50,702 nucleotides of DNA from a bacterium (GTDB taxonomy: Bacteria > Actinomycetota > Acidimicrobiia > Spongiisociales > JAENVV01): NCBI GenBank assembly GCA_024641305.1, contig JAHEDI010000002.1, positions 118,306 through 169,007 of the forward strand, read 5' to 3'. The position numbers and the translations under genes are program-made. The notes beneath the pieces are model-generated. The model was not told the DNA's origin and did no database searches. It worked only from the letters and a program-made list of their open reading frames with translations. The number at the start of each line of letters is the position of its first letter. Within the stretch, counting starts at the first letter, position 1. Positions 1 to 50,702 of this stretch are shown here, piece after piece.

Positions 1-115
1 CACCCGAACCCTGGGTTCTCACCCGAACCCTGGGTTAAACCCAGGGTTCTAGCACGCGGAAATCGACCGCTGGAGCCCGGAGAATAACCCAGGGTTCGGG
101 CAGGAACCCAGGGTT
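1..115. repeat. cluster of five AACCC(T/A)GGGTT palindromes
   Basis: Five copies of the 11-base palindrome AACCCTGGGTT or AACCCAGGGTT lie at 7-17, 26-36, 38-48, 86-96 and 105-115. The first two sit in a 17-base direct repeat (CACCCGAACCCTGGGTT at 1-17 and 20-36). The copy at 86-100 is the same unit in inverted orientation (AACCCAGGGTTCGGG). The cluster lies downstream of the minus-strand gene ending at 181. It could be an extragenic palindromic repeat, a protein-binding array or a transcript end; the sequence alone does not decide. Confidence 0.8.
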
Positions 116-180
116 CCAGCAACCGGTATCGGCGTTGGGTTCGCTGAGCGGGGGGTTGGGGAGGTGGGAAATGGTGGAGT

Positions 181-1182
181 TCAGGTGGCGTCGGCTGCGT
201 TGAGGACCCAGGCGTAGCCGGTCTGCGGGTCCTCGACCGCTATCCGACAAGCCCAGCCGGTCGACGGATACAGGTCCGACCACCAATACCAGCGCAACTC
301 GGCTCCGGCCGCCCCCAACTCTTCAGGATCTGGCGGCCATTCGTCGGTGAACTCGGTGAGGCATGCCAGGGCCCACCACGCGGCGAATCGACCTGATGCG
401 CCGCCGGTCCGTTGGCCGTGGGCGCCCCCGCCCGAAGCGGTCCATGCCATCAGCGCCATCGCCTGGTCCAATCGGATCTCGGTCATCTCGGCCTGCTTGA
501 GACCAAGCGCGGCGACTGCCGATGCGGCAGTTCCCTCCACAGCCAACGCTTCTGCCGTACCATTCGAGTGCTCGGTCCAGGTGGCCGCAAGATGAGCAAG
601 CGCTTCGGTCGTTTCGAGATCGGTGATGACCTCCCCGGGAGCTCCGAGTGAGACGATCACCCCGGGCTCGACGGCAGGAGGATCGGCCTCGACTCGATCT
701 GCCTTGTACTTCGGTAGGGCGTATTCGGGTTCCCAGCGCGAGAGAGCCACGGGTACTTCCAATACCGGGTTGGCATCAGATGGGGGATCGCCGCGTAATG
801 CCCGCTCGTAGCCCACGATGTCACGAGACGGACCGACTGGCAGGAAAGGCGCGAGCTCGTCCCAGGAATGGGAGGTGGCGGCCACCTCCGTGAGTGGACC
901 GAGCGTGAATCGGCTTGCCAGAGAATCGACGACCGCTGCAGCGAGGTCAGGATCGGCTTCGAGGGCCAGCCGATAGTCCACATGGTGGGCGACGCCCCAG
1001 AGCTGTTTGCCGCGTTCAACCGCCTCGTGGCACCGGTCGCGCAGGTCGATCATTCCGGACCAATCCCGGCGCCCGGCAAGTGCATCGACCCTTCGAATGA
1101 GCGGATCGGGTTGGCCGAGATCTATGAGCTCCGGAATTGAGAGATGGTCGAGGGATGGGGGCGGTATGTCGTCTGTCGTCAC
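181..1182 (-). CDS. conserved hypothetical protein, 333 aa
   Basis: I do not recognise the family. The protein is soluble-looking, with no signal peptide or membrane segment. It is rich in Ala, Trp and acidic residues, has a central variable part, and ends in a Trp/Tyr-rich block (LRWYWWSD) that is probably the most conserved portion. The start is taken as GTG at 1182. It overlaps the stop of the upstream sulfurtransferase as GTGA and has a GAGGAG ribosome site about 9 bases before it; the GTG at 1191 is too close to that site. The overlap implies translational coupling with the sulfurtransferase, which is the only hint about its role. Confidence 0.75.
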   Translation of the reverse strand: MTTDDIPPPSLDHLSIPELIDLGQPDPLIRRVDALAGRRDWSGMIDLRDRCHEAVERGKQLWGVAHHVDYRLALEADPDLAAAVVDSLASRFTLGPLTEVAATSHSWDELAPFLPVGPSRDIVGYERALRGDPPSDANPVLEVPVALSRWEPEYALPKYKADRVEADPPAVEPGVIVSLGAPGEVITDLETTEALAHLAATWTEHSNGTAEALAVEGTAASAVAALGLKQAEMTEIRLDQAMALMAWTASGGGAHGQRTGGASGRFAAWWALACLTEFTDEWPPDPEELGAAGAELRWYWWSDLYPSTGWACRIAVEDPQTGYAWVLNAADAT

Positions 1183-2063
1183 GGTGACCACTCCTCATTG
1201 GAGCCTGGTTCTCGATCGTTGGCGGCGGCCAACTCTGCTCGGGTACCGTCGTCGGCTACATCCGTCCCGGCGATGGCCACAGGCATGCCGCCTCCGACCC
1301 AATCCGACCACGATCCGACATACAGCCGCGGGAGCGGGAGACCTGCCACGGCGTGGGCGAGGATGACATAACAGGCAGTGACTCCGCTTCCACAGTAGGC
1401 GATGGCGTCGTGACCGTCTGTGAGGCGGAGGGCAAGTTCGGAGGTCGGGAGCATACGGCCACCCCTGGTCAGGCTTTCGTGCGGGATATTGATCGCCCCC
1501 CGAATGTGGCCGGCGACCGGATCGATGGGTTCGAATTCGCCGCGGTAACGGGCGGCCGCCCTTGCATCGATGAGGGTGGCCGTCGATGGCCGCGTGGCGA
1601 CCTCGGTCCGGGTCGCCTGGTCATCGGTCCGAATATTCACTTCATAGTCGACAGGCGGGTAGGTCGGTTGGACGGAGGTCTGTGAGCCGCCTGCCTGAAT
1701 CCAGGCCGGCCAGCCGCCATCGAGAACGGCCACGTGCTCGTGACCAAGATGGCGGAGCATCCACCACAAGCGTGCCGCCGTAGAACCATGATCTGCGTCG
1801 TAGATGACCACCTGGTGATCGCGCCCGATACCAAGTGCCCCGATCCTTCTGGCAAACGTGCCGAGGTCGGGGAGGGGGTGTCGGCCGCCTCCCTCGTGCC
1901 CGGCCAGGTCACGCTCAAGATCGAGAAACTGGGCGCCCGGAACATGACCGATGGCGTATTCCCGGCGTCCCTTCTCAGGTTCGCCAAGGAATGAGCGCAC
2001 ATCAAGCAGGCGCATCGAGGGATCATTGAGATGTGAGGCGAGCCATTCGGCGCTGACAATCAT
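1179..2063 (-). CDS. sseA: thiosulfate / 3-mercaptopyruvate sulfurtransferase
   Basis: A two-domain rhodanese of 294 aa, the usual length. The N-terminal domain (about 5-125) lacks a catalytic cysteine: the loop after VVIYDA carries Asp and His, as is normal for the inactive half. The C-terminal domain (about 160-275) has the active loop CGSGVTA with Cys224, the form found in mercaptopyruvate/thiosulfate sulfurtransferases. The family moves sulfane sulfur from mercaptopyruvate or thiosulfate to thiols or cyanide in the cytoplasm; the exact donor cannot be read from sequence. A CATACT box lies 6 bases before the ATG and may be a variant leaderless promoter. It is the first gene of a two-gene unit with the 333-aa protein. 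Confidence 0.9.
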   Translation of the reverse strand: MIVSAEWLASHLNDPSMRLLDVRSFLGEPEKGRREYAIGHVPGAQFLDLERDLAGHEGGGRHPLPDLGTFARRIGALGIGRDHQVVIYDADHGSTAARLWWMLRHLGHEHVAVLDGGWPAWIQAGGSQTSVQPTYPPVDYEVNIRTDDQATRTEVATRPSTATLIDARAAARYRGEFEPIDPVAGHIRGAINIPHESLTRGGRMLPTSELALRLTDGHDAIAYCGSGVTACYVILAHAVAGLPLPRLYVGSWSDWVGGGMPVAIAGTDVADDGTRAELAAANDREPGSNEEWSP

Positions 2064-2084
2064 GCCGGCAGTATGGCAGTGCGT

Positions 2085-2519
2085 TCAGACCTCTTCGTCA
2101 AGGTCCTTCCGGAGTTGGTCGATGTCTTCTGCGTCAACCCCTTCATCAGGGCTAATCGTTTCGGTGGAATTCGGGGCCTCGGATGATGCCTCTTTGGACT
2201 CATCGGCATCGGGCGACGCGGCGTTCGTCTTGCGTTGGGTGGTTTTGGCACTGATGTCCGAGACGGATTCGGAGATGGCATCCCCGAGGTTCTTCATCGT
2301 CGTCTTGGCCTTGCGCTTGAATTCATCATCGCGGACTACGTCGCCGATGGAGCTGAACAGGCGCTCCAGACCCTCACCGATTGTGTTGAGAGCGTTCTTG
2401 ACATCGTCCGAGTCGGGAGACTCGTCCTCTTCGTCAGCCTCCTTCTGATCGTAGCGCTCCTTGAACGCATCTTTGAGGCTGGCGAAGTCGTCACCGACTG
2501 ACTTCCATCGTTCACTCAT
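2085..2519 (-). CDS. small acidic coiled hypothetical protein, 144 aa
   Basis: The protein is strongly charged and helical. It has a lysine/acid-rich N-terminal helix (about 1-35), a middle segment with spaced hydrophobics (NTIGEGLERLFSSIG) and a disordered Ser/Glu/Asp tail. It has no signal peptide, membrane segment or catalytic motif. It resembles short conserved actinobacterial proteins of unknown role, and I cannot name the family. AAGGGA lies 7 bases before the ATG. It is transcribed away from the exonuclease gene at 2592, and the two share a 72-base divergent region. Confidence 0.7.
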   Translation of the reverse strand: MSERWKSVGDDFASLKDAFKERYDQKEADEEDESPDSDDVKNALNTIGEGLERLFSSIGDVVRDDEFKRKAKTTMKNLGDAISESVSDISAKTTQRKTNAASPDADESKEASSEAPNSTETISPDEGVDAEDIDQLRKDLDEEV

Positions 2520-2578
2520 AATCTGTCCCTTCGTCCGTTAATTGAAATGTACCGCACCAGCGGCTGTATTGATCGGCC

Positions 2579-2584
2579 TACGAT
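2579..2584 (+). promoter_or_regulatory. -10 element TACGAT, leaderless start
   Basis: TACGAT lies 7 bases before the ATG at 2592, so transcription would begin at the start codon itself. This supports 2592 over the in-frame ATG at 2547, which lies upstream of the element. Confidence 0.65.
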
Positions 2585-2591
2585 GCCCCTT

Positions 2592-3461
2592 ATGAAGCTG
2601 CATTTACTCGACGCCACCTATGAGTTGTTCCGGGCCCATTTCGGGCGGCCACCCCGAAACGCCCCGGACGGGACCCCGATTGCGGCGGTTCACGGCTTGC
2701 TTGAGACGGTCCTTGGATTGCTTCGCGAGTCCGAGACCACCCATCTCGCAGCAGCTACGGACAAGGTTGTTGTGTCGTTTCGCAACGACATGTACGACGG
2801 CTATAAGACAGGCGAAGGCATCGAGCCCGAGCTTCTGGCGCAATTTCCGATCGCCGAGCGGGGGCTCAGGGCCATGGGAGTCGTCACTTGGGAGATGGTC
2901 GAATTCGAAGCCGATGATGCCCTGGCAACCGGAGCACTCAAGTATGCCGACGATTTCGATCAAATCGTGATCGCCACGCCGGACAAGGACTGCGCCCAAT
3001 GCGTGATTGACGACTTTGTTGTCATGCTGGATCGTCGCAGGCAGGTTGTCATGGACGAAGCAGGTGTTTGGGAGAAATTCGGCGTCGGCCCCATTTCGAT
3101 CCCCGACTATCTGGCGCTGGTGGGAGATGCCGCGGATGGAATTCCCGGCGTCCCGGCCTGGGGGGCCAAGTCGGCATCGGCACTATTGGCGGAGTACACG
3201 CGGTTGGACCAGATTCCGGCAGACGAGTCTCATTGGTCGATTTCTGTTCGAGGGGCGGCCCGTCTGGCTGCTTCATTGAGAGAGAATATTCAGGATGCGT
3301 TGCTCTTCAGAGAACTGACGACGCTCCGGCGAGATGTTCCTCTCATGGAGACGCCAGACGAACTGCGGTGGCGGGGGGCAAAGCGATCTGAATTCGAAGC
3401 GCTGTGTGACGAGTTTGGGTTTGGTGAGCTAAAAACCAGACCGCACGTTTGGCAGGATTAG
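2592..3461 (+). CDS. 5'-3' exonuclease (PolA N-terminal / flap-endonuclease-like)
   Basis: A stand-alone 289-aa protein of the family that forms the N-terminal domain of DNA polymerase I; these remove RNA primers and 5' flaps with two metal ions. Visible motifs are an N-terminal LLDATYELFR strand-helix, YDGYKTG (the usual YPxYK region), FEADDALATGAL and ATPDKDCAQ with metal-binding Asp/Glu residues, and LVGDAADGIPGVPAWGAKSA, the helix-hairpin-helix DNA clamp. The loop TPDKDC and the N-terminus differ from PolA, so it is a diverged paralogue rather than a broken polymerase. It ends 5 bases from the convergent thioredoxin gene. The leaderless promoter sets the start at 2592. Confidence 0.85.
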   Translation: MKLHLLDATYELFRAHFGRPPRNAPDGTPIAAVHGLLETVLGLLRESETTHLAAATDKVVVSFRNDMYDGYKTGEGIEPELLAQFPIAERGLRAMGVVTWEMVEFEADDALATGALKYADDFDQIVIATPDKDCAQCVIDDFVVMLDRRRQVVMDEAGVWEKFGVGPISIPDYLALVGDAADGIPGVPAWGAKSASALLAEYTRLDQIPADESHWSISVRGAARLAASLRENIQDALLFRELTTLRRDVPLMETPDELRWRGAKRSEFEALCDEFGFGELKTRPHVWQD

Positions 3462-3466
3462 TCGGG

Positions 3467-3847
3467 CTAGTCGATCGCCGGAACTGCCCCTGCGTCGCTT
3501 ATGACCTTGATGAGGGCGTCTTTCTTAATGAGGCCGGTGCCCTTCCACCGCTGGTGAAGGCGCACGGCTTTGGCGTCTTTGGCAGATGCCAACACGACGA
3601 ACGTTGGGGTGGACATGACCTTGAACCGTTGTACGAGCTCGGGAGCGTGGGCAACATTCACCTTTGCGACCGCCAATCCGCCCGCGAACTGATCAGCAAT
3701 TTCAGTGACAATGCCGTCCATTGCCTGGCATGGCGCGCAGCCTTTTTGAAAGAAGTCAACGAGGACCGGACCGTCTACGGTGAGGTCGTTCATTTCTTCG
3801 AGAGTTGTGATGTGAGTTGGTTTGGTTTTCTTGTTTCGTTTGAACAT
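3467..3847 (-). CDS. thioredoxin-family protein
   Basis: A 126-aa thioredoxin fold: VLVDFFQKGCAPCQAMDGIV carries a CAPC redox motif, and MSTPTFVVL carries the cis-Pro loop. CAPC replaces the usual CGPC, so the redox potential may differ. A short basic N-terminal tail precedes the fold, and there is no signal peptide, so it should be cytoplasmic. ATG at 3847 is chosen because AAGGA lies just upstream; a TTG at 3859 overlapping the previous stop is the alternative. It is the last gene of a coupled set with the zinc-ribbon protein and NhaA. Confidence 0.85.
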   Translation of the reverse strand: MFKRNKKTKPTHITTLEEMNDLTVDGPVLVDFFQKGCAPCQAMDGIVTEIADQFAGGLAVAKVNVAHAPELVQRFKVMSTPTFVVLASAKDAKAVRLHQRWKGTGLIKKDALIKVISDAGAVPAID

Positions 3848-3855
3848 ATGTTCCT

Positions 3856-4035
3856 TCAACCCGATTCGTCTACAGAATCATCCCAATAGACCAGATCGAA
3901 TCGGTCCCAGCAGTCGGCGCATCGATAAGCGATGATGTCTCCTGGCAAAAACGGGTCGTCGGTGGGGCGTTGAGTGAGCAATGAGGCTACGCCACCACAT
4001 TCGACACAGTCGATCGTCTCGGGAGGGAGGTTCAC
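3856..4035 (-). CDS. small zinc-ribbon protein, 59 aa
   Basis: The coding frame runs from GTG at 4035 to TGA at 3856. It contains two CxxC knuckles, CVEC near residue 10 and CADC near residue 39, followed by an aromatic/acidic tail (WDRFDLVYWDD). Two CxxC pairs about 25 residues apart fit a zinc ribbon. The start overlaps the nhaA stop as GTGA, which indicates translational coupling, and its own stop lies 9 bases before the thioredoxin ATG. No function can be assigned. Possibilities are a redox-sensitive regulator or a metal-binding partner of the thioredoxin (inference). Confidence 0.75.
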   Translation of the reverse strand: MNLPPETIDCVECGGVASLLTQRPTDDPFLPGDIIAYRCADCWDRFDLVYWDDSVDESG

Positions 4036-5423
4036 GCCTCTGACGGCGCCGACTCGTGAGGAGTGTGCTCGCCACCCAAGTGGGTAGGTTTGATCCTGCG
4101 AAGGAACAGGTAGCCCAACATACCGGAGGTCGCCGAACCAGCGAAAATCCCGACCTTGGCCCGGTCAGCGAGCTCCGCATGAACGGGGAAGGCCAGTCCG
4201 GCGACAAACAAAGCCACGGTGAAGCCGATCCCCGCCAGCATGGCGACGCCGATGACATGGGGCCATTCGGTGTTGGAAGGCAGCTTGCCGATGCCAGACT
4301 TGACCGCCAGCCAGGTCGCCGTCGTGATTCCGATCGATTTGCCGAATATGAGTCCGAACGCCACGCCGAGCGCAATAGGGTGGGTGATGGCGTCGCCGAT
4401 CGACACGCCTTCGAAGCGGATCCCGGCGTTGGCCAATGCGAAGACCGGCACAATGGCGAACGAGCTCCACAAGTGCAAGGAGTTCTCCAGTCGATTGAGC
4501 GGTGAGACCGACTCGGTCGCCAACCTGGCGAGCGCCAGCGCTTCTTCATCTACCTTGTCGCGGGAGAATTCTGTCCCGTCGTCGTCGGGGTATGTGTCGA
4601 TGATTCGGCGGGCGAGCTGATCGAACTGTTTTGATCCGATCAGCGGGTTGGCAGGCGTGAGGAGGCCGATGGCAACCCCGGCCAAAGTGGCGTGCACCCC
4701 CGACTCGAGGAAGAAGAACCAGGTCACCAAGGCCAACGAGACATAGAACGAGACTGCCCGGACCCCGGCCCGGTTGGCGGCGTATATGACTGCTAGTCCA
4801 ACAAGCCCGGCTGCTAAATAGGCGAACGAAAGATCGCTCGTATAGAAGGTGGCGATGACGAGGATGGCTCCGATGTCGTCGGCGATCGCCAAGGCCAGTA
4901 GGAAGAGTTTGGCCCCGACCGGTACCCGGCGTCCCAGGAGCGCCACCACGCCGACTGAGAATGCAATGTCCGTTGCCATGGGGATACCCCAGCCATGCAC
5001 CCCTTCGCTTCCGGCGACGAATAGGACGTAGATCGCCGCCGGCACGACCATTCCCCCAAGGGCGGCGATGGCAGGGAGTGCGGCGGCCCGACGGTCCTTG
5101 AGTTCGCCGCTGACCAGTTCGCGTTTGATCTCCAGGCCCACCACAAAGAAGAATATGGCCATGAATCCATCGTTGATGACCTCGCGTAGTGCCTCTTCGA
5201 AGTGGATGGGACCAATGGAGAAGGCTACGTGTGTCTCCCAGAAGGTTGCATAGCTCTCGCCGCCTGGCATGTTCGCCCATGTCAGCGCCACGATCGCCGC
5301 GACCATGAGGACGATGCCGGAGGCGGCTTCGGTGTCTGTGAAGGCCAGTGCTGGTCGTACAAATCGACGGGGTACGAACCGATCTGAGTCGACCCAGGTG
5401 GTCAGGGCGGGGTCTTGGGCCAT
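4032..5423 (-). CDS. nhaA: Na+/H+ antiporter NhaA
   Basis: A 463-aa inner-membrane antiporter that exports Na+ in exchange for protons. About a dozen hydrophobic segments are visible. ATDIAFSVG (Asp152) and AIADDIGA (Asp182, Asp183) match the ion-binding aspartates that are D133, D163 and D164 in E. coli NhaA. An acidic loop (about 285-325, with TYPDDDGTEF) makes it longer than the E. coli protein, and the C-terminal tail is charged. ATG at 5423 is preferred to the TTG at 5444. TAGCCT lies 11 bases upstream and may be the -10. It is translationally coupled to the zinc-ribbon gene. Confidence 0.93.
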   Translation of the reverse strand: MAQDPALTTWVDSDRFVPRRFVRPALAFTDTEAASGIVLMVAAIVALTWANMPGGESYATFWETHVAFSIGPIHFEEALREVINDGFMAIFFFVVGLEIKRELVSGELKDRRAAALPAIAALGGMVVPAAIYVLFVAGSEGVHGWGIPMATDIAFSVGVVALLGRRVPVGAKLFLLALAIADDIGAILVIATFYTSDLSFAYLAAGLVGLAVIYAANRAGVRAVSFYVSLALVTWFFFLESGVHATLAGVAIGLLTPANPLIGSKQFDQLARRIIDTYPDDDGTEFSRDKVDEEALALARLATESVSPLNRLENSLHLWSSFAIVPVFALANAGIRFEGVSIGDAITHPIALGVAFGLIFGKSIGITTATWLAVKSGIGKLPSNTEWPHVIGVAMLAGIGFTVALFVAGLAFPVHAELADRAKVGIFAGSATSGMLGYLFLRRIKPTHLGGEHTPHESAPSEA

Positions 5424-5449
5424 AGTTAGGTGACAGGCTACCAATATTG

Positions 5450-5472
5450 GTGGGCTGGCGAAGTCAGCCCAC
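5450..5472 (-). terminator. possible terminator hairpin
   Basis: GTGGGCTG and CAGCCCAC form an 8-base-pair stem with a 7-base loop directly after the stop of the 181-aa gene. The perfect palindrome CCAATATTGG (5441-5450) follows. There is no clear T tract, so it may be a weak terminator, and the palindrome may instead belong to the nhaA promoter region. Confidence 0.45.
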
Positions 5473-6017
5473 TACTTCATTGACCGAAGAAATGCGTCAA
5501 AGGCCGATTCGTCGAAATCGTCGACGGGTCCGACCATGATGGCTACGGCTGCGTTGCCGCTACTGGCCGGAAACACCACGATGTCCTGGCGCATGTCTAC
5601 GCCACGATCCTGTCCGATGAGCGTGTCGACGGTCCGGATTTCTCCTGCGACCAAGACTTGTCTTGACCCGGCGTATTCGTAGTTGTTGCCGAACCCCGCT
5701 TGTCGCTGGAACGCATCCCGGGCTTCGGCTTCCGCTCCCTCGAAGTCGGCGTCGGGCGTCTCGACCAGCATGAGCACCTTGTTGTCGTCGTCGGTATGGG
5801 CGGCCATCATCAACTTGAGTCCGAGGACGTCCATGCCAAAGACCGGCTCGAATTCTTCCGGCAAGGTGTTGATGCTGATCTCCTGGCCGATGTTGGCCGC
5901 GTTCTCAGGACCGGCAATGAAGCGTCCGGAGAAACGGACGATGGCGAACACCGTAACCGCCCCGAGCAGTATGAAGGCACCTATTACCGAGAGTATGATC
6001 TTGGTGGTCTTTGACAT
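5472..6017 (-). CDS. membrane-anchored hypothetical protein, 181 aa
   Basis: A short cytoplasmic N-terminus (MSKTTK) is followed by one hydrophobic segment (about 7-30) that is a signal anchor or uncleaved signal. The rest is a mixed alpha/beta domain of about 145 residues outside the membrane, with no cysteines. I see no catalytic motif and do not recognise the family. AAAGGA lies 5 bases before the ATG. It stands between aldolase and nhaA on the same strand, but a hairpin after its stop suggests that its transcript ends before nhaA. Confidence 0.75.
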   Translation of the reverse strand: MSKTTKIILSVIGAFILLGAVTVFAIVRFSGRFIAGPENAANIGQEISINTLPEEFEPVFGMDVLGLKLMMAAHTDDDNKVLMLVETPDADFEGAEAEARDAFQRQAGFGNNYEYAGSRQVLVAGEIRTVDTLIGQDRGVDMRQDIVVFPASSGNAAVAIMVGPVDDFDESAFDAFLRSMK

Positions 6018-6105
6018 TGGAATCCTTTGAGCTTCCCTCCAAGACGCACCCGACGGTACGCGGGTTCCGCCACAGGCCGAGAAGGCCCCCGCCTGGTCCG
6101 GAGGC

Positions 6106-7134
6106 CTAGCCGATCGACGTTCCGACCGACTTGAGGTCCTGGCAGGCTCGCGTTACCCGATCGGCCATCGACTGCTCGGCCTTTTTCATATAGGAGCGTG
6201 GGTCGTATAGTTTCTTGTCACCGACATCGCCGTCGACTTTGAGGACACCCGCGTAGTTGGTCATCATGTGATCCACGATTGGTCGGGTCAGGGCGTATTG
6301 GGTGTCTGTGTCGACGTTCATTTTGATAACCCCGTAGCCGAGCGTCTCGTGGATCTCCTCAAGGGACGATCCTGAACCGCCGTGGAATACCAGATCGTGT
6401 CGACCCTCGGGCCCATATTTGGCCTCCATGGCTGCCTGGCCATCCCTGAGGATCGTAGGATCGAGCTTGACGGCGCCCGGTTTGTAGACCCCGTGGACGT
6501 TGCCGAACACGGCGGCCAGCAAGTATCGACCGCGCTCACCGGTGCCGAGTTTCTCAGCAACAGCCACCATGTCCTCGGGACTGGTGTAGAGCTTTTGCCG
6601 GTCGATGTTTTCGTGATCCATCGCGTCCTCGACCCCGCCGACGATGCCAATTTCGAGCTCAAGGATGACATCGACGTCGGCGCATTCGTCGAGCAATGCA
6701 TCAGCCAGTGCCAGGTTGTCAGCCAGAGGAAGATTGGAGGCATCCAACATGTGACTCTGGAAGATGGGACCGAGACCGGCCGCCTTACGCTGGCGGGAGA
6801 CCTCCAGCAATGGTCGGATGTACGTGTCGACTTTGTCGGGTTGGCAGTGGTCGGTGTGCAGGGCGACATTGATCGGGTAGTGGGCGGCCACCACATGAGC
6901 GAATTCGCTCAAGGCTTCCGCCCCGCGCGGCATGTCCTTGAGGGATAACCCGGACAAGAACTCACCGCCACCGGTCGAAACCTGGACGATTCCATCGGAT
7001 TCCGCCTCGGCAAACCCCCGCAGGGCTGCGTTGAGACTCTCCGATGAAGTGACATTGATGGCGGGGAGGGCGAAACCATTCTGTCGGGCGGAGTCGATCA
7101 TCGCCCGGTATTTCTCGGGAGTTGCGATGGGCAT
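6106..7134 (-). CDS. fba: class II fructose-bisphosphate aldolase
   Basis: A 342-aa zinc-dependent aldolase of glycolysis and gluconeogenesis that splits fructose-1,6-bisphosphate into two triose phosphates. ALHTDHC holds the catalytic Asp95 and zinc ligand His96. ELEIGIVGG, FGNVHGVYKPG, FHGGSGSS and KMNVDTDTQ are the remaining metal- and phosphate-binding loops. Length and motifs fit the class IIA type (E. coli FbaA). The true start is ATG at 7134, with AAGGA 5 bases upstream; the open frame continues to 7380, but that part overlaps the divergent gene and is not protein-like. Confidence 0.94.
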   Translation of the reverse strand: MPIATPEKYRAMIDSARQNGFALPAINVTSSESLNAALRGFAEAESDGIVQVSTGGGEFLSGLSLKDMPRGAEALSEFAHVVAAHYPINVALHTDHCQPDKVDTYIRPLLEVSRQRKAAGLGPIFQSHMLDASNLPLADNLALADALLDECADVDVILELEIGIVGGVEDAMDHENIDRQKLYTSPEDMVAVAEKLGTGERGRYLLAAVFGNVHGVYKPGAVKLDPTILRDGQAAMEAKYGPEGRHDLVFHGGSGSSLEEIHETLGYGVIKMNVDTDTQYALTRPIVDHMMTNYAGVLKVDGDVGDKKLYDPRSYMKKAEQSMADRVTRACQDLKSVGTSIG

Positions 7135-7181
7135 GGCGTCCTTCTTCCGGTTTTCGACGTGCTGTCTGAATTGTCTGCCTC

Positions 7182-7187
7182 TACGGT
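7182..7187 (+). promoter_or_regulatory. -10 element TACGGT, leaderless start
   Basis: TACGGT lies 7 bases before the ATG at 7195, which makes this start preferable to the in-frame ATG at 7159. Confidence 0.6.
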
Positions 7188-7194
7188 AACAAAT

Positions 7195-7617
7195 ATGAAA
7201 CAGGCAAAAGATCAGTCCCGCTTCAAAAAGGGTCTCTATACAGTCCTCGGCTTGCTTTTTTCCGGCCTGGCCATTGCCGGGGCGGTATTGCCGTTGGTGC
7301 CAGTCACGATCAACGTCATCGTGGCCGGTTTCTTCTTCGCTATGGGCTCGGAGCGGTTCGATGCCTGGTTGACGAACCACAAGGTGTTCGGCCCCATCAT
7401 CACGAACTATCGATCGGGGGCGGGGTTCACCATCAAAGGCAAGACCATCGCGGTCTCTGCGATGAGCACCTCGATTCTCTTGTCAACCATTTATGCGCTC
7501 ACCAATGGTGCTCCGGCGATGGTCGCCTACTTCATGACCGCCATCTGGGCATATGCGGCCTGGTTCATTCTGAAGCAGCCGACCAAAGCGATTCCCGACT
7601 TGGCGGCGAAGTCCTAA
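7195..7617 (+). CDS. DUF454 (YbaN-like) membrane protein
   Basis: A 140-aa inner-membrane protein. The first hydrophobic region (about 13-47) is followed by the DUF454 signature area FAMGSERFDAWLTNHKVFGPIITNYRSG, which is usually SSPRFHxWLxxHxxFGPxIxxYR. Two more hydrophobic segments (about 80-125) complete the usual topology. The family is widespread and its biochemical role is unknown. It is divergent from fba across 60 bases. Confidence 0.85.
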   Translation: MKQAKDQSRFKKGLYTVLGLLFSGLAIAGAVLPLVPVTINVIVAGFFFAMGSERFDAWLTNHKVFGPIITNYRSGAGFTIKGKTIAVSAMSTSILLSTIYALTNGAPAMVAYFMTAIWAYAAWFILKQPTKAIPDLAAKS

Positions 7618-7623
7618 CGGGGC

Positions 7624-7851
7624 TTAGGCGAGGCCGGTGAGGCGAGCCTGCAGTCCGTAGACTCTGGCGGGCGGCCGACGTGGGATCGGTCGCGCCTGAT
7701 CGTAAATCCGATAGATCCGCGGTTGCGGCGACAGGGTCACATGTACCTCGTGGCAGACCGAACAGGTGATTTGGGTCAGATGCTGTGAGGCGTGGCGTCG
7801 CTGGTGATCGTGTCCAACCACCTGACACTTGAGGGAGCGCAATGCATTCAT
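7624..7851 (-). CDS. small Cys/His-rich protein, 75 aa
   Basis: The N-terminal half carries a Cys at about residue 8, HDH near 13-15, further histidines and then CSVCHEVHVTL, which could be a zinc-binding knuckle. The C-terminal half is basic with prolines (RPIPRRPP). The pattern resembles small Cys-His proteins that begin with a C-x-GHDH motif, but I cannot name the family. ATG at 7851 has a GGAGAGG site 8 bases upstream. An upstream in-frame ATG at 7905 would add a less protein-like extension. It is convergent with the DUF454 gene, with 6 bases between. Confidence 0.55.
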   Translation of the reverse strand: MNALRSLKCQVVGHDHQRRHASQHLTQITCSVCHEVHVTLSPQPRIYRIYDQARPIPRRPPARVYGLQARLTGLA

Positions 7852-8084
7852 CTGTCGGCCTCTCCATACCTGCGGCCCTAGCCGTGCCCCCTGTGAAGCA
7901 ATCATATGCGTCGCGCGGGCAGTCGCGCAAGGGATATGTGCGTTACGGATTCTGACCGGTGGTCACGATCCTGGCGGGCGGAGCGACCTGGATCGCAAAC
8001 TCGAGCGCGCGTCGGCAAATGACGGACTATGAGGCCATACGATCCTTGAACCTCTTTGAGAACATCAAGCAGTCGAGACGAGTG

Positions 8085-10589
8085 CTACTCGTAGGCGATT
8101 GCTTCAAGGATGTTGAGATTTGCGGCCCGTCTGGCCGGCAGGATTGCTGCGAGCACCCCGGCCACGATGGAGGCAATCAGCCCAAGGCCGATCCACGTCC
8201 ATGGGATGACGAAGGAGAATCCGGCCCCGAATATGCTCCCCGACAGGCCCCAGCCAATGAACGTCCCCACCACGACTCCCATGAGGGCACCGAGTATGGA
8301 TACGAACACGGCTTCCCAGCGGATCATTGCTCGAATCTGGACGCGTGTCGAGCCGATCGCTCGTAACAGTCCCAGTTCCCTGGTTCGCTCGAACACGGAC
8401 AGCAGGAGGATCAGGACGATACCGAGCAGCGCGATGAAGATCGACATGGCGAGCAGAACGAAAACAAAGGCCAACAGCCCTAGTAGTTGCCCCTGGATGT
8501 CGGCCAAGAGCTCATCTTGAGTTGTCACGTTTGCGAACGGGTAGTCGGTCCGAATGAGTTCTGCGATGGTTGCTTTGGCCTGATCAGGATCGGTTCCGCC
8601 AGTCAACTTGACTCCGATTGAAACGACGTTGCCCTGTGGGAACCGGTCCGCCAATGTGCTGGTCGGTAGGTAGAAGCCCTGAGTGTCGTCAACCGAGGAG
8701 CTGTAATCCCACACGACCGCCACCGTCCATTGTTCGGGTCCGGTGCCGAGGTCGATCGTGACGGGATCTCCGGGGGCCAGACCGAACTCGTCGGCCTGAG
8801 CGCGTTGGACGGCGACCGTTTCGCCGATCAAATCACTCCAGTCGCCTTGTACTTCATCGAAGAAGTAGGTCTGTTCGACGGTTTCGGGTTCAAATGACCC
8901 AAAGAAAGTTGACTCTCCGTTGATCGAGCCCTGGGCGAATCGGCTCGACTGGGTGGCGGCCACGAAGTCCAGTTCACCTACGATCGAAGCGATTTCGGGG
9001 CTCACCCCGGCAGTCGGGTCGGCGCCAGCCGATTGGATGGTTAGCTCGGCCGATACCGCATCCTCCAGGACCGCGGTAGCCGTCTTCTGGGTAATCACGA
9101 CGATGACCGACACGGCAACGACGAACGCCACCCCGAACATAAGGGCCCCGGCGGTTGCCCCGGTTCGACGAGGTGATCGTGCTGCATTGTCGGTGGCGAT
9201 TTTTCTCACTGGAGTATTTCCGAGGAACCGGGCGATGGTTCGCACAAAGGGCCGTCCGATGATGGCTCCGAAGACATACGTGGCAATGAGGATTGCCAGA
9301 GCCCCAATCCCGCCGGTCAGCAGGTTGACGCGGTCGAGCCCGGTCAACGCGACGAGCACGATTCCTGGGACGCCAAGCACCGAACCGACCACCAGTTGCT
9401 TGGTAAGGCGGCGGGGTGGCTTGTCGATGGTCGCGAGAGCGGCCATCGGGCTTACCTGGGAGGCACGGGCGGCCGGTAGTAGCGCTGAGACGAGGGTTAC
9501 GGCCATCCCGACCCCGAAGGCAGTCACGAAGGTGCCCGGTGCGAGTACGAGACCGCCGTCGGCGAGTCCTGAGCCCCCGAAGAGCGAGAACGCTGCCCGG
9601 GCCGCCGTCGCCAGCAGGATTCCGCCGATCAATCCGGCGACTCCCGAAATGAGACCAATTACGAGCGCTTCTACGATGACCGAGGTGACCAACTGTTGCT
9701 TGGTTGCTCCGAGGACACGGAATAGGGCCAATTCCCTGGTTCGTTGACCGAGCACCGTTCGAAAAGCGTTGTAAACGACGAATACCCCGACCACCACGGA
9801 GATTCCCGCAAATACCAGGAGCACCGTCTGGATGAAGCCGAGGGCTTGTTTCAGCTGGGCGGCTTGCTCTTCGGCTGCCGCTTGAGCGTCGACCGCGAGG
9901 ACTCCGTCGGGAAGACGACTCGTCAGATCATCAAGAACCTCCTGGAGAAGGGTCGGATCCTCGACGGTTACATCAATGGTCGTGTAGAGCCCATCTAGGC
10001 CGAGGACCTTGGTGCCCGTGGCCAGGTCGAAGGTGAACAAGGCCGGGCCCGCTCCGAATCCCTCGAGAACGCCGACCACGGTGTAGTCAGAGATCGCCCC
10101 CGTTGCCGCCAGGCCGATGGTGTCGCCAATTGCAAGGTCGTATCGCTCACGAGCCGTCGTGTCGATCGCAACTTCCGTCGGGCCTTGCGGTCCGCGTCCC
10201 TCGGCGAGGGTCAGGGTTGGATCGCCCTCCCAGGAGAGTGCAAAATTGGGAGGTCCCTGGATGCTCTGTACCTCGCCGTCGATGGACAGGTTGACCAACC
10301 CGCCTACCCCTGGCCAGGTGTCGACGACGCCCGGGGTGCTCTCGACAATCGTGAGGACGTTGGCATCAAACGCCGGCTGGAGATTTGTGAAACCCTGTTC
10401 GACGTCCGGATTGATCCTGATGTCGATCCCCTCGAAAGCGCCCTCGAAGAGTGCGTCAAATGAGCCTCCGATGGTGTCTGTGAAAATGAGTGAGCCGGCG
10501 ACGAACGAAACGCCGGCAACAATGGACAGCACAAGGAGAAGCGTCCTCAATTTGTGCTCCCAGATTCCCCTGATGGCCGCCCGAACCAT
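8085..10589 (-). CDS. ABC transporter permease, FtsX/MacB type, two FtsX domains
   Basis: An 834-aa permease of the LolCDE/MacB superfamily. There is an N-terminal membrane helix (about 13-38) and a large extracellular MacB-type periplasmic-core-like domain (about 40-240). A first three-helix FtsX domain (about 250-380) follows, then an extra hydrophobic pair and a second core and FtsX domain (about 470-830, with FERTRELGLLRAIGSTR). The sequence QRTRELALFRVLGATK in the first half mirrors the second. These exporters pass force or lipoproteins outward rather than importing solutes; the substrate is unknown. The partner ATPase ends 3 bases upstream. Confidence 0.9.
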   Translation of the reverse strand: MVRAAIRGIWEHKLRTLLLVLSIVAGVSFVAGSLIFTDTIGGSFDALFEGAFEGIDIRINPDVEQGFTNLQPAFDANVLTIVESTPGVVDTWPGVGGLVNLSIDGEVQSIQGPPNFALSWEGDPTLTLAEGRGPQGPTEVAIDTTARERYDLAIGDTIGLAATGAISDYTVVGVLEGFGAGPALFTFDLATGTKVLGLDGLYTTIDVTVEDPTLLQEVLDDLTSRLPDGVLAVDAQAAAEEQAAQLKQALGFIQTVLLVFAGISVVVGVFVVYNAFRTVLGQRTRELALFRVLGATKQQLVTSVIVEALVIGLISGVAGLIGGILLATAARAAFSLFGGSGLADGGLVLAPGTFVTAFGVGMAVTLVSALLPAARASQVSPMAALATIDKPPRRLTKQLVVGSVLGVPGIVLVALTGLDRVNLLTGGIGALAILIATYVFGAIIGRPFVRTIARFLGNTPVRKIATDNAARSPRRTGATAGALMFGVAFVVAVSVIVVITQKTATAVLEDAVSAELTIQSAGADPTAGVSPEIASIVGELDFVAATQSSRFAQGSINGESTFFGSFEPETVEQTYFFDEVQGDWSDLIGETVAVQRAQADEFGLAPGDPVTIDLGTGPEQWTVAVVWDYSSSVDDTQGFYLPTSTLADRFPQGNVVSIGVKLTGGTDPDQAKATIAELIRTDYPFANVTTQDELLADIQGQLLGLLAFVFVLLAMSIFIALLGIVLILLLSVFERTRELGLLRAIGSTRVQIRAMIRWEAVFVSILGALMGVVVGTFIGWGLSGSIFGAGFSFVIPWTWIGLGLIASIVAGVLAAILPARRAANLNILEAIAYE

Positions 10590-10591
10590 GG

Positions 10592-11320
10592 TTAGGCCTC
10601 CAGCGTCTTGATACGGTCCAGAACCTTTTCGGCGGTAGGGTCGAACATTTCGTCAACGATGCGTCCGTCGGCCAGAAAGACGATCCGGTCTGCGTAGCTT
10701 GCCGACGTTGCGTCGTGGGTGACCATGATGATGGTTTGCCCGAATACGTCGACGGCCTGGCGCATGAACCCGAGCAGTTCGGCGCCCGACTTTGAGTCGA
10801 GGTTGCCCGATGGCTCGTCGCCGAAGATTATTTCTGGTCGGCTCGCCAGGGCTCGAGCGGCCGCGACTCGCTGTTGCTGACCCCCTGACATCTCCGAAGG
10901 TCGGTGGCTGAGGCGATCCCCAATCCCGAGAATCTCGACGACTTGGTCGAACCATTCCGCATCTGTCTTTCGTCCGGCGATAGCCGCGGGAAGGGTGATG
11001 TTCTCGCGAGCTGTCAATGTCGGGATCAAGTTGAACGACTGAAAGATGAAGCCGATCTTGTCGCGGCGTAGTTCCGTGAGCTGACGGTCGCCCATTCCGG
11101 TTAGTTCGGTGTCTCCGAGAAACACACTTCCGGCGGTGAGGTCGTCGAGAGCCGCCAGGCAGTGCATGAGGGTCGACTTACCGGAGCCAGAAGGTCCCAT
11201 GATGGCGGTGAATTGTCCCGGCGCGAACTCAACCGTGACGTCGTCGAGGGCCGTCACGGCCGTGTCGCCCTCTCCGTATATCTTGGTTGCGCCGACGGCG
11301 CGGGCGGCTGGTGTGGTCAC
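10592..11320 (-). CDS. ABC transporter ATP-binding protein, LolD/MacB type
   Basis: A 242-aa ATPase that drives the adjacent FtsX-type permease. It has Walker A GPSGSGKST (about 42-50), the Q-loop in FQSFNLIPTL, the signature MSGGQQQR, Walker B IIFGDEPSGNLDS and the switch histidine in MVTHD. The FNLIPTLT and SGNLDS sequences are typical of the LolD/MacB branch. Its GTG start has GAGGAG about 9 bases upstream. ATPase and permease form a closed two-gene operon. Confidence 0.92.
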   Translation of the reverse strand: MTTPAARAVGATKIYGEGDTAVTALDDVTVEFAPGQFTAIMGPSGSGKSTLMHCLAALDDLTAGSVFLGDTELTGMGDRQLTELRRDKIGFIFQSFNLIPTLTARENITLPAAIAGRKTDAEWFDQVVEILGIGDRLSHRPSEMSGGQQQRVAAARALASRPEIIFGDEPSGNLDSKSGAELLGFMRQAVDVFGQTIIMVTHDATSASYADRIVFLADGRIVDEMFDPTAEKVLDRIKTLEA

Positions 11321-11397
11321 GAAAGGCTCCTCAGGGGATATCAGTCAGGGTGCGGCGTTTCATGGTATCGGATTGGTGGAGTACCACGAGCCATAAA

Positions 11398-11431
11398 CGA
11401 AACGACCCGAGCATGAGCTCGGGTCGTTTCG
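11398..11431 (-). terminator. perfect 15-bp hairpin, probable terminator
   Basis: CGAAACGACCCGAGC and its exact complement flank an ATGA loop. On the minus strand the stem is followed by TTTAT, so it probably ends the response-regulator transcript, and it also insulates the ABC operon. The other side is pyrimidine-rich (CTCTTTCCCCC). Confidence 0.7.
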
Positions 11432-11542
11432 ATGCCTCTTTCCCCCACGGCGAGGCGGTGGCCTGGTCCCCTTGGGCATTCCCTAACCTGGCGAAGCTCA
11501 CTCTACGTGACGTTGGAGCCGCTGGCATCGGTCATTGGTATG

Positions 11543-11574
11543 AATTGATCTCATCCTCAAGGATGAGATCAATT
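11543..11574. repeat. perfect 15-bp inverted repeat, 2-base centre
   Basis: AATTGATCTCATCCT and its exact complement are separated only by CA. It lies about 10 bases past the response-regulator stop. The arms are less GC-rich than the terminator at 11398 and no T run follows, so it may be a first terminator, an RNA-stabilising hairpin or a palindromic binding site. Confidence 0.65.
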
Positions 11575-11583
11575 GGTCGATCT

Positions 11584-12240
11584 CTATTTCGAGCCGGGAA
11601 TCACGAGGCGGTTCTCGTACGTGAAGACAACAGCCTGGACCCGGTCCCGGAGGCCCAGTTTGGACAGCACATGGGACACGTGCGTCTTGACGGTGGTCTC
11701 GGAGACGAACAGCGTCTCAGCGATCTCGCCGTTGGACAGGCCGCGGCCGATCAGTAACAACACCTCGCGTTCCCGGTCGGTCAAGTGGTCAATGGACCTG
11801 ATGGGCCTTTTGACGGGATTCTGTTTGTTGAACTGCTCGATCAGTTGGCTGGTAACTCGTGGCGATAGCACCGAATCACCGCCGGCCACCGTCCGGATAG
11901 CGGCAACCAGGTCGCCGGCCAGAGTGTCTTTCAGCAGAAACCCGCTGGCGCCGGCGACGAGTGCCTCGTAAAGGTATTCGTCCGGATCGAAGGTGGTAAC
12001 CATGATGATCCTGGTGGCGATGTTGAGCTTGACTATTTCGATCGTGGCGGCGATACCGTCCATATCGGGCATGCGAATGTCCATCAGGATGATGTCCGGA
12101 GAGAGTCGGCGAGCCAGATCGACGGCCTCCCGCCCGTTGACAGCTTCGCCGACCACCTGGACATCGGTCTCGGCGTCGAGGACTAGCCGGAGCCCTGTCC
12201 GGATCAGCTGCTGGTCGTCCGCCAGGAGTACGGAGATCAT
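11584..12240 (-). CDS. NarL/LuxR-family two-component response regulator
   Basis: A 218-aa regulator. The receiver domain (1-120) has acidic residues DD at 8-9, the phospho-acceptor Asp54 in [12 protein letters not shown], Thr84 and Lys105 in FLLKDT. The LuxR-type helix-turn-helix (about 150-210) reads [26 protein letters not shown] and then [19 protein letters not shown]. It should bind DNA as a dimer when phosphorylated. Its start overlaps, as ATGA, the end of what seems to be a truncated sensor-kinase tail, so its native kinase gene is missing here. The targets are unknown; the ABC exporter operon downstream is one possibility. Confidence 0.92.
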
Positions 12241-12434
12241 CTGGTCTTCGCCATTGGCGAGGCCACCTGCACCTGAAATCCGCCATTCGGCTGAGAACCG
12301 ACCTTCCTGTGGTCGACAAGGCCCAGCGAGGTCGGCGCGAACACGACGCCCGCTAGATCCGGTTGTCGTCTCATGAGAGTTCGAAGCGTTCTGAGTGACC
12401 CCACGAGGGTTGATATTACGCCGGTCGGGATCAT
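12237..12434 (-). pseudogene. C-terminal remnant of a sensor histidine kinase
   Basis: The open frame of 65 codons ends [25 protein letters not shown]. The last 20 or so residues match the final strand-turn-strand of NarL-type kinase HATPase domains (typically ...xPxGGFRVxAxLP). Upstream residues match nothing, and no H-box, N-box or G-box is present. It ends in ATGA over the response-regulator start, the usual kinase-regulator junction. I infer that a kinase gene was deleted, leaving its 3' end. The alternative is a chance frame that only resembles a kinase tail. Confidence 0.5.
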
Positions 12435-12501
12435 CGATCTTCTTTAGTGGGTTTCAGAGCAGGATCTTGTCCCCAGACGAGAGTGGACGTCCGATGAGGG
12501 G

Positions 12502-12507
12502 TAGCGT
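12502..12507 (+). promoter_or_regulatory. -10 element TAGCGT, leaderless start
   Basis: TAGCGT lies 6 bases before the GTG at 12514. Confidence 0.55.
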
Positions 12508-12513
12508 AAACGT

Positions 12514-13194
12514 GTGATTCCAACCGTGACGCGAAAGCAAATGGTCGAAGTCGACCGTCTGATGATCGACGAGATGGGGATATCGTTGATCCAAATGATG
12601 GAGAATGCCGGACTCCAGTTGGCTCGTCTGGCCATCGATCGGTATCAGCCTTCATCGGTTTTGGTTCTCGTCGGTTCCGGCGGCAACGGCGGGGGAGGCC
12701 TGGTTGCCGCCCGGCGTCTGTCCGGGTGGGGATTAGACGTGAGTGTCGCGTTGACTCGTCCGGACTTGGACGGGGTCCCGGGTTCCCAACTGTCGATTGT
12801 GAGGGGATTGGATATCTCGATCGGGGAACCGCACGGCGTTGATCTGATCCTCGACGCGGTACTCGGCTACAGCCTTTCAGGGCCAGCGCGAGGGCGGGCC
12901 GAGACGTTTATCTATTGGGCCAATGATGAGTCGATTCCGGTCTTGTCGCTCGATACGCCGTCTGGGGTTGATGTCGATACCGGGTTGGCGCCCGGAGCGG
13001 GAATGGTGGCGGACGCCACGCTCACGCTGGCCCTTCCCAAGGTCGGCCTTCTGGAGAGCCGCTATGTGGGGGAGCTATTCGTGGCGGATATCTCCGTCCC
13101 GGCGCAACTCTACGATCGCCTGGGGATCGCCGTTCCTCTCGACCTATTCAGGACCGGTCAGATCCAACCGGTCACACTTGGTCAAGGAAGATGA
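12514..13194 (+). CDS. nnrE: NAD(P)H-hydrate epimerase (YjeF N-terminal domain)
   Basis: A 226-aa stand-alone YjeF_N domain. The family epimerises R and S forms of damaged NAD(P)H hydrate so that the dehydratase can repair it. Motifs include MENAGLQLA, VLVGSGGNGGGGLVAARRL (the glycine-rich nucleotide loop), DAVLGYSLSGPARG and LDTPSGVDVDTG with the active-site Asp. In many bacteria this domain is fused to the NnrD dehydratase; here it stands alone and no NnrD is in the window. The start is GTG, supported by the leaderless promoter. Its 3' end overlaps the convergent oxidoreductase by 23 bases. Confidence 0.88.
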   Translation: MIPTVTRKQMVEVDRLMIDEMGISLIQMMENAGLQLARLAIDRYQPSSVLVLVGSGGNGGGGLVAARRLSGWGLDVSVALTRPDLDGVPGSQLSIVRGLDISIGEPHGVDLILDAVLGYSLSGPARGRAETFIYWANDESIPVLSLDTPSGVDVDTGLAPGAGMVADATLTLALPKVGLLESRYVGELFVADISVPAQLYDRLGIAVPLDLFRTGQIQPVTLGQGR

Positions 13195-13591
13195 CCGGGA
13201 TCTGGCGATCGGTTCTCGTTTGATACTCGGCGTACCCCTCATAGGCTTGGACGATGCGCGGCCACCAGTTGGCTCGTTGTTCGTCGGTGGATTGGGTGGC
13301 GGTTGCCTCAAATCGGTTGCCTTCGATTTGAACTAACACTTCGGGATGGGCGATCAGGTTCAGGTACCAATGGGGCGGATAGTCGCGACCGCCCCATGAC
13401 GCAATGATCACGAGCCGCGAATCATCACGGAGGTACAGCAGAGGCACGGTGTGAGGGCGGCCGGACCGGCGGCCCCTGGTCGTCAACAGCAACATACTGT
13501 TGTTGACGAAACTGCGGCCGACCCGGCCCCTGGTGGCCCGGTAGGCGCCCGCATGGATTTTTGACAGCCATTTGGCGGTGACGTCATGCAT
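13172..13591 (-). CDS. nitroreductase/deazaflavin-dependent oxidoreductase (DDN-like)
   Basis: A 139-aa split-barrel protein of the actinobacterial family that includes the F420-dependent nitroreductase Ddn. TTRGRRSGRPHTVPLLYLRDD and IASWGGRDYPPHWYLNLIAHPEV are the family hallmarks for phosphate and deazaflavin binding. The substrate is unknown; relatives reduce quinones or bilins. The start is uncertain: ATG at 13591 (MHDVTAKWL) fits family alignments better than the frame opening at 13627, and ATG at 13587 lies in another frame. It implies that the organism makes F420 (inference). Confidence 0.85.
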   Translation of the reverse strand: MHDVTAKWLSKIHAGAYRATRGRVGRSFVNNSMLLLTTRGRRSGRPHTVPLLYLRDDSRLVIIASWGGRDYPPHWYLNLIAHPEVLVQIEGNRFEATATQSTDEQRANWWPRIVQAYEGYAEYQTRTDRQIPVIFLDQV

Positions 13592-13634
13592 ACATGACAG
13601 GCTGGCCGATCCGCCCTCATAGGACAAGTCCGGT

Positions 13635-13640
13635 TACGCT
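13635..13640 (+). promoter_or_regulatory. -10 element TACGCT, leaderless start
   Basis: TACGCT lies 8 bases before the GTG at 13649 and overlaps the alternative TTG start at 13640, which argues for 13649. Confidence 0.55.
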
Positions 13641-13648
13641 TGCGCATC

Positions 13649-14308
13649 GTGCGGCTGGTCATAGCGAGATGCAGTGTGGATTATGAGGGACGTCTGACGG
13701 CGTACCTACCACCTGCTATCCGTTTGCTCATGGTGAAGGCGGACGGGTGCGTTGCCATTCACGCTGATGGGGGCGCCTACAAACCGCTCAACTGGATGAA
13801 TGCGCCCAATCACGTTGAGGAACTGGATGATCGGTGGATTGTCACCAATCCAAAAGGCGAGATGCTGACGATTCACCTTGAGCACGTCATTGCTGACTCC
13901 CTGCACGATCTGGGAATCGACCCGGGGCTTCAGAAGGACGGTGTCGAAGCTCACCTTCAGGTTCTCCTGGCTGATCGCCCGCAGGTGATTGAGGAAGGGC
14001 TGGTGTTGATTCGTCGCGAATACCCGACCGACATCGGGCCGGTCGATCTGTTGTGTCGCGACGCCGAGGGCCGAACCGTGGCGGTCGAGATCAAGCGGCG
14101 CGGCGATATCGATGGCGTCGAGCAGCTGGCGCGGTACCTCGAACGCCTCGATCTCGATGCCAGACTCGTTCCTGTCCGGGGGGTCTTTGTGGCTCAGCTG
14201 ATCGTTCCGCAGGCCAAAGTGCTGGCCGAGGCCAGAGGGATTCGCTGTGTTGAGGTTGACCTGGACGAACTGCGGGGAATCGAACCCAACGCGTTGCGGC
14301 TGTTCTAG
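13649..14308 (+). CDS. nucS: mismatch-specific endonuclease NucS/EndoMS
   Basis: A 219-aa endonuclease that replaces MutS/MutL mismatch repair in most Actinobacteria and some archaea by cutting both strands at mismatches. The N-terminal dimerisation/DNA-binding domain ([32 protein letters not shown]) closely resembles mycobacterial NucS. The C-terminal nuclease domain has PVDLLCRD and VAVEIKRRG, the catalytic D-ExK set. The protein ends in LRLF, the short clamp-binding tail known from NucS. The start is GTG at 13649 from the leaderless promoter. trmL follows after 2 bases and is probably co-transcribed. Confidence 0.95.
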
Positions 14309-14310
14309 TC

Positions 14311-14778
14311 ATGCCGTCGGTCGTTCTCTTTCACCCCGAGATTCCGCAAAACACCGGGAACATCATGCGTCTTTGCGCCAACACCGATACGCCGCTCCAC
14401 CTCATACGACCGATGGGTTTTGAGCTGGACTCCACGAAGCTGAAGCGGGCTGGCATGGATTATCGGGAATATGCCACCGTGACGGTCCACGATTCGTTCG
14501 ACGCGTACTTGCTGGCCGAGTCGCCAGGCCGACTCTATGCATTTGCCCGCAATGGTGAACGGTCGTTGGCGGAGCTGTCCTACGGCCCCAGTGACGCTCT
14601 TCTGTTCGGCCCTGAATCGACTGGTCTCCCGCAAGAAGTGCTCGAAGCGCCCGAGGTGACAGCCTCGGTTCGGATTCCGATGACTCCTCACACCCGTAGC
14701 CTCAACCTGGCGAACTCCGTGGCGATCGCCGTGTACGAGGCCGCCCGTCAGGCTGGGTACCCGTTTGCCTCTGCCTAG
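14311..14778 (+). CDS. trmL: tRNA (cytidine/uridine-2'-O-)-methyltransferase
   Basis: A 155-aa SPOUT methyltransferase that methylates the wobble nucleotide (position 34) of leucine tRNAs with S-adenosylmethionine. Its three motifs are FHPEIPQNTGNIMRLCANT, LLFGPESTGLP and MTPHTRSLNLANSVAIAVYE, the last forming the trefoil-knot cofactor site. Length equals the minimal TrmL type without extra domains. It starts 2 bases after nucS. Its TAG stop lies in CTAG, which also serves as the TAG stop of the convergent DUF4173 gene. Confidence 0.93.
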   Translation: MPSVVLFHPEIPQNTGNIMRLCANTDTPLHLIRPMGFELDSTKLKRAGMDYREYATVTVHDSFDAYLLAESPGRLYAFARNGERSLAELSYGPSDALLFGPESTGLPQEVLEAPEVTASVRIPMTPHTRSLNLANSVAIAVYEAARQAGYPFASA

Positions 14779-16214
14779 TTGCAGTCACCGAGGGTCACAA
14801 AGGTGGCGGTGGCTTGCCGGGCCGACCACGAGCTACTGAAGATCGATTCGTCCTCGTCGAGGGCATTGAGATCGTGCCTGAGGTCGGTTAGGAGTGGTGA
14901 GTCACATTCAACCGGGTGGTTTCGTACGTATTCTGCGACGACCGGGGCCCGGTCGACCGACAATCCGCCGAGGTAGGAAACGTCGGTTTGAATGATGGCC
15001 TGGCGGCCGAGGTTCGTCCTAGCGATGATGGCATCAGGGTTGGCGACCGTAAGGCCAAGCAGCAGGACTGCCCCGGCGCCAAGCACCGCCCGTACAAAGG
15101 GCCGGGTATCAGATCGTATGATCGAAAAGGCCATGGCAACCAGCGCGATCGCAATCCAAAGCATGAATACGGTGGTGTAGAGCCGGAGTTCGGTCAGGCC
15201 GAATGCTTGCCAATAGGCCAACATTCTGCGTACGGCCGAGACCAGCACCAGTCCAGTCAGTGCGATCAGGATTTGACTGAGCCAATTGACGACGGCCGAC
15301 CGCTGAGTGGCGGTGTGCCCCGCCCAGGAGGCCACCAGGACGATTCCCAACACCAGCGATGCGACCGCCACCAACTCGAAAAAGCCCTGCCGGGCGTGCT
15401 CAGAGAGGGTGACCGGGTTGCTGTCGACTCCACCGAACAAGTATCCGATCTGGATTACCACAAAGACTGCGAACAGGGCATTCAACAGCACCAACACGGT
15501 GGTTGTCTCGACGCTGCGACCGGCCGGGTCGACACGAAACCCGAGGGCCGATTCCTTGATCTGACTCGAGAACATCCACATCCCGACGAGGAGCGAACCG
15601 AGGGCGACTGACCAGAAGACGTGGCCGGTAACCGAGCGGATCACATCGAGGGCGACGAGCCGGTCGACCAGGTCCGAGAACACGGCATCGGCGGATGCGA
15701 AAAGCGTCCCGAACACCAGCAGAATGGGGACGCCGATCAGCAGTCCGATAAGAACTGGCCCGAGGTTGCTTTTGCGATGGCTCGGGAGGGAGCGAAAGGT
15801 CGTAGTCGGTCCGTAGGCGACGGCTGCCACGGGGGGAACGAGGACCGACAGGATGGTCTGGCTGACCGTCCACTCTCGAACGGGTCGCTTGGTCGAGTAG
15901 GTGGCCATGATCACCGCAGCCAATCCGGCCATGGCGTTGAGCGCGACAAGGACCTGGGATGCTCTGATCGCCAGGGCACCGAAAAACAAGGCCGCTGCGT
16001 AAATCAGCCATCGGTTCGGCGAGCGCTCCGATGGCCCGAAACGGATGCCGAGTGTGAGGGCCAGTCCCGAGATCGCCGCCCCGAGTCCGGGAGCGTGGCG
16101 GAACGCCAGTGCCTGGACCAGAAAGCCGATGAGAACTGCCCAGGCGAGTGAGGTCACGGGAAGGGTCGGACCGTGCGCCACCTGTAGGGGAGTCGGGGGT
16201 GGTTTGGTATCCAT
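14775..16214 (-). CDS. DUF4173-type polytopic membrane protein
   Basis: A 479-aa membrane protein with about ten to twelve hydrophobic segments. Family markers include FASADAVFSDLV, HARQGFFELVAVASLVL, RRMLAYWQAFGLTELRLYTTVFM and NPDAIIARTNL, all typical of DUF4173/DUF4153 proteins of unknown role. The last 80 residues form a soluble tail that contains TDLRHDLNALDEDES. Start ATG at 16214 has GGAGA 6 bases upstream; the longer open frame to 16385 is not supported. It may use the TACCTT box near 16245. It is divergent from the M20 peptidase. Confidence 0.8.
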   Translation of the reverse strand: MDTKPPPTPLQVAHGPTLPVTSLAWAVLIGFLVQALAFRHAPGLGAAISGLALTLGIRFGPSERSPNRWLIYAAALFFGALAIRASQVLVALNAMAGLAAVIMATYSTKRPVREWTVSQTILSVLVPPVAAVAYGPTTTFRSLPSHRKSNLGPVLIGLLIGVPILLVFGTLFASADAVFSDLVDRLVALDVIRSVTGHVFWSVALGSLLVGMWMFSSQIKESALGFRVDPAGRSVETTTVLVLLNALFAVFVVIQIGYLFGGVDSNPVTLSEHARQGFFELVAVASLVLGIVLVASWAGHTATQRSAVVNWLSQILIALTGLVLVSAVRRMLAYWQAFGLTELRLYTTVFMLWIAIALVAMAFSIIRSDTRPFVRAVLGAGAVLLLGLTVANPDAIIARTNLGRQAIIQTDVSYLGGLSVDRAPVVAEYVRNHPVECDSPLLTDLRHDLNALDEDESIFSSSWSARQATATFVTLGDCN

Positions 16215-16277
16215 GGGATTCTCCGAGACTGGTCGAAACAAGGTAACGCCCGGCGCGCCACGGCCAGTTCCCGATAC

Positions 16278-16283
16278 TACGCT
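16278..16283 (+). promoter_or_regulatory. -10 element TACGCT, leaderless start
   Basis: TACGCT lies exactly 7 bases before the ATG at 16291. This excludes the much longer in-frame reading from 16045. Confidence 0.65.
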
Positions 16284-16290
16284 CGCCAAC

Positions 16291-17616
16291 ATGTTTGACG
16301 AACTCAAGAACCGCGTGAACGAACTGTTTCCCACCCTGGTCGACGAACTGAGGGAGTTGGTCAGAATCCCCTCGGTAAGCGCCACCCAACCCGACGACGT
16401 TCGCCGCTCGGCCGAGCACGTCGTTGGGCTCCTTGAGGCCTCGTTCTTTCGAAATGTTCAGTTGCTTGAGATCGAAGGAGCTCATCCGGCGGTTTTTGGG
16501 GAGATTCCTGCGCCGGAGGGCGCTCCAACCGTTCTTTTGTATGCCCACCATGACGTTCAGCCAGCCGGGTTCGGGTGGACGGATGACCCCTGGGAGCCTC
16601 GCGAAATCGACGGTCGCTTGTTTGGTCGGGGCAGCAGCGATGATAAAGCCGGAATCATTATGCATTTGGCCGCAGTCCGAGCTCACGACGGGAAGCCGCC
16701 CGTCGGGGTCAAGGTCTTTATCGAGGGAGAGGAAGAGATCGGGTCGGCGAATCTGGTGGCGTTCCTGGAAACGTACGGAGAGATGTTGGCTTCCGACGCC
16801 ATCGTCATCGCCGACGCCGGGAACTGGCGGGTAGGGGTGCCGTCGTTCACGACGTCACTGCGCGGGTTGGTGGACTGTGTCGTCGAAGTACGGACCCTTG
16901 AGAATTCGGTGCATTCGGGCATGTTTGGGGGAGTTTTTCCGGATGCTCTGACCGTGCTGGCCCGCCTGCTCGCCACCCTTCATGATGGGGCGGGCAACGT
17001 AGCGGTCGCCGGGGTTCACATCGGTCCCGAGGCGGGCCTCGACCTGACCGAGGCCGAAGTCCGAAGCCAGGCTGGTGCCGTCGAAGGCGTGGAGATTATC
17101 GGTGACGGGAGCCTGGAAGCCAAGACCTGGTCACGTCCATCGATTTCAGTCCTGGGTGTCGATGGCCCGCCCGTAGAAGGAGCCGTGAATGCCTTGATCC
17201 CTTCGGCCCGGGCCAAGATAAGTATGCGGTTGGCTCCTGGCGACAACTCGAAAACGGCCATGGCGGCGCTGGTTACCCACCTTGAGTCGCATGTCGAATG
17301 GGGAGCTCGGGTACGAGTTACGCCGGGAAGCTCTGGCGAGGCTTTCGAACTCGACACCACCGGGCCGGCCTACGACGCCTTTCGCACCGCGTTTGTGGAA
17401 GCTTGGGGGACGGAGACCGTTGACATGGGAGTCGGCGGATCGATCCCGTTCGTTGCAGCGTTTTCCGAGGCGTATCCACGGGCCGCCATCCTCCTGACCG
17501 GGGTCGGAGACCCGACGTCGGCAATCCATGGTCCCAACGAAAGTGTCGACCTGGAAGACTTTAGGAAGGCATGCCAGGCCGAAGCCATTGCCCTGACCCT
17601 CTTGGCCCAGCAGTAA
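16291..17616 (+). CDS. M20-family metallopeptidase (dipeptidase/deacylase)
   Basis: A 441-aa zinc peptidase of the M20 family (ArgE/DapE/CPG2/carnosinase-like). LYAHHDVQP supplies the first His and Asp, GRGSSDDKAG the bridging Asp, and FIEGEEEIGS the catalytic and metal Glu pair. The dimerisation lid lies at about 190-320, and the last zinc His is in SAIHGPNES near the C-terminus. Sequence flavour and length suggest a dipeptidase hydrolysing short peptides in the cytoplasm; the exact substrate is open. The start is fixed by the leaderless promoter. Confidence 0.9.
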   Translation: MFDELKNRVNELFPTLVDELRELVRIPSVSATQPDDVRRSAEHVVGLLEASFFRNVQLLEIEGAHPAVFGEIPAPEGAPTVLLYAHHDVQPAGFGWTDDPWEPREIDGRLFGRGSSDDKAGIIMHLAAVRAHDGKPPVGVKVFIEGEEEIGSANLVAFLETYGEMLASDAIVIADAGNWRVGVPSFTTSLRGLVDCVVEVRTLENSVHSGMFGGVFPDALTVLARLLATLHDGAGNVAVAGVHIGPEAGLDLTEAEVRSQAGAVEGVEIIGDGSLEAKTWSRPSISVLGVDGPPVEGAVNALIPSARAKISMRLAPGDNSKTAMAALVTHLESHVEWGARVRVTPGSSGEAFELDTTGPAYDAFRTAFVEAWGTETVDMGVGGSIPFVAAFSEAYPRAAILLTGVGDPTSAIHGPNESVDLEDFRKACQAEAIALTLLAQQ

Positions 17617-17648
17617 AAGTCCAGCCGGTACCTCACCGACCTGCTGGC

Positions 17649-17654
17649 TAGCCT
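17649..17654 (+). promoter_or_regulatory. -10 element TAGCCT, leaderless start
   Basis: TAGCCT lies exactly 7 bases before the ATG at 17662. Confidence 0.65.
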
Positions 17655-17661
17655 GGGTCGG

Positions 17662-18252
17662 ATGGATATCGTTACCGCCCTCTTTTCGGCGTTGGGGCTT
17701 TCGGCCAGCGCTGGCCTGAACGCGTATATCCCCCTGTTTGTCATGGGCGTGGTGAATCGCTTCTCGGGACTCATCGAGTTATCGGCCCCCTACGACATTG
17801 TGTCGAATTGGTGGGTTCTCGGCACGCTGGTTGTCCTGATCGTCATCGAAGTGTTTGCCGATAACGCCCCGATCGTCAACCATATCAACGACCTGATCCA
17901 AACCTTCATTCGTCCGACTGCCGGCGCGCTGGCGTTTGCCGCCTCAACGGATGGGATCCAGATGAATCCGGTTCTGGCGGTCGTGATCGGCTTGTTCGTG
18001 GCGGGATCCGTCCACACCACCAAGGCGGTCGTCGTGCGTCCCGCCATTACAGCTACCACCGGTGGCCTGGCTAATCCGCCGGTCAGCATCGCCGAAGACG
18101 TTATTTCTGCTTCGATTTCCTTTCTGGCCCTGGCGATTCCGATACTTATCGGTGTCTTGATTCTGGCGTTTGGCTACCCGATTGTTCGGTGGGTGATGCG
18201 CCTGCGGCGTCGCAAGGCGGGCATCAGGACACCCGGACCAACAAACTCCTAG
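17662..18252 (+). CDS. DUF4126 membrane protein
   Basis: A 196-aa membrane protein. GLSASAGLNAYIPLFVMGVV near the N-terminus and IEVFADNAPIVNHINDLIQTFIRPTAGAL in the middle are the hallmarks of DUF4126. ATTGGLANPPVSIAEDV then leads to the last helices. A basic tail (RLRRRKAG) puts the C-terminus in the cytoplasm. The function of the family is unknown. It has its own leaderless promoter 33 bases after the peptidase stop. Confidence 0.85.
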   Translation: MDIVTALFSALGLSASAGLNAYIPLFVMGVVNRFSGLIELSAPYDIVSNWWVLGTLVVLIVIEVFADNAPIVNHINDLIQTFIRPTAGALAFAASTDGIQMNPVLAVVIGLFVAGSVHTTKAVVVRPAITATTGGLANPPVSIAEDVISASISFLALAIPILIGVLILAFGYPIVRWVMRLRRRKAGIRTPGPTNS

Positions 18253-18317
18253 GCCTCGCTCTCGCCGTCGATGGCCGACCGTTAGGTTGGAACGTACCTA
18301 TCCGAGGAGCTTCAAAG

Positions 18318-19562
18318 ATGGATTTTGCCTTGAGCCAGCGGGCCGGGGAGTTACAAGCCCGGCTTTTGGAGTTCATGGACTCACACGTGTATCCGGCCGA
18401 GCCTGTTTATGCCGCTCAGATGACCGCTTCTGGCGACCCGTCTTTCCATCCGCCAATCGTTGAAGAACTCAAGGCAGCGGCGCGCCAACGTGGATTGTGG
18501 AATCTGTTCCTTCCTGACGAGGAGTGGGGCACCGGCGTTTCGGTGCTCGATTACGCCCCGCTCGCCGAGATCACCGGGCGCAGTCCCAACCTGGCTCCCG
18601 AAGCATTGAACTGTTCGGCTCCTGATACCGGAAATATGGAGATCCTGACGATGTTCGGGACGCCTGAGCAAAAGGAACAGTGGCTGCGGCCGTTGCTTGA
18701 TGCTGAGATCCGGTCGGCCTTCTCGATGACCGAGCCTGATGTCGGTTCCTCGGATGCCTCGAACATCCGCACTCAGATTCGTGGTGATGGCGATTACTAC
18801 ATTGTGGCGGGACGGAAGTGGTGGTCTACGGGTGCCTTTTCACCGCGTTGCAAATTTTCGATCGTGATGGGGGTTACTAACCCCGATGCCCCTCCGTATC
18901 AACGACAGTCGATGATCATCGTCCCGTTTGATTCTCCCGGGGTGGAGATTGAGCGCGACTTGACGGTGCTCGGATATCGCGATCGCGGCGGGCACCCGGT
19001 AATCCACTTCAACAACGTCCGTGTTCCGAAGAGCAATCTCCTCGGAGTGGAAGGTGGCGGATTCGCCATCGCTCAGGCGCGATTGGGACCAGGGCGGATC
19101 CATCACTGTATGCGGGCGATTGGCATGGCCGAGCGGGCGTTTGATTTGATGTGTTCGCGGGTGCTTGCCAAGGAAACCTTTGGTCAGCCAATCGCTGAGC
19201 ACGGTGTGGTTCAGGATTGGATCGCTGAAGCCCGTATTGCTCTTGAGCAGGCTCGGCTTCTGACGCTCAAGACCGCCTGGCTGATTGACACCGTTGGGGT
19301 CAAGGGGGCCAGGATTGAGATCAGTGCTATCAAGGTGGCCGTCCCCCGCATGGCGGTGCAGATCGTCGACCGCGCCATTCAGGCTTTCGGGGCGGGTGGC
19401 CTGTCTGGCGACTATCCGCTGGCCGCCATGTATGCCCATCTTCGAACGCTGATGATTGCCGACGGTCCCGACGAGGTCCACAAGCGGGCGGTGGCCAGAC
19501 GTGAGCTCAAACGATACGAGCCGGGGTTTGTTCCTGAGCCGTATCCCTATCAGCCCTGGTAG
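18318..19562 (+). CDS. acyl-CoA dehydrogenase
   Basis: A 414-aa FAD enzyme that oxidises an acyl-CoA to the enoyl-CoA in beta-oxidation or a related catabolic pathway. The helical N-domain (1-125) is followed by FSMTEPDVGSSDASNIRT and WWSTGAFSPRCK (the FAD-binding barrel), then GPGRIHHCMRAIGMAERAFDLM and QAFGAGGLSGDYPL of the C-domain. The sequence is nearest the ACAD10/11-like branch rather than the short-chain type at 45601. ATG at 18318 has a GGAG site about 9 bases upstream, so unlike its neighbours it has a leader. A strong hairpin follows the stop. Confidence 0.92.
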   Translation: MDFALSQRAGELQARLLEFMDSHVYPAEPVYAAQMTASGDPSFHPPIVEELKAAARQRGLWNLFLPDEEWGTGVSVLDYAPLAEITGRSPNLAPEALNCSAPDTGNMEILTMFGTPEQKEQWLRPLLDAEIRSAFSMTEPDVGSSDASNIRTQIRGDGDYYIVAGRKWWSTGAFSPRCKFSIVMGVTNPDAPPYQRQSMIIVPFDSPGVEIERDLTVLGYRDRGGHPVIHFNNVRVPKSNLLGVEGGGFAIAQARLGPGRIHHCMRAIGMAERAFDLMCSRVLAKETFGQPIAEHGVVQDWIAEARIALEQARLLTLKTAWLIDTVGVKGARIEISAIKVAVPRMAVQIVDRAIQAFGAGGLSGDYPLAAMYAHLRTLMIADGPDEVHKRAVARRELKRYEPGFVPEPYPYQPW

Positions 19563-19571
19563 CCGGAACAG

Positions 19572-19605
19572 AAGGAGAGCCGGCCCCGCAGGGCCGGCTC
19601 TCCTT
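19572..19605. terminator. bidirectional rho-independent-type terminator
   Basis: AAGGAGAGCCGGCCC pairs perfectly with GGGCCGGCTCTCCTT (15 base pairs, loop CGCA) between the convergent acyl-CoA dehydrogenase and multicopper oxidase genes. The short A and T ends are built into the stem, so it can serve both strands. Confidence 0.85.
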
Positions 19606-19629
19606 ACTCGGGCTAGGCCCTCGTTTTCT

Positions 19630-20991
19630 CTAGTTGTCCTGGACGATGATGGCGGTGACCATGCCAAACATGCCCTCTTCCCGCTCCACGTGGGTGAGAA
19701 TGTGGCAATGCCAGACCCAGGCTCCGGCGTCTTCGGCATGAATCAACACGCTGTATCGCTCACCAGGGGCCACGTTGATCGTGTCTGCCCAATACGGATT
19801 GTCCAGGGGGAACCCATCCTTGGCGAAGATCAGCTGCCCAAACTGGTGAAGATGCATCGGGTGGATCTGCAGGCCTTCGTTGTAGTAGGTCGCCACGATC
19901 CAGTCGCCCTTGTTGATCACATATGGCTGGGTTGCAGGGAAGGACTTGCCATTGATCGAGTAGCCGATCACTCCGGCATCGTTGAGAACCATCGGGATCT
20001 CATCAACAACCTTCAGGTTGGACGGAATCGTTACCCCGCCGATCGTCTGGCCGTACGGAATGGGCATTTCGCCGATCTGGAAAATGGCAAATAGGCCGTT
20101 CGTAACCTGCATCTGTCCGTGATGGTGAGCGTGGTACATGCCGACGGCTGGAGCATCGGCCACGAATTCGTAGATGAAGTCTTCACCCGACTTGATCAGC
20201 GGCTGGGTCAAGGGGGCTACGCCGTCCATGTTGTTCGGAGTGTCAACCCCGTGCCAGTGAACGTCGGTGCCCATCGGCAGCTTGTTGTGAAGAATTATTC
20301 GGACCTTGTCGCCGAGATCGAGCTTGATCGCCGGTCCGGGGACTATTCCGTTGTACGTCCAGGCTTGAACAACTCTGCCAGGCTCCACTTCCCAGTCCAC
20401 GATTTCGGCGGTGAGCTCGAACTCCTTGGTACCGTCGGCCAGGATGGTTGGTTCGAGTGGTTCGTTGCCGAGTCCGGCCGTGTCGGCAGGGAACGCCATG
20501 ATGGAGTCTGTCATCGCCTTATCGAGAGCTTCCCAGTCGGGTTCCGCGACGCCGGCGTCCCCGCCGGCAACGACTGCGCCTTCGGCAACGGTGATGGTGG
20601 CGGCCATACCGGCCGCTTCGTGTCCCGGGACCGAACAGAACACTTCGAATGTGCCTGGCTGAAGATTGCGCAATTGAAGGACATCGGACTGTCCGGCCGA
20701 GATGAGCGGGGTTGCCGCCCCTCCTCGAATCGTGAGGTCGTGGTCGACGCCGCCCACGTTCATGGCGGTCAAGTCGACATCACCGGTCGGGATGGTGAGG
20801 TCCCCGGTGATTGAGAACTCGGTCAATTTGACCGAGGCGCTGACGGTTCCGCCGGCCGCTCCGTCGGCTGCGGCCGATCCTCCCGATTCATTGTTGACGA
20901 TCGCAAAGAGTGCCCAGAAGGACAGCACGACGATGACGGCAACGATCGATAGACGGATGACCGAGATGAACGGGTCGTCTTTTTCTGCCAT
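19630..20991 (-). CDS. membrane-anchored multicopper oxidase with N-terminal cupredoxin
   Basis: A 453-aa protein acting outside the membrane. An N-terminal hydrophobic anchor (about 11-32) and a Gly/Ala linker lead to a plastocyanin-like cupredoxin (about 50-140) with a full blue-copper set, His84, Cys119, His124 and Met129 (FCSVPGHEAAGM). A two-domain oxidase part (about 185-453) follows. HWH at 245-247, HAHHH at 287-291, HPMHLH at 377-382 and HCHILTH at 428-434 supply the trinuclear centre and a second blue-copper site. It should oxidise a small substrate or metal ion with O2; nitrite-reductase-like relatives exist, so the substrate is open. AGGAG precedes the ATG. Confidence 0.88.
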   Translation of the reverse strand: MAEKDDPFISVIRLSIVAVIVVLSFWALFAIVNNESGGSAAADGAAGGTVSASVKLTEFSITGDLTIPTGDVDLTAMNVGGVDHDLTIRGGAATPLISAGQSDVLQLRNLQPGTFEVFCSVPGHEAAGMAATITVAEGAVVAGGDAGVAEPDWEALDKAMTDSIMAFPADTAGLGNEPLEPTILADGTKEFELTAEIVDWEVEPGRVVQAWTYNGIVPGPAIKLDLGDKVRIILHNKLPMGTDVHWHGVDTPNNMDGVAPLTQPLIKSGEDFIYEFVADAPAVGMYHAHHHGQMQVTNGLFAIFQIGEMPIPYGQTIGGVTIPSNLKVVDEIPMVLNDAGVIGYSINGKSFPATQPYVINKGDWIVATYYNEGLQIHPMHLHQFGQLIFAKDGFPLDNPYWADTINVAPGERYSVLIHAEDAGAWVWHCHILTHVEREEGMFGMVTAIIVQDN

Positions 20992-21063
20992 TGGTTAGCT
21001 CCTGTGTGAGGTCGGGCGCCAGATTGGCACCTACGTCTCGGGGTTCGATGGGGACCAAAGTCA

Positions 21064-21081
21064 CAAATTAGCGCAATTTTG
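21064..21081. promoter_or_regulatory. imperfect palindrome in divergent oxidase/whiB region
   Basis: CAAATTAGCGCAATTTTG matches its own complement at 14 of 18 positions and is AT-rich against the local background. It lies between the divergent oxidase and whiB genes and could be an operator for either. No known regulator motif is recognised. Confidence 0.3.
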
Positions 21082-21131
21082 TCCTGGAGTGGAATGTGGG
21101 AACGCGTAGGCGGGTTGGAGCGTTGTCAAGG

Positions 21132-21407
21132 ATGAATATGAACGGCTTTGCTGATTACGAGTATGAAGAGTGGCGTGAGGGGGCGGCTTGCGCTGATGAC
21201 ACCGAGGGAATTTTCTTCCCCGACGAAGGTGATGTCGGCGCCATCCTGCGCGCCAAGTCCATTTGTGCTGACTGCCCGGTGGCCGACGACTGCCTGGCAT
21301 ACGCCATCGAAACGAATCAATCAGTCGGGATCTGGGGAGCGACGATGCCCCGCGAGCGCCGGAAACTCAAGCGGCAGTGGATCGAGGAGATTCGCCGCGC
21401 TAGCTGA
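21132..21407 (+). CDS. WhiB-family iron-sulfur transcription regulator
   Basis: A 91-aa WhiB-like protein, a family specific to Actinobacteria and their phages. The four cluster cysteines are in AACADD, CADCPVADDC (CxxC plus Cys after five residues), and they bind a redox- or NO-sensitive [4Fe-4S] cluster. GIWGAT replaces the usual GVWGG turn, and a basic tail (RERRKLKRQW) should contact DNA or sigma factor. Start ATG at 21132 has CAAGG directly upstream; ATG at 21138 is possible. It could sense oxidative stress, but the target is unknown. Confidence 0.92.
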   Translation: MNMNGFADYEYEEWREGAACADDTEGIFFPDEGDVGAILRAKSICADCPVADDCLAYAIETNQSVGIWGATMPRERRKLKRQWIEEIRRAS

Positions 21408-21451
21408 GCGTCCGATCGTATAGGCTCTTGCGTAACGAGCGGAGGGTACGA

Positions 21452-21892
21452 ATGAGCGCACTCGAAGAACTTCAGGGCCGCATCGGTGCCGAAACCGGCC
21501 TCGGGTCGTGGACGACCGTGACTCAAGACATGATTGATCAGTTTGCGGACGCTACGCACGATCATCAATGGATTCATGTCGATGAGGCCAAGGCAGCCGC
21601 CGGTCCGTTCGGTCAACGGATCGCCCACGGATTTCTGACGCTGTCGCTTATCGCCGGAATTGCCAAACCTGTCGAGATTCCCGGTGTCCGGATGGCCATC
21701 AACTACGGCCTGGACCGGGTGAGGTTTGTGACGCCCGTTCCGTCTGGTTCAAGAGTTCGGGCCCGTTCGAAGCTGGTCGATGTCTCGGAAGTGGCCGGAG
21801 GACTCCAACTCAAAACCGAGGTGACCGTCGAACTCGAGGGCTCTGAGAAACCGGCGTGCGTGGCTGAAACCCTCACCAGGGTGTACTTCTAA
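21452..21892 (+). CDS. MaoC-like (R)-specific enoyl-CoA hydratase
   Basis: A 146-aa single hot-dog domain. DATHDHQWIHVDEAKAAAGPFG carries the Asp/His catalytic pair of the hydratase-2 motif, and IAHGFLTLSLI follows. Relatives hydrate trans-2-enoyl-CoA in fatty-acid metabolism or serve as mycobacterial dehydratases. A GGAGGG ribosome site lies before ATG 21452, and TAGGCT near 21430 is a likely -10 with a short leader. Its stop shares CTAA with the convergent lipoprotein gene. Confidence 0.88.
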   Translation: MSALEELQGRIGAETGLGSWTTVTQDMIDQFADATHDHQWIHVDEAKAAAGPFGQRIAHGFLTLSLIAGIAKPVEIPGVRMAINYGLDRVRFVTPVPSGSRVRARSKLVDVSEVAGGLQLKTEVTVELEGSEKPACVAETLTRVYF

Positions 21893-22551
21893 GGCGCCAG
21901 GTCTACCCCGAAGACGAATGCGGCCAGGTCGATGTCGAAGGCAACCTCGTAGACCCGTTGCCCGCAGTCCACGACGCCGTTCATTTCAAGAAGGGTCAGA
22001 TTGTTGCCGACGACGCCGAGGGCCGACAGGATGTCGACCCGCTCCTGAGGTGTAAGGAGCGGCTCGGTCAGAGACAACATTGCCACCCAGTGATTCAATA
22101 TGGATGGCAGGTTGGCGGTGGGGTTTTGGGGGTCAACCTCGCTTAGGACGAACAGCTTGCTGACTTCGCCCTGATCTTGGCTCAACGTCGCCTGAACGAT
22201 GGTCCCGTCGTCCAACGTGAACTGCCCTGAATCCTGTCCGGTGCCCGGTTCGTACGTGGCATTCAAGGGGGTCGCTTCATCCGCTTCTGCCCACCGTTCC
22301 GGCAGGTTCTCCCAGCTAATTCGAACGTTCGGACCGGCATGGGGTCGGCAGGCATCGCCAGACGCGACGAGGGTGGTCAGTGTGGTCGAAGTTACTTCGC
22401 CAGGTTGAGGACTGGTGGTCGCGGAAGTCGCCAAGCCCACCGTCGAGGCAGTAGTCGTCGGTGCCGAACCGTTCGACGAGCAACTCGTGGCAACGAGAGC
22501 CGCCACGATGGCAAACGCAAGAACAGGTCGGGTCGGTCTCACCGGGAGCAT
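21889..22551 (-). CDS. putative lipoprotein of unknown function
   Basis: 220 aa. A basic N-terminus and hydrophobic core end in a lipobox (VATSC, Cys at about 24), so the protein should be lipid-anchored outside the membrane. A Ser/Thr/Pro linker (about 25-65) is followed by a small mixed domain with two cysteines (DACRP and VDCGQ) that may form a disulfide. No family is recognised. It has a leaderless promoter and is divergent from the FMN reductase. Confidence 0.8.
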   Translation of the reverse strand: MLPVRPTRPVLAFAIVAALVATSCSSNGSAPTTTASTVGLATSATTSPQPGEVTSTTLTTLVASGDACRPHAGPNVRISWENLPERWAEADEATPLNATYEPGTGQDSGQFTLDDGTIVQATLSQDQGEVSKLFVLSEVDPQNPTANLPSILNHWVAMLSLTEPLLTPQERVDILSALGVVGNNLTLLEMNGVVDCGQRVYEVAFDIDLAAFVFGVDLAP

Positions 22552-22558
22552 TGGTATG

Positions 22559-22564
22559 AGGATA
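22559..22564 (-). promoter_or_regulatory. -10 element TATCCT, leaderless start
   Basis: On the minus strand TATCCT lies 7 bases before the ATG at 22551. Confidence 0.6.
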
Positions 22565-22595
22565 ATCGGCCGCCGGACCAGGTCTGGATTTGCGA

Positions 22596-22601
22596 TAACC
22601 T
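22596..22601 (+). promoter_or_regulatory. -10 element TAACCT, leaderless start
   Basis: TAACCT lies 6 bases before the ATG at 22608, 31 bases from the opposing promoter of the lipoprotein gene. Confidence 0.55.
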
Positions 22602-22607
22602 CTGGGC

Positions 22608-23159
22608 ATGACTCGAATTCTTGGAATCTGCGGCAGCCTTCGGGCGAACTCGTACAACCGCGAACTGCTGGCGGTGCTTGGTCGGTTCTTTCCTGACGAT
22701 GTTTCGTTTTCGATTTTCGATGCTGTCGACGTCCCGGTGTTCAACGCAGATCTGGAGGTCGACGGCGATCCCCCGTCGGTGAGTGCCCTCAAGGAGGCGA
22801 TCGCCAAGGCGGATCTGGTGGTTTTCGCCACACCCGAGTACAACGGAAGTATTCCCGGCAGCATGAAGAACCTCATCGACTGGGCATCGCGGGCGCCCGA
22901 TCCACTCAAGGGGAAGCCAGCTGCCATCATTGGGGGAACCACGGGCCGGTTTGGGACGGCCCATGCTCAGATGATGCTGCGCCATATCCTCGTCTATATG
23001 AACTGTCCCCTTCTGCCAGGCATGATTGCGTTTGCCCACCTGCGCGATTCCTTTGACGGTATGACTCTCACTGATGAGGCCATTTCGGGCCGACTCGAAA
23101 AAGCCGCTGGTGCCATGCTGGATTGGGTGGCGAAGGTCGGCTCGGAGAGCCAGGCTTAG
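22608..23159 (+). CDS. NAD(P)H-dependent FMN reductase (flavodoxin-like)
   Basis: A 183-aa flavodoxin-like reductase of the SsuE/ChrR/azoreductase family. [13 protein letters not shown] binds the FMN phosphate, and [21 protein letters not shown] is the highly conserved isoalloxazine-binding segment. It transfers electrons from NAD(P)H to FMN or directly to quinones, azo dyes or chromate. No sulfonate genes lie nearby, so a general quinone/azo reductase role is likelier than SsuE. Its TAG overlaps the TAA stop of convergent msrB (TTAG). Confidence 0.9.
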
Positions 23160-23536
23160 GTCTCTGGCTCGAAGTCCAACGCTGCTGAGTTGATGCAGTA
23201 CCGCTGGCCGGTGGGTTGTGGCCCATCTGGAAAGACATGACCCAGGTGGGCGTCGCAGTTGGCGCACCGGGCTTCGGTTCGAACCATTCCGAGTGATCGG
23301 TCGACGATTTCAGTGAGCTGGGCCTCCGGAAGCGGCTCCCAGTAAGACGGCCAACCAGATCCTGAGTCGTACTTGGTGTCCGAGCCAAACAACGGTTGAC
23401 CACAACCGACGCATTTGTACTGGCCGGCTGCCTTGTTGTTCCAGTACTTTCCCGTGAAAGCGGGCTCGGTCCCACCCTCTCTGATCACGTGATACTGCTC
23501 TGGCGTGAGATTGGTGTCCTGGTGTTCGGTGCTCAT
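23156..23536 (-). CDS. msrB: peptide-methionine (R)-S-oxide reductase
   Basis: A 126-aa MsrB that repairs methionine-R-sulfoxide in proteins using thioredoxin. Two CxxC pairs (CVGC, CANC) bind structural zinc. [12 protein letters not shown] and [10 protein letters not shown] are core motifs, and [11 protein letters not shown] holds the catalytic Cys. Start ATG at 23536 overlaps the stop of the efflux pump gene as ATGA, so the two are translationally coupled. The open frame upstream to 23584 lies inside the pump gene. Confidence 0.94.
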
Positions 23537-24954
23537 ACGGTGGCCCCTTCCGTCTGTTGCCGTCGCTCTGCGAGGTATCCCCACACTGCCAGACTAAACC
23601 CGAAACCGATCAAAGCTATGGCGACCAACATGGTGTCGTGGAGGCCGGTCACGATCCCTGCCGGGTCGTTCTGGCCACCGGCCGCATCGGCCCGGATAGA
23701 CCAAAACGTGGTGAGGACACCAATGCCGGTTATCTGACCGAGAATGCGTGTCAGGTTGAGGAGGCCGGAGGCTATGCCGAGCCTTTCTGGTCGCACCGAT
23801 CCCATGATGATCGAGTTGTTTGGTGACTGGAACAGACCCATTCCAACCCCGATTGGGGCGAGCGCGAGAACGAACCCGGTCGGCGTCGTGTTCACGCCCA
23901 GCCGGCGGAAGGACCAATATCCGAAGAGCAACACAATGAGCCCGGCGATCGTGATGGGGCGCGCCCCGATCTTGTCCGACATCAGGCCGCTGGCCGGAGC
24001 GAAGATCGCCAGCAGGATCGGTGAGGCGGCCAGAAGCAAACCGATCTGGCGGGATTCGAGTCCCAGCGTCCGCTCGAGATAGAACGGGGAGATGAAGAAG
24101 ACCCCGGAGACACACACGAATGCCAAGAGTCCCGTGATGATGTTGATGGAGAACAGTTTGTTCTCGAAGATCGCCAGGTCGATGATCGGTTGATCAACTT
24201 TCCGCTCCCACATGACGAAGGTTATGGCGAGCACGGCAGCCATCGTCAACAGGCTGAGTACAAGTCCCGACCCGAACCCTCGCGACCCGCCCAGGGTTAC
24301 GCCCAGCATGAAGGAGGTAATGGCTAGTGCGAACAGGCCGGCCCCGGCGAAATCAAACCGCTGTTTCCCGCCTGGAATGGTGTTGGGGATATATCGGAGC
24401 GAGGTAATGGTGCCGATGATTCCGACGGGAACGTTGACAAGAAAGATCCATCGCCAGGTCGAGGCTGAAAGAATGAGGCCGCCCAGGGTCGGTCCAACAA
24501 CGATGCCCACCGAGACGGTCGTGCCGATAAGACCCAGGGCTCTTCCTCGCTCGGTGGGGGGAAAGGCCTCGGTCAGAATGGCGATGCCGAGTGAAAGAAC
24601 CATGGCCGCCCCCACGGCTTGCATGATCCGCCACCCGATGAGAATTCCAACCGATTGTGAGGTGGCCGATGCCAGGGAACCGGCTGTAAACACAACGAAC
24701 CCGGTGGTGTAGATTCGCTTCTTCCCGATCATGTCGCCGAGGCGGCCGATGAGCAGGGACAAGGTCCCCAGCACGAGTAGGTAGGCGAGGACCACCCATT
24801 GGACCGACGAGAATTGGGCTCCGAACTCCTCTTGCAACGTGGGTAGGGCAATGTTGACGATGCTGCCGTCGATCGTCGATAGGAAGACGCCCATAGATAC
24901 GGCGCCCATCACAAACCATTTACGTGAGTAGTCCACTGGTATCCCGTTCGACAA
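23533..24954 (-). CDS. MFS drug efflux transporter, DHA2 (EmrB/QacA) family
   Basis: A 473-aa transporter with about 14 hydrophobic segments. [15 protein letters not shown] in the first helix is the DHA2 signature, [14 protein letters not shown] is the loop 2-3 motif A, and GPTLGGLI is the motif-C glycine/proline antiporter helix. It probably exports amphiphilic toxic compounds by proton antiport. The start is TTG at 24954, supported by a leaderless promoter 7 bases upstream. The coupled msrB suggests an oxidative or electrophile stress context. Confidence 0.9.
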
Positions 24955-24961
24955 CCGCCCT

Positions 24962-24967
24962 ACCCTA
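24962..24967 (-). promoter_or_regulatory. -10 element TAGGGT, leaderless TTG start
   Basis: On the minus strand TAGGGT lies 7 bases before TTG 24954, a leaderless layout with a rare start codon. Confidence 0.5.
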
Positions 24968-25000
24968 CTCCCGGTACGTTGCTAGCGAATGGGCAAGCGT

Positions 25001-27103
25001 TCAGTTGAGCGAGCGGCCGGTAATTTCTTCAAGGAGACGTTCCCCGGTGGCGCGTCCCTCGAGATCGGTGATGGGTCCGAAGGCTTCCCTGGCGATGATC
25101 TCACCCACCTCACGAAGCCGAGTATCCGGAATCGGTCCCGCTGTGAGAGCGGCGACATACTCCCGAATTGTCTCATTGTCTTGTCTCGGTCGGTCGCGAG
25201 TCGTGCCTACGTACTCGAGAGTCTCGGTGACACGCTCGACCCAGCTGCGGTTGGCTTTGCGACGGCGCTCCGTGGCGATTCGGCCGATGACCATCGTGAG
25301 CATGCCGCCGAATCCGAGCGCGAGTACCAGGGCAAGCGTAATTCCCAGCGTCCGACCTACCATCGAAGCGTTGTCACGAATCCAGCCGACAACGGCTGCC
25401 CCGGCGGTGGCAGGTGGTTCGGATTCCCCGGCGAGCGGTACCTGGGCGGTTGGATCAAAACCTTGCCAACCGACTCCTGGGAAGTAGACCTCAGCCCACG
25501 AGTGGGCATCGGAAGCTCGAACCTCGTACAACCCGGTTAACGAGTTCCGTTCTCCGGGGATGAACCCGACCACCAACCGACTCGGGATGCCGAGGGAACG
25601 GAGCATTACAACCAGGCTGGTTCCGATTTGTTCACAGAATCCCTGGCGGGTTTCGAACAGATATTCGTCCACTGAGTCGGCGCCGTCGGGCAGGGGCGGA
25701 ATGTCCAGGCTGTACGTGGTGTTCTTAGCCATCCAGGTCTCAAGGGCCTGGATCTTGTCATAGGTGGTTGGCGAATCAGCGGTGATTACTTGGGCCAGGT
25801 CGAATACCCGCTGGGGAATGCCGTCCGGTAGTTGTAGGAAGGGATCCATCGAAATGGGCAAATCCGTTCGAAGCGGGTCGCTCACCTTCAGGAGAGACTC
25901 GGTGACATAGGGCCGCTGGCTGATCACCGTGTAGACCGCTCCTCGTCCGAGATCTGATCCGGCTCGAAGTGCCCCGTCTGGCTGCTGGAACAAGAATCGG
26001 GCGTCGAAGTAGACCTCGGACATTCGGTAGGCCCCGAAGACGAGGTTCGGGCCCGGTTGTTCGATGTAGAACGTTTGAATGAAGTCATCGGCTGGTTGGG
26101 GAAGGTCTCCGATGGTCAGCGGTACCTGGATGGGCGCCTGGCCGCCGATGGTCGTTGAGGTGTTGTCAGAAACGGTCCAGGTGACTCCATCCCAAACATC
26201 GAACGTCTGCCCCCGCCAGAAGGCTGGAGCAGATGCCCGTACTCTCATGACCAGGGTGTCATCCGGTCGGCCCCTTGCCGACGTGTCGAGTTGCTCGGCA
26301 AAACCGAAGTAGCCGGTCCCCGCCGCTCCGTTCGACGCATCTGATTGGCTTCCGTTGGCGCGGCTACCCAGTGAGGGATTGGACAGGGACCCGGGACTAC
26401 CCAGGGCGGTTGACGATGGAAGTTCGGCTGGGAAGGTGAACGAACGGGAAGCTCGGGCGCTTGGCAATGCGAGGAACACAAGCATCGAGGCCAGGAGAAT
26501 GATCGTCACTGATTTGGCGGCTGCTTTGGTCGCTCCAGGCGTGATGGAGGCCACGGGGCCTGCGAGGAATGGTAGGTCGGCGATTGAGCTGCGGTAGGCA
26601 AGCATGAGGGAGACCGTCACCCCGACTGCCCAGAGGCCGATGAAGATCCCGAGGCTCGACGAAATCGACAGGGCGGCAGTGATGGCCATCATGGCAGCCG
26701 ACGATGCCAGGGAGAACATCAGGTCCCGACGGGCCGGTACGTGGAGCGAGTGAATGACCTGCACCCACAAGAAGAGTTCGGCCAGAGGGACCTGAATATC
26801 AACCAGACCGTCCTGGAACGACGAAACCAGTTCTCCGAAGAACCCGACGACCGAGATTATCAGCGCGATGGCGAGGACCGCCTTGAGCTTCAGGGCATCG
26901 GCGTGGCGCATCCGGTACGAAAGCAGGAACCCCGCAGGAATACCGATGATGGCGAACAGGGCGGGGGCCGGACGCACAAAGCCCTGAGCGATCAGAGCCA
27001 ATACCGAGACGATGACGGTGATCCCGACGGCGACTCTCACGGCGATGAAACGTTCGGGCTCTGTGGCCAGGTTGGCCTGTCGGATCGCTTCGGTAAGTTT
27101 CAT
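25001..27103 (-). CDS. TgpA-like membrane transglutaminase
   Basis: A 700-aa protein. Six or seven N-terminal membrane helices (about 20-215) form the TgpA_N module. An extracellular linker and beta-rich region (about 220-430) lead to a transglutaminase-core domain with Cys490 (RQGFCEQ), His534 (SDAHSWAEVYFPG) and Asp550 (WQGFDPT), a complete papain-like triad. One more helix (about 575-600) precedes a cytoplasmic C-terminal domain. Such proteins always travel with MoxR and DUF58, as here; the protein substrate is unknown. Its ATG overlaps the DUF58 stop (ATGA). Confidence 0.92.
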   Translation of the reverse strand: MKLTEAIRQANLATEPERFIAVRVAVGITVIVSVLALIAQGFVRPAPALFAIIGIPAGFLLSYRMRHADALKLKAVLAIALIISVVGFFGELVSSFQDGLVDIQVPLAELFLWVQVIHSLHVPARRDLMFSLASSAAMMAITAALSISSSLGIFIGLWAVGVTVSLMLAYRSSIADLPFLAGPVASITPGATKAAAKSVTIILLASMLVFLALPSARASRSFTFPAELPSSTALGSPGSLSNPSLGSRANGSQSDASNGAAGTGYFGFAEQLDTSARGRPDDTLVMRVRASAPAFWRGQTFDVWDGVTWTVSDNTSTTIGGQAPIQVPLTIGDLPQPADDFIQTFYIEQPGPNLVFGAYRMSEVYFDARFLFQQPDGALRAGSDLGRGAVYTVISQRPYVTESLLKVSDPLRTDLPISMDPFLQLPDGIPQRVFDLAQVITADSPTTYDKIQALETWMAKNTTYSLDIPPLPDGADSVDEYLFETRQGFCEQIGTSLVVMLRSLGIPSRLVVGFIPGERNSLTGLYEVRASDAHSWAEVYFPGVGWQGFDPTAQVPLAGESEPPATAGAAVVGWIRDNASMVGRTLGITLALVLALGFGGMLTMVIGRIATERRRKANRSWVERVTETLEYVGTTRDRPRQDNETIREYVAALTAGPIPDTRLREVGEIIAREAFGPITDLEGRATGERLLEEITGRSLN

Positions 27104-28029
27104 GGCACGTTGACGATCGTGACAGGCCGTTCTTCCTCTGAAAGTTCGGCAGGGCGACCGGTGGTGGCGTGTGCCAGTCGCCGCCCGGCTTCGAGCATGG
27201 AACCGACCGCGCCGCCGTGCGGGCCGCTTCGCTCGGCTGTCAGCAGCCGGACGGGGACCCCGGCCGCCAGTCCCTTTTGTACATGCCCGTAGGCGATGCC
27301 GGCTCGCTGGTCAGCTTCGTCTGGAGCGCAGTTGAGATCGAGGCGGACTACGAGGTGGGGGGCGTCGGGTGACTCCAATTCCTTGATCATGGGTTGGTTC
27401 AGTCGAGCAGTCGCCGGCCAGTGGATCATACGAAGGGAGTCGCCCTGCCGATAGTCACGGATTGAGCGAACCGTCTCACCTGCCCCAACCCGGCGGCCGA
27501 TCGCTTCCGATCCGGTCGCTGGACTGGCGGTGGTGACGGCGAACGCAACCGGCTCGACTCGTGGTGCCACTGCCACCGGGGTTGGTAGAGCGACGACAAT
27601 CTGGCGGCTCGCCCACACAAGCCCCACCGGCGAGGCGGTCGACACCTCGGCCACCAGTTGAGCGATCATCCCTCGTCGGTCGGCGATTGCCTGGAGCTCT
27701 CCGACATTCGGAACGTTCGCCCCCACCCATTCAGAAGCCGGTTTGAGAAGGCGAACCTGTATAGACGAGGAGGGCCCGTCGACTGCCAGCTTGATCGAGA
27801 ACGGTCGGCCGGCGACGGCATCGCTTGCGGCGACCGCTGAGATGGTGACCCGCCGGATGGCCAACCAGGGCCCGATTGCACCGACGGCGACGAGCCCGGT
27901 TGCCATCGCGAGCAGGACGGTGAGCCATCCGGCGCCGGTGGTACGAGAGGCAATGAGGAACGCGGCCGCCAGCGCCCCGATGGCGTACACCCCCCGGGTA
28001 GGTCGTATGCGAACCCTTTTGTTACCCAC
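27100..28029 (-). CDS. DUF58 domain protein
   Basis: 309 aa. Two membrane helices near the N-terminus (about 14-58) precede an immunoglobulin-like stretch and the DUF58 motif RDYRQGDSLRMIHWPATARLN (about 193-213). The domain has a von Willebrand A-like fold, but a clear metal-binding DxSxS is not visible. It is the middle gene of the MoxR-DUF58-transglutaminase operon. The GTG start overlaps the moxR stop by 8 bases. Partners are thought to be matured by the MoxR ATPase (family knowledge). Confidence 0.9.
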   Translation of the reverse strand: MGNKRVRIRPTRGVYAIGALAAAFLIASRTTGAGWLTVLLAMATGLVAVGAIGPWLAIRRVTISAVAASDAVAGRPFSIKLAVDGPSSSIQVRLLKPASEWVGANVPNVGELQAIADRRGMIAQLVAEVSTASPVGLVWASRQIVVALPTPVAVAPRVEPVAFAVTTASPATGSEAIGRRVGAGETVRSIRDYRQGDSLRMIHWPATARLNQPMIKELESPDAPHLVVRLDLNCAPDEADQRAGIAYGHVQKGLAAGVPVRLLTAERSGPHGGAVGSMLEAGRRLAHATTGRPAELSEEERPVTIVNVP

Positions 28030-28996
28030 GGGGAACGGTGACGGAGCGGAGCACGTCGTCCATGATCGATCGCGCGGCGGTCACGTTGGTCCCTCCTGAC
28101 AAGATGATCCGATGGGACAGTACCGAACCGGCGACGGCCTTCACGTCGTCAGGTGTGACGAACCGTTGGCCAACGGTGGTGGCATGGCCGCGCGCCACGG
28201 CCAGGAGGCCAAGGCTGGCTCGGGGGGACGCTCCGAGGGAGATCTCTGGATGGTGGCGGGTGGCGGTCACGATATCGAGGATGTAATTGGCGACCGACTC
28301 GTTGCAGTGCAGGCTGCGAACTTCCTGAATCGCTTTGGCGAGATTCTCGGGACTGGCGACTGCCTGCAACCCGGACAGCTGGCCGGCCCCTCCATCACCC
28401 ATCAGAAGCCCTCGCTCCGTTTCACGGTCAGGCAAGCCCATTTCGAAGATGGCACTGAATCGATCGAGTTGCCCTTCGACAAGGGGAAATGTCCCGGCGT
28501 GCTCAAAGGGGTTCTGGGTGGCGATCAGAAAGAACGGCTCGGGCAGGGGGTGAGTGGTGCCGTCGACGGATACTTGTCTTTCTTCCATGGCCTCAAGGAG
28601 GGCGGCCTGGGTACGTGGAGTGGCGCGGTTGATTTCGTCAACGATCACGACGTTGGCGAAGAGCGGGCCCGGACGGAAGTGCCAGGACTCCGTCGATCGA
28701 CGGTAGATGGCAACGCCGGTGAGGTCCGCAGGCAAGAGGTCGGGGGTGCCTTGCACCCGGCGAAACGTGCCCCCGATGGAGGCTGCCAGAGACTTGGCGA
28801 GGAGGGTTTTCCCAACGCCCGGGACGTCTTCCACCAGGATATGGCCGCCGGAAAGCAGGGTGGCGATGATGAGGCGTAGTTCGGTGGGCTTGCCGCGAAT
28901 GACCCGAGAGAGGTTGGCGAACAGTGTGGAGGCGACCTGGGAGCCAAGCGGGGCTCCGGCAAGTGCGGTAGGGGCGGCGGGCGGCGCGTATTGCAT
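28022..28996 (-). CDS. MoxR-family AAA+ ATPase
   Basis: A 324-aa AAA+ chaperone-like ATPase. It has Walker A VEDVPGVGKTLLAKSLA, Walker B NVVIVDEINRATPRTQ, sensor 1 ATQNPFEHAGTFPLVEGQLDRF and sensor 2 SPRASLGLLAVARGHA. MoxR proteins assemble or activate partner complexes containing vWA-like proteins; the partner here should be the DUF58 protein. It is the first gene of the three-gene operon. No clear TANNNT box lies at leaderless distance; GATAGACA close to the ATG may serve as the -10. Confidence 0.94.
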   Translation of the reverse strand: MQYAPPAAPTALAGAPLGSQVASTLFANLSRVIRGKPTELRLIIATLLSGGHILVEDVPGVGKTLLAKSLAASIGGTFRRVQGTPDLLPADLTGVAIYRRSTESWHFRPGPLFANVVIVDEINRATPRTQAALLEAMEERQVSVDGTTHPLPEPFFLIATQNPFEHAGTFPLVEGQLDRFSAIFEMGLPDRETERGLLMGDGGAGQLSGLQAVASPENLAKAIQEVRSLHCNESVANYILDIVTATRHHPEISLGASPRASLGLLAVARGHATTVGQRFVTPDDVKAVAGSVLSHRIILSGGTNVTAARSIMDDVLRSVTVPRG

Positions 28997-29053
28997 TTGG
29001 TGTCTATCGGCACGAACCGTCGGCCAATTTAGGATCGGTTGGCCGCAATATTC

Positions 29054-29935
29054 TCAGGCAGCTGGGATGAGTTCTGGCTGGTGTTCGCCTGCGTTGCGCT
29101 GGATGAGCGAGATCGCTCCGAGGATCATGACGGCCCCGACGATTTGACCGATGGTGAGTTTCTGAGCCAGGAATCCCCAGGCCAGGACTGTGGCAACCAG
29201 CGGCTCCCAGGTGGCGGTGAGACCGATGAGCGGGGCGGGGGCAAGTCCCAGTGCCTTGATTTCCAGTGCGAATGGCACGATGGTTCCGACGATCACTACG
29301 GCGCCCAGTTGCCACCAGGCGATTGTCGAAAGATTGGTCGGGAAGCTCCAGATCGGCACCGCAACAACCCAGATCACCGCTGCCACCCCGAACCCGTATG
29401 CCATGATCCCCGGTGAGCTGAGGTCCTTGCTGAGTCGTTCCGCCAAAGCGAGGTAAAAGGCGAACGCTACCGATGAAATGAGTCCGGCCGCCAGCCCGGG
29501 CAGGTTCAGGGCGGCACCTTCCCACGCCCTGGCAACCAGGCCGACTCCGACGATCGCCGCCCCCGCCGCCGACCAGGCCACGGCCGGAACTGGGTCGCCC
29601 CGAATCCAGCGATTCCATGCGAGCAGGTACACGGGAGCAATGAACTGGATCGTGGCTCCAGGCCCGACTCCGATAAGGTCGATAGCCAGGTAGAAGGTGT
29701 AGGTCACGGTTGCCAGAGATACACCAAAAGCAACGACATACGGCCAGGTCCGGCGGGAGGGGAACTCTCTTTTCCACAGGACGTATGGCACAAAGGCCAG
29801 CGTGCCCGCGAGGGCCCGCACCTCGGCGACCCGGGCTACGGGAATCTCTGCGAAGACGGCGGCCGCCAAAACGCCGGCCACCCCCCATAGGGTGGCCGCG
29901 ATAAGTGCGAGCATGATGCCGGTACGGATCCGCAT
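29054..29935 (-). CDS. EamA/DMT-family transporter
   Basis: A 293-aa membrane protein with ten hydrophobic segments in two EamA repeats (about 5-135 and 150-280). ATLWGVAGVLAA starts repeat one, and FLAQKLTIGQIVGAVMILGAI closes repeat two in standard RhaT/EamA form. The family exports amino acids, nucleotides or other metabolites; the substrate cannot be told. The start is ATG at 29935, set by the leaderless promoter. The open frame extends far upstream to 30640 but only as an antiparallel shadow inside betA. Confidence 0.88.
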   Translation of the reverse strand: MRIRTGIMLALIAATLWGVAGVLAAAVFAEIPVARVAEVRALAGTLAFVPYVLWKREFPSRRTWPYVVAFGVSLATVTYTFYLAIDLIGVGPGATIQFIAPVYLLAWNRWIRGDPVPAVAWSAAGAAIVGVGLVARAWEGAALNLPGLAAGLISSVAFAFYLALAERLSKDLSSPGIMAYGFGVAAVIWVVAVPIWSFPTNLSTIAWWQLGAVVIVGTIVPFALEIKALGLAPAPLIGLTATWEPLVATVLAWGFLAQKLTIGQIVGAVMILGAISLIQRNAGEHQPELIPAA

Positions 29936-29941
29936 CCGCAC

Positions 29942-29947
29942 AGAGTA
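29942..29947 (-). promoter_or_regulatory. -10 element TACTCT, leaderless start
   Basis: On the minus strand TACTCT lies 6 bases before the ATG at 29935. This fixes the start of the EamA gene within a much longer open frame. Confidence 0.6.
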
Positions 29948-30054
29948 GGTGACGGCATCGTAGCCCTCGTCGGCCGGCGTGGGCCGTCGGCTGTGCAGAA
30001 GACAAGGTGGTATCTGCTCGACGGAGATCTGGAGTTGCCTTGGTGGGTTCCGCT

Positions 30055-31692
30055 CTATGGCTCGTGCCGGTAGAAACCTGCGGTGGAGGGAGGCAATGGT
30101 TCGTTGCCAAGGATCAAATCGGCAGCTTTTTCGGCCAACATCATGACGGGAGCGTAGATATTTCCGTTGGTGACATAGGGCATGACGGAAGCGTCCACGA
30201 CCCGGACCCCTTCTACCCCATGCACCTTCATTGTGAGGGGGTCGACGACCGCTTCGGGACCGGTTCCCATTTTGGCCGTGCCACACGGGTGGAGGGCGGT
30301 CTCGGCATCCTTGCGAACCCAGTCGAGTATCTCCTCGTCGGTGGACACCGAAGGGCCTGGCGAAAGCTCGCCGCCGTCGAACTGATCGAATGCCGGTTGA
30401 GTGAGAATCGTGCGCGCCGCCCGCACTGCTTCCTTCCACTCTCGCCGGTCCTGGTCGGTTGAGAGGTAGTTGAATCGGAGTTCCGGTTTGACCAACGGAT
30501 CGGTCGATTTGATTTTCACCGACCCTCGGGCGTCCGAAAACATCGGGCCGATATGCACCTGATACCCATGCCCCTTGGTGGGTACGGTTCCGTCGTAGCG
30601 AATGGCGATTGGAAGGAAATGGAACATGAGGTTTGGCCATTCGACATCGTCATTCGAACGAATGAATCCGCCGGCTTCGAAGTGGTTGGTGGCGGCGGCG
30701 CCCTTGCGTCTGAACAGCCAGTCGAACCCGATCTTTGGTCGGCGCCACCAGTCGAGTGCCGGAGCCATGGATACGGGTTGGGTGCAGGAATACTGGACAT
30801 AGACCTCAAGATGATCTTGGAGATTTTCGCCAACCCCTGGTACGTCCGCCACCACCGGTACGCCAAGTTTCTGGAGATCGGCCGCGTTGCCCACGCCCGA
30901 CAACTGAAGTAACTGTGGAGTGTTGATGGACCCGGCAGCGCAGATGACGTCTTTGGCGGCGGCGAATCTTGCTTGCCCCCCCTTGGTGTACTCGACGCCG
31001 ACCGCCGTCGTGCCTTCGAAGCGAATCTTCGTCGTCATGGCCCTGGTGATCACGGTGAGATTGGGTCGATTCATCACCGGATGTAGGTAGGCCTGAGCTG
31101 CCGAGAGTCGGCGTCCGCGGTGAATGTTGCGATCGAACCGGGCAAAGCCCTCTTGTCGGAAACCGTTGACGTCGTCGGTCAACGGGTAGCCAGCTTGGAC
31201 GACGGCCTCGAAGAAAGCGCCGAATAAGGGGGAGTCGGCCGGACCACGCTCCACGACTAACGGACCCTCGTCACCTCGCCATTCGTCGCCGCCTGCCAGG
31301 CAGGTCTCCATCCGTTTGAAGTAGGGGAGGCAGTGGGCGTAATCCCACGTATCCATGCCGGGATCGGCAGCCCACCGCTGATAGTCCATGGCGTTGCCGC
31401 GCTGAAAGATCATCCCGTTGATGCTGCTCGATCCTCCCAGGACCTTGCCGCGGGCGTGGTAAACCTTGCGCCCCCCCATCTCCGGTTCGGGTTCCGACTC
31501 GTACTTCCAATCGTAGAAGCGGTTTCCGATGGGAATGGAAAAGGCGCCCGGCATGTGGATGAAGATGTCCCATTTGCGGTCGGGCCGACCAGCCTCCAAC
31601 ACGAGTACCTGGTTGGCCGGGTCGGCGCTCAGGCGGTTGGCCAGGGCCGAACCGGCAGAGCCTCCGCCGACGATGACATAGTCATATTTCAT
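30055..31692 (-). CDS. betA: GMC oxidoreductase, choline dehydrogenase-like
   Basis: A 545-aa FAD enzyme that follows E. coli BetA closely along its length. [13 protein letters not shown] binds [23 protein letters not shown] is GMC signature 1, and [16 protein letters not shown] is signature 2. [11 protein letters not shown]-type and [11 protein letters not shown] blocks are typical of choline dehydrogenase. His468 in HPCGTAKMG is the catalytic base and TNGNIYAP the partner Asn. The expected role is choline to betaine aldehyde. No betB or choline importer is adjacent; the aldehyde dehydrogenase at 34432 is the nearest candidate. Its start overlaps a mini-ORF (31689-31712). Confidence 0.88.
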
Positions 31693-31712
31693 GATTTTCC
31701 AGGGTGCGTCAT
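31689..31712 (-). CDS. putative leaderless 7-codon leader peptide of betA
   Basis: ATG at 31712 opens seven codons (MTHPGKS) and ends with TGA at 31689, overlapping the betA start as ATGA. A TAGTGT box lies 8 bases before this ATG, so a transcript starting there would have the mini-ORF at its very 5' end. betA itself lacks a good ribosome site, so reinitiation is plausible. There is no direct evidence of expression. Confidence 0.4.
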
Positions 31713-31720
31713 CAGGCGAG

Positions 31721-31726
31721 ACACTA
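31721..31726 (-). promoter_or_regulatory. -10 element TAGTGT upstream of betA mini-ORF
   Basis: On the minus strand it lies 8 bases before the mini-ORF ATG at 31712 and 29 bases before the betA ATG. Confidence 0.5.
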
Positions 31727-31770
31727 TCAGGATTCCGACCCGGACCTGAGAGAGTGACTGGATCGGCATC

Positions 31771-31776
31771 TAAGCT
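31771..31776 (+). promoter_or_regulatory. -10 element TAAGCT upstream of HAD mini-ORF
   Basis: It lies 7 bases before ATG 31784, the start of a four-codon mini-ORF, not the HAD start at 31795. Confidence 0.5.
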
Positions 31777-31783
31777 GGTGCCG

Positions 31784-31798
31784 ATGAGGGTGGCATGA
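31784..31798 (+). CDS. putative leaderless 4-codon leader peptide of the HAD gene
   Basis: ATG AGG GTG GCA TGA encodes MRVA. The final ATGA (31795-31798) is at once the mini-ORF stop and the HAD start. The promoter spacing places the transcript start on the first ATG. GAGGG inside the mini-ORF could also act as a ribosome site for the HAD gene, so an ordinary short leader remains possible. Confidence 0.4.
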
Positions 31799-32517
31799 TC
31801 GTTTCGGGCGCCGGAGCGTCGTTTGATGTTGACGCCATTGTCTTCGACAAGGACGGCACCCTTATCGACCTTGACACCACCTGGCTGGGGATCACTGAGG
31901 CCTGGGTTGATGCGGCCGGCGGCGGTAACGCGAGTCGTATTGCCCTGCTTCAGGCGGCGCTGGGGGTCGATCGGCGGGGCTTTCTTGTCCCGGGCGGGGT
32001 AGCGGCCACGGGGACCTTTCGCGAGATCGAATACGCCACCCGCCAGGCACTGAATGAGGCGTCCGCTGAAGTCGATCGGTGTATCGAGGAGGCAAGAACG
32101 ATGGTTGCCTCGACTATCCGGAACCTGCCCGTGGCACCCATCGGCGACGTTGAAGGGTCGATGCGACGATTGGCCGCGGCGGGACTCGTGCTGTGCGTTG
32201 CTTCAAGCGACGCTGAGGTGACCATACAAAAACACCTCGATCAGCTCGGGGTAGCGGATCTGATCTCGGACTTGATCGGAGGTGACGGCCTGGTAGCCCC
32301 CAAGCCGCACCCGGCCAGCTTGACCTATTTGGCCGATAGGGTCGGTATCCCGGTCGGCCGTATGCTCATGGTTGGTGACTCATATACCGACCTTGGCGTG
32401 GCGCGCAACGCGGGCGCCGCGGGGATTTTGGCGGTGGCACCTCGCAACCACACAAGTCCGATCGGGGAGTTGTGCGATGGGGTGATCGGATCGATTCAGG
32501 AGATCGTCGTCGGCTGA
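31795..32517 (+). CDS. HAD-superfamily phosphatase
   Basis: A 240-aa HAD hydrolase of the phosphoglycolate-phosphatase type. Motif [10 protein letters not shown] has the nucleophile and acid Asp pair, motif [10 protein letters not shown] the Ser/Thr, motif III KPHPAS the Lys, and motif [18 protein letters not shown] the Mg-binding aspartates. A helical cap inserts after motif I (about 30-110). The substrate is a phosphorylated metabolite; phosphoglycolate is only one option. It is divergent from betA and overlaps the convergent IMPACT gene by 22 bases. Confidence 0.9.
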
Positions 32518-33110
32518 GCGACCACGGCTCCGGCCGTTGCATCGGTGAGGGCGTCGACAAACCCGGTCGACAGGCCGGCGCGAACCGCCAGCGTGAGAAT
32601 GACGTTTTCTCCGTAGTCGGCCGAAACGATCGCCGCCCCATGCTTGGCCAGCACCTGGGCGACGGGGGCAGACAGGTCATACGGGTGGGTCACCAACCAA
32701 TAGGTGAGGACTGGCATGGCCAACTTGGGAGCGTCGTTCAAGACGGCCGCGGCCGCTTCGCCATAGGCTCTGACCAAACCTCCTCTGCCCAGATTGGTCC
32801 CGCCGTAATAGCGGGTGACGACGACCACCACATCGTGCAGGCCCGATCCGATGATTCGACGGAGGATCGGTGGTCCGGCGGTTCCGCCGGGTTCTCCGGC
32901 GTCGGAACTTCGTTCGCGACCGTCGGCGAGGCGAAAGGCCCAGCAGTGGTGCGTGGCGTTTGGTTCGCGAAGGCGGATGCCGTCCACGAATGTCAGCGCG
33001 TCGGCCTCGTCGCTGACCGCCGCCGCATCCCCGATGAATCGGGATCCGCTGATCTTGTCGATCTCCAGGCGGGTTGGCCGCTGGAGTGTCAGCACCTCGT
33101 CATCGCGCAT
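32496..33110 (-). CDS. IMPACT/YigZ-family protein
   Basis: 204 aa. SDAGEPGGTAGPPIL and VVVTRYYGGTNLGRGGLVRAYGEAA are the two signatures of the UPF0029 N-terminal domain (about 15-120). The C-terminal alpha/beta domain has the usual DUF1949-like arrangement. E. coli YigZ binds nucleic acid, and eukaryotic IMPACT regulates translation under stress; the bacterial role is unsettled. A leaderless promoter fixes ATG at 33110. Confidence 0.9.
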   Translation of the reverse strand: MRDDEVLTLQRPTRLEIDKISGSRFIGDAAAVSDEADALTFVDGIRLREPNATHHCWAFRLADGRERSSDAGEPGGTAGPPILRRIIGSGLHDVVVVVTRYYGGTNLGRGGLVRAYGEAAAAVLNDAPKLAMPVLTYWLVTHPYDLSAPVAQVLAKHGAAIVSADYGENVILTLAVRAGLSTGFVDALTDATAGAVVAQPTTIS

Positions 33111-33116
33111 GCGACG

Positions 33117-33122
33117 ACGCTA
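33117..33122 (-). promoter_or_regulatory. -10 element TAGCGT, leaderless start
   Basis: On the minus strand TAGCGT lies 6 bases before the ATG at 33110. Confidence 0.55.
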
Positions 33123-33149
33123 TCGAGCGATCCGTGTGGGATGGCTGCA

Positions 33150-33830
33150 TCATTGTGGGCGACGAAACTGGCCTGAATCGATGTCGCCGTTGATCCGCAG
33201 GGTCGTCACCTCGACGGACTGAATCAGGCGGTTCTGATCCAGGTCAAATTTTTCAGAGCGGCGGGCAAACAGCACGCCGTCCGCCCATGCGAAATCCTCG
33301 TAGCGGGTTTCCTGCTCGGTGGTGGCCGCGGCCATGTCGGGGTGTAGAGCGCTCGTCTCGGTATCCCTGGCGATGAGGTACGACCGGGAGTCGACGAATA
33401 ACTGCTTCGTGAATCCGTCCGGTGCCCGATGGCTGATCTGCCAGTAGTCCTGCCCTGCTTCGTGGCGGCTGCCGACCAGCGCGAGCGTGTACCCGAGTGA
33501 CTGGTGTTCGTGAAGACCGAAGAGGTTTTCGGTCAAACCCCGCTGTAACGCCCCCCGACCAGCCGACGAAAGGTCCGACCCGACCGTGGCGCCCCTGGCA
33601 AGTTGCCAACCGCCCTCGGGCGCCAAACCCTCAGAGAAGACACGTTCGTCCTCCGCGAAAACGTCGATACGCATCAATCCGTCGCGTACGGCGGCGTAGA
33701 CGCCTCGGACGGAGTTCTCGGGTTCGACTATGAGAAGTGTTAGCTCTATCGCGTGAACGCTCTCGATTGCCGCCCGACCGCCGCGAGCTCTGGTGTGTAA
33801 GGCGATGATACGGTCGAGTGTCACGGTCAA
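33150..33830 (-). CDS. LolA-like hypothetical protein
   Basis: About 226 aa. The pattern of an N-terminal helix (ARGGRAAIESVHAIELTLL) followed by many beta strands with paired aromatic and charged residues resembles the LolA/LolB lipoprotein-carrier fold. No signal peptide or lipobox is present, which is odd for that fold. The family assignment is an inference and I do not recognise the protein by name. The open frame reaches GTG at 33857. The -10 box and mini-ORF favour TTG at 33830, overlapping the mini-ORF stop as TTGA, or GTG at 33824. Confidence 0.6.
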   Translation of the reverse strand: MTVTLDRIIALHTRARGGRAAIESVHAIELTLLIVEPENSVRGVYAAVRDGLMRIDVFAEDERVFSEGLAPEGGWQLARGATVGSDLSSAGRGALQRGLTENLFGLHEHQSLGYTLALVGSRHEAGQDYWQISHRAPDGFTKQLFVDSRSYLIARDTETSALHPDMAAATTEQETRYEDFAWADGVLFARRSEKFDLDQNRLIQSVEVTTLRINGDIDSGQFRRPQ

Positions 33831-33850
33831 TGCCTGGAGTGCGGGTTCAT
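33827..33850 (-). CDS. putative leaderless 7-codon leader peptide
   Basis: ATG at 33850 begins MNPHSRH and stops with TGA at 33827, which overlaps an in-frame TTG of the downstream gene as TTGA. TAGCTT lies exactly 7 bases before the ATG. It is one of three such arrangements within 2.2 kb. It is supported only by this geometry. Confidence 0.35.
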   Translation of the reverse strand: MNPHSRH

Positions 33851-33857
33851 CTCTCAC

Positions 33858-33863
33858 AAGCTA
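33858..33863 (-). promoter_or_regulatory. -10 element TAGCTT
   Basis: On the minus strand it lies 7 bases before the mini-ORF ATG at 33850. The GTG at 33857 abuts the element and would fall upstream of the expected transcript start. Confidence 0.5.
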
Positions 33864-33908
33864 CGCCGCCCGGGAGATCGATCGCGGCGCAGGCACGTTC
33901 CGGTTGGC

Positions 33909-33914
33909 TAGCGT
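33909..33914 (+). promoter_or_regulatory. -10 element TAGCGT with short leader
   Basis: A transcript from here would have a leader of about 13-15 bases that contains AAGGAGGT ahead of ATG 33935, a contrast to the leaderless neighbours. Confidence 0.5.
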
Positions 33915-33934
33915 GAGCCTGCAAGGAGGTCAGG

Positions 33935-34426
33935 ATGGTCAGGTTCGTCGATGGTCCCGTTATCGAAGTGTCGGTTGATATCGCCGCCTCGCCCGCACGG
34001 GTGTGGGAGCTGGTTTCGGACATCAACCTGCCGGCTCGATTTCAGGACGAGTTCAAGCGGGCTGAATGGGTCACCGAGGGCCCGGCCGTTGGGGCTGAGT
34101 TCATCGGGTACAACGAACGGAAAGGTTTCCAGTGGGACACGTCGTCGTGGGTGGTCGAGTATGTGCCGCTCCGGTCGTTCGGGTGGGCCGTTTCGGATCA
34201 GAACAATCCCGGAGCAACCTGGACCTTCCACCTATCTGAAACGCCCTCCGGTACCAGATTGACGTTTCACCGCCGGCTCGGGCCGGGCCCGAGTGGCCTA
34301 ACGGCCAGCATCGCCCGCCACCCCAAGGACGAGGAAGCGATCATCGCCGCGCGCGATTTCGAGCAGGCCGCCAACATGCAGGGCGTGGTTGATGGCATCA
34401 AGACCCTCGCCGAGGCGACGGTCTGA
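33935..34426 (+). CDS. SRPBCC (START/polyketide-cyclase-like) protein
   Basis: A 163-aa helix-grip fold. VIEVSVDIAASPARVWELVSDINLPARF is the family opening, and GATWTFHLSETPSGTRLTFHRRL the later strands. A hydrophobic cavity for a lipid or aromatic ligand is typical of the family; the ligand is unknown. It has the strongest ribosome site in the window (AAGGAGGT). It is convergent with the aldehyde dehydrogenase, with 5 bases between. Confidence 0.88.
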   Translation: MVRFVDGPVIEVSVDIAASPARVWELVSDINLPARFQDEFKRAEWVTEGPAVGAEFIGYNERKGFQWDTSSWVVEYVPLRSFGWAVSDQNNPGATWTFHLSETPSGTRLTFHRRLGPGPSGLTASIARHPKDEEAIIAARDFEQAANMQGVVDGIKTLAEATV

Positions 34427-34431
34427 AGCGC

Positions 34432-35859
34432 TTATACGTTGGCGCCGAAGATCGACTTGACCTCGAGGAACTCCTCGAAGCCGTGCTCGCCCCACTCGCG
34501 ACCATTTCCGGATTGCTTGTAGCCGCCGAACGGTGCATTGGGATCGCCTAGCGCTCCGTTGACGTGCACCATGCCGGTCCGAATCTGGCGAGCCACCCGG
34601 CGGGCACGATCCTGGTCACCCGACGATACGTAGCCAGACAACCCGTAGTTGGTGTCGTTGGCGATGCGAATGGCGTCCGCTTCGTCTTCGTAGCCGATGA
34701 TGGATACGACCGGCCCGAAGATCTCCTCCCGGGCGATGGTCATGTCGTTGGTCACGTTTGCGAACACGGTCGGTTTGATGAAGTAGCCGCGGTCGTGGCC
34801 TTCGGCCCGGCCGGGCCCACCGGTAACCAGTTCGGCGCCCTCGTCGATGCCCTTCTCGATCAGTGCCTGGATCTTGTTGTACTGCGCTACGGAAACCACC
34901 GGGCCGATTGTCGTGGCTTCGTGGCCCGGGTGGCCGACGACGATGCCCTCGGCAGCCGCTTTCGCGTAGCCGGCAGCTTCGGCCATCCGATCCTGCGGCA
35001 CGAGAATTCTCGTTCCGGCATTGCACGACTGGCCCGAGTTGCGGCACATGAATTTGACGTCGCGATTGATGACCGCTTCGAGGTCGGCGTCATCGAGGAC
35101 GATGTTGGCTGACTTCCCGCCGAGTTCCTGGGCGACCCGCTTGACCGTCGGAGCGGCGTTCTTGGCAACCTCGACCCCGGCTCGGGTCGAGCCGGTGAAC
35201 GAAACCATATCAACTTCGGGGTGCGAAGAGAGCGGCACGCCGACGTTGATTCCGTCACCCTGAATGAGGTTGAAGACCCCGGCTGGCACTCCGGCTTCGT
35301 CAAGGATCTCGGCGAAGATAATGGCGTTCAAAGGAGCCAGTTCAGAAGGTTTCAGGACCATGGTGCAGCCCGCCGCCAGCGCCGGCGCCACCTTGGTAGC
35401 GATCTGGTTCAGAGGCCAGTTCCATGGCGTGATCAACGCGCAAACCCCGACCGGTTCTTTGACGACGAGGGTCGTGCCGATTTCCTCTTCGAACTCGTAG
35501 GTTTCGAGCACCCGGCGGACAGTTTTGAAGTGGTTCAGGCCCGACGGTACCTGGGACTTCGATGAGAGGGCGACGGGTGCGCCCATCTCGTCACTGACAG
35601 CTGAAATCAGATCGTCCATTCGGGTCTTGTAGACCGAAATGATCGAGTCGAGCAGCTCCATGCGCTCTTCCCGGCTCGTCTCGCTATAAGAAGCGAAAGC
35701 GGTCCTGGCTGCGGCGACTGCCGCGTCGACGTCTTTCGGGCCGCCCATGGCAATGGTGGTGATGACCTCTTCGGTGGCCGGGTTGATGACCTCGAGGGTC
35801 GTGGTGGTCGAGGGGGCCACCCACTGGCCGTTGATGTAGAACTCGTGTTTGTGCTGCAT
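34432..35859 (-). CDS. aldehyde dehydrogenase family protein
   Basis: A 475-aa NAD(P)-dependent aldehyde dehydrogenase. The oxyanion Asn148 is in PWNWP, the general base Glu245 in QELGGKS and the nucleophile Cys279 in NSGQSCNAG. FTGSTRAG binds the cofactor. The sequence is of the broad ALDH type that also contains betaine-aldehyde and vanillin dehydrogenases, so a partnership with the BetA-like enzyme 2.7 kb away is possible but unproven. ATG at 35859 is fixed by the leaderless promoter; the frame to 35952 is not used. A striking inverted repeat lies upstream. Confidence 0.93.
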   Translation of the reverse strand: MQHKHEFYINGQWVAPSTTTTLEVINPATEEVITTIAMGGPKDVDAAVAAARTAFASYSETSREERMELLDSIISVYKTRMDDLISAVSDEMGAPVALSSKSQVPSGLNHFKTVRRVLETYEFEEEIGTTLVVKEPVGVCALITPWNWPLNQIATKVAPALAAGCTMVLKPSELAPLNAIIFAEILDEAGVPAGVFNLIQGDGINVGVPLSSHPEVDMVSFTGSTRAGVEVAKNAAPTVKRVAQELGGKSANIVLDDADLEAVINRDVKFMCRNSGQSCNAGTRILVPQDRMAEAAGYAKAAAEGIVVGHPGHEATTIGPVVSVAQYNKIQALIEKGIDEGAELVTGGPGRAEGHDRGYFIKPTVFANVTNDMTIAREEIFGPVVSIIGYEDEADAIRIANDTNYGLSGYVSSGDQDRARRVARQIRTGMVHVNGALGDPNAPFGGYKQSGNGREWGEHGFEEFLEVKSIFGANV

Positions 35860-35866
35860 ACCCGGA

Positions 35867-35872
35867 ATCGTA
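35867..35872 (-). promoter_or_regulatory. -10 element TACGAT, leaderless start
   Basis: On the minus strand TACGAT lies 7 bases before the ATG at 35859. Confidence 0.65.
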
Positions 35873-35909
35873 GCGTCCGCCCCGCCCTTGGGACCTACTG
35901 GTTTCCTGA

Positions 35910-35956
35910 ACGAGTGTGCATCCACACTCGATAGCGCGAATCGTATGCACACTCGT
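35910..35956. promoter_or_regulatory. 12-bp inverted repeat upstream of aldehyde dehydrogenase
   Basis: ACGAGTGTGCAT (35910-35921) and ATGCACACTCGT (35945-35956) are exact complements with 23 bases between. A third partial copy (ACACTCG, 35924-35930) lies in the spacer. Relative to the expected transcript start at 35859 it covers about -51 to -97, a position suited to an activator or a looping regulator. It could equally end the ABC permease-side transcription unit. Confidence 0.55.
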
Positions 35957-35987
35957 CAGGCGATCGGGGCCCTCGTGTTGTAAACGG

Positions 35988-36812
35988 CTACTCCGCAGTC
36001 TTGCGATATGAGCGAACCGCCAGAGGTGCCGCGACTACGACGATCCCGACAATCCAGGCGAGCGACAGGAGAACGAGTGATCCGGTCGTCGCCCCGCTGG
36101 CAACGAGACTCGGGTCGCTTTGGATATAGGCATCGCCAAGGATGAGCGCCCTCGCCGTGTTTGCCAGGACCGATACCGGTTGGTTTTCGGCGAAGGCCGC
36201 CAGCCACGATGGCATGCTTGAGGTCGGGACAAACACCGAACTCGCAAACGTCAAGGGGAACACCGGCAAAAATCCGGCCGACTGGGCAGCTTCGGGCGTC
36301 TTGACTTTGAGTCCGATCCAGGCCATGACCCATGACATCGAATAACCGAACCCGAGGGCGAGCGCGACGGCCAGCACCAGGGAGAAGAACCCGTTGAGCG
36401 GCCGAAACCCGATCAGGTAGGCGACGGCGGTCATCAGCGTGATCACGAACCCGGACCGCCAGATGTCGGCGAAGGTACGACCCGCCAGGACGGCTGACCG
36501 AGCCATAGGCAATGACCGAAACCGGTCGATGACCCCGCCCTGGAGATCCTCGGTTAGGCCGATGCTGGTTGCGGTCGCTCCGAACACGACGTTCTGGATG
36601 ATGATGCCCGGCAGTAGGAAATTGATGTAGCTTCCGAAAACGGGCGGAATCGCCTGCGCGATGGAGCCCCCGAACACGTAGTTGAAGAGCAGCAGGAACA
36701 TCACTGGCTGCACCGTCGAGAACAGCAGTAGCTGGGGCAGTCGGATGTTGCGCAGAACGTTGCGTCGGGTAATGATCCCGATGTGGGTTGCGGTCTGGCT
36801 CAGGGTGGTCAT
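35988..36812 (-). CDS. ABC-2 type permease (DrrB-like)
   Basis: 274 aa with six hydrophobic segments. LPGIIIQNVVFGATATSIGLTEDLQGGVIDRFRSLPMARSAVLAGR is the characteristic cytoplasmic-loop region of daunorubicin-resistance type permeases. It should form the membrane channel for export of a drug-like or lipid substrate with the ATPase just upstream. The two genes overlap as ATGA (36809-36812). Confidence 0.9.
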   Translation of the reverse strand: MTTLSQTATHIGIITRRNVLRNIRLPQLLLFSTVQPVMFLLLFNYVFGGSIAQAIPPVFGSYINFLLPGIIIQNVVFGATATSIGLTEDLQGGVIDRFRSLPMARSAVLAGRTFADIWRSGFVITLMTAVAYLIGFRPLNGFFSLVLAVALALGFGYSMSWVMAWIGLKVKTPEAAQSAGFLPVFPLTFASSVFVPTSSMPSWLAAFAENQPVSVLANTARALILGDAYIQSDPSLVASGATTGSLVLLSLAWIVGIVVVAAPLAVRSYRKTAE

Positions 36813-37792
36813 CGCGCCCTCCTACCTTTCTGTTTCTCTGGCTTAGGGGCTTCCTCAGTGGCGTGACCGGTCAGGGTGAGAAACACGTCGTCAAGGGTTG
36901 GACGCCGGAGCGCCACATCATGCACTTCGATCCCGGCGTCGTCGAGCACCCGCACGGCTTCGAGTAGGGAAGCCGCGGCCCTGGGAGCTGGAATGGTCAC
37001 GGTCTTGCGCCCTTGGTCGACGATCGGTTCGGATGCCGCCACCCCTCTCAAGGTCTCTACGACCGTGGCTAGTTCATCGTCCGTGTGAATTTCGATCACG
37101 TCGCCGCCGACCTGGGTTTTGAGTTCGTTGGCCGTGCCTTCGGCGATCAGCTTCCCTTGATCGATGACGCCGATCCGATTGGCGAGCCGATCGGCCTCCT
37201 CGAGGTACTGCGTCGTGAGGAGCAGCGTGGTTCCATCGGCGACCAGTTCATTGATGATCTCCCATAGGCCGAGTCGGGAGCGGGGATCGATCCCGGTGGT
37301 GGGTTCGTCAAGGAAAAGGACCTCCGGGTGCCCAACAATGGAGGCTGCCAGGTCGAGGCGGCGTTTCATGCCGCCTGAGTACGTCAGAACCTGCCGGTTG
37401 GCGGCGTCGGTCAGATTGATGCGCTCAAGCACATCGTCGGCCCGTTCCTTGGCTTGCTTCTTGGAAAGGTTGTACAAACGGCCAACCATGATGAGGTTTT
37501 CACGTCCCGTTTGGTAGCCATCCACGGCGGCGTTCTGTCCGGCCAACCCGATCTTCTCTCGAGCGCCGGTCGGGTTGTGAATCACATCTACCCCGGCTAC
37601 GGATGCCGAGCCCGAGTCTGGTTTGAGCAACGTTGTCAGAACCCTGATGAGGGTGGTCTTGCCGGCGCCGTTCGGGCCGAGTAACCCGTAGATAATGCCT
37701 CGTTCGAACGAAACCGAGATGTCGTCGAGGGCCTTGATGGTCCCACCGAAAGTGTGAACTATGTGCTCGGCCTGAACAATCGTGTCTGTCAT
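36809..37792 (-). CDS. ABC transporter ATP-binding protein (DrrA-like)
   Basis: A 327-aa ATPase with Walker A GLLGPNGAGKTTLIR, signature TYSGGMKRRLDLAAS, Walker B VLFLDEPTTGIDPRSR and H-loop region LLTTQYLEEADRLA. It has the extended C-terminal domain (about 225-310) and basic tail typical of DrrA proteins. TAAACT about 45 bases upstream may be its -10, and GGGAG precedes the ATG. It is coupled to the permease. Confidence 0.92.
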   Translation of the reverse strand: MTDTIVQAEHIVHTFGGTIKALDDISVSFERGIIYGLLGPNGAGKTTLIRVLTTLLKPDSGSASVAGVDVIHNPTGAREKIGLAGQNAAVDGYQTGRENLIMVGRLYNLSKKQAKERADDVLERINLTDAANRQVLTYSGGMKRRLDLAASIVGHPEVLFLDEPTTGIDPRSRLGLWEIINELVADGTTLLLTTQYLEEADRLANRIGVIDQGKLIAEGTANELKTQVGGDVIEIHTDDELATVVETLRGVAASEPIVDQGRKTVTIPAPRAAASLLEAVRVLDDAGIEVHDVALRRPTLDDVFLTLTGHATEEAPKPEKQKGRRAR

Positions 37793-37867
37793 GAGGTCTC
37801 CCTGTGGCCATGGTCTTTGAAGCCAAGATCGGGCAGTTTACGACGATGTGTCGCCAACTGTGAATCG

Positions 37868-38182
37868 TCAGAAAAGCCCTTCGAGCACCCATAGAGTCGC
37901 CAGTCCGGCCACCATGGTGAAGGAGAGATTCTTGGTTCGATATCCGACCACTCCAGCCACCACCGCCGCATAGATCCGGTAGTTGTCGAATCCGATCGCG
38001 TATGAGCCATCCACGACCAATACTGCGGGTAGAGCGATGGCCGGGAATACGGCCGCCGGGACAAACCGGAGTGCCCGCTCGAGGGCAGGCGGGATGCTCC
38101 CCGGGCCGAGAATCGCCAGGAAGCTCCCACGCATCAGCACGGTGCCGATCCCGATGACGGAGATAATGAACCAGGGATTCAT
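37868..38182 (-). CDS. azlD: AzlD-family membrane protein
   Basis: 104 aa with three or four hydrophobic segments. The N-terminal VIGIGTVLMRGSFLAIL and the central RALRFVPAAVFPAIALPAVL are AzlD hallmarks. It is the small subunit of branched-chain amino-acid exporters of the AzlCD (LIV-E) type. Its ATG overlaps the azlC stop as ATGA, and it is the last gene of the long minus-strand run that begins at 43282. Confidence 0.88.
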   Translation of the reverse strand: MNPWFIISVIGIGTVLMRGSFLAILGPGSIPPALERALRFVPAAVFPAIALPAVLVVDGSYAIGFDNYRIYAAVVAGVVGYRTKNLSFTMVAGLATLWVLEGLF

Positions 38183-38880
38183 CGGGTTCGGTCCACGGCA
38201 ACGCCCGTCGTAATCCCGACCAGCGCGGCGAGAAGCAGTCCGAGATTGAACGGTAACGGTACGGCAAGTATGGCGGTGATTCCTGCTGCCACGGCTGCGG
38301 CAACTGAGGCCCGATCGATCAGTGCGGGAAAGATGAGACCGATGAATATGAGGGGAGCCGCGAACCCGAGTCCCCAAGAACTTGGAACGCTTGCACCGAC
38401 GATCACCCCAACCGAGGTAGTGATCATCCAAACGATCCACAGCGTGAGGCCGATGCTTATCGAGTACCAATGGAGGTCGGGATGGTCGTTTCCATTGCGT
38501 GATCGGGTGACGGTCAACGCAAAGACCTGATCGATCATCAGGTAGGACACCAACCAGCGCCAGGCTCTGGGGAGATGTCCGAGCGGTCGTACCAGGGTTC
38601 CCGAGTACATGACGTGCCTGGCATTGATCACCAGGGCGGTACCGATGATGGTTGGCCAGGCAGCCCCGGTGCCGACGAGTGACATGGTCGCAAGTTGAGC
38701 CGCACCGGCAAAGATGATGCCAGACGCAGCGATGGACAAGGTTGTTGAAAGACCGGCACTAACCGCCGCCACGCCGACCACGAACCCGAAGGGGATGACG
38801 GCCAGCAACAGCGGGAGCGTATCCATGAGGCCAGATCGTATTTCGTCGCGACGGTTGGGCGACGAAGCGACTTCGGTCAC
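38179..38880 (-). CDS. azlC: AzlC-family branched-chain amino-acid exporter
   Basis: 233 aa with about seven membrane segments. IPFGFVVGVAAVSAGLS and IIFAGAAQLATMSLVGTGA, then LVINARHVMYSGTL, are AzlC signatures. With AzlD it exports valine/leucine-like amino acids. The start is GTG at 38880, which overlaps the stop of the aminotransferase gene as GTGA. The frame continues upstream to 38925 inside that gene but is not needed. Confidence 0.9.
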   Translation of the reverse strand: MTEVASSPNRRDEIRSGLMDTLPLLLAVIPFGFVVGVAAVSAGLSTTLSIAASGIIFAGAAQLATMSLVGTGAAWPTIIGTALVINARHVMYSGTLVRPLGHLPRAWRWLVSYLMIDQVFALTVTRSRNGNDHPDLHWYSISIGLTLWIVWMITTSVGVIVGASVPSSWGLGFAAPLIFIGLIFPALIDRASVAAAVAAGITAILAVPLPFNLGLLLAALVGITTGVAVDRTR

Positions 38881-40559
38881 GATCCGATCGGTCGCGGGTT
38901 GATCTCGGCGGCCACCGGAAACCACCGGAGCGCCTCGGCTTCGAGGTCGAGGTCGGGGGCAGGTTCGCAGGGAGGTTCGGTCTGGGCCCGATCAAGGAGA
39001 ATCCGAGCTTCGTCAAGGTAATCATCGAGGGCCGAACTGTCGGCGGTCCGGCGCCGATCCGGGTACGTCATCGACCCCGATTCATAACTGATATCGGTCA
39101 GGCTCATTGCCGTATCCTCGGGGGCGTCCTTGTGTCGCCATACACCGGTGTGCGAGTCGAACCGATAACACGAGAGCAACTTCCAGCCCTCGTTGGCGAC
39201 GAGATGAACGGCTTTGACGATGAAGTCGAAGGTCTCCTCTGCGAGGAAATAGTTGAAGTTGACTCGCACCCAGCCAGGCTTGATCCCTTCACAGCCACGA
39301 AGAATCTCTTGTTCATATTGATGGGAGGTATCCATATCAATGCCGAGTAGTCGATGCCCGTACGGACCGGCACATGAGCAGCCCCCCCGACTTTGGATGC
39401 CGAATAAGTCGTTAAGAAGGGCGACCACGTAGTTGTGATGGAGGTACCGACCCTCGTAGCGGATGACGAACGACACGATCGACAATCGGTCAGCGTCAAC
39501 GTTCCCGAGTATTTCGATGTTCGGATTGGTCTTCCACGAGGCGATGGCCCGCTTGATGAACGTATGTTCAAGGGCCCGTATCCGGTCGGATCCGACGGCC
39601 AGCTTGAGCTGGAACACGAGACCGGCCCGGACTGATTCGATGATGGCAGGCGTCCCGCCCTCTTCGCGATGTTCGATGTCGGTTAGATACAGATGTTCTT
39701 CGGTATTGACGTAGGCCACGGTGCCTCCGCCGGGAACGGCGGGGACCTTGTTCTGAAAGAGTTCTTTGCGAGCTACCAGGATCCCCGGGGTGCCGGGTCC
39801 CCCGATGAACTTGTGGGGGCTAATGAAGATGGCGTCCTTGTGGGCGTCGTCGGGGCTATCGGGGTCCATGTCAATGCCGATGTACGGGGCGGCCGCCGCG
39901 TAATCCCAGAATGAATAGGCGCCGTAACGATGCAAGAGTGCCGCGACTGCGGCGTGGTCGGTGATGATGCCAGTAACGTTCGAAGCAGCCGAGAATGTTC
40001 CGATTTTGAGTGGTCGCGTCTCGTACTCCTTGAGTGAGACCTCGAGTGCCGAAAGGTCGATGTGGCCGTCGCGGTCCTCGGGGATTCGCACGACGTCGGC
40101 GATCGATTCGCGCCATGGAAGCTCGTTTGAGTGGTGTTCGTAGGGCCCGCAGAAGACCACCGGCCGTTCGTGTGCCGGGATGTGTTGGGTCAGCTGGTAC
40201 CGAGCGTCCAGTTCAGCTGGGATTCGCAAGCCGAGGACTCTGATCATCAGGTCGACCGCCCCGGTCGCCCCCGAACCAACGAACACCACGGCGTGCTCAT
40301 CGGTAGCGCCAACCCCCTGGCGGACCAGACGCCGAGCGTCGTCGCGGAACCGGGTCGTTTGGCGACCGGTGCCTGACGTTTCGCTGTGGGTATTGGCGTA
40401 AAGCGGAAGAACTTCGTTGCGGATGAAATCTTCGATAAAGGTCAGCGAACGACCCGAGGCGGTGTAATCGGCGTAGGTGACCAGTCGTGGACCGAATGGT
40501 CCATCGACGACATCGGAATCGCCGATGACCGACGATCGGATCGTTTCAATCAGGTCCAT
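38877..40559 (-). CDS. class V aminotransferase, cysteine-desulfurase-like
   Basis: A 560-aa PLP enzyme of the SufS/CsdA/isopenicillin-epimerase fold, longer than the usual 400 aa of SufS. YADYTASGRSL, ANTHSETSGTG and SWDYAAAAP-like (FWDYAAAAP) bind PLP and substrate. Lys250 in ISPHKFIGGPG is the Schiff-base lysine. SRGGCSCAGPYGH (Cys394, Cys396) occupies the place of the desulfurase active-site loop. A C-terminal extension of about 130 residues is not recognised. No suf or isc partner is adjacent; the coupled azlCD could point to an amino-acid substrate (inference). Confidence 0.85.
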   Translation of the reverse strand: MDLIETIRSSVIGDSDVVDGPFGPRLVTYADYTASGRSLTFIEDFIRNEVLPLYANTHSETSGTGRQTTRFRDDARRLVRQGVGATDEHAVVFVGSGATGAVDLMIRVLGLRIPAELDARYQLTQHIPAHERPVVFCGPYEHHSNELPWRESIADVVRIPEDRDGHIDLSALEVSLKEYETRPLKIGTFSAASNVTGIITDHAAVAALLHRYGAYSFWDYAAAAPYIGIDMDPDSPDDAHKDAIFISPHKFIGGPGTPGILVARKELFQNKVPAVPGGGTVAYVNTEEHLYLTDIEHREEGGTPAIIESVRAGLVFQLKLAVGSDRIRALEHTFIKRAIASWKTNPNIEILGNVDADRLSIVSFVIRYEGRYLHHNYVVALLNDLFGIQSRGGCSCAGPYGHRLLGIDMDTSHQYEQEILRGCEGIKPGWVRVNFNYFLAEETFDFIVKAVHLVANEGWKLLSCYRFDSHTGVWRHKDAPEDTAMSLTDISYESGSMTYPDRRRTADSSALDDYLDEARILLDRAQTEPPCEPAPDLDLEAEALRWFPVAAEINPRPIGS

Positions 40560-40566
40560 GGCCCGA

Positions 40567-40572
40567 AGGTTA
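40567..40572 (-). promoter_or_regulatory. -10 element TAACCT overlapping a stop codon
   Basis: On the minus strand TAACCT lies 7 bases before ATG 40559. Its first three bases are the TAA stop of the site-2 protease gene. Confidence 0.6.
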
Positions 40573-41262
40573 CTTGACCGGTCGTGAAGAGAACGCCCTG
40601 ACCAGGGCCTGCACCGAAAAGATACCGATGATGATCGGTGCGAATGTGAACCCACGTTGATATAGAAGGATGGCCACGGCTGCTCCCACGATCAGCCCGA
40701 TGATGGCGCCATGAAGCCGACCCGAACCAGGGAGGGCCTTCTCGATGAGCTCGCTCAGGATCGTCCCACCGTCGAGGCCCCCGATCGGGAGAAGGTTGAA
40801 AGCGCCGAGGATTGTGTTGGCCCACACGAAAACCCCCAGGAAGAACACGAGTGAGTTGCCTGCATTGAGCGCGTCACCGAGATACACCCTCCAGGGTGTG
40901 TCGAGGACCAGTTGAGCGAGATCACCGAGGAAACCGAACGAGGCGAGCAACCAGATGGCTGCCCCGATGACGATCGAAGTGACCGATCCGGCCGCTGCGA
41001 CCGCGATGCGCGGCCACCCAGTGCTGCGACCCCCGGTCCAGGATGTGACACCTCCGAGGCCATGCAATGTGATGCCCTGCACCTTGCCGCCGAGCCCCCT
41101 TGCGACGAAAGCGTGACCGAGTTCATGGACGAGGATGGAGAGCACCGCGGCCAATCCGGCCACCACGGCGATGGCCGGTTCGAATCCCTGGCCGACGAAA
41201 TAGAACAGCAACAGGATGGTGATGTTGAACTCGATTGGGAACCCGAAGAGACGAAACCGCAT
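40570..41262 (-). CDS. site-2 protease family (M50) membrane metallopeptidase
   Basis: 230 aa. VHELGH (His46, Glu47, His50) is the zinc motif in a membrane helix, and FNLLPIGGLDGG with Asp164 supplies the third ligand. It belongs to the short group without PDZ or CBS domains. Such enzymes cut transmembrane segments, for example of anti-sigma factors; the target is unknown. The ATG lies directly against the stop of the polymerase gene. Its stop overlaps the promoter of the next gene. Confidence 0.92.
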   Translation of the reverse strand: MRFRLFGFPIEFNITILLLFYFVGQGFEPAIAVVAGLAAVLSILVHELGHAFVARGLGGKVQGITLHGLGGVTSWTGGRSTGWPRIAVAAAGSVTSIVIGAAIWLLASFGFLGDLAQLVLDTPWRVYLGDALNAGNSLVFFLGVFVWANTILGAFNLLPIGGLDGGTILSELIEKALPGSGRLHGAIIGLIVGAAVAILLYQRGFTFAPIIIGIFSVQALVRAFSSRPVK

Positions 41263-42264
41263 TTAGTAGTCCTCGTCGGGACGCCGCTGTTTGGACGGCT
41301 GGACCCGAGGAGGTTCGCCAGGCTGTTTCGGGTAGTGAGGTGGCCAGGGAGCGTCGCCGAATCCATTGTCTTCGTCGCGGGCCATCCATTCCAGGAGGGT
41401 TGTGATCGAGCCGGCGTTTTGATCCATTCCGGCGGTGAGATCGCCGACGTCGGCGTACCGATCGGCAAATCCTTGCATTGGGAACCGTTCGATCGACACC
41501 TCATCGAGTTCTTCCCAGTCGAACGGGGTCGATACATATCCAGTTGGTCGAACGCCGTAAGCCGATGACACGGTCTTGTCGCGGGCCATTTGATTGAAGT
41601 CGATGAAGATCCCGGTTCGTTCTTCTTTCCACCACTTGGTTGTCACGGCACCAGGCATGCGCCGTTCGAGCTCCCTCGCAAAAGCCAGAACTGCCCGCCG
41701 GACCTGGAAGAAATTCCAGATCGGTTCGATGCGCACATAGATATGGATGCCCCGGCTGCCGGATGTCTTGGGCCAGCTCACGAGTCCTACCTCATCGAAC
41801 AACGCCTTGGCACCCCGAGCAGCCTCACGAACGTCATCGAAACCGAATCCGTCGGTCGGGTCAAGATCGATCCGGAGCTCATCTGGATGGTCGATGTCCT
41901 CGGCTCGCACTGGCCACGGATGAAAGTCAAGACAGCCGAGCTGGACCAATCTCAGAATGTCAGCCCGGGTTCGCGGCACGTTCATGATGCCGGGACGTTG
42001 TGAAGGGAATCGAATTTCGACGGTCTCGAACGGCGAGTTCTTGTCGGCCCGCTTGTGGTAAACCGGCGGTTCGGCCACCCCTTTCATATACCGCTTCAAC
42101 ATGGTCGGGCGGCCAAAGATCCCGTTGAGGGCTCCGTCGGCGACGACCGCGAAGTGGTTCGCGACCTCGATCTTGGTCCAGCCCTGCTCGGGAAAGACGA
42201 TGCGGTCCGGTGACGAGATGCGGATCGATTCGCCGTCTAAATCAATGAAAGTTTCGCTAGCCAT
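41263..42264 (-). CDS. LigD-type polymerase/primase domain protein
   Basis: A 333-aa stand-alone archaeo-eukaryotic primase-type polymerase as in the PolDom of LigD. It fills gaps and adds ribonucleotides during end joining or excision repair. ELRIDLDPTDG holds catalytic Asp133 and Asp135, and TSGSRGIHIYVRI holds His174. The Pro-rich basic tail is probably disordered. It overlaps the ligase gene by 8 bases, so both proteins should be made together; mycobacteria have comparable LigC-polymerase pairs. No Ku gene is in the window. Confidence 0.92.
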   Translation of the reverse strand: MASETFIDLDGESIRISSPDRIVFPEQGWTKIEVANHFAVVADGALNGIFGRPTMLKRYMKGVAEPPVYHKRADKNSPFETVEIRFPSQRPGIMNVPRTRADILRLVQLGCLDFHPWPVRAEDIDHPDELRIDLDPTDGFGFDDVREAARGAKALFDEVGLVSWPKTSGSRGIHIYVRIEPIWNFFQVRRAVLAFARELERRMPGAVTTKWWKEERTGIFIDFNQMARDKTVSSAYGVRPTGYVSTPFDWEELDEVSIERFPMQGFADRYADVGDLTAGMDQNAGSITTLLEWMARDEDNGFGDAPWPPHYPKQPGEPPRVQPSKQRRPDEDY

Positions 42265-43282
42265 AGGCGATCATGTCCGAGAACCCCAGGCCGTCCGGCC
42301 GTTCGAGCTGGTCCATCGTGCAGTCAACCGCATCCTTGTCCGGGCGCCACCGGTGAAATCGGGTGGCGTGCCGGAACCGATAGCCCTCCAGTTGGTCATA
42401 ACTGATTTCGACCACGACTCCCGGCACGATGGGAACCCAGGACAGATCTTTGCCTGCCGACCACCGGCTATCTCCGCCGGGCACCCTGGCTTCCTCGTCG
42501 AAGGACTCGTCGGAGCGAAGCGCTTCGAATTGGTTGAGCATCTCCACCCGGTCGGCATCTTGAAAACCCGAGCAGTGGCCAATGAAATGCAGGTCACCGG
42601 CATCGTTATAGAGACCCAGTAACAGCGAACCGATCTTGTCGCCGTCTTTGTGAACCCGATAGCCGCCAACGACGCAATCGACGGTCCGGCGATGCTTGAT
42701 CTTGATCACCGCTCGTTTTCCGTGGATGTAGGCCTGGTCGAGCGGCTTGACGATGATCCCGTCGCAGCCGGTTGGCTCGAACTCGTCGAACCATTTTTTG
42801 GCGGTGGCTTCGTCGGTGGTGGAAGGCGTCAGGTTCCATGGTTGATCGAGCGACCGCATCAGGTCTTCAAGTCGAGCGCGACGTTCCGAAAACGGGAGCA
42901 TGCGGATGTCCTTGCCCCGGTCGGCCAAAAGATCGAAGGCGACGAGTCGGGCAGGGATCTCGTTCGAGAGCTTTTCAACGCGGGAGGCGGCCGGATGAAG
43001 ACGAAGTTGGAGTGTGTCGAACGTAGTCACATCATCTATGACAACCACGATCTCTCCGTCAACTACGGTGCCTTCCGGGAGCTGAGCGATGCCGCCTTCG
43101 AGTTCAGGGAAGTACCGAAGGAGGGGGCGTTGGTTTCGTGAGTCGATCCGACCACCCGGGTTCGACCACACGACTGCCCTGAAACCATCCCATTTTGGTT
43201 CGTACGCGAAGTTCCCTTTTGGCCACTTTTCGGACACTTTCGCTTCCATGGTTTCGATAGGAGGAGTGAATGGCCACGTCAT
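42257..43282 (-). CDS. ATP-dependent DNA ligase, LigC-like
   Basis: A 341-aa ligase that seals nicks with ATP. Motif I YEPKWDGFR has the adenylated Lys30. DGEIVV is motif III, and IVKPLDQAYIHGKR and VIKIKHRR are motifs IV and V, followed by a C-terminal OB domain ending in the RWRPDKDAVDCTMDQL region seen in mycobacterial LigC. ATG at 43282 (MTWPFTPPIETM) aligns with LigC N-termini; ATG at 43309 is a possible earlier start. It is the first gene of the repair, protease, aminotransferase and azlCD run. Confidence 0.92.
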   Translation of the reverse strand: MTWPFTPPIETMEAKVSEKWPKGNFAYEPKWDGFRAVVWSNPGGRIDSRNQRPLLRYFPELEGGIAQLPEGTVVDGEIVVVIDDVTTFDTLQLRLHPAASRVEKLSNEIPARLVAFDLLADRGKDIRMLPFSERRARLEDLMRSLDQPWNLTPSTTDEATAKKWFDEFEPTGCDGIIVKPLDQAYIHGKRAVIKIKHRRTVDCVVGGYRVHKDGDKIGSLLLGLYNDAGDLHFIGHCSGFQDADRVEMLNQFEALRSDESFDEEARVPGGDSRWSAGKDLSWVPIVPGVVVEISYDQLEGYRFRHATRFHRWRPDKDAVDCTMDQLERPDGLGFSDMIAYG

Positions 43283-43333
43283 GTAGCAATACAAGCACGC
43301 CAGTTTCATTTGTGAATAGCAACTTGTCGCCGG

Positions 43334-43339
43334 TAGCCT
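43334..43339 (+). promoter_or_regulatory. -10 element TAGCCT, leaderless GTG start
   Basis: TAGCCT lies exactly 7 bases before the GTG at 43347. Confidence 0.6.
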
Positions 43340-43346
43340 TCTGTGC

Positions 43347-44120
43347 GTGTCTGTGGCGGACAAGGCATCAGTTCGTGCGGTTCTCGCACTTCTACTTACC
43401 GGCTTGATCTTCGGGCTTATCTGGCTCACCGGTGGAGCGAACGCGCGGATTCAGGCGGCCGCTACGACATCGTCGACGACGACGATTACGGCGGTACCTG
43501 ACCTGACCGTCGTTGATGCGGCTCCGATCCCGATCGAGGAGCTTGTGATTCAAGCCAGGGCGGTGAATTCTCAGGCTCCCGCCGCCCGTGAACGGTCCGG
43601 CGCGTTGGCGGTGACGACCTCGTCGACGACCGAGGCGCCGGCGACCACGACCACGACCATCGACTCCACGACGACCACGCACTCGCACACGACGACCACG
43701 GATGCGCCAACGACCACGACCAAGCCCCCTACGACGACTACCACCGAGGCGCCGACCACGACCACCACCGAGGCTCCGACCACGACTACCACCGAGCCTC
43801 CGACTACCACGACGACGACGGGATCGGCCTATTCGGGGGTGTTGACCCAGGCCGAGGCCCGTGACCTGTTCAGTCGATATTTCTCGGGAGACGATGTCGA
43901 TGTGGCGATCCGGATCGCCGTGTGCGAGAGCGGGCTCGACACGAATGCCTACAACCCGAAAGGGTATGGCGGGCTTTTTCAACACTCGATCTCCGCGTGG
44001 GACAGTCGGGCTGCCGCGGCCGGATGGTCGGGCGCCAGCATCTACGATGGTGAGGCAAATACGGCCGTCGCCTATTGGCTGTATACCCAAAGTGGCTGGT
44101 CTCCCTGGCCGAATTGTTGA
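43347..44120 (+). CDS. secreted Thr-rich protein with lysozyme-like domain
   Basis: 257 aa. An N-terminal hydrophobic signal or anchor (about 10-30) is followed by a mostly extended region with a long Thr/Pro/Glu linker (about 90-160). A C-terminal domain of about 85 residues has AVCESGLDTNAYNPKGYGGLFQHS, matching the catalytic Glu region of lytic transglycosylase/resuscitation-promoting-factor folds, and ends with SGWSPWPNC. Two cysteines probably pair. The expected role is cell-wall cleavage outside the membrane, with the Thr-rich linker crossing the wall. The start is GTG, set by the leaderless promoter. Confidence 0.82.
   Translation: MSVADKASVRAVLALLLTGLIFGLIWLTGGANARIQAAATTSSTTTITAVPDLTVVDAAPIPIEELVIQARAVNSQAPAARERSGALAVTTSSTTEAPATTTTTIDSTTTTHSHTTTTDAPTTTTKPPTTTTTEAPTTTTTEAPTTTTTEPPTTTTTTGSAYSGVLTQAEARDLFSRYFSGDDVDVAIRIAVCESGLDTNAYNPKGYGGLFQHSISAWDSRAAAAGWSGASIYDGEANTAVAYWLYTQSGWSPWPNC
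43620..43825 (+). repeat. degenerate tandem repeat coding Thr-rich linker
   Basis: ACG/ACC-rich DNA with near-repeats of a 24-base unit encoding TTTTTEAP three times in a row (about 43735-43805). The last unit reads TTTTTEPP. Such tracts can change length by slippage. Confidence 0.7.
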
Positions 44121-44129
44121 GAGGACCGT

Positions 44130-44681
44130 GTGGCTGCAGTTGATATCGCCGGCTTTGTTGCCGATCTGAAAAGTCACGCTATGGATCATGGGTTCCATGT
44201 CCACGACGAGCGCCATTTCATCGAGACCTACTCGCTCAGCCAGATGTGGGAGATCGACGTCCATCCTGAACAAACGTGCGGTGGGGCTCTCGACCTTCAT
44301 ATGGCGCTCGATGTCGATCCTCGGGTGATCCTCGATTTCGAGGATCACGTCCAGGACATGCCGGTCGACGTTGAGGCGCCCGACGATGTTTTTGGTCTGA
44401 CACTGGGTTTCAACTGGGCCTTGCCACCTCTCGATGAGCAGCCGGATCTGTTGCTGCTCGCTACCGAACTCGCCGGGATCGGGGGCATGCGATTTCCGGT
44501 CGAGGTATCGGCTATTGATTCATTCGGGGCAGTGACCGACGCAGCCGAACGCCGGGTGGTGGTTGTCGGCCGAATCGGAATCTCACTTGCCGACATATTC
44601 TTGGGGAAAGAGCAGCTCTGTGACGAGCTCGATCTCGCCCACGAGATCAGCCTCTATCTAAATGATCTTCTGGTGACGTGA
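44130..44681 (+). CDS. hypothetical protein, 183 aa
   Basis: An acidic soluble protein with no signal peptide, cysteine motif or membrane segment. The central part alternates strands and acidic loops (LDLHMALDVDPRVILDFEDH), and the end is helical. I do not recognise it. The GTG start at 44130 lies 9 bases after the upstream stop, with GAGGA just before it, so it should be co-transcribed with the lysozyme-like gene. Confidence 0.7.
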   Translation: MAAVDIAGFVADLKSHAMDHGFHVHDERHFIETYSLSQMWEIDVHPEQTCGGALDLHMALDVDPRVILDFEDHVQDMPVDVEAPDDVFGLTLGFNWALPPLDEQPDLLLLATELAGIGGMRFPVEVSAIDSFGAVTDAAERRVVVVGRIGISLADIFLGKEQLCDELDLAHEISLYLNDLLVT

Positions 44682-44741
44682 TCGCGCAGGTTTTGAGCGA
44701 GCCAGTTACCCTGACCGGGTCGACCCTTGGAGCCTGAGCGC

Positions 44742-45224
44742 GTGGATGAATACACCTTCCTGACGGTTATGGGGAACATGGCTGCCTCGGTAACTGTCGT
44801 CACCACCTTCGACAGTGACGCCCGACCGACCGGTTTGACCGTGAGTGCGTTCTCGTCGGTGAGTCTCGCTCCGCCCCTCGTGTTGGTATGTCTTGGCAAA
44901 GATTCCTCGTCATTGGAAGCGATCCGCGATCGGCGGGGCTTCACGGTCAATTTTCTGGCCGCCGGTACCGGGGACCTGGCTCTCACGATGGCCTCGAAGT
45001 CCGCTGACCGTTTTCTGGGTATTTCATATGACGAGCCTGCTACTGAAGTCGGCGGACCGATATTGTCGGAGTCGGTGTATGCCTACTTCGAGTGTCGGTT
45101 GGAATCTGAGATCGATGCGGGTGACCATTTTGTCTTCATCGGTCGGGTAGAGGCCGGACAGTTCCTTGCCGAACGTGACCCACTGGTGTATTGGCGACGC
45201 GGCTTCGCCGAAGTCACCCACTGA
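44742..45224 (+). CDS. flavin reductase-like FMN-binding protein
   Basis: A 160-aa split-barrel protein of the HpaC/flavin-reductase family, which reduces free FMN or FAD with NAD(P)H for a partner monooxygenase. MAASVTVVTTFDSDARPTGLTVSAFSSVSLAPPLVLVCLGKDSS is the family signature stretch. No monooxygenase lies nearby. GTG at 44742 has GGAG about 10 bases upstream; TTG at 44727 is an alternative. TACCCT at 44707 is the likely -10. Its TGA overlaps the next ATG (TGATG). Confidence 0.9.
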   Translation: MDEYTFLTVMGNMAASVTVVTTFDSDARPTGLTVSAFSSVSLAPPLVLVCLGKDSSSLEAIRDRRGFTVNFLAAGTGDLALTMASKSADRFLGISYDEPATEVGGPILSESVYAYFECRLESEIDAGDHFVFIGRVEAGQFLAERDPLVYWRRGFAEVTH

Positions 45225-45610
45225 TGTCCCTCGGGCCTGTCCACCCGGCTGGAATTTTGATCTTCACCTCCCTCGATCGGTTCGAGGCGATGGCCAGGTT
45301 CTATCGGGATACGCTTGGATTGCCGGTTCGATCCGATCGCCAGGGCTTTATCAATTTCGCGTTTGAGGATCAGCGCCTGACCGTGGCCGTTCATTCAGAA
45401 GTCGAAGGGCCATCCAAGGATCCAAAACGTATCATGATCAACTTTGCCACCGGGGACGTTGAGGCGGCGGTCGCTCATCTCACCCGGGAAGGCGTTGAAA
45501 TCGTCCGGTATGCCGAACGCGAGAAGTGGGGCGGTTGGGTCGCGACGTTTGCGGACCCCGACGGCAATTTGGTACAACTCCTCGAACTGCCCGAACCTAC
45601 TCAGGAGTAG
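45224..45610 (+). CDS. VOC (glyoxalase/bleomycin-resistance) superfamily protein
   Basis: A 128-aa protein of two beta-alpha-beta-beta-beta units. FYRDTLGLPVRSDRQGFINFAF is the first and GWVATFADPDGNLVQLLEL the second, ending in the metal-binding Glu region. The family includes glyoxalase I, dioxygenases and antibiotic-binding proteins; the activity is not predictable. It is coupled to the flavin reductase through TGATG. Its 3' end overlaps the convergent acyl-CoA dehydrogenase by 10 bases. Confidence 0.88.
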   Translation: MSLGPVHPAGILIFTSLDRFEAMARFYRDTLGLPVRSDRQGFINFAFEDQRLTVAVHSEVEGPSKDPKRIMINFATGDVEAAVAHLTREGVEIVRYAEREKWGGWVATFADPDGNLVQLLELPEPTQE

Positions 45611-46743
45611 CCGTCCATCCGGGCGAGTACTTGAAGCATGACTTCGTCTGCGCCTCCGCCGATCGATCCCAGTCGGGCGTCGCGCACGTACCGGGCGGTC
45701 CAGGTCTCCTCCATATACCCGATGCCACCATGGAACTGGAGGCACCAGTCACCAACTTCCCTGGCCAGGCGACCCGACTTCAGTTTGGCAATCGTCGCCA
45801 TTCGGACCGGGTTCTCTCCCCGCATGTGCGAGTCGGCGAGGGCGTAGTTGTAATGGCGAAGCAGGTCGACCTCTGCCGCCAGCTCGGCCAGCTTGAACTG
45901 GATGTACTGGTTCTTGATCAATGGTTTGCCGAACGCCTGGCGGTCCTTGAGGTAGTTTTTTGTTCGTTCGAGCGCCAGGTCCATGCCGCCGACCGACGAG
46001 TACGCCGCCCACATGCGTTCGACCACAAACTGGGACATCTGCTGCTGGAAGCCCGTTCCAATGTTCCCGATGGTGTTGGCCACCGGAACTCGCATGTCCG
46101 TGAATGACAACAACCCGGTGTCCGAAGCCCGCATACCGAGCTTGTCGAGCTTCTTCGAGACGTCAAAGCCAGGGGTCTTGGTTTCGACAATCACCTGGGA
46201 CATCCCTTCGTAGCCGCCTTCATCCGATGTGCGGATCAGAACACAGAGCCAGTCCGCCTGGAGGCTGCTGGTGATATAGATCTTGGAGCCATTGATGACC
46301 CACTCATCACCATCGCGAACGGCGCGGGTTTTGATGCCGGCAACGTCGGATCCCGCGTCGGGTTCGGTTACGGCAACGCCGCACACCATCTCCCCGCGCA
46401 GTGCCGGTGCCAGAAACTTTGTCTTCTGTTCGGTGGTCCCGAACTGGGCCAAGGATGGGGTAGCCATGTCTACCTGGACCCCGAGCGCCATGCCGATTGA
46501 CCCGTTGTGAGCTCGACCAGCTTCCTCCGCGAGTACCACAGTGAAAAGATGATCGCCACCTTGACCGCCAAATTCCGGGTCATACTCGAGGCCGAGGAAG
46601 CCGAGTGCCCCCATCTGCCCGAAGATGTCATGCAGCGGCATCATGCCCAGCTCTTCCCAGTCATCGATGTGTGGGTTGATCTCACGTTCGAAGAACTCGC
46701 GCACGACTTTTCGGAACTGGTGGTGCTCGTTGGTGAATTGCAC
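45601..46743 (-). CDS. acyl-CoA dehydrogenase
   Basis: A 380-aa FAD enzyme of the short/medium/long-chain type. CGVAVTEPDAGSDVAGIKTRAVRDGDEWVINGSKIYITSS binds FAD and substrate, and QFHGGIGYMEETWTARYVRDARLGSIGGGADEVM is the C-terminal signature. The catalytic Glu at the GYMEE position is consistent with long-chain/isovaleryl types, so that class is possible. GTG start at 46743 has GAGGAG about 9 bases upstream, and TAAGAT lies further up as the -10. Confidence 0.93.
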   Translation of the reverse strand: MQFTNEHHQFRKVVREFFEREINPHIDDWEELGMMPLHDIFGQMGALGFLGLEYDPEFGGQGGDHLFTVVLAEEAGRAHNGSIGMALGVQVDMATPSLAQFGTTEQKTKFLAPALRGEMVCGVAVTEPDAGSDVAGIKTRAVRDGDEWVINGSKIYITSSLQADWLCVLIRTSDEGGYEGMSQVIVETKTPGFDVSKKLDKLGMRASDTGLLSFTDMRVPVANTIGNIGTGFQQQMSQFVVERMWAAYSSVGGMDLALERTKNYLKDRQAFGKPLIKNQYIQFKLAELAAEVDLLRHYNYALADSHMRGENPVRMATIAKLKSGRLAREVGDWCLQFHGGIGYMEETWTARYVRDARLGSIGGGADEVMLQVLARMDGYS

Positions 46744-46885
46744 GGTGACACTCCTCGGGGCGACCTTTAGATCTTAGATTCGAGGATGATCGGCGCCATC
46801 AACTCTGACCGGCCAATGGCGAACCTTCACCTTCAGCGAACGGGCGCAGGCAGTAGGCTTCGCGCCAGAACCACCAGGAGGCGCT

Positions 46886-47236
46886 ATGTCAGAAGAGATC
46901 AAAGTCTGTTCGGTCGCCAAGCTGCCACCCGGCAAAGTCGTCGGAGCCGGACCATACGCGGTCGGCAACGCCGATGGCGAATTGTTCGCCGTGACGAGGA
47001 GATGTCGCCATCTGATGGCCGACCTGGCGGACGGTTCGATCGCCTCGGACGGATGCCTTGTGTGCCCCTGGCATCACGCCAAATACGATGTGGAAACCGG
47101 GCGGATGGTGCGAGGACCGCAAGGAGTCTTCGCCAAGATTCCGTTACTCGGCACGTCCTACAAGATCCTGACGACGGTCCTCCCCCTCCGCCGGGGGAAG
47201 GTCACCAAGCGCAAGACCACCATCTACGTCGAGTAG
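46886..47236 (+). CDS. Rieske-type [2Fe-2S] ferredoxin
   Basis: A 116-aa single Rieske domain. CRHLMADL and CPWHHAKYD give the CxH...CxxH ligands for a [2Fe-2S] cluster. It resembles the ferredoxin component of aromatic-ring dioxygenases or a nitrite-reductase small-subunit-like protein, but no oxygenase lies nearby. It ends in a basic KRKTT tail. AGGAGG lies just before the ATG, with TAGGCT as the likely -10 about 30 bases upstream. Confidence 0.9.
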   Translation: MSEEIKVCSVAKLPPGKVVGAGPYAVGNADGELFAVTRRCRHLMADLADGSIASDGCLVCPWHHAKYDVETGRMVRGPQGVFAKIPLLGTSYKILTTVLPLRRGKVTKRKTTIYVE

Positions 47237-47362
47237 CCGTGTGCCCGCCGAGGGTCGAACGAGGTCGAATGACTTACGAATTGCCCCCGTTTGGTGGTGG
47301 CCACCGATCGGAGGCCAGGGGTAGCCTGGTACCTAACAACCGATCAGGGAAGGGACCCCACC

Positions 47363-48421
47363 ATGGGTGTATTTTCCTCAGCGGACCGTGACGGGCACAC
47401 CCACGTTCTGTACGGCGCTGATGACGCGAGCGGCCTGCGGGCCATTATTGCCATTCATTCGACTGCCCTCGGGCCCGCTCTGGGTGGCACCCGCTTTTAT
47501 CCGTACACCTCCGACGACGAGGCGCTTCGAGACGTTTTGCGGCTTTCCAAGGGGATGACTCTCAAGAACGCCGCTGCTGGACTTGAGCACGGCGGCGGAA
47601 AGGCGGTCATTATCGGGGACCCCCGCCAGATCAAGACCGAGGCTCTTCTCCTGGCGTATGGCCGGATGATCGAGTCGCTGGGTGGCCGGTACATCACGGC
47701 CGAGGATGTCGGGACCACGATCGAAGACATGGAGTGGGTGCGGCAGGAGACGAAGTGGGTTACCGGAACGTCATCGGCCAACGGCGGATCGGGCGACCCT
47801 TCGCCCGCCACTGCCCTTGGCCTATTTGCTTCGATGCAAGCCGCGGCTGGATACGTGTTCGGTTCAACGGACTTGATTGGCCGCCGGGTGGCTGTTCAGG
47901 GCGTCGGAAAAGTCGGGATGGACTATGTCGGACTACTGGTTGAGGCCGGAGCCGACGTCCTCGTCGCTGATACATGGGAACCGGCGGTCGACCGTGCCGT
48001 GGAGCGGTATGGCGTCAAAGAGATACCGACGCAAGACATCCTGTTTGCCGACGTCGACATTCTTTCGCCGTGTGCACTTGGAGCCGTCTTTGATGTGAAA
48101 AGCATTCCGAAGCTCAATTGTCGTTTGATTGTCGGATCGGCCAACAATCAATTGGCCTCCGATGCCGACGCTCAGCGACTCGCCGAACGCGACATCGTGT
48201 ACGTCCCCGATTTCGTCGCCAATGCCGGCGGAGTGATTAACGTCGCTGATCAGTTGCACGGCTATGACCGTGAGCGAGTCATGGCCAAGGTCCTCGAACT
48301 GGGTCACCGCACGACTGAAATTCTGGCCGCGGCGGACTCGTTGGCAATTACCCCTAATGCTGCTGCGATTCGCATGGCCAACGAACGGATAAAGGCTGCC
48401 ATTAACCGGTCTGGTTCTTAG
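47363..48421 (+). CDS. leucine/valine-type amino-acid dehydrogenase
   Basis: A 352-aa NAD-dependent dehydrogenase that interconverts a branched-chain amino acid and its 2-keto acid plus ammonia. GMTLKNAAAGLEHGGGK has the substrate and catalytic lysines (Lys68, Lys80). DVGTTIEDMEWV follows, and VAVQGVGKVG is the Rossmann NAD motif. PDFVANAGGVINVADQ completes the family pattern. The exact choice among Leu, Val and Phe is open. It fits a branched-chain amino-acid catabolic theme with AzlCD and the acyl-CoA dehydrogenases (inference). GGAAGGG precedes the ATG. Confidence 0.93.
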   Translation: MGVFSSADRDGHTHVLYGADDASGLRAIIAIHSTALGPALGGTRFYPYTSDDEALRDVLRLSKGMTLKNAAAGLEHGGGKAVIIGDPRQIKTEALLLAYGRMIESLGGRYITAEDVGTTIEDMEWVRQETKWVTGTSSANGGSGDPSPATALGLFASMQAAAGYVFGSTDLIGRRVAVQGVGKVGMDYVGLLVEAGADVLVADTWEPAVDRAVERYGVKEIPTQDILFADVDILSPCALGAVFDVKSIPKLNCRLIVGSANNQLASDADAQRLAERDIVYVPDFVANAGGVINVADQLHGYDRERVMAKVLELGHRTTEILAAADSLAITPNAAAIRMANERIKAAINRSGS

Positions 48422-48448
48422 GGTGGCCCGGCGTCGCGTTAGCGAGTC

Positions 48449-48697
48449 CTAACCGTCGTTCGGCCTGCGAGCGAGATCTTGGAGGGATTCCTGGCAGGTT
48501 TCTCTGAGGTCGGGATCTTCCGTCGGGTCGGCCACGACCTGGCGCAAGGCCGCCACCGCCTCTGGGAGGTCAAACTCGCATAGGTCCATGGCGGCATCTG
48601 ACCGGTCGCCGTACGGCGCCGACTGATCGAGCAACACGGAAATCAGGCCGGCGGGCTGGGCAGGTAGTTCATTTCGACTTGCGTTTCGGCCGGCCAT
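48449..48697 (-). CDS. small HEAT-repeat-like protein, 82 aa
   Basis: The sequence DRSDAAMDLCEFDLPEAVAALRQVVADPTEDPDLRETCQESL looks like one to two HEAT/PBS-type helical hairpins, preceded by a short N-terminal part. The role is unknown; such proteins mediate binding. ATG at 48697 lies 7 bases after a leaderless promoter, so the longer frame to 48808 is not used. It is divergent from the amidase gene. Confidence 0.7.
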   Translation of the reverse strand: MAGRNASRNELPAQPAGLISVLLDQSAPYGDRSDAAMDLCEFDLPEAVAALRQVVADPTEDPDLRETCQESLQDLARRPNDG

Positions 48698-48704
48698 GGT
48701 GTGA

Positions 48705-48710
48705 ACACTA
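48705..48710 (-). promoter_or_regulatory. -10 element TAGTGT, leaderless start
   Basis: On the minus strand TAGTGT lies 7 bases before the ATG at 48697. Confidence 0.6.
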
Positions 48711-48768
48711 ATCGGGGCAAAGGTCGCCAGAGGGGTCCCTTTGGCGGGGTAACTCGCCAATGATCGCC

Positions 48769-48774
48769 TAACCT
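48769..48774 (+). promoter_or_regulatory. -10 element TAACCT, leaderless GTG start
   Basis: TAACCT lies 8 bases before the GTG at 48783. Confidence 0.5.
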
Positions 48775-48782
48775 CGACCGCC

Positions 48783-49559
48783 GTGGTTGGACGACGTCGC
48801 TTTCTCAAATTGATCCTCGGGCTCGGCTCGGTCGGAGCCGGCTTTGGTTGGTTGAACCGGCCGCCTCTGGTCGGACCGGTAATGCTTGGCCAAGCTTCCT
48901 TTGAGTCCGTGGCCGCGACCGCGACGACCCGACCTCCACCTGCGTCGGCGCCCGTGTCGGTTTCAGTTCAACCAATCGAATTGCTCGTGATTCCCAAGCA
49001 CGCATGGGGAGCGGCTCCCATCGTCGGAACCTTCGTCGAACACGAGATCACCCGCATCACCATCCATCACACGGCCTCGCTTCTTGATGACAACACCGAT
49101 GCACCAGGTCGCATGCGAGAGCACCAGGCTTATCACCAGCAGGACCTGGGATGGCCCGACCTTGCCTATCACTACATCGTCGATCGAAACGGGCATATCT
49201 ATGAGGGTCGTCCGGTGTGGGCGGTCGGAGACACCTCCACCAACTATGACCCCGCCGGGCATTTGCTCATCTGTTGTGAGGGGGAATTCAACAGTCAGCT
49301 GCCGTCGGAGCCGCAACTCGCCTCTACCGCAGGTCTCATCGCCTGGGGTTCCTCCAAGTTCGGCGTCGGCCTGGATACCGTGCTCGGGCATCGGGATTTG
49401 GCCAGCACCTCGTGCCCGGGGGACGCGATGTACGACCGGTTGGATTCGCTCGTGACTCGTTCTGATCGCCTACTTGGCGACTTCGGAGTCACTCTCACAA
49501 CACTCGATGATCGCAGTGGTCTCGTCGTCGTGGCGGAGATCGAGGCAGGTCGGGTATAG
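48783..49559 (+). CDS. Tat-exported PGRP/N-acetylmuramoyl-L-alanine amidase
   Basis: 258 aa. The N-terminus MVGRRRFLKLILGLG is a twin-arginine signal with its hydrophobic core, so the protein is exported folded. A Pro/Ala/Ser linker leads to a peptidoglycan-recognition amidase_2 domain (about 75-230). ITIHHTAS has a zinc His, YHYIVDRNGHIYEGRP is the core, and GHRDLASTSCPGD holds the second His and the Cys/Asp ligand. It should cut the bond between MurNAc and L-alanine in the cell wall or at least bind wall fragments. The leaderless promoter places the Tat arginines right at the start of the message. Confidence 0.92.
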   Translation: MVGRRRFLKLILGLGSVGAGFGWLNRPPLVGPVMLGQASFESVAATATTRPPPASAPVSVSVQPIELLVIPKHAWGAAPIVGTFVEHEITRITIHHTASLLDDNTDAPGRMREHQAYHQQDLGWPDLAYHYIVDRNGHIYEGRPVWAVGDTSTNYDPAGHLLICCEGEFNSQLPSEPQLASTAGLIAWGSSKFGVGLDTVLGHRDLASTSCPGDAMYDRLDSLVTRSDRLLGDFGVTLTTLDDRSGLVVVAEIEAGRV

Positions 49560-49968
49560 ACGCTCTGGGCTGCAAGCGAGCCCTGGCTTGAGTCTGAGGA
49601 CACGTCCAGGCGGCGGTCATGTTCGCCTTTCCAGAATCTTTGGATTTTCTTTGGGATCTTAACGCTGAGTTAATTTGCCGACCCCATATTTGGCTCACGA
49701 CGGATTTGGTAGAGCCAGGAGGCTGCTCCATTCCGTTGAGGGGTGAGTCGGCCAGGCAACTTGTCGAGTTTCTCCAAGCCAGGAAATTAGGGCCATGGGA
49801 GGCTTCCAATATGCGGGGGATTAAGCCCGTCGTGCTGTTGCACGGCAACTCGGCACTCTTTGTTCAGCTGCGCACCTGCCAGTTCGGGCAACCGTCCGTG
49901 GTCTCTCCTCAGCTTCTCTCTGCTTTCGTTCCCATCGGTTCCGTCCACCTCCCCATAGGAGAACAATC
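49560..49968 (+). other. 409-base region without a convincing gene
   Basis: It is more AT-rich than its surroundings at about 49625-49690 and contains the inverted repeat TTAAC-5-GTTAA (49659-49673). It ends in AGGAG before the GTG at 49969. An open frame at 49619-49972 has an unremarkable composition and looks like chance. The region may hold the promoter and a long leader of the secreted-protein gene. I recognise no riboswitch. Confidence 0.5.
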
Positions 49969-50702
49969 GTGACTCAGTCGTCCACTCGCCGGATCCCGGC
50001 TCATCGGACTATCAACCTCTTTCTGGCACTGGTCATGCTGGTGGGCTCCCAGGCGTTACTGCCGGTCGAGCGCGCCCAGGCGGCGACGAACACGTTAACG
50101 CTCAGTGTGGTCAGCGCCCGCGCCGAACCTCGTGCGTCGGGTGGGGCCGGCGTTCTCAAGGGCGCTCCCATTGGGGATTTCAAGTACATCATCAACATCG
50201 ACAACACCGGTACGACCGAGCAACGGCTTGACCCGGTAACCGGCGCACCCCCGGCGGCGTGTACCCCAGCCGATGCCGATTACCCGGCCAACTGCAACTG
50301 GGTCTCGGTGGCTGGCTCGGCCAGCAACGCCCCGGTCTACACCCAGGGAGACCAGGCGGATTTTGCCGCTGGCGCTGGCCTCAACCTGCCGGATGGTCGC
50401 TACCTCATCTCGGTGATCGCCGACGGCTACAAACTCGACGGCGTCCACTTCACCGTGCCGTTTGCCGATCCCGGCCTGGTCACCGTCGAACTTCAGCCCT
50501 TCCCGCTGCCCGATGCCACCATCCGCGCGTTTGTGTTCGAAGATGTTTCTCCTACCAATGGAGCGCCGGACGTCCCGGCTGAGGGTGGTTTGGCTGGCTT
50601 CGTCGGTCATATTGCCGATTACCTCGGCGAGGTCACCACCGACGTGTACGGCAACCCGCTTTGTACGCTGTACGTAGGAGAAGACCCGGTCACCCGCACC
50701 GG
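49969..50702 (+). CDS. large secreted protein, 3' end beyond the window
   Basis: The frame is open from GTG 49969 to the window edge (244 codons and 2 bases). AGGAG lies 7 bases before the GTG. A basic N-terminus and hydrophobic stretch (TINLFLALVMLVG) followed by AQAA form a cleavable signal peptide. The mature part is beta-rich and acidic, with Gly-rich turns (NLPDGRYLISVIADGYKLDGVHFTV), resembling carboxypeptidase-regulatory or Cna-B-like immunoglobulin folds of surface proteins. Paired cysteines are present. The function is unknown; it probably belongs to a long multi-domain surface or secreted protein. Confidence 0.8.
   Translation, partial: MTQSSTRRIPAHRTINLFLALVMLVGSQALLPVERAQAATNTLTLSVVSARAEPRASGGAGVLKGAPIGDFKYIINIDNTGTTEQRLDPVTGAPPAACTPADADYPANCNWVSVAGSASNAPVYTQGDQADFAAGAGLNLPDGRYLISVIADGYKLDGVHFTVPFADPGLVTVELQPFPLPDATIRAFVFEDVSPTNGAPDVPAEGGLAGFVGHIADYLGEVTTDVYGNPLCTLYVGEDPVTRT

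Follow-up and report, generated by a model that had tools for sequence, protein, structure and literature searches.

A candidate leaderless mini-ORF overlapping the start of a LolA-like gene as a possible ribosome-loading arrangement

The window, i.e., the whole stretch of 50,702 nt analysed here (positions 118,306 to 169,007 of contig JAHEDI010000002.1, assembly GCA_024641305.1; numbered here from the first base of the stretch), carries on its reverse strand an open frame of 235 codons, which runs from a GTG (33857-33855) to the last base of its stop codon at 33150 and is LolA-like by distant resemblance only. This GTG, with which the frame opens, directly abuts a putative -10 box, TAGCTT (33863-33858, reverse strand), whose first three bases are an in-frame TAG, so that a protein start further upstream is impossible. 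Seven bases, GTGAGAG (33857-33851), separate the box from an ATG (33850-33848), a spacing that lies within the 6-8 range at which the leaderless starts of this genome peak, and the ATG opens a mini-ORF of seven codons on the same strand (33850-33827; ATG AAC CCG CAC TCC AGG CAT TGA, encoding MNPHSRH). The stop codon of the mini-ORF, TGA (33829-33827), overlaps an in-frame TTG that is codon 10 of the main frame (33830-33828), and the junction therefore reads TTGA (33830-33827), a stop-start overlap of the kind that translational coupling at overlapping codons requires. Two bases (CC) further on there is an in-frame GTG, codon 12 (33824-33822), as an alternative site of initiation or reinitiation, and the next in-frame start after these two is codon 61. 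This layout can be read directly from the DNA, and all of its elements are present as the original prediction had described them. Within the region scanned (33800-33960), no TANNNT other than TAGCTT precedes the candidate starts. As for Shine-Dalgarno sequences, no strong one was found in the 20 bases before TTG 33830 or GTG 33824, with an AGG lying eight bases 5' of the latter, and the 20 bases that precede GTG 33857 hold nothing Shine-Dalgarno-like, there being no TANNNT at a spacing of 6-8 before this codon either.

Leaderless starts of the TANNNT-N6-8-ATG/GTG type are used genome-wide, as is seen directly from the positions of the box relative to the called genes. The sample comprised 1.67 Mb of the 3.42-Mb genome, with 1393 genes called by our own codon-usage procedure with best-scoring starts and no published gene finder, and errors in these starts blur all the counts given here. 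In it, a TANNNT at a distance of 6-8 bases precedes 108 of the 738 called ATG starts (55, 33 and 20 at spacings of 6, 7 and 8, with no more than 10 at each of the remaining spacings between 0 and 30) and 36 of the 417 GTG starts (24, 6 and 6, with at most 9 at the other spacings), and it is nearly missing at these distances from TTG starts (0, 0 and 2 of 203). No clear -35 signal was found in 109 leaderless sites, which is why a scan for the sigma-70 consensus between 31000 and 36500, in which no promoter appeared, says little. Two neighbouring genes have such starts in the own genome and in the congeners G001 and G003: TANNNT-N6, N7 and N8-ATG is kept before the YigZ-like gene, and TACGAT-N7-ATG before that of the aldehyde dehydrogenase. 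In view of the genome-wide peak, TAGCTT predicts a message that would begin at ATG 33850 and would not include GTG 33857, in agreement with the proposal, made from the start, that this GTG would be off the message if TAGCTT were the promoter. A GTG placed right after a TANNNT box is called as a start oftener than expected, both in the window (29941, reverse strand) and on other contigs. In four of the six listed GTG starts of this kind an in-frame ATG lies six bases after the box, so that the true start is probably the leaderless ATG and the GTG is usually miscalled.

The reading that we prefer, tentatively, is that a coupled leaderless mini-ORF loads ribosomes onto the LolA-like gene. TAGCTT would act as a -10 box, and the first transcribed base would be the A of ATG 33850 or one about a base away from it. 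The 5'-terminal AUG would then be bound by a ribosome, which would make the seven-residue peptide, the sequence of which would be irrelevant, stop at the UGA (33829-33827) and reinitiate on the spot, either on the overlapping UUG 33830 or on GUG 33824. Codon 10 or codon 12 of the open frame would thus be the first of the LolA-like protein. Between 33863 and 33824, the promoter activity, its 5' end, the translation of the mini-ORF and the reinitiation are what we infer from the arrangement of the sequence. TTGA junctions are seen directly between called neighbouring genes, where they make up 13 of the 147 four-base overlaps.

Is such a design commoner in this genome than chance would give? The tested set consisted of 942 genes with no called gene on the same strand within the 30 bases upstream. 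The mini-ORFs counted were those that start with ATG, have at most 20 codons and end in a stop overlapping an in-frame start near the called one (n = 167), and the expectation was taken from the same mini-ORFs with TANNNT at other spacings (0-5 and 9-60). With TANNNT at 6-8, the design appears 7 times in the 942 genes versus 2.84 expected (Poisson P 0.026) when the window is included, and 6 times in 97 versus 1.55 expected (P 0.005) when, also with the window, only best-called starts are taken, a strict set to which the TTGA case does not belong, the best-called start there being another codon than TTG 33830. Since it was the window that supplied the hypothesis, the fair test omits it, and the excess is then not significant, either in the remaining 904 genes (4 versus 2.84, P 0.32) or for best-called starts only (4 versus 1.55, P 0.07). 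The scan that had been suggested for this design thus shows a modest excess as long as the window is counted and no significant one once it is left out. That three neighbouring cases establish a shared mechanism is not supported, the class showing no significant enrichment elsewhere in the genome sample. The stretch of 2.2 kb between 31689 and 33863 holds three of the seven cases of the 1.67 Mb, a clustering that we cannot explain beyond chance and the pattern having been noticed there. Mini-ORFs starting with GTG show no excess in the 942-gene set (2 versus 3.72 expected), and re-pairing the upstream regions among genes gives a mean of 3.8 cases versus 6 observed (P 0.14), a null that retains part of the frame relation and is therefore conservative. 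In G022, which belongs to another family of the same order and has the same leaderless peak, 410 kb contained no ATG case versus 0.47 expected and two GTG cases versus 0.62. The mini-ORF design is rare and, weakly at best, more than chance.

These frequencies bear on the alternative that survives best, possible if somewhat unlikely, according to which the promoter acts as proposed and the protein starts by ordinary internal initiation at GTG 33824 (or TTG 33830), behind a leader of about 26 bases and possibly with some help from the AGG, the ATG and stop of the mini-ORF being incidental. Such a chance origin would agree with the near-chance frequency of the class outside the window and with the composition of a 1.32-Mb sample, in which the mini-ORFs overlapping a called start begin with ATG in 78 cases, with GTG in 72, with TTG or CTG in 158 and with four other codons in 297 in all. 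ATG is thus about as frequent as each of these four non-start codons, and is not favoured as such; in the same sample, out-of-frame TANNNT-N6-8-ATG near starts is about at the background level. Nevertheless, internal initiation would have to do without a strong Shine-Dalgarno sequence at either codon, and one would expect an AUG at the very 5' end of the message to draw ribosomes, judging from the leaderless peak of this genome and from the mycobacterial work of Shell et al. 2015 (PMC4633059).

The two further mini-ORFs of the same design that had been announced nearby are both present. The first (31771-31798, forward strand) has TAAGCT (31771-31776), seven bases and an ATG at 31784, and its codons, ATG AGG GTG GCA TGA, overlap as ATGA the start ATG 31795 of a HAD hydrolase gene. 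The second (31726-31689, reverse strand) has TAGTGT (31726-31721), eight bases and an ATG at 31712, and its codons, ATG ACG CAC CCT GGA AAA TCA TGA, overlap, again as ATGA, the start ATG 31692 of a GMC oxidoreductase gene. The HAD case is kept in G001, and so are the box, the ATG and the overlap of the GMC case, in which 6 of the 24 mini-ORF bases differ; with the DNA of the two genomes being about 92% identical, such retention is weak evidence of conservation. In G003 the upstream regions of both genes differ from those of the own genome, and in each an ATG mini-ORF overlaps the start (MCGGRAT before GTGA and MPDPP before ATGA, respectively), no TANNNT being found by eye at 6-8 before either of them. 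The HAD mini-ORF contains a GAGG five to six bases 5' of the HAD start, and an ordinary short-leader start is therefore possible for that gene. Among the GMC homologues of other organisms, for which 80 loci were sampled of 577 relatives, none of the 79 readable loci has a coupled leaderless mini-ORF. The best of these homologues suggest that the host is an actinobacterium, perhaps one of the Acidimicrobiia.

The four cases outside the window present a mixed picture in the congeners. In one of them (L094) the ATG of the mini-ORF is lost in G001, the sole match among four congeners. A second (C36), which precedes a gene whose product we take to resemble a ferredoxin, loses its -10 box in G001 and keeps it in G002, with no box seen in G003 or G004, and has a GAGGAG 5' of the main ATG. 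A third (L254) is kept in G001, and no matching ATG was seen in G003. The fourth (C39; L103:6150-6260, reverse strand, and L224-L226) reads TATGNT-N8-ATG-11 codons-RTGA, and its -10 box, N8, ATG, 11 codons and overlap are common to the own genome, G001, G003 and G004, with unrelated peptides. In this last case the main frame is also open upstream, by 32 codons in the own genome and G001 and by 94 in G004, and in G003 there is an open frame of 237 for a match of 119 residues; the gene may therefore simply start earlier, which makes the conservation ambiguous. In the nearest relative, G001, one of the four cases thus loses the ATG, one loses the -10 box and two are kept (one of them confounded by the longer open frame), and we count these losses against coupling. 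A mini-ORF of about 12 codons overlaps, as ATGA, the start of a ferredoxin-looking gene (L207:4700-4800 and L217-L220), and its frame is kept with a similar peptide in G001, G002 and G003, G004 showing a one-base gap.

The LolA-like gene itself is most simply a lineage-specific insertion. According to tblastn coordinates, the YigZ-like and the SRPBCC genes are divergent over 90 and 82 bases in G001 and G003 versus 824 in the own genome, and the gene is therefore most simply seen as an insertion of about 740 bases (window 33111-33934), absent at the same place in these two congeners. A search for orthologues in 79 near relatives returned the own genome only, and at E up to 0.01 there was no convincing relative in samples of the class (matches in 3 of 395 genomes, including the own) or of the phylum (2 of 396, including the own), the three non-own matches being short or marginal (E 3.9e-4, 0.002 and 0.008). 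No relative of the gene was found in the phages searched or by a pattern-based scan of the genome contigs. Six Paraburkholderia plasmid records match at 24-25% identity (E 1e-3 to 2e-2), and one Paraburkholderia homologue (25% identity) reaches PF17131 (LolA_like) at 14.8 bits, below the cut-off of 30. The window protein does not reach the curated cut-off of PF17131 and has no match in NCBIfam or, even when E values up to 10 are admitted, in Pfam; a PDB search by sequence returned 6 sequences at E up to 10, the best at 0.0055 over 47 residues, and a single-sequence structure model of the protein has a mean pLDDT of 39.

In the Paraburkholderia homologue, LTVDEII comes after a hydrophobic N-terminal segment, which looks like a signal peptide that is missing in the window protein, and the alignment covers residues 9 onward of the latter. 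Residues 1-8 of the long form thus lie beyond the part that is shared, as would fit initiation at codon 10 or 12, and initiation at GTG 33857 is compatible with this as well. The original prediction had named conserved residues between 33857 and 33830 as what would speak against it, and none appeared, in a test that is weak because no homologue was found whose alignment begins before residue 9. A conventional start at GTG 33857, on a transcript coming from further upstream and with TAGCTT being no promoter, is unlikely: it is the best-scoring start by codon usage, and its first ten codons score 0.42 in the main frame versus -11.65 and -6.1 in the other two, but it would add residues 1-8 from outside the homologous region, it has neither a Shine-Dalgarno-like sequence nor a suitably spaced TANNNT before it, and it belongs to the box-adjacent GTGs that are usually miscalled. 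Slightly less probable still is a damaged or truncated start region, in which the inserted gene would have lost its signal-peptide part (or the assembly would contain an indel) and the ATG, the stop and the TTG would be functionless, since, fitting as the insertion, the restriction to the own genome among 79 near relatives, the missing signal-peptide-like N-terminus and a low codon score (20th percentile among 539 genes with 150-350 codons) may be, the frame is unbroken over its 235 codons and typical of the genome both in overall and in third-position G+C (71st and 69th percentiles).

In favour of ribosome loading by a coupled leaderless mini-ORF we count the spacing within the peak, the presence of TAGCTT as the only TANNNT, the homology starting at residue 9, the modest excess obtained with the window and the mycobacterial precedent. 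Against it we count the lack of a significant excess without the window, ATG not being favoured, the re-pairing result, the counts in G022, a TTGA that falls outside the published RTGA definition and the absence of any orthologue among those searched. On balance, coupling is plausible and unproven. A more far-reaching version, which we consider doubtful, is that a newly inserted gene lacking a signal peptide came to be expressed once its frame was linked to a leaderless mini-ORF, with the ATG supplied by the promoter loading the ribosome and the TTGA/GTG junction starting the protein, in a lineage that would use such mini-ORFs as ribosome-loading devices for ordinary genes. If coupling holds, the coupled leaderless small ORF would extend from mycobacteria to another, presumptive actinobacterial lineage and to a TTGA junction, three testable loci would be available within 2.2 kb, and the gene-finder start at the LolA-like locus would be wrong by nine or eleven codons.

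How does this arrangement compare with known systems? Shell et al. 2015 (PMC4633059) describe mycobacterial "coupled" leaderless small ORFs, over-represented there, whose TGA shares bases with the start codon of the following gene (RTGA), and which are defined by mapped 5' ends and ribosome profiling together with the RTGA; their layout is sometimes kept where the peptide is not. The mini-ORF before the LolA-like gene likewise ends in a TGA that overlaps a downstream start codon and, with its seven codons, falls within the 5-50 codons of that class, the position of its start codon at the 5' terminus being predicted. Unlike the mycobacterial members, it has the tetramer TTGA, and for this reason it may be said to work like that class rather than to come under its definition, whereas the two companion cases, with ATGA, have the RTGA form. 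The GMC companion further resembles some mycobacterial members in that, between the own genome and G001, the layout is kept and the peptide is not. A further difference is that the present class, recognized by its sequence layout, is not significantly enriched outside the window. The hand-over of the ribosome at a four-base overlap, predicted here, is also shared with termination-reinitiation coupling, as covered by Huber et al. 2019 (PMC6728339) and by a 2025 review (PMC12548453), although neighbouring gene pairs are involved in the former and a seven-codon ORF here. That review repeats the idea of a short uORF whose sole role may be to deliver ribosomes and, on present evidence, the mini-ORF before the LolA-like gene is a plausible but ordinary instance of this known kind of ribosome loading.
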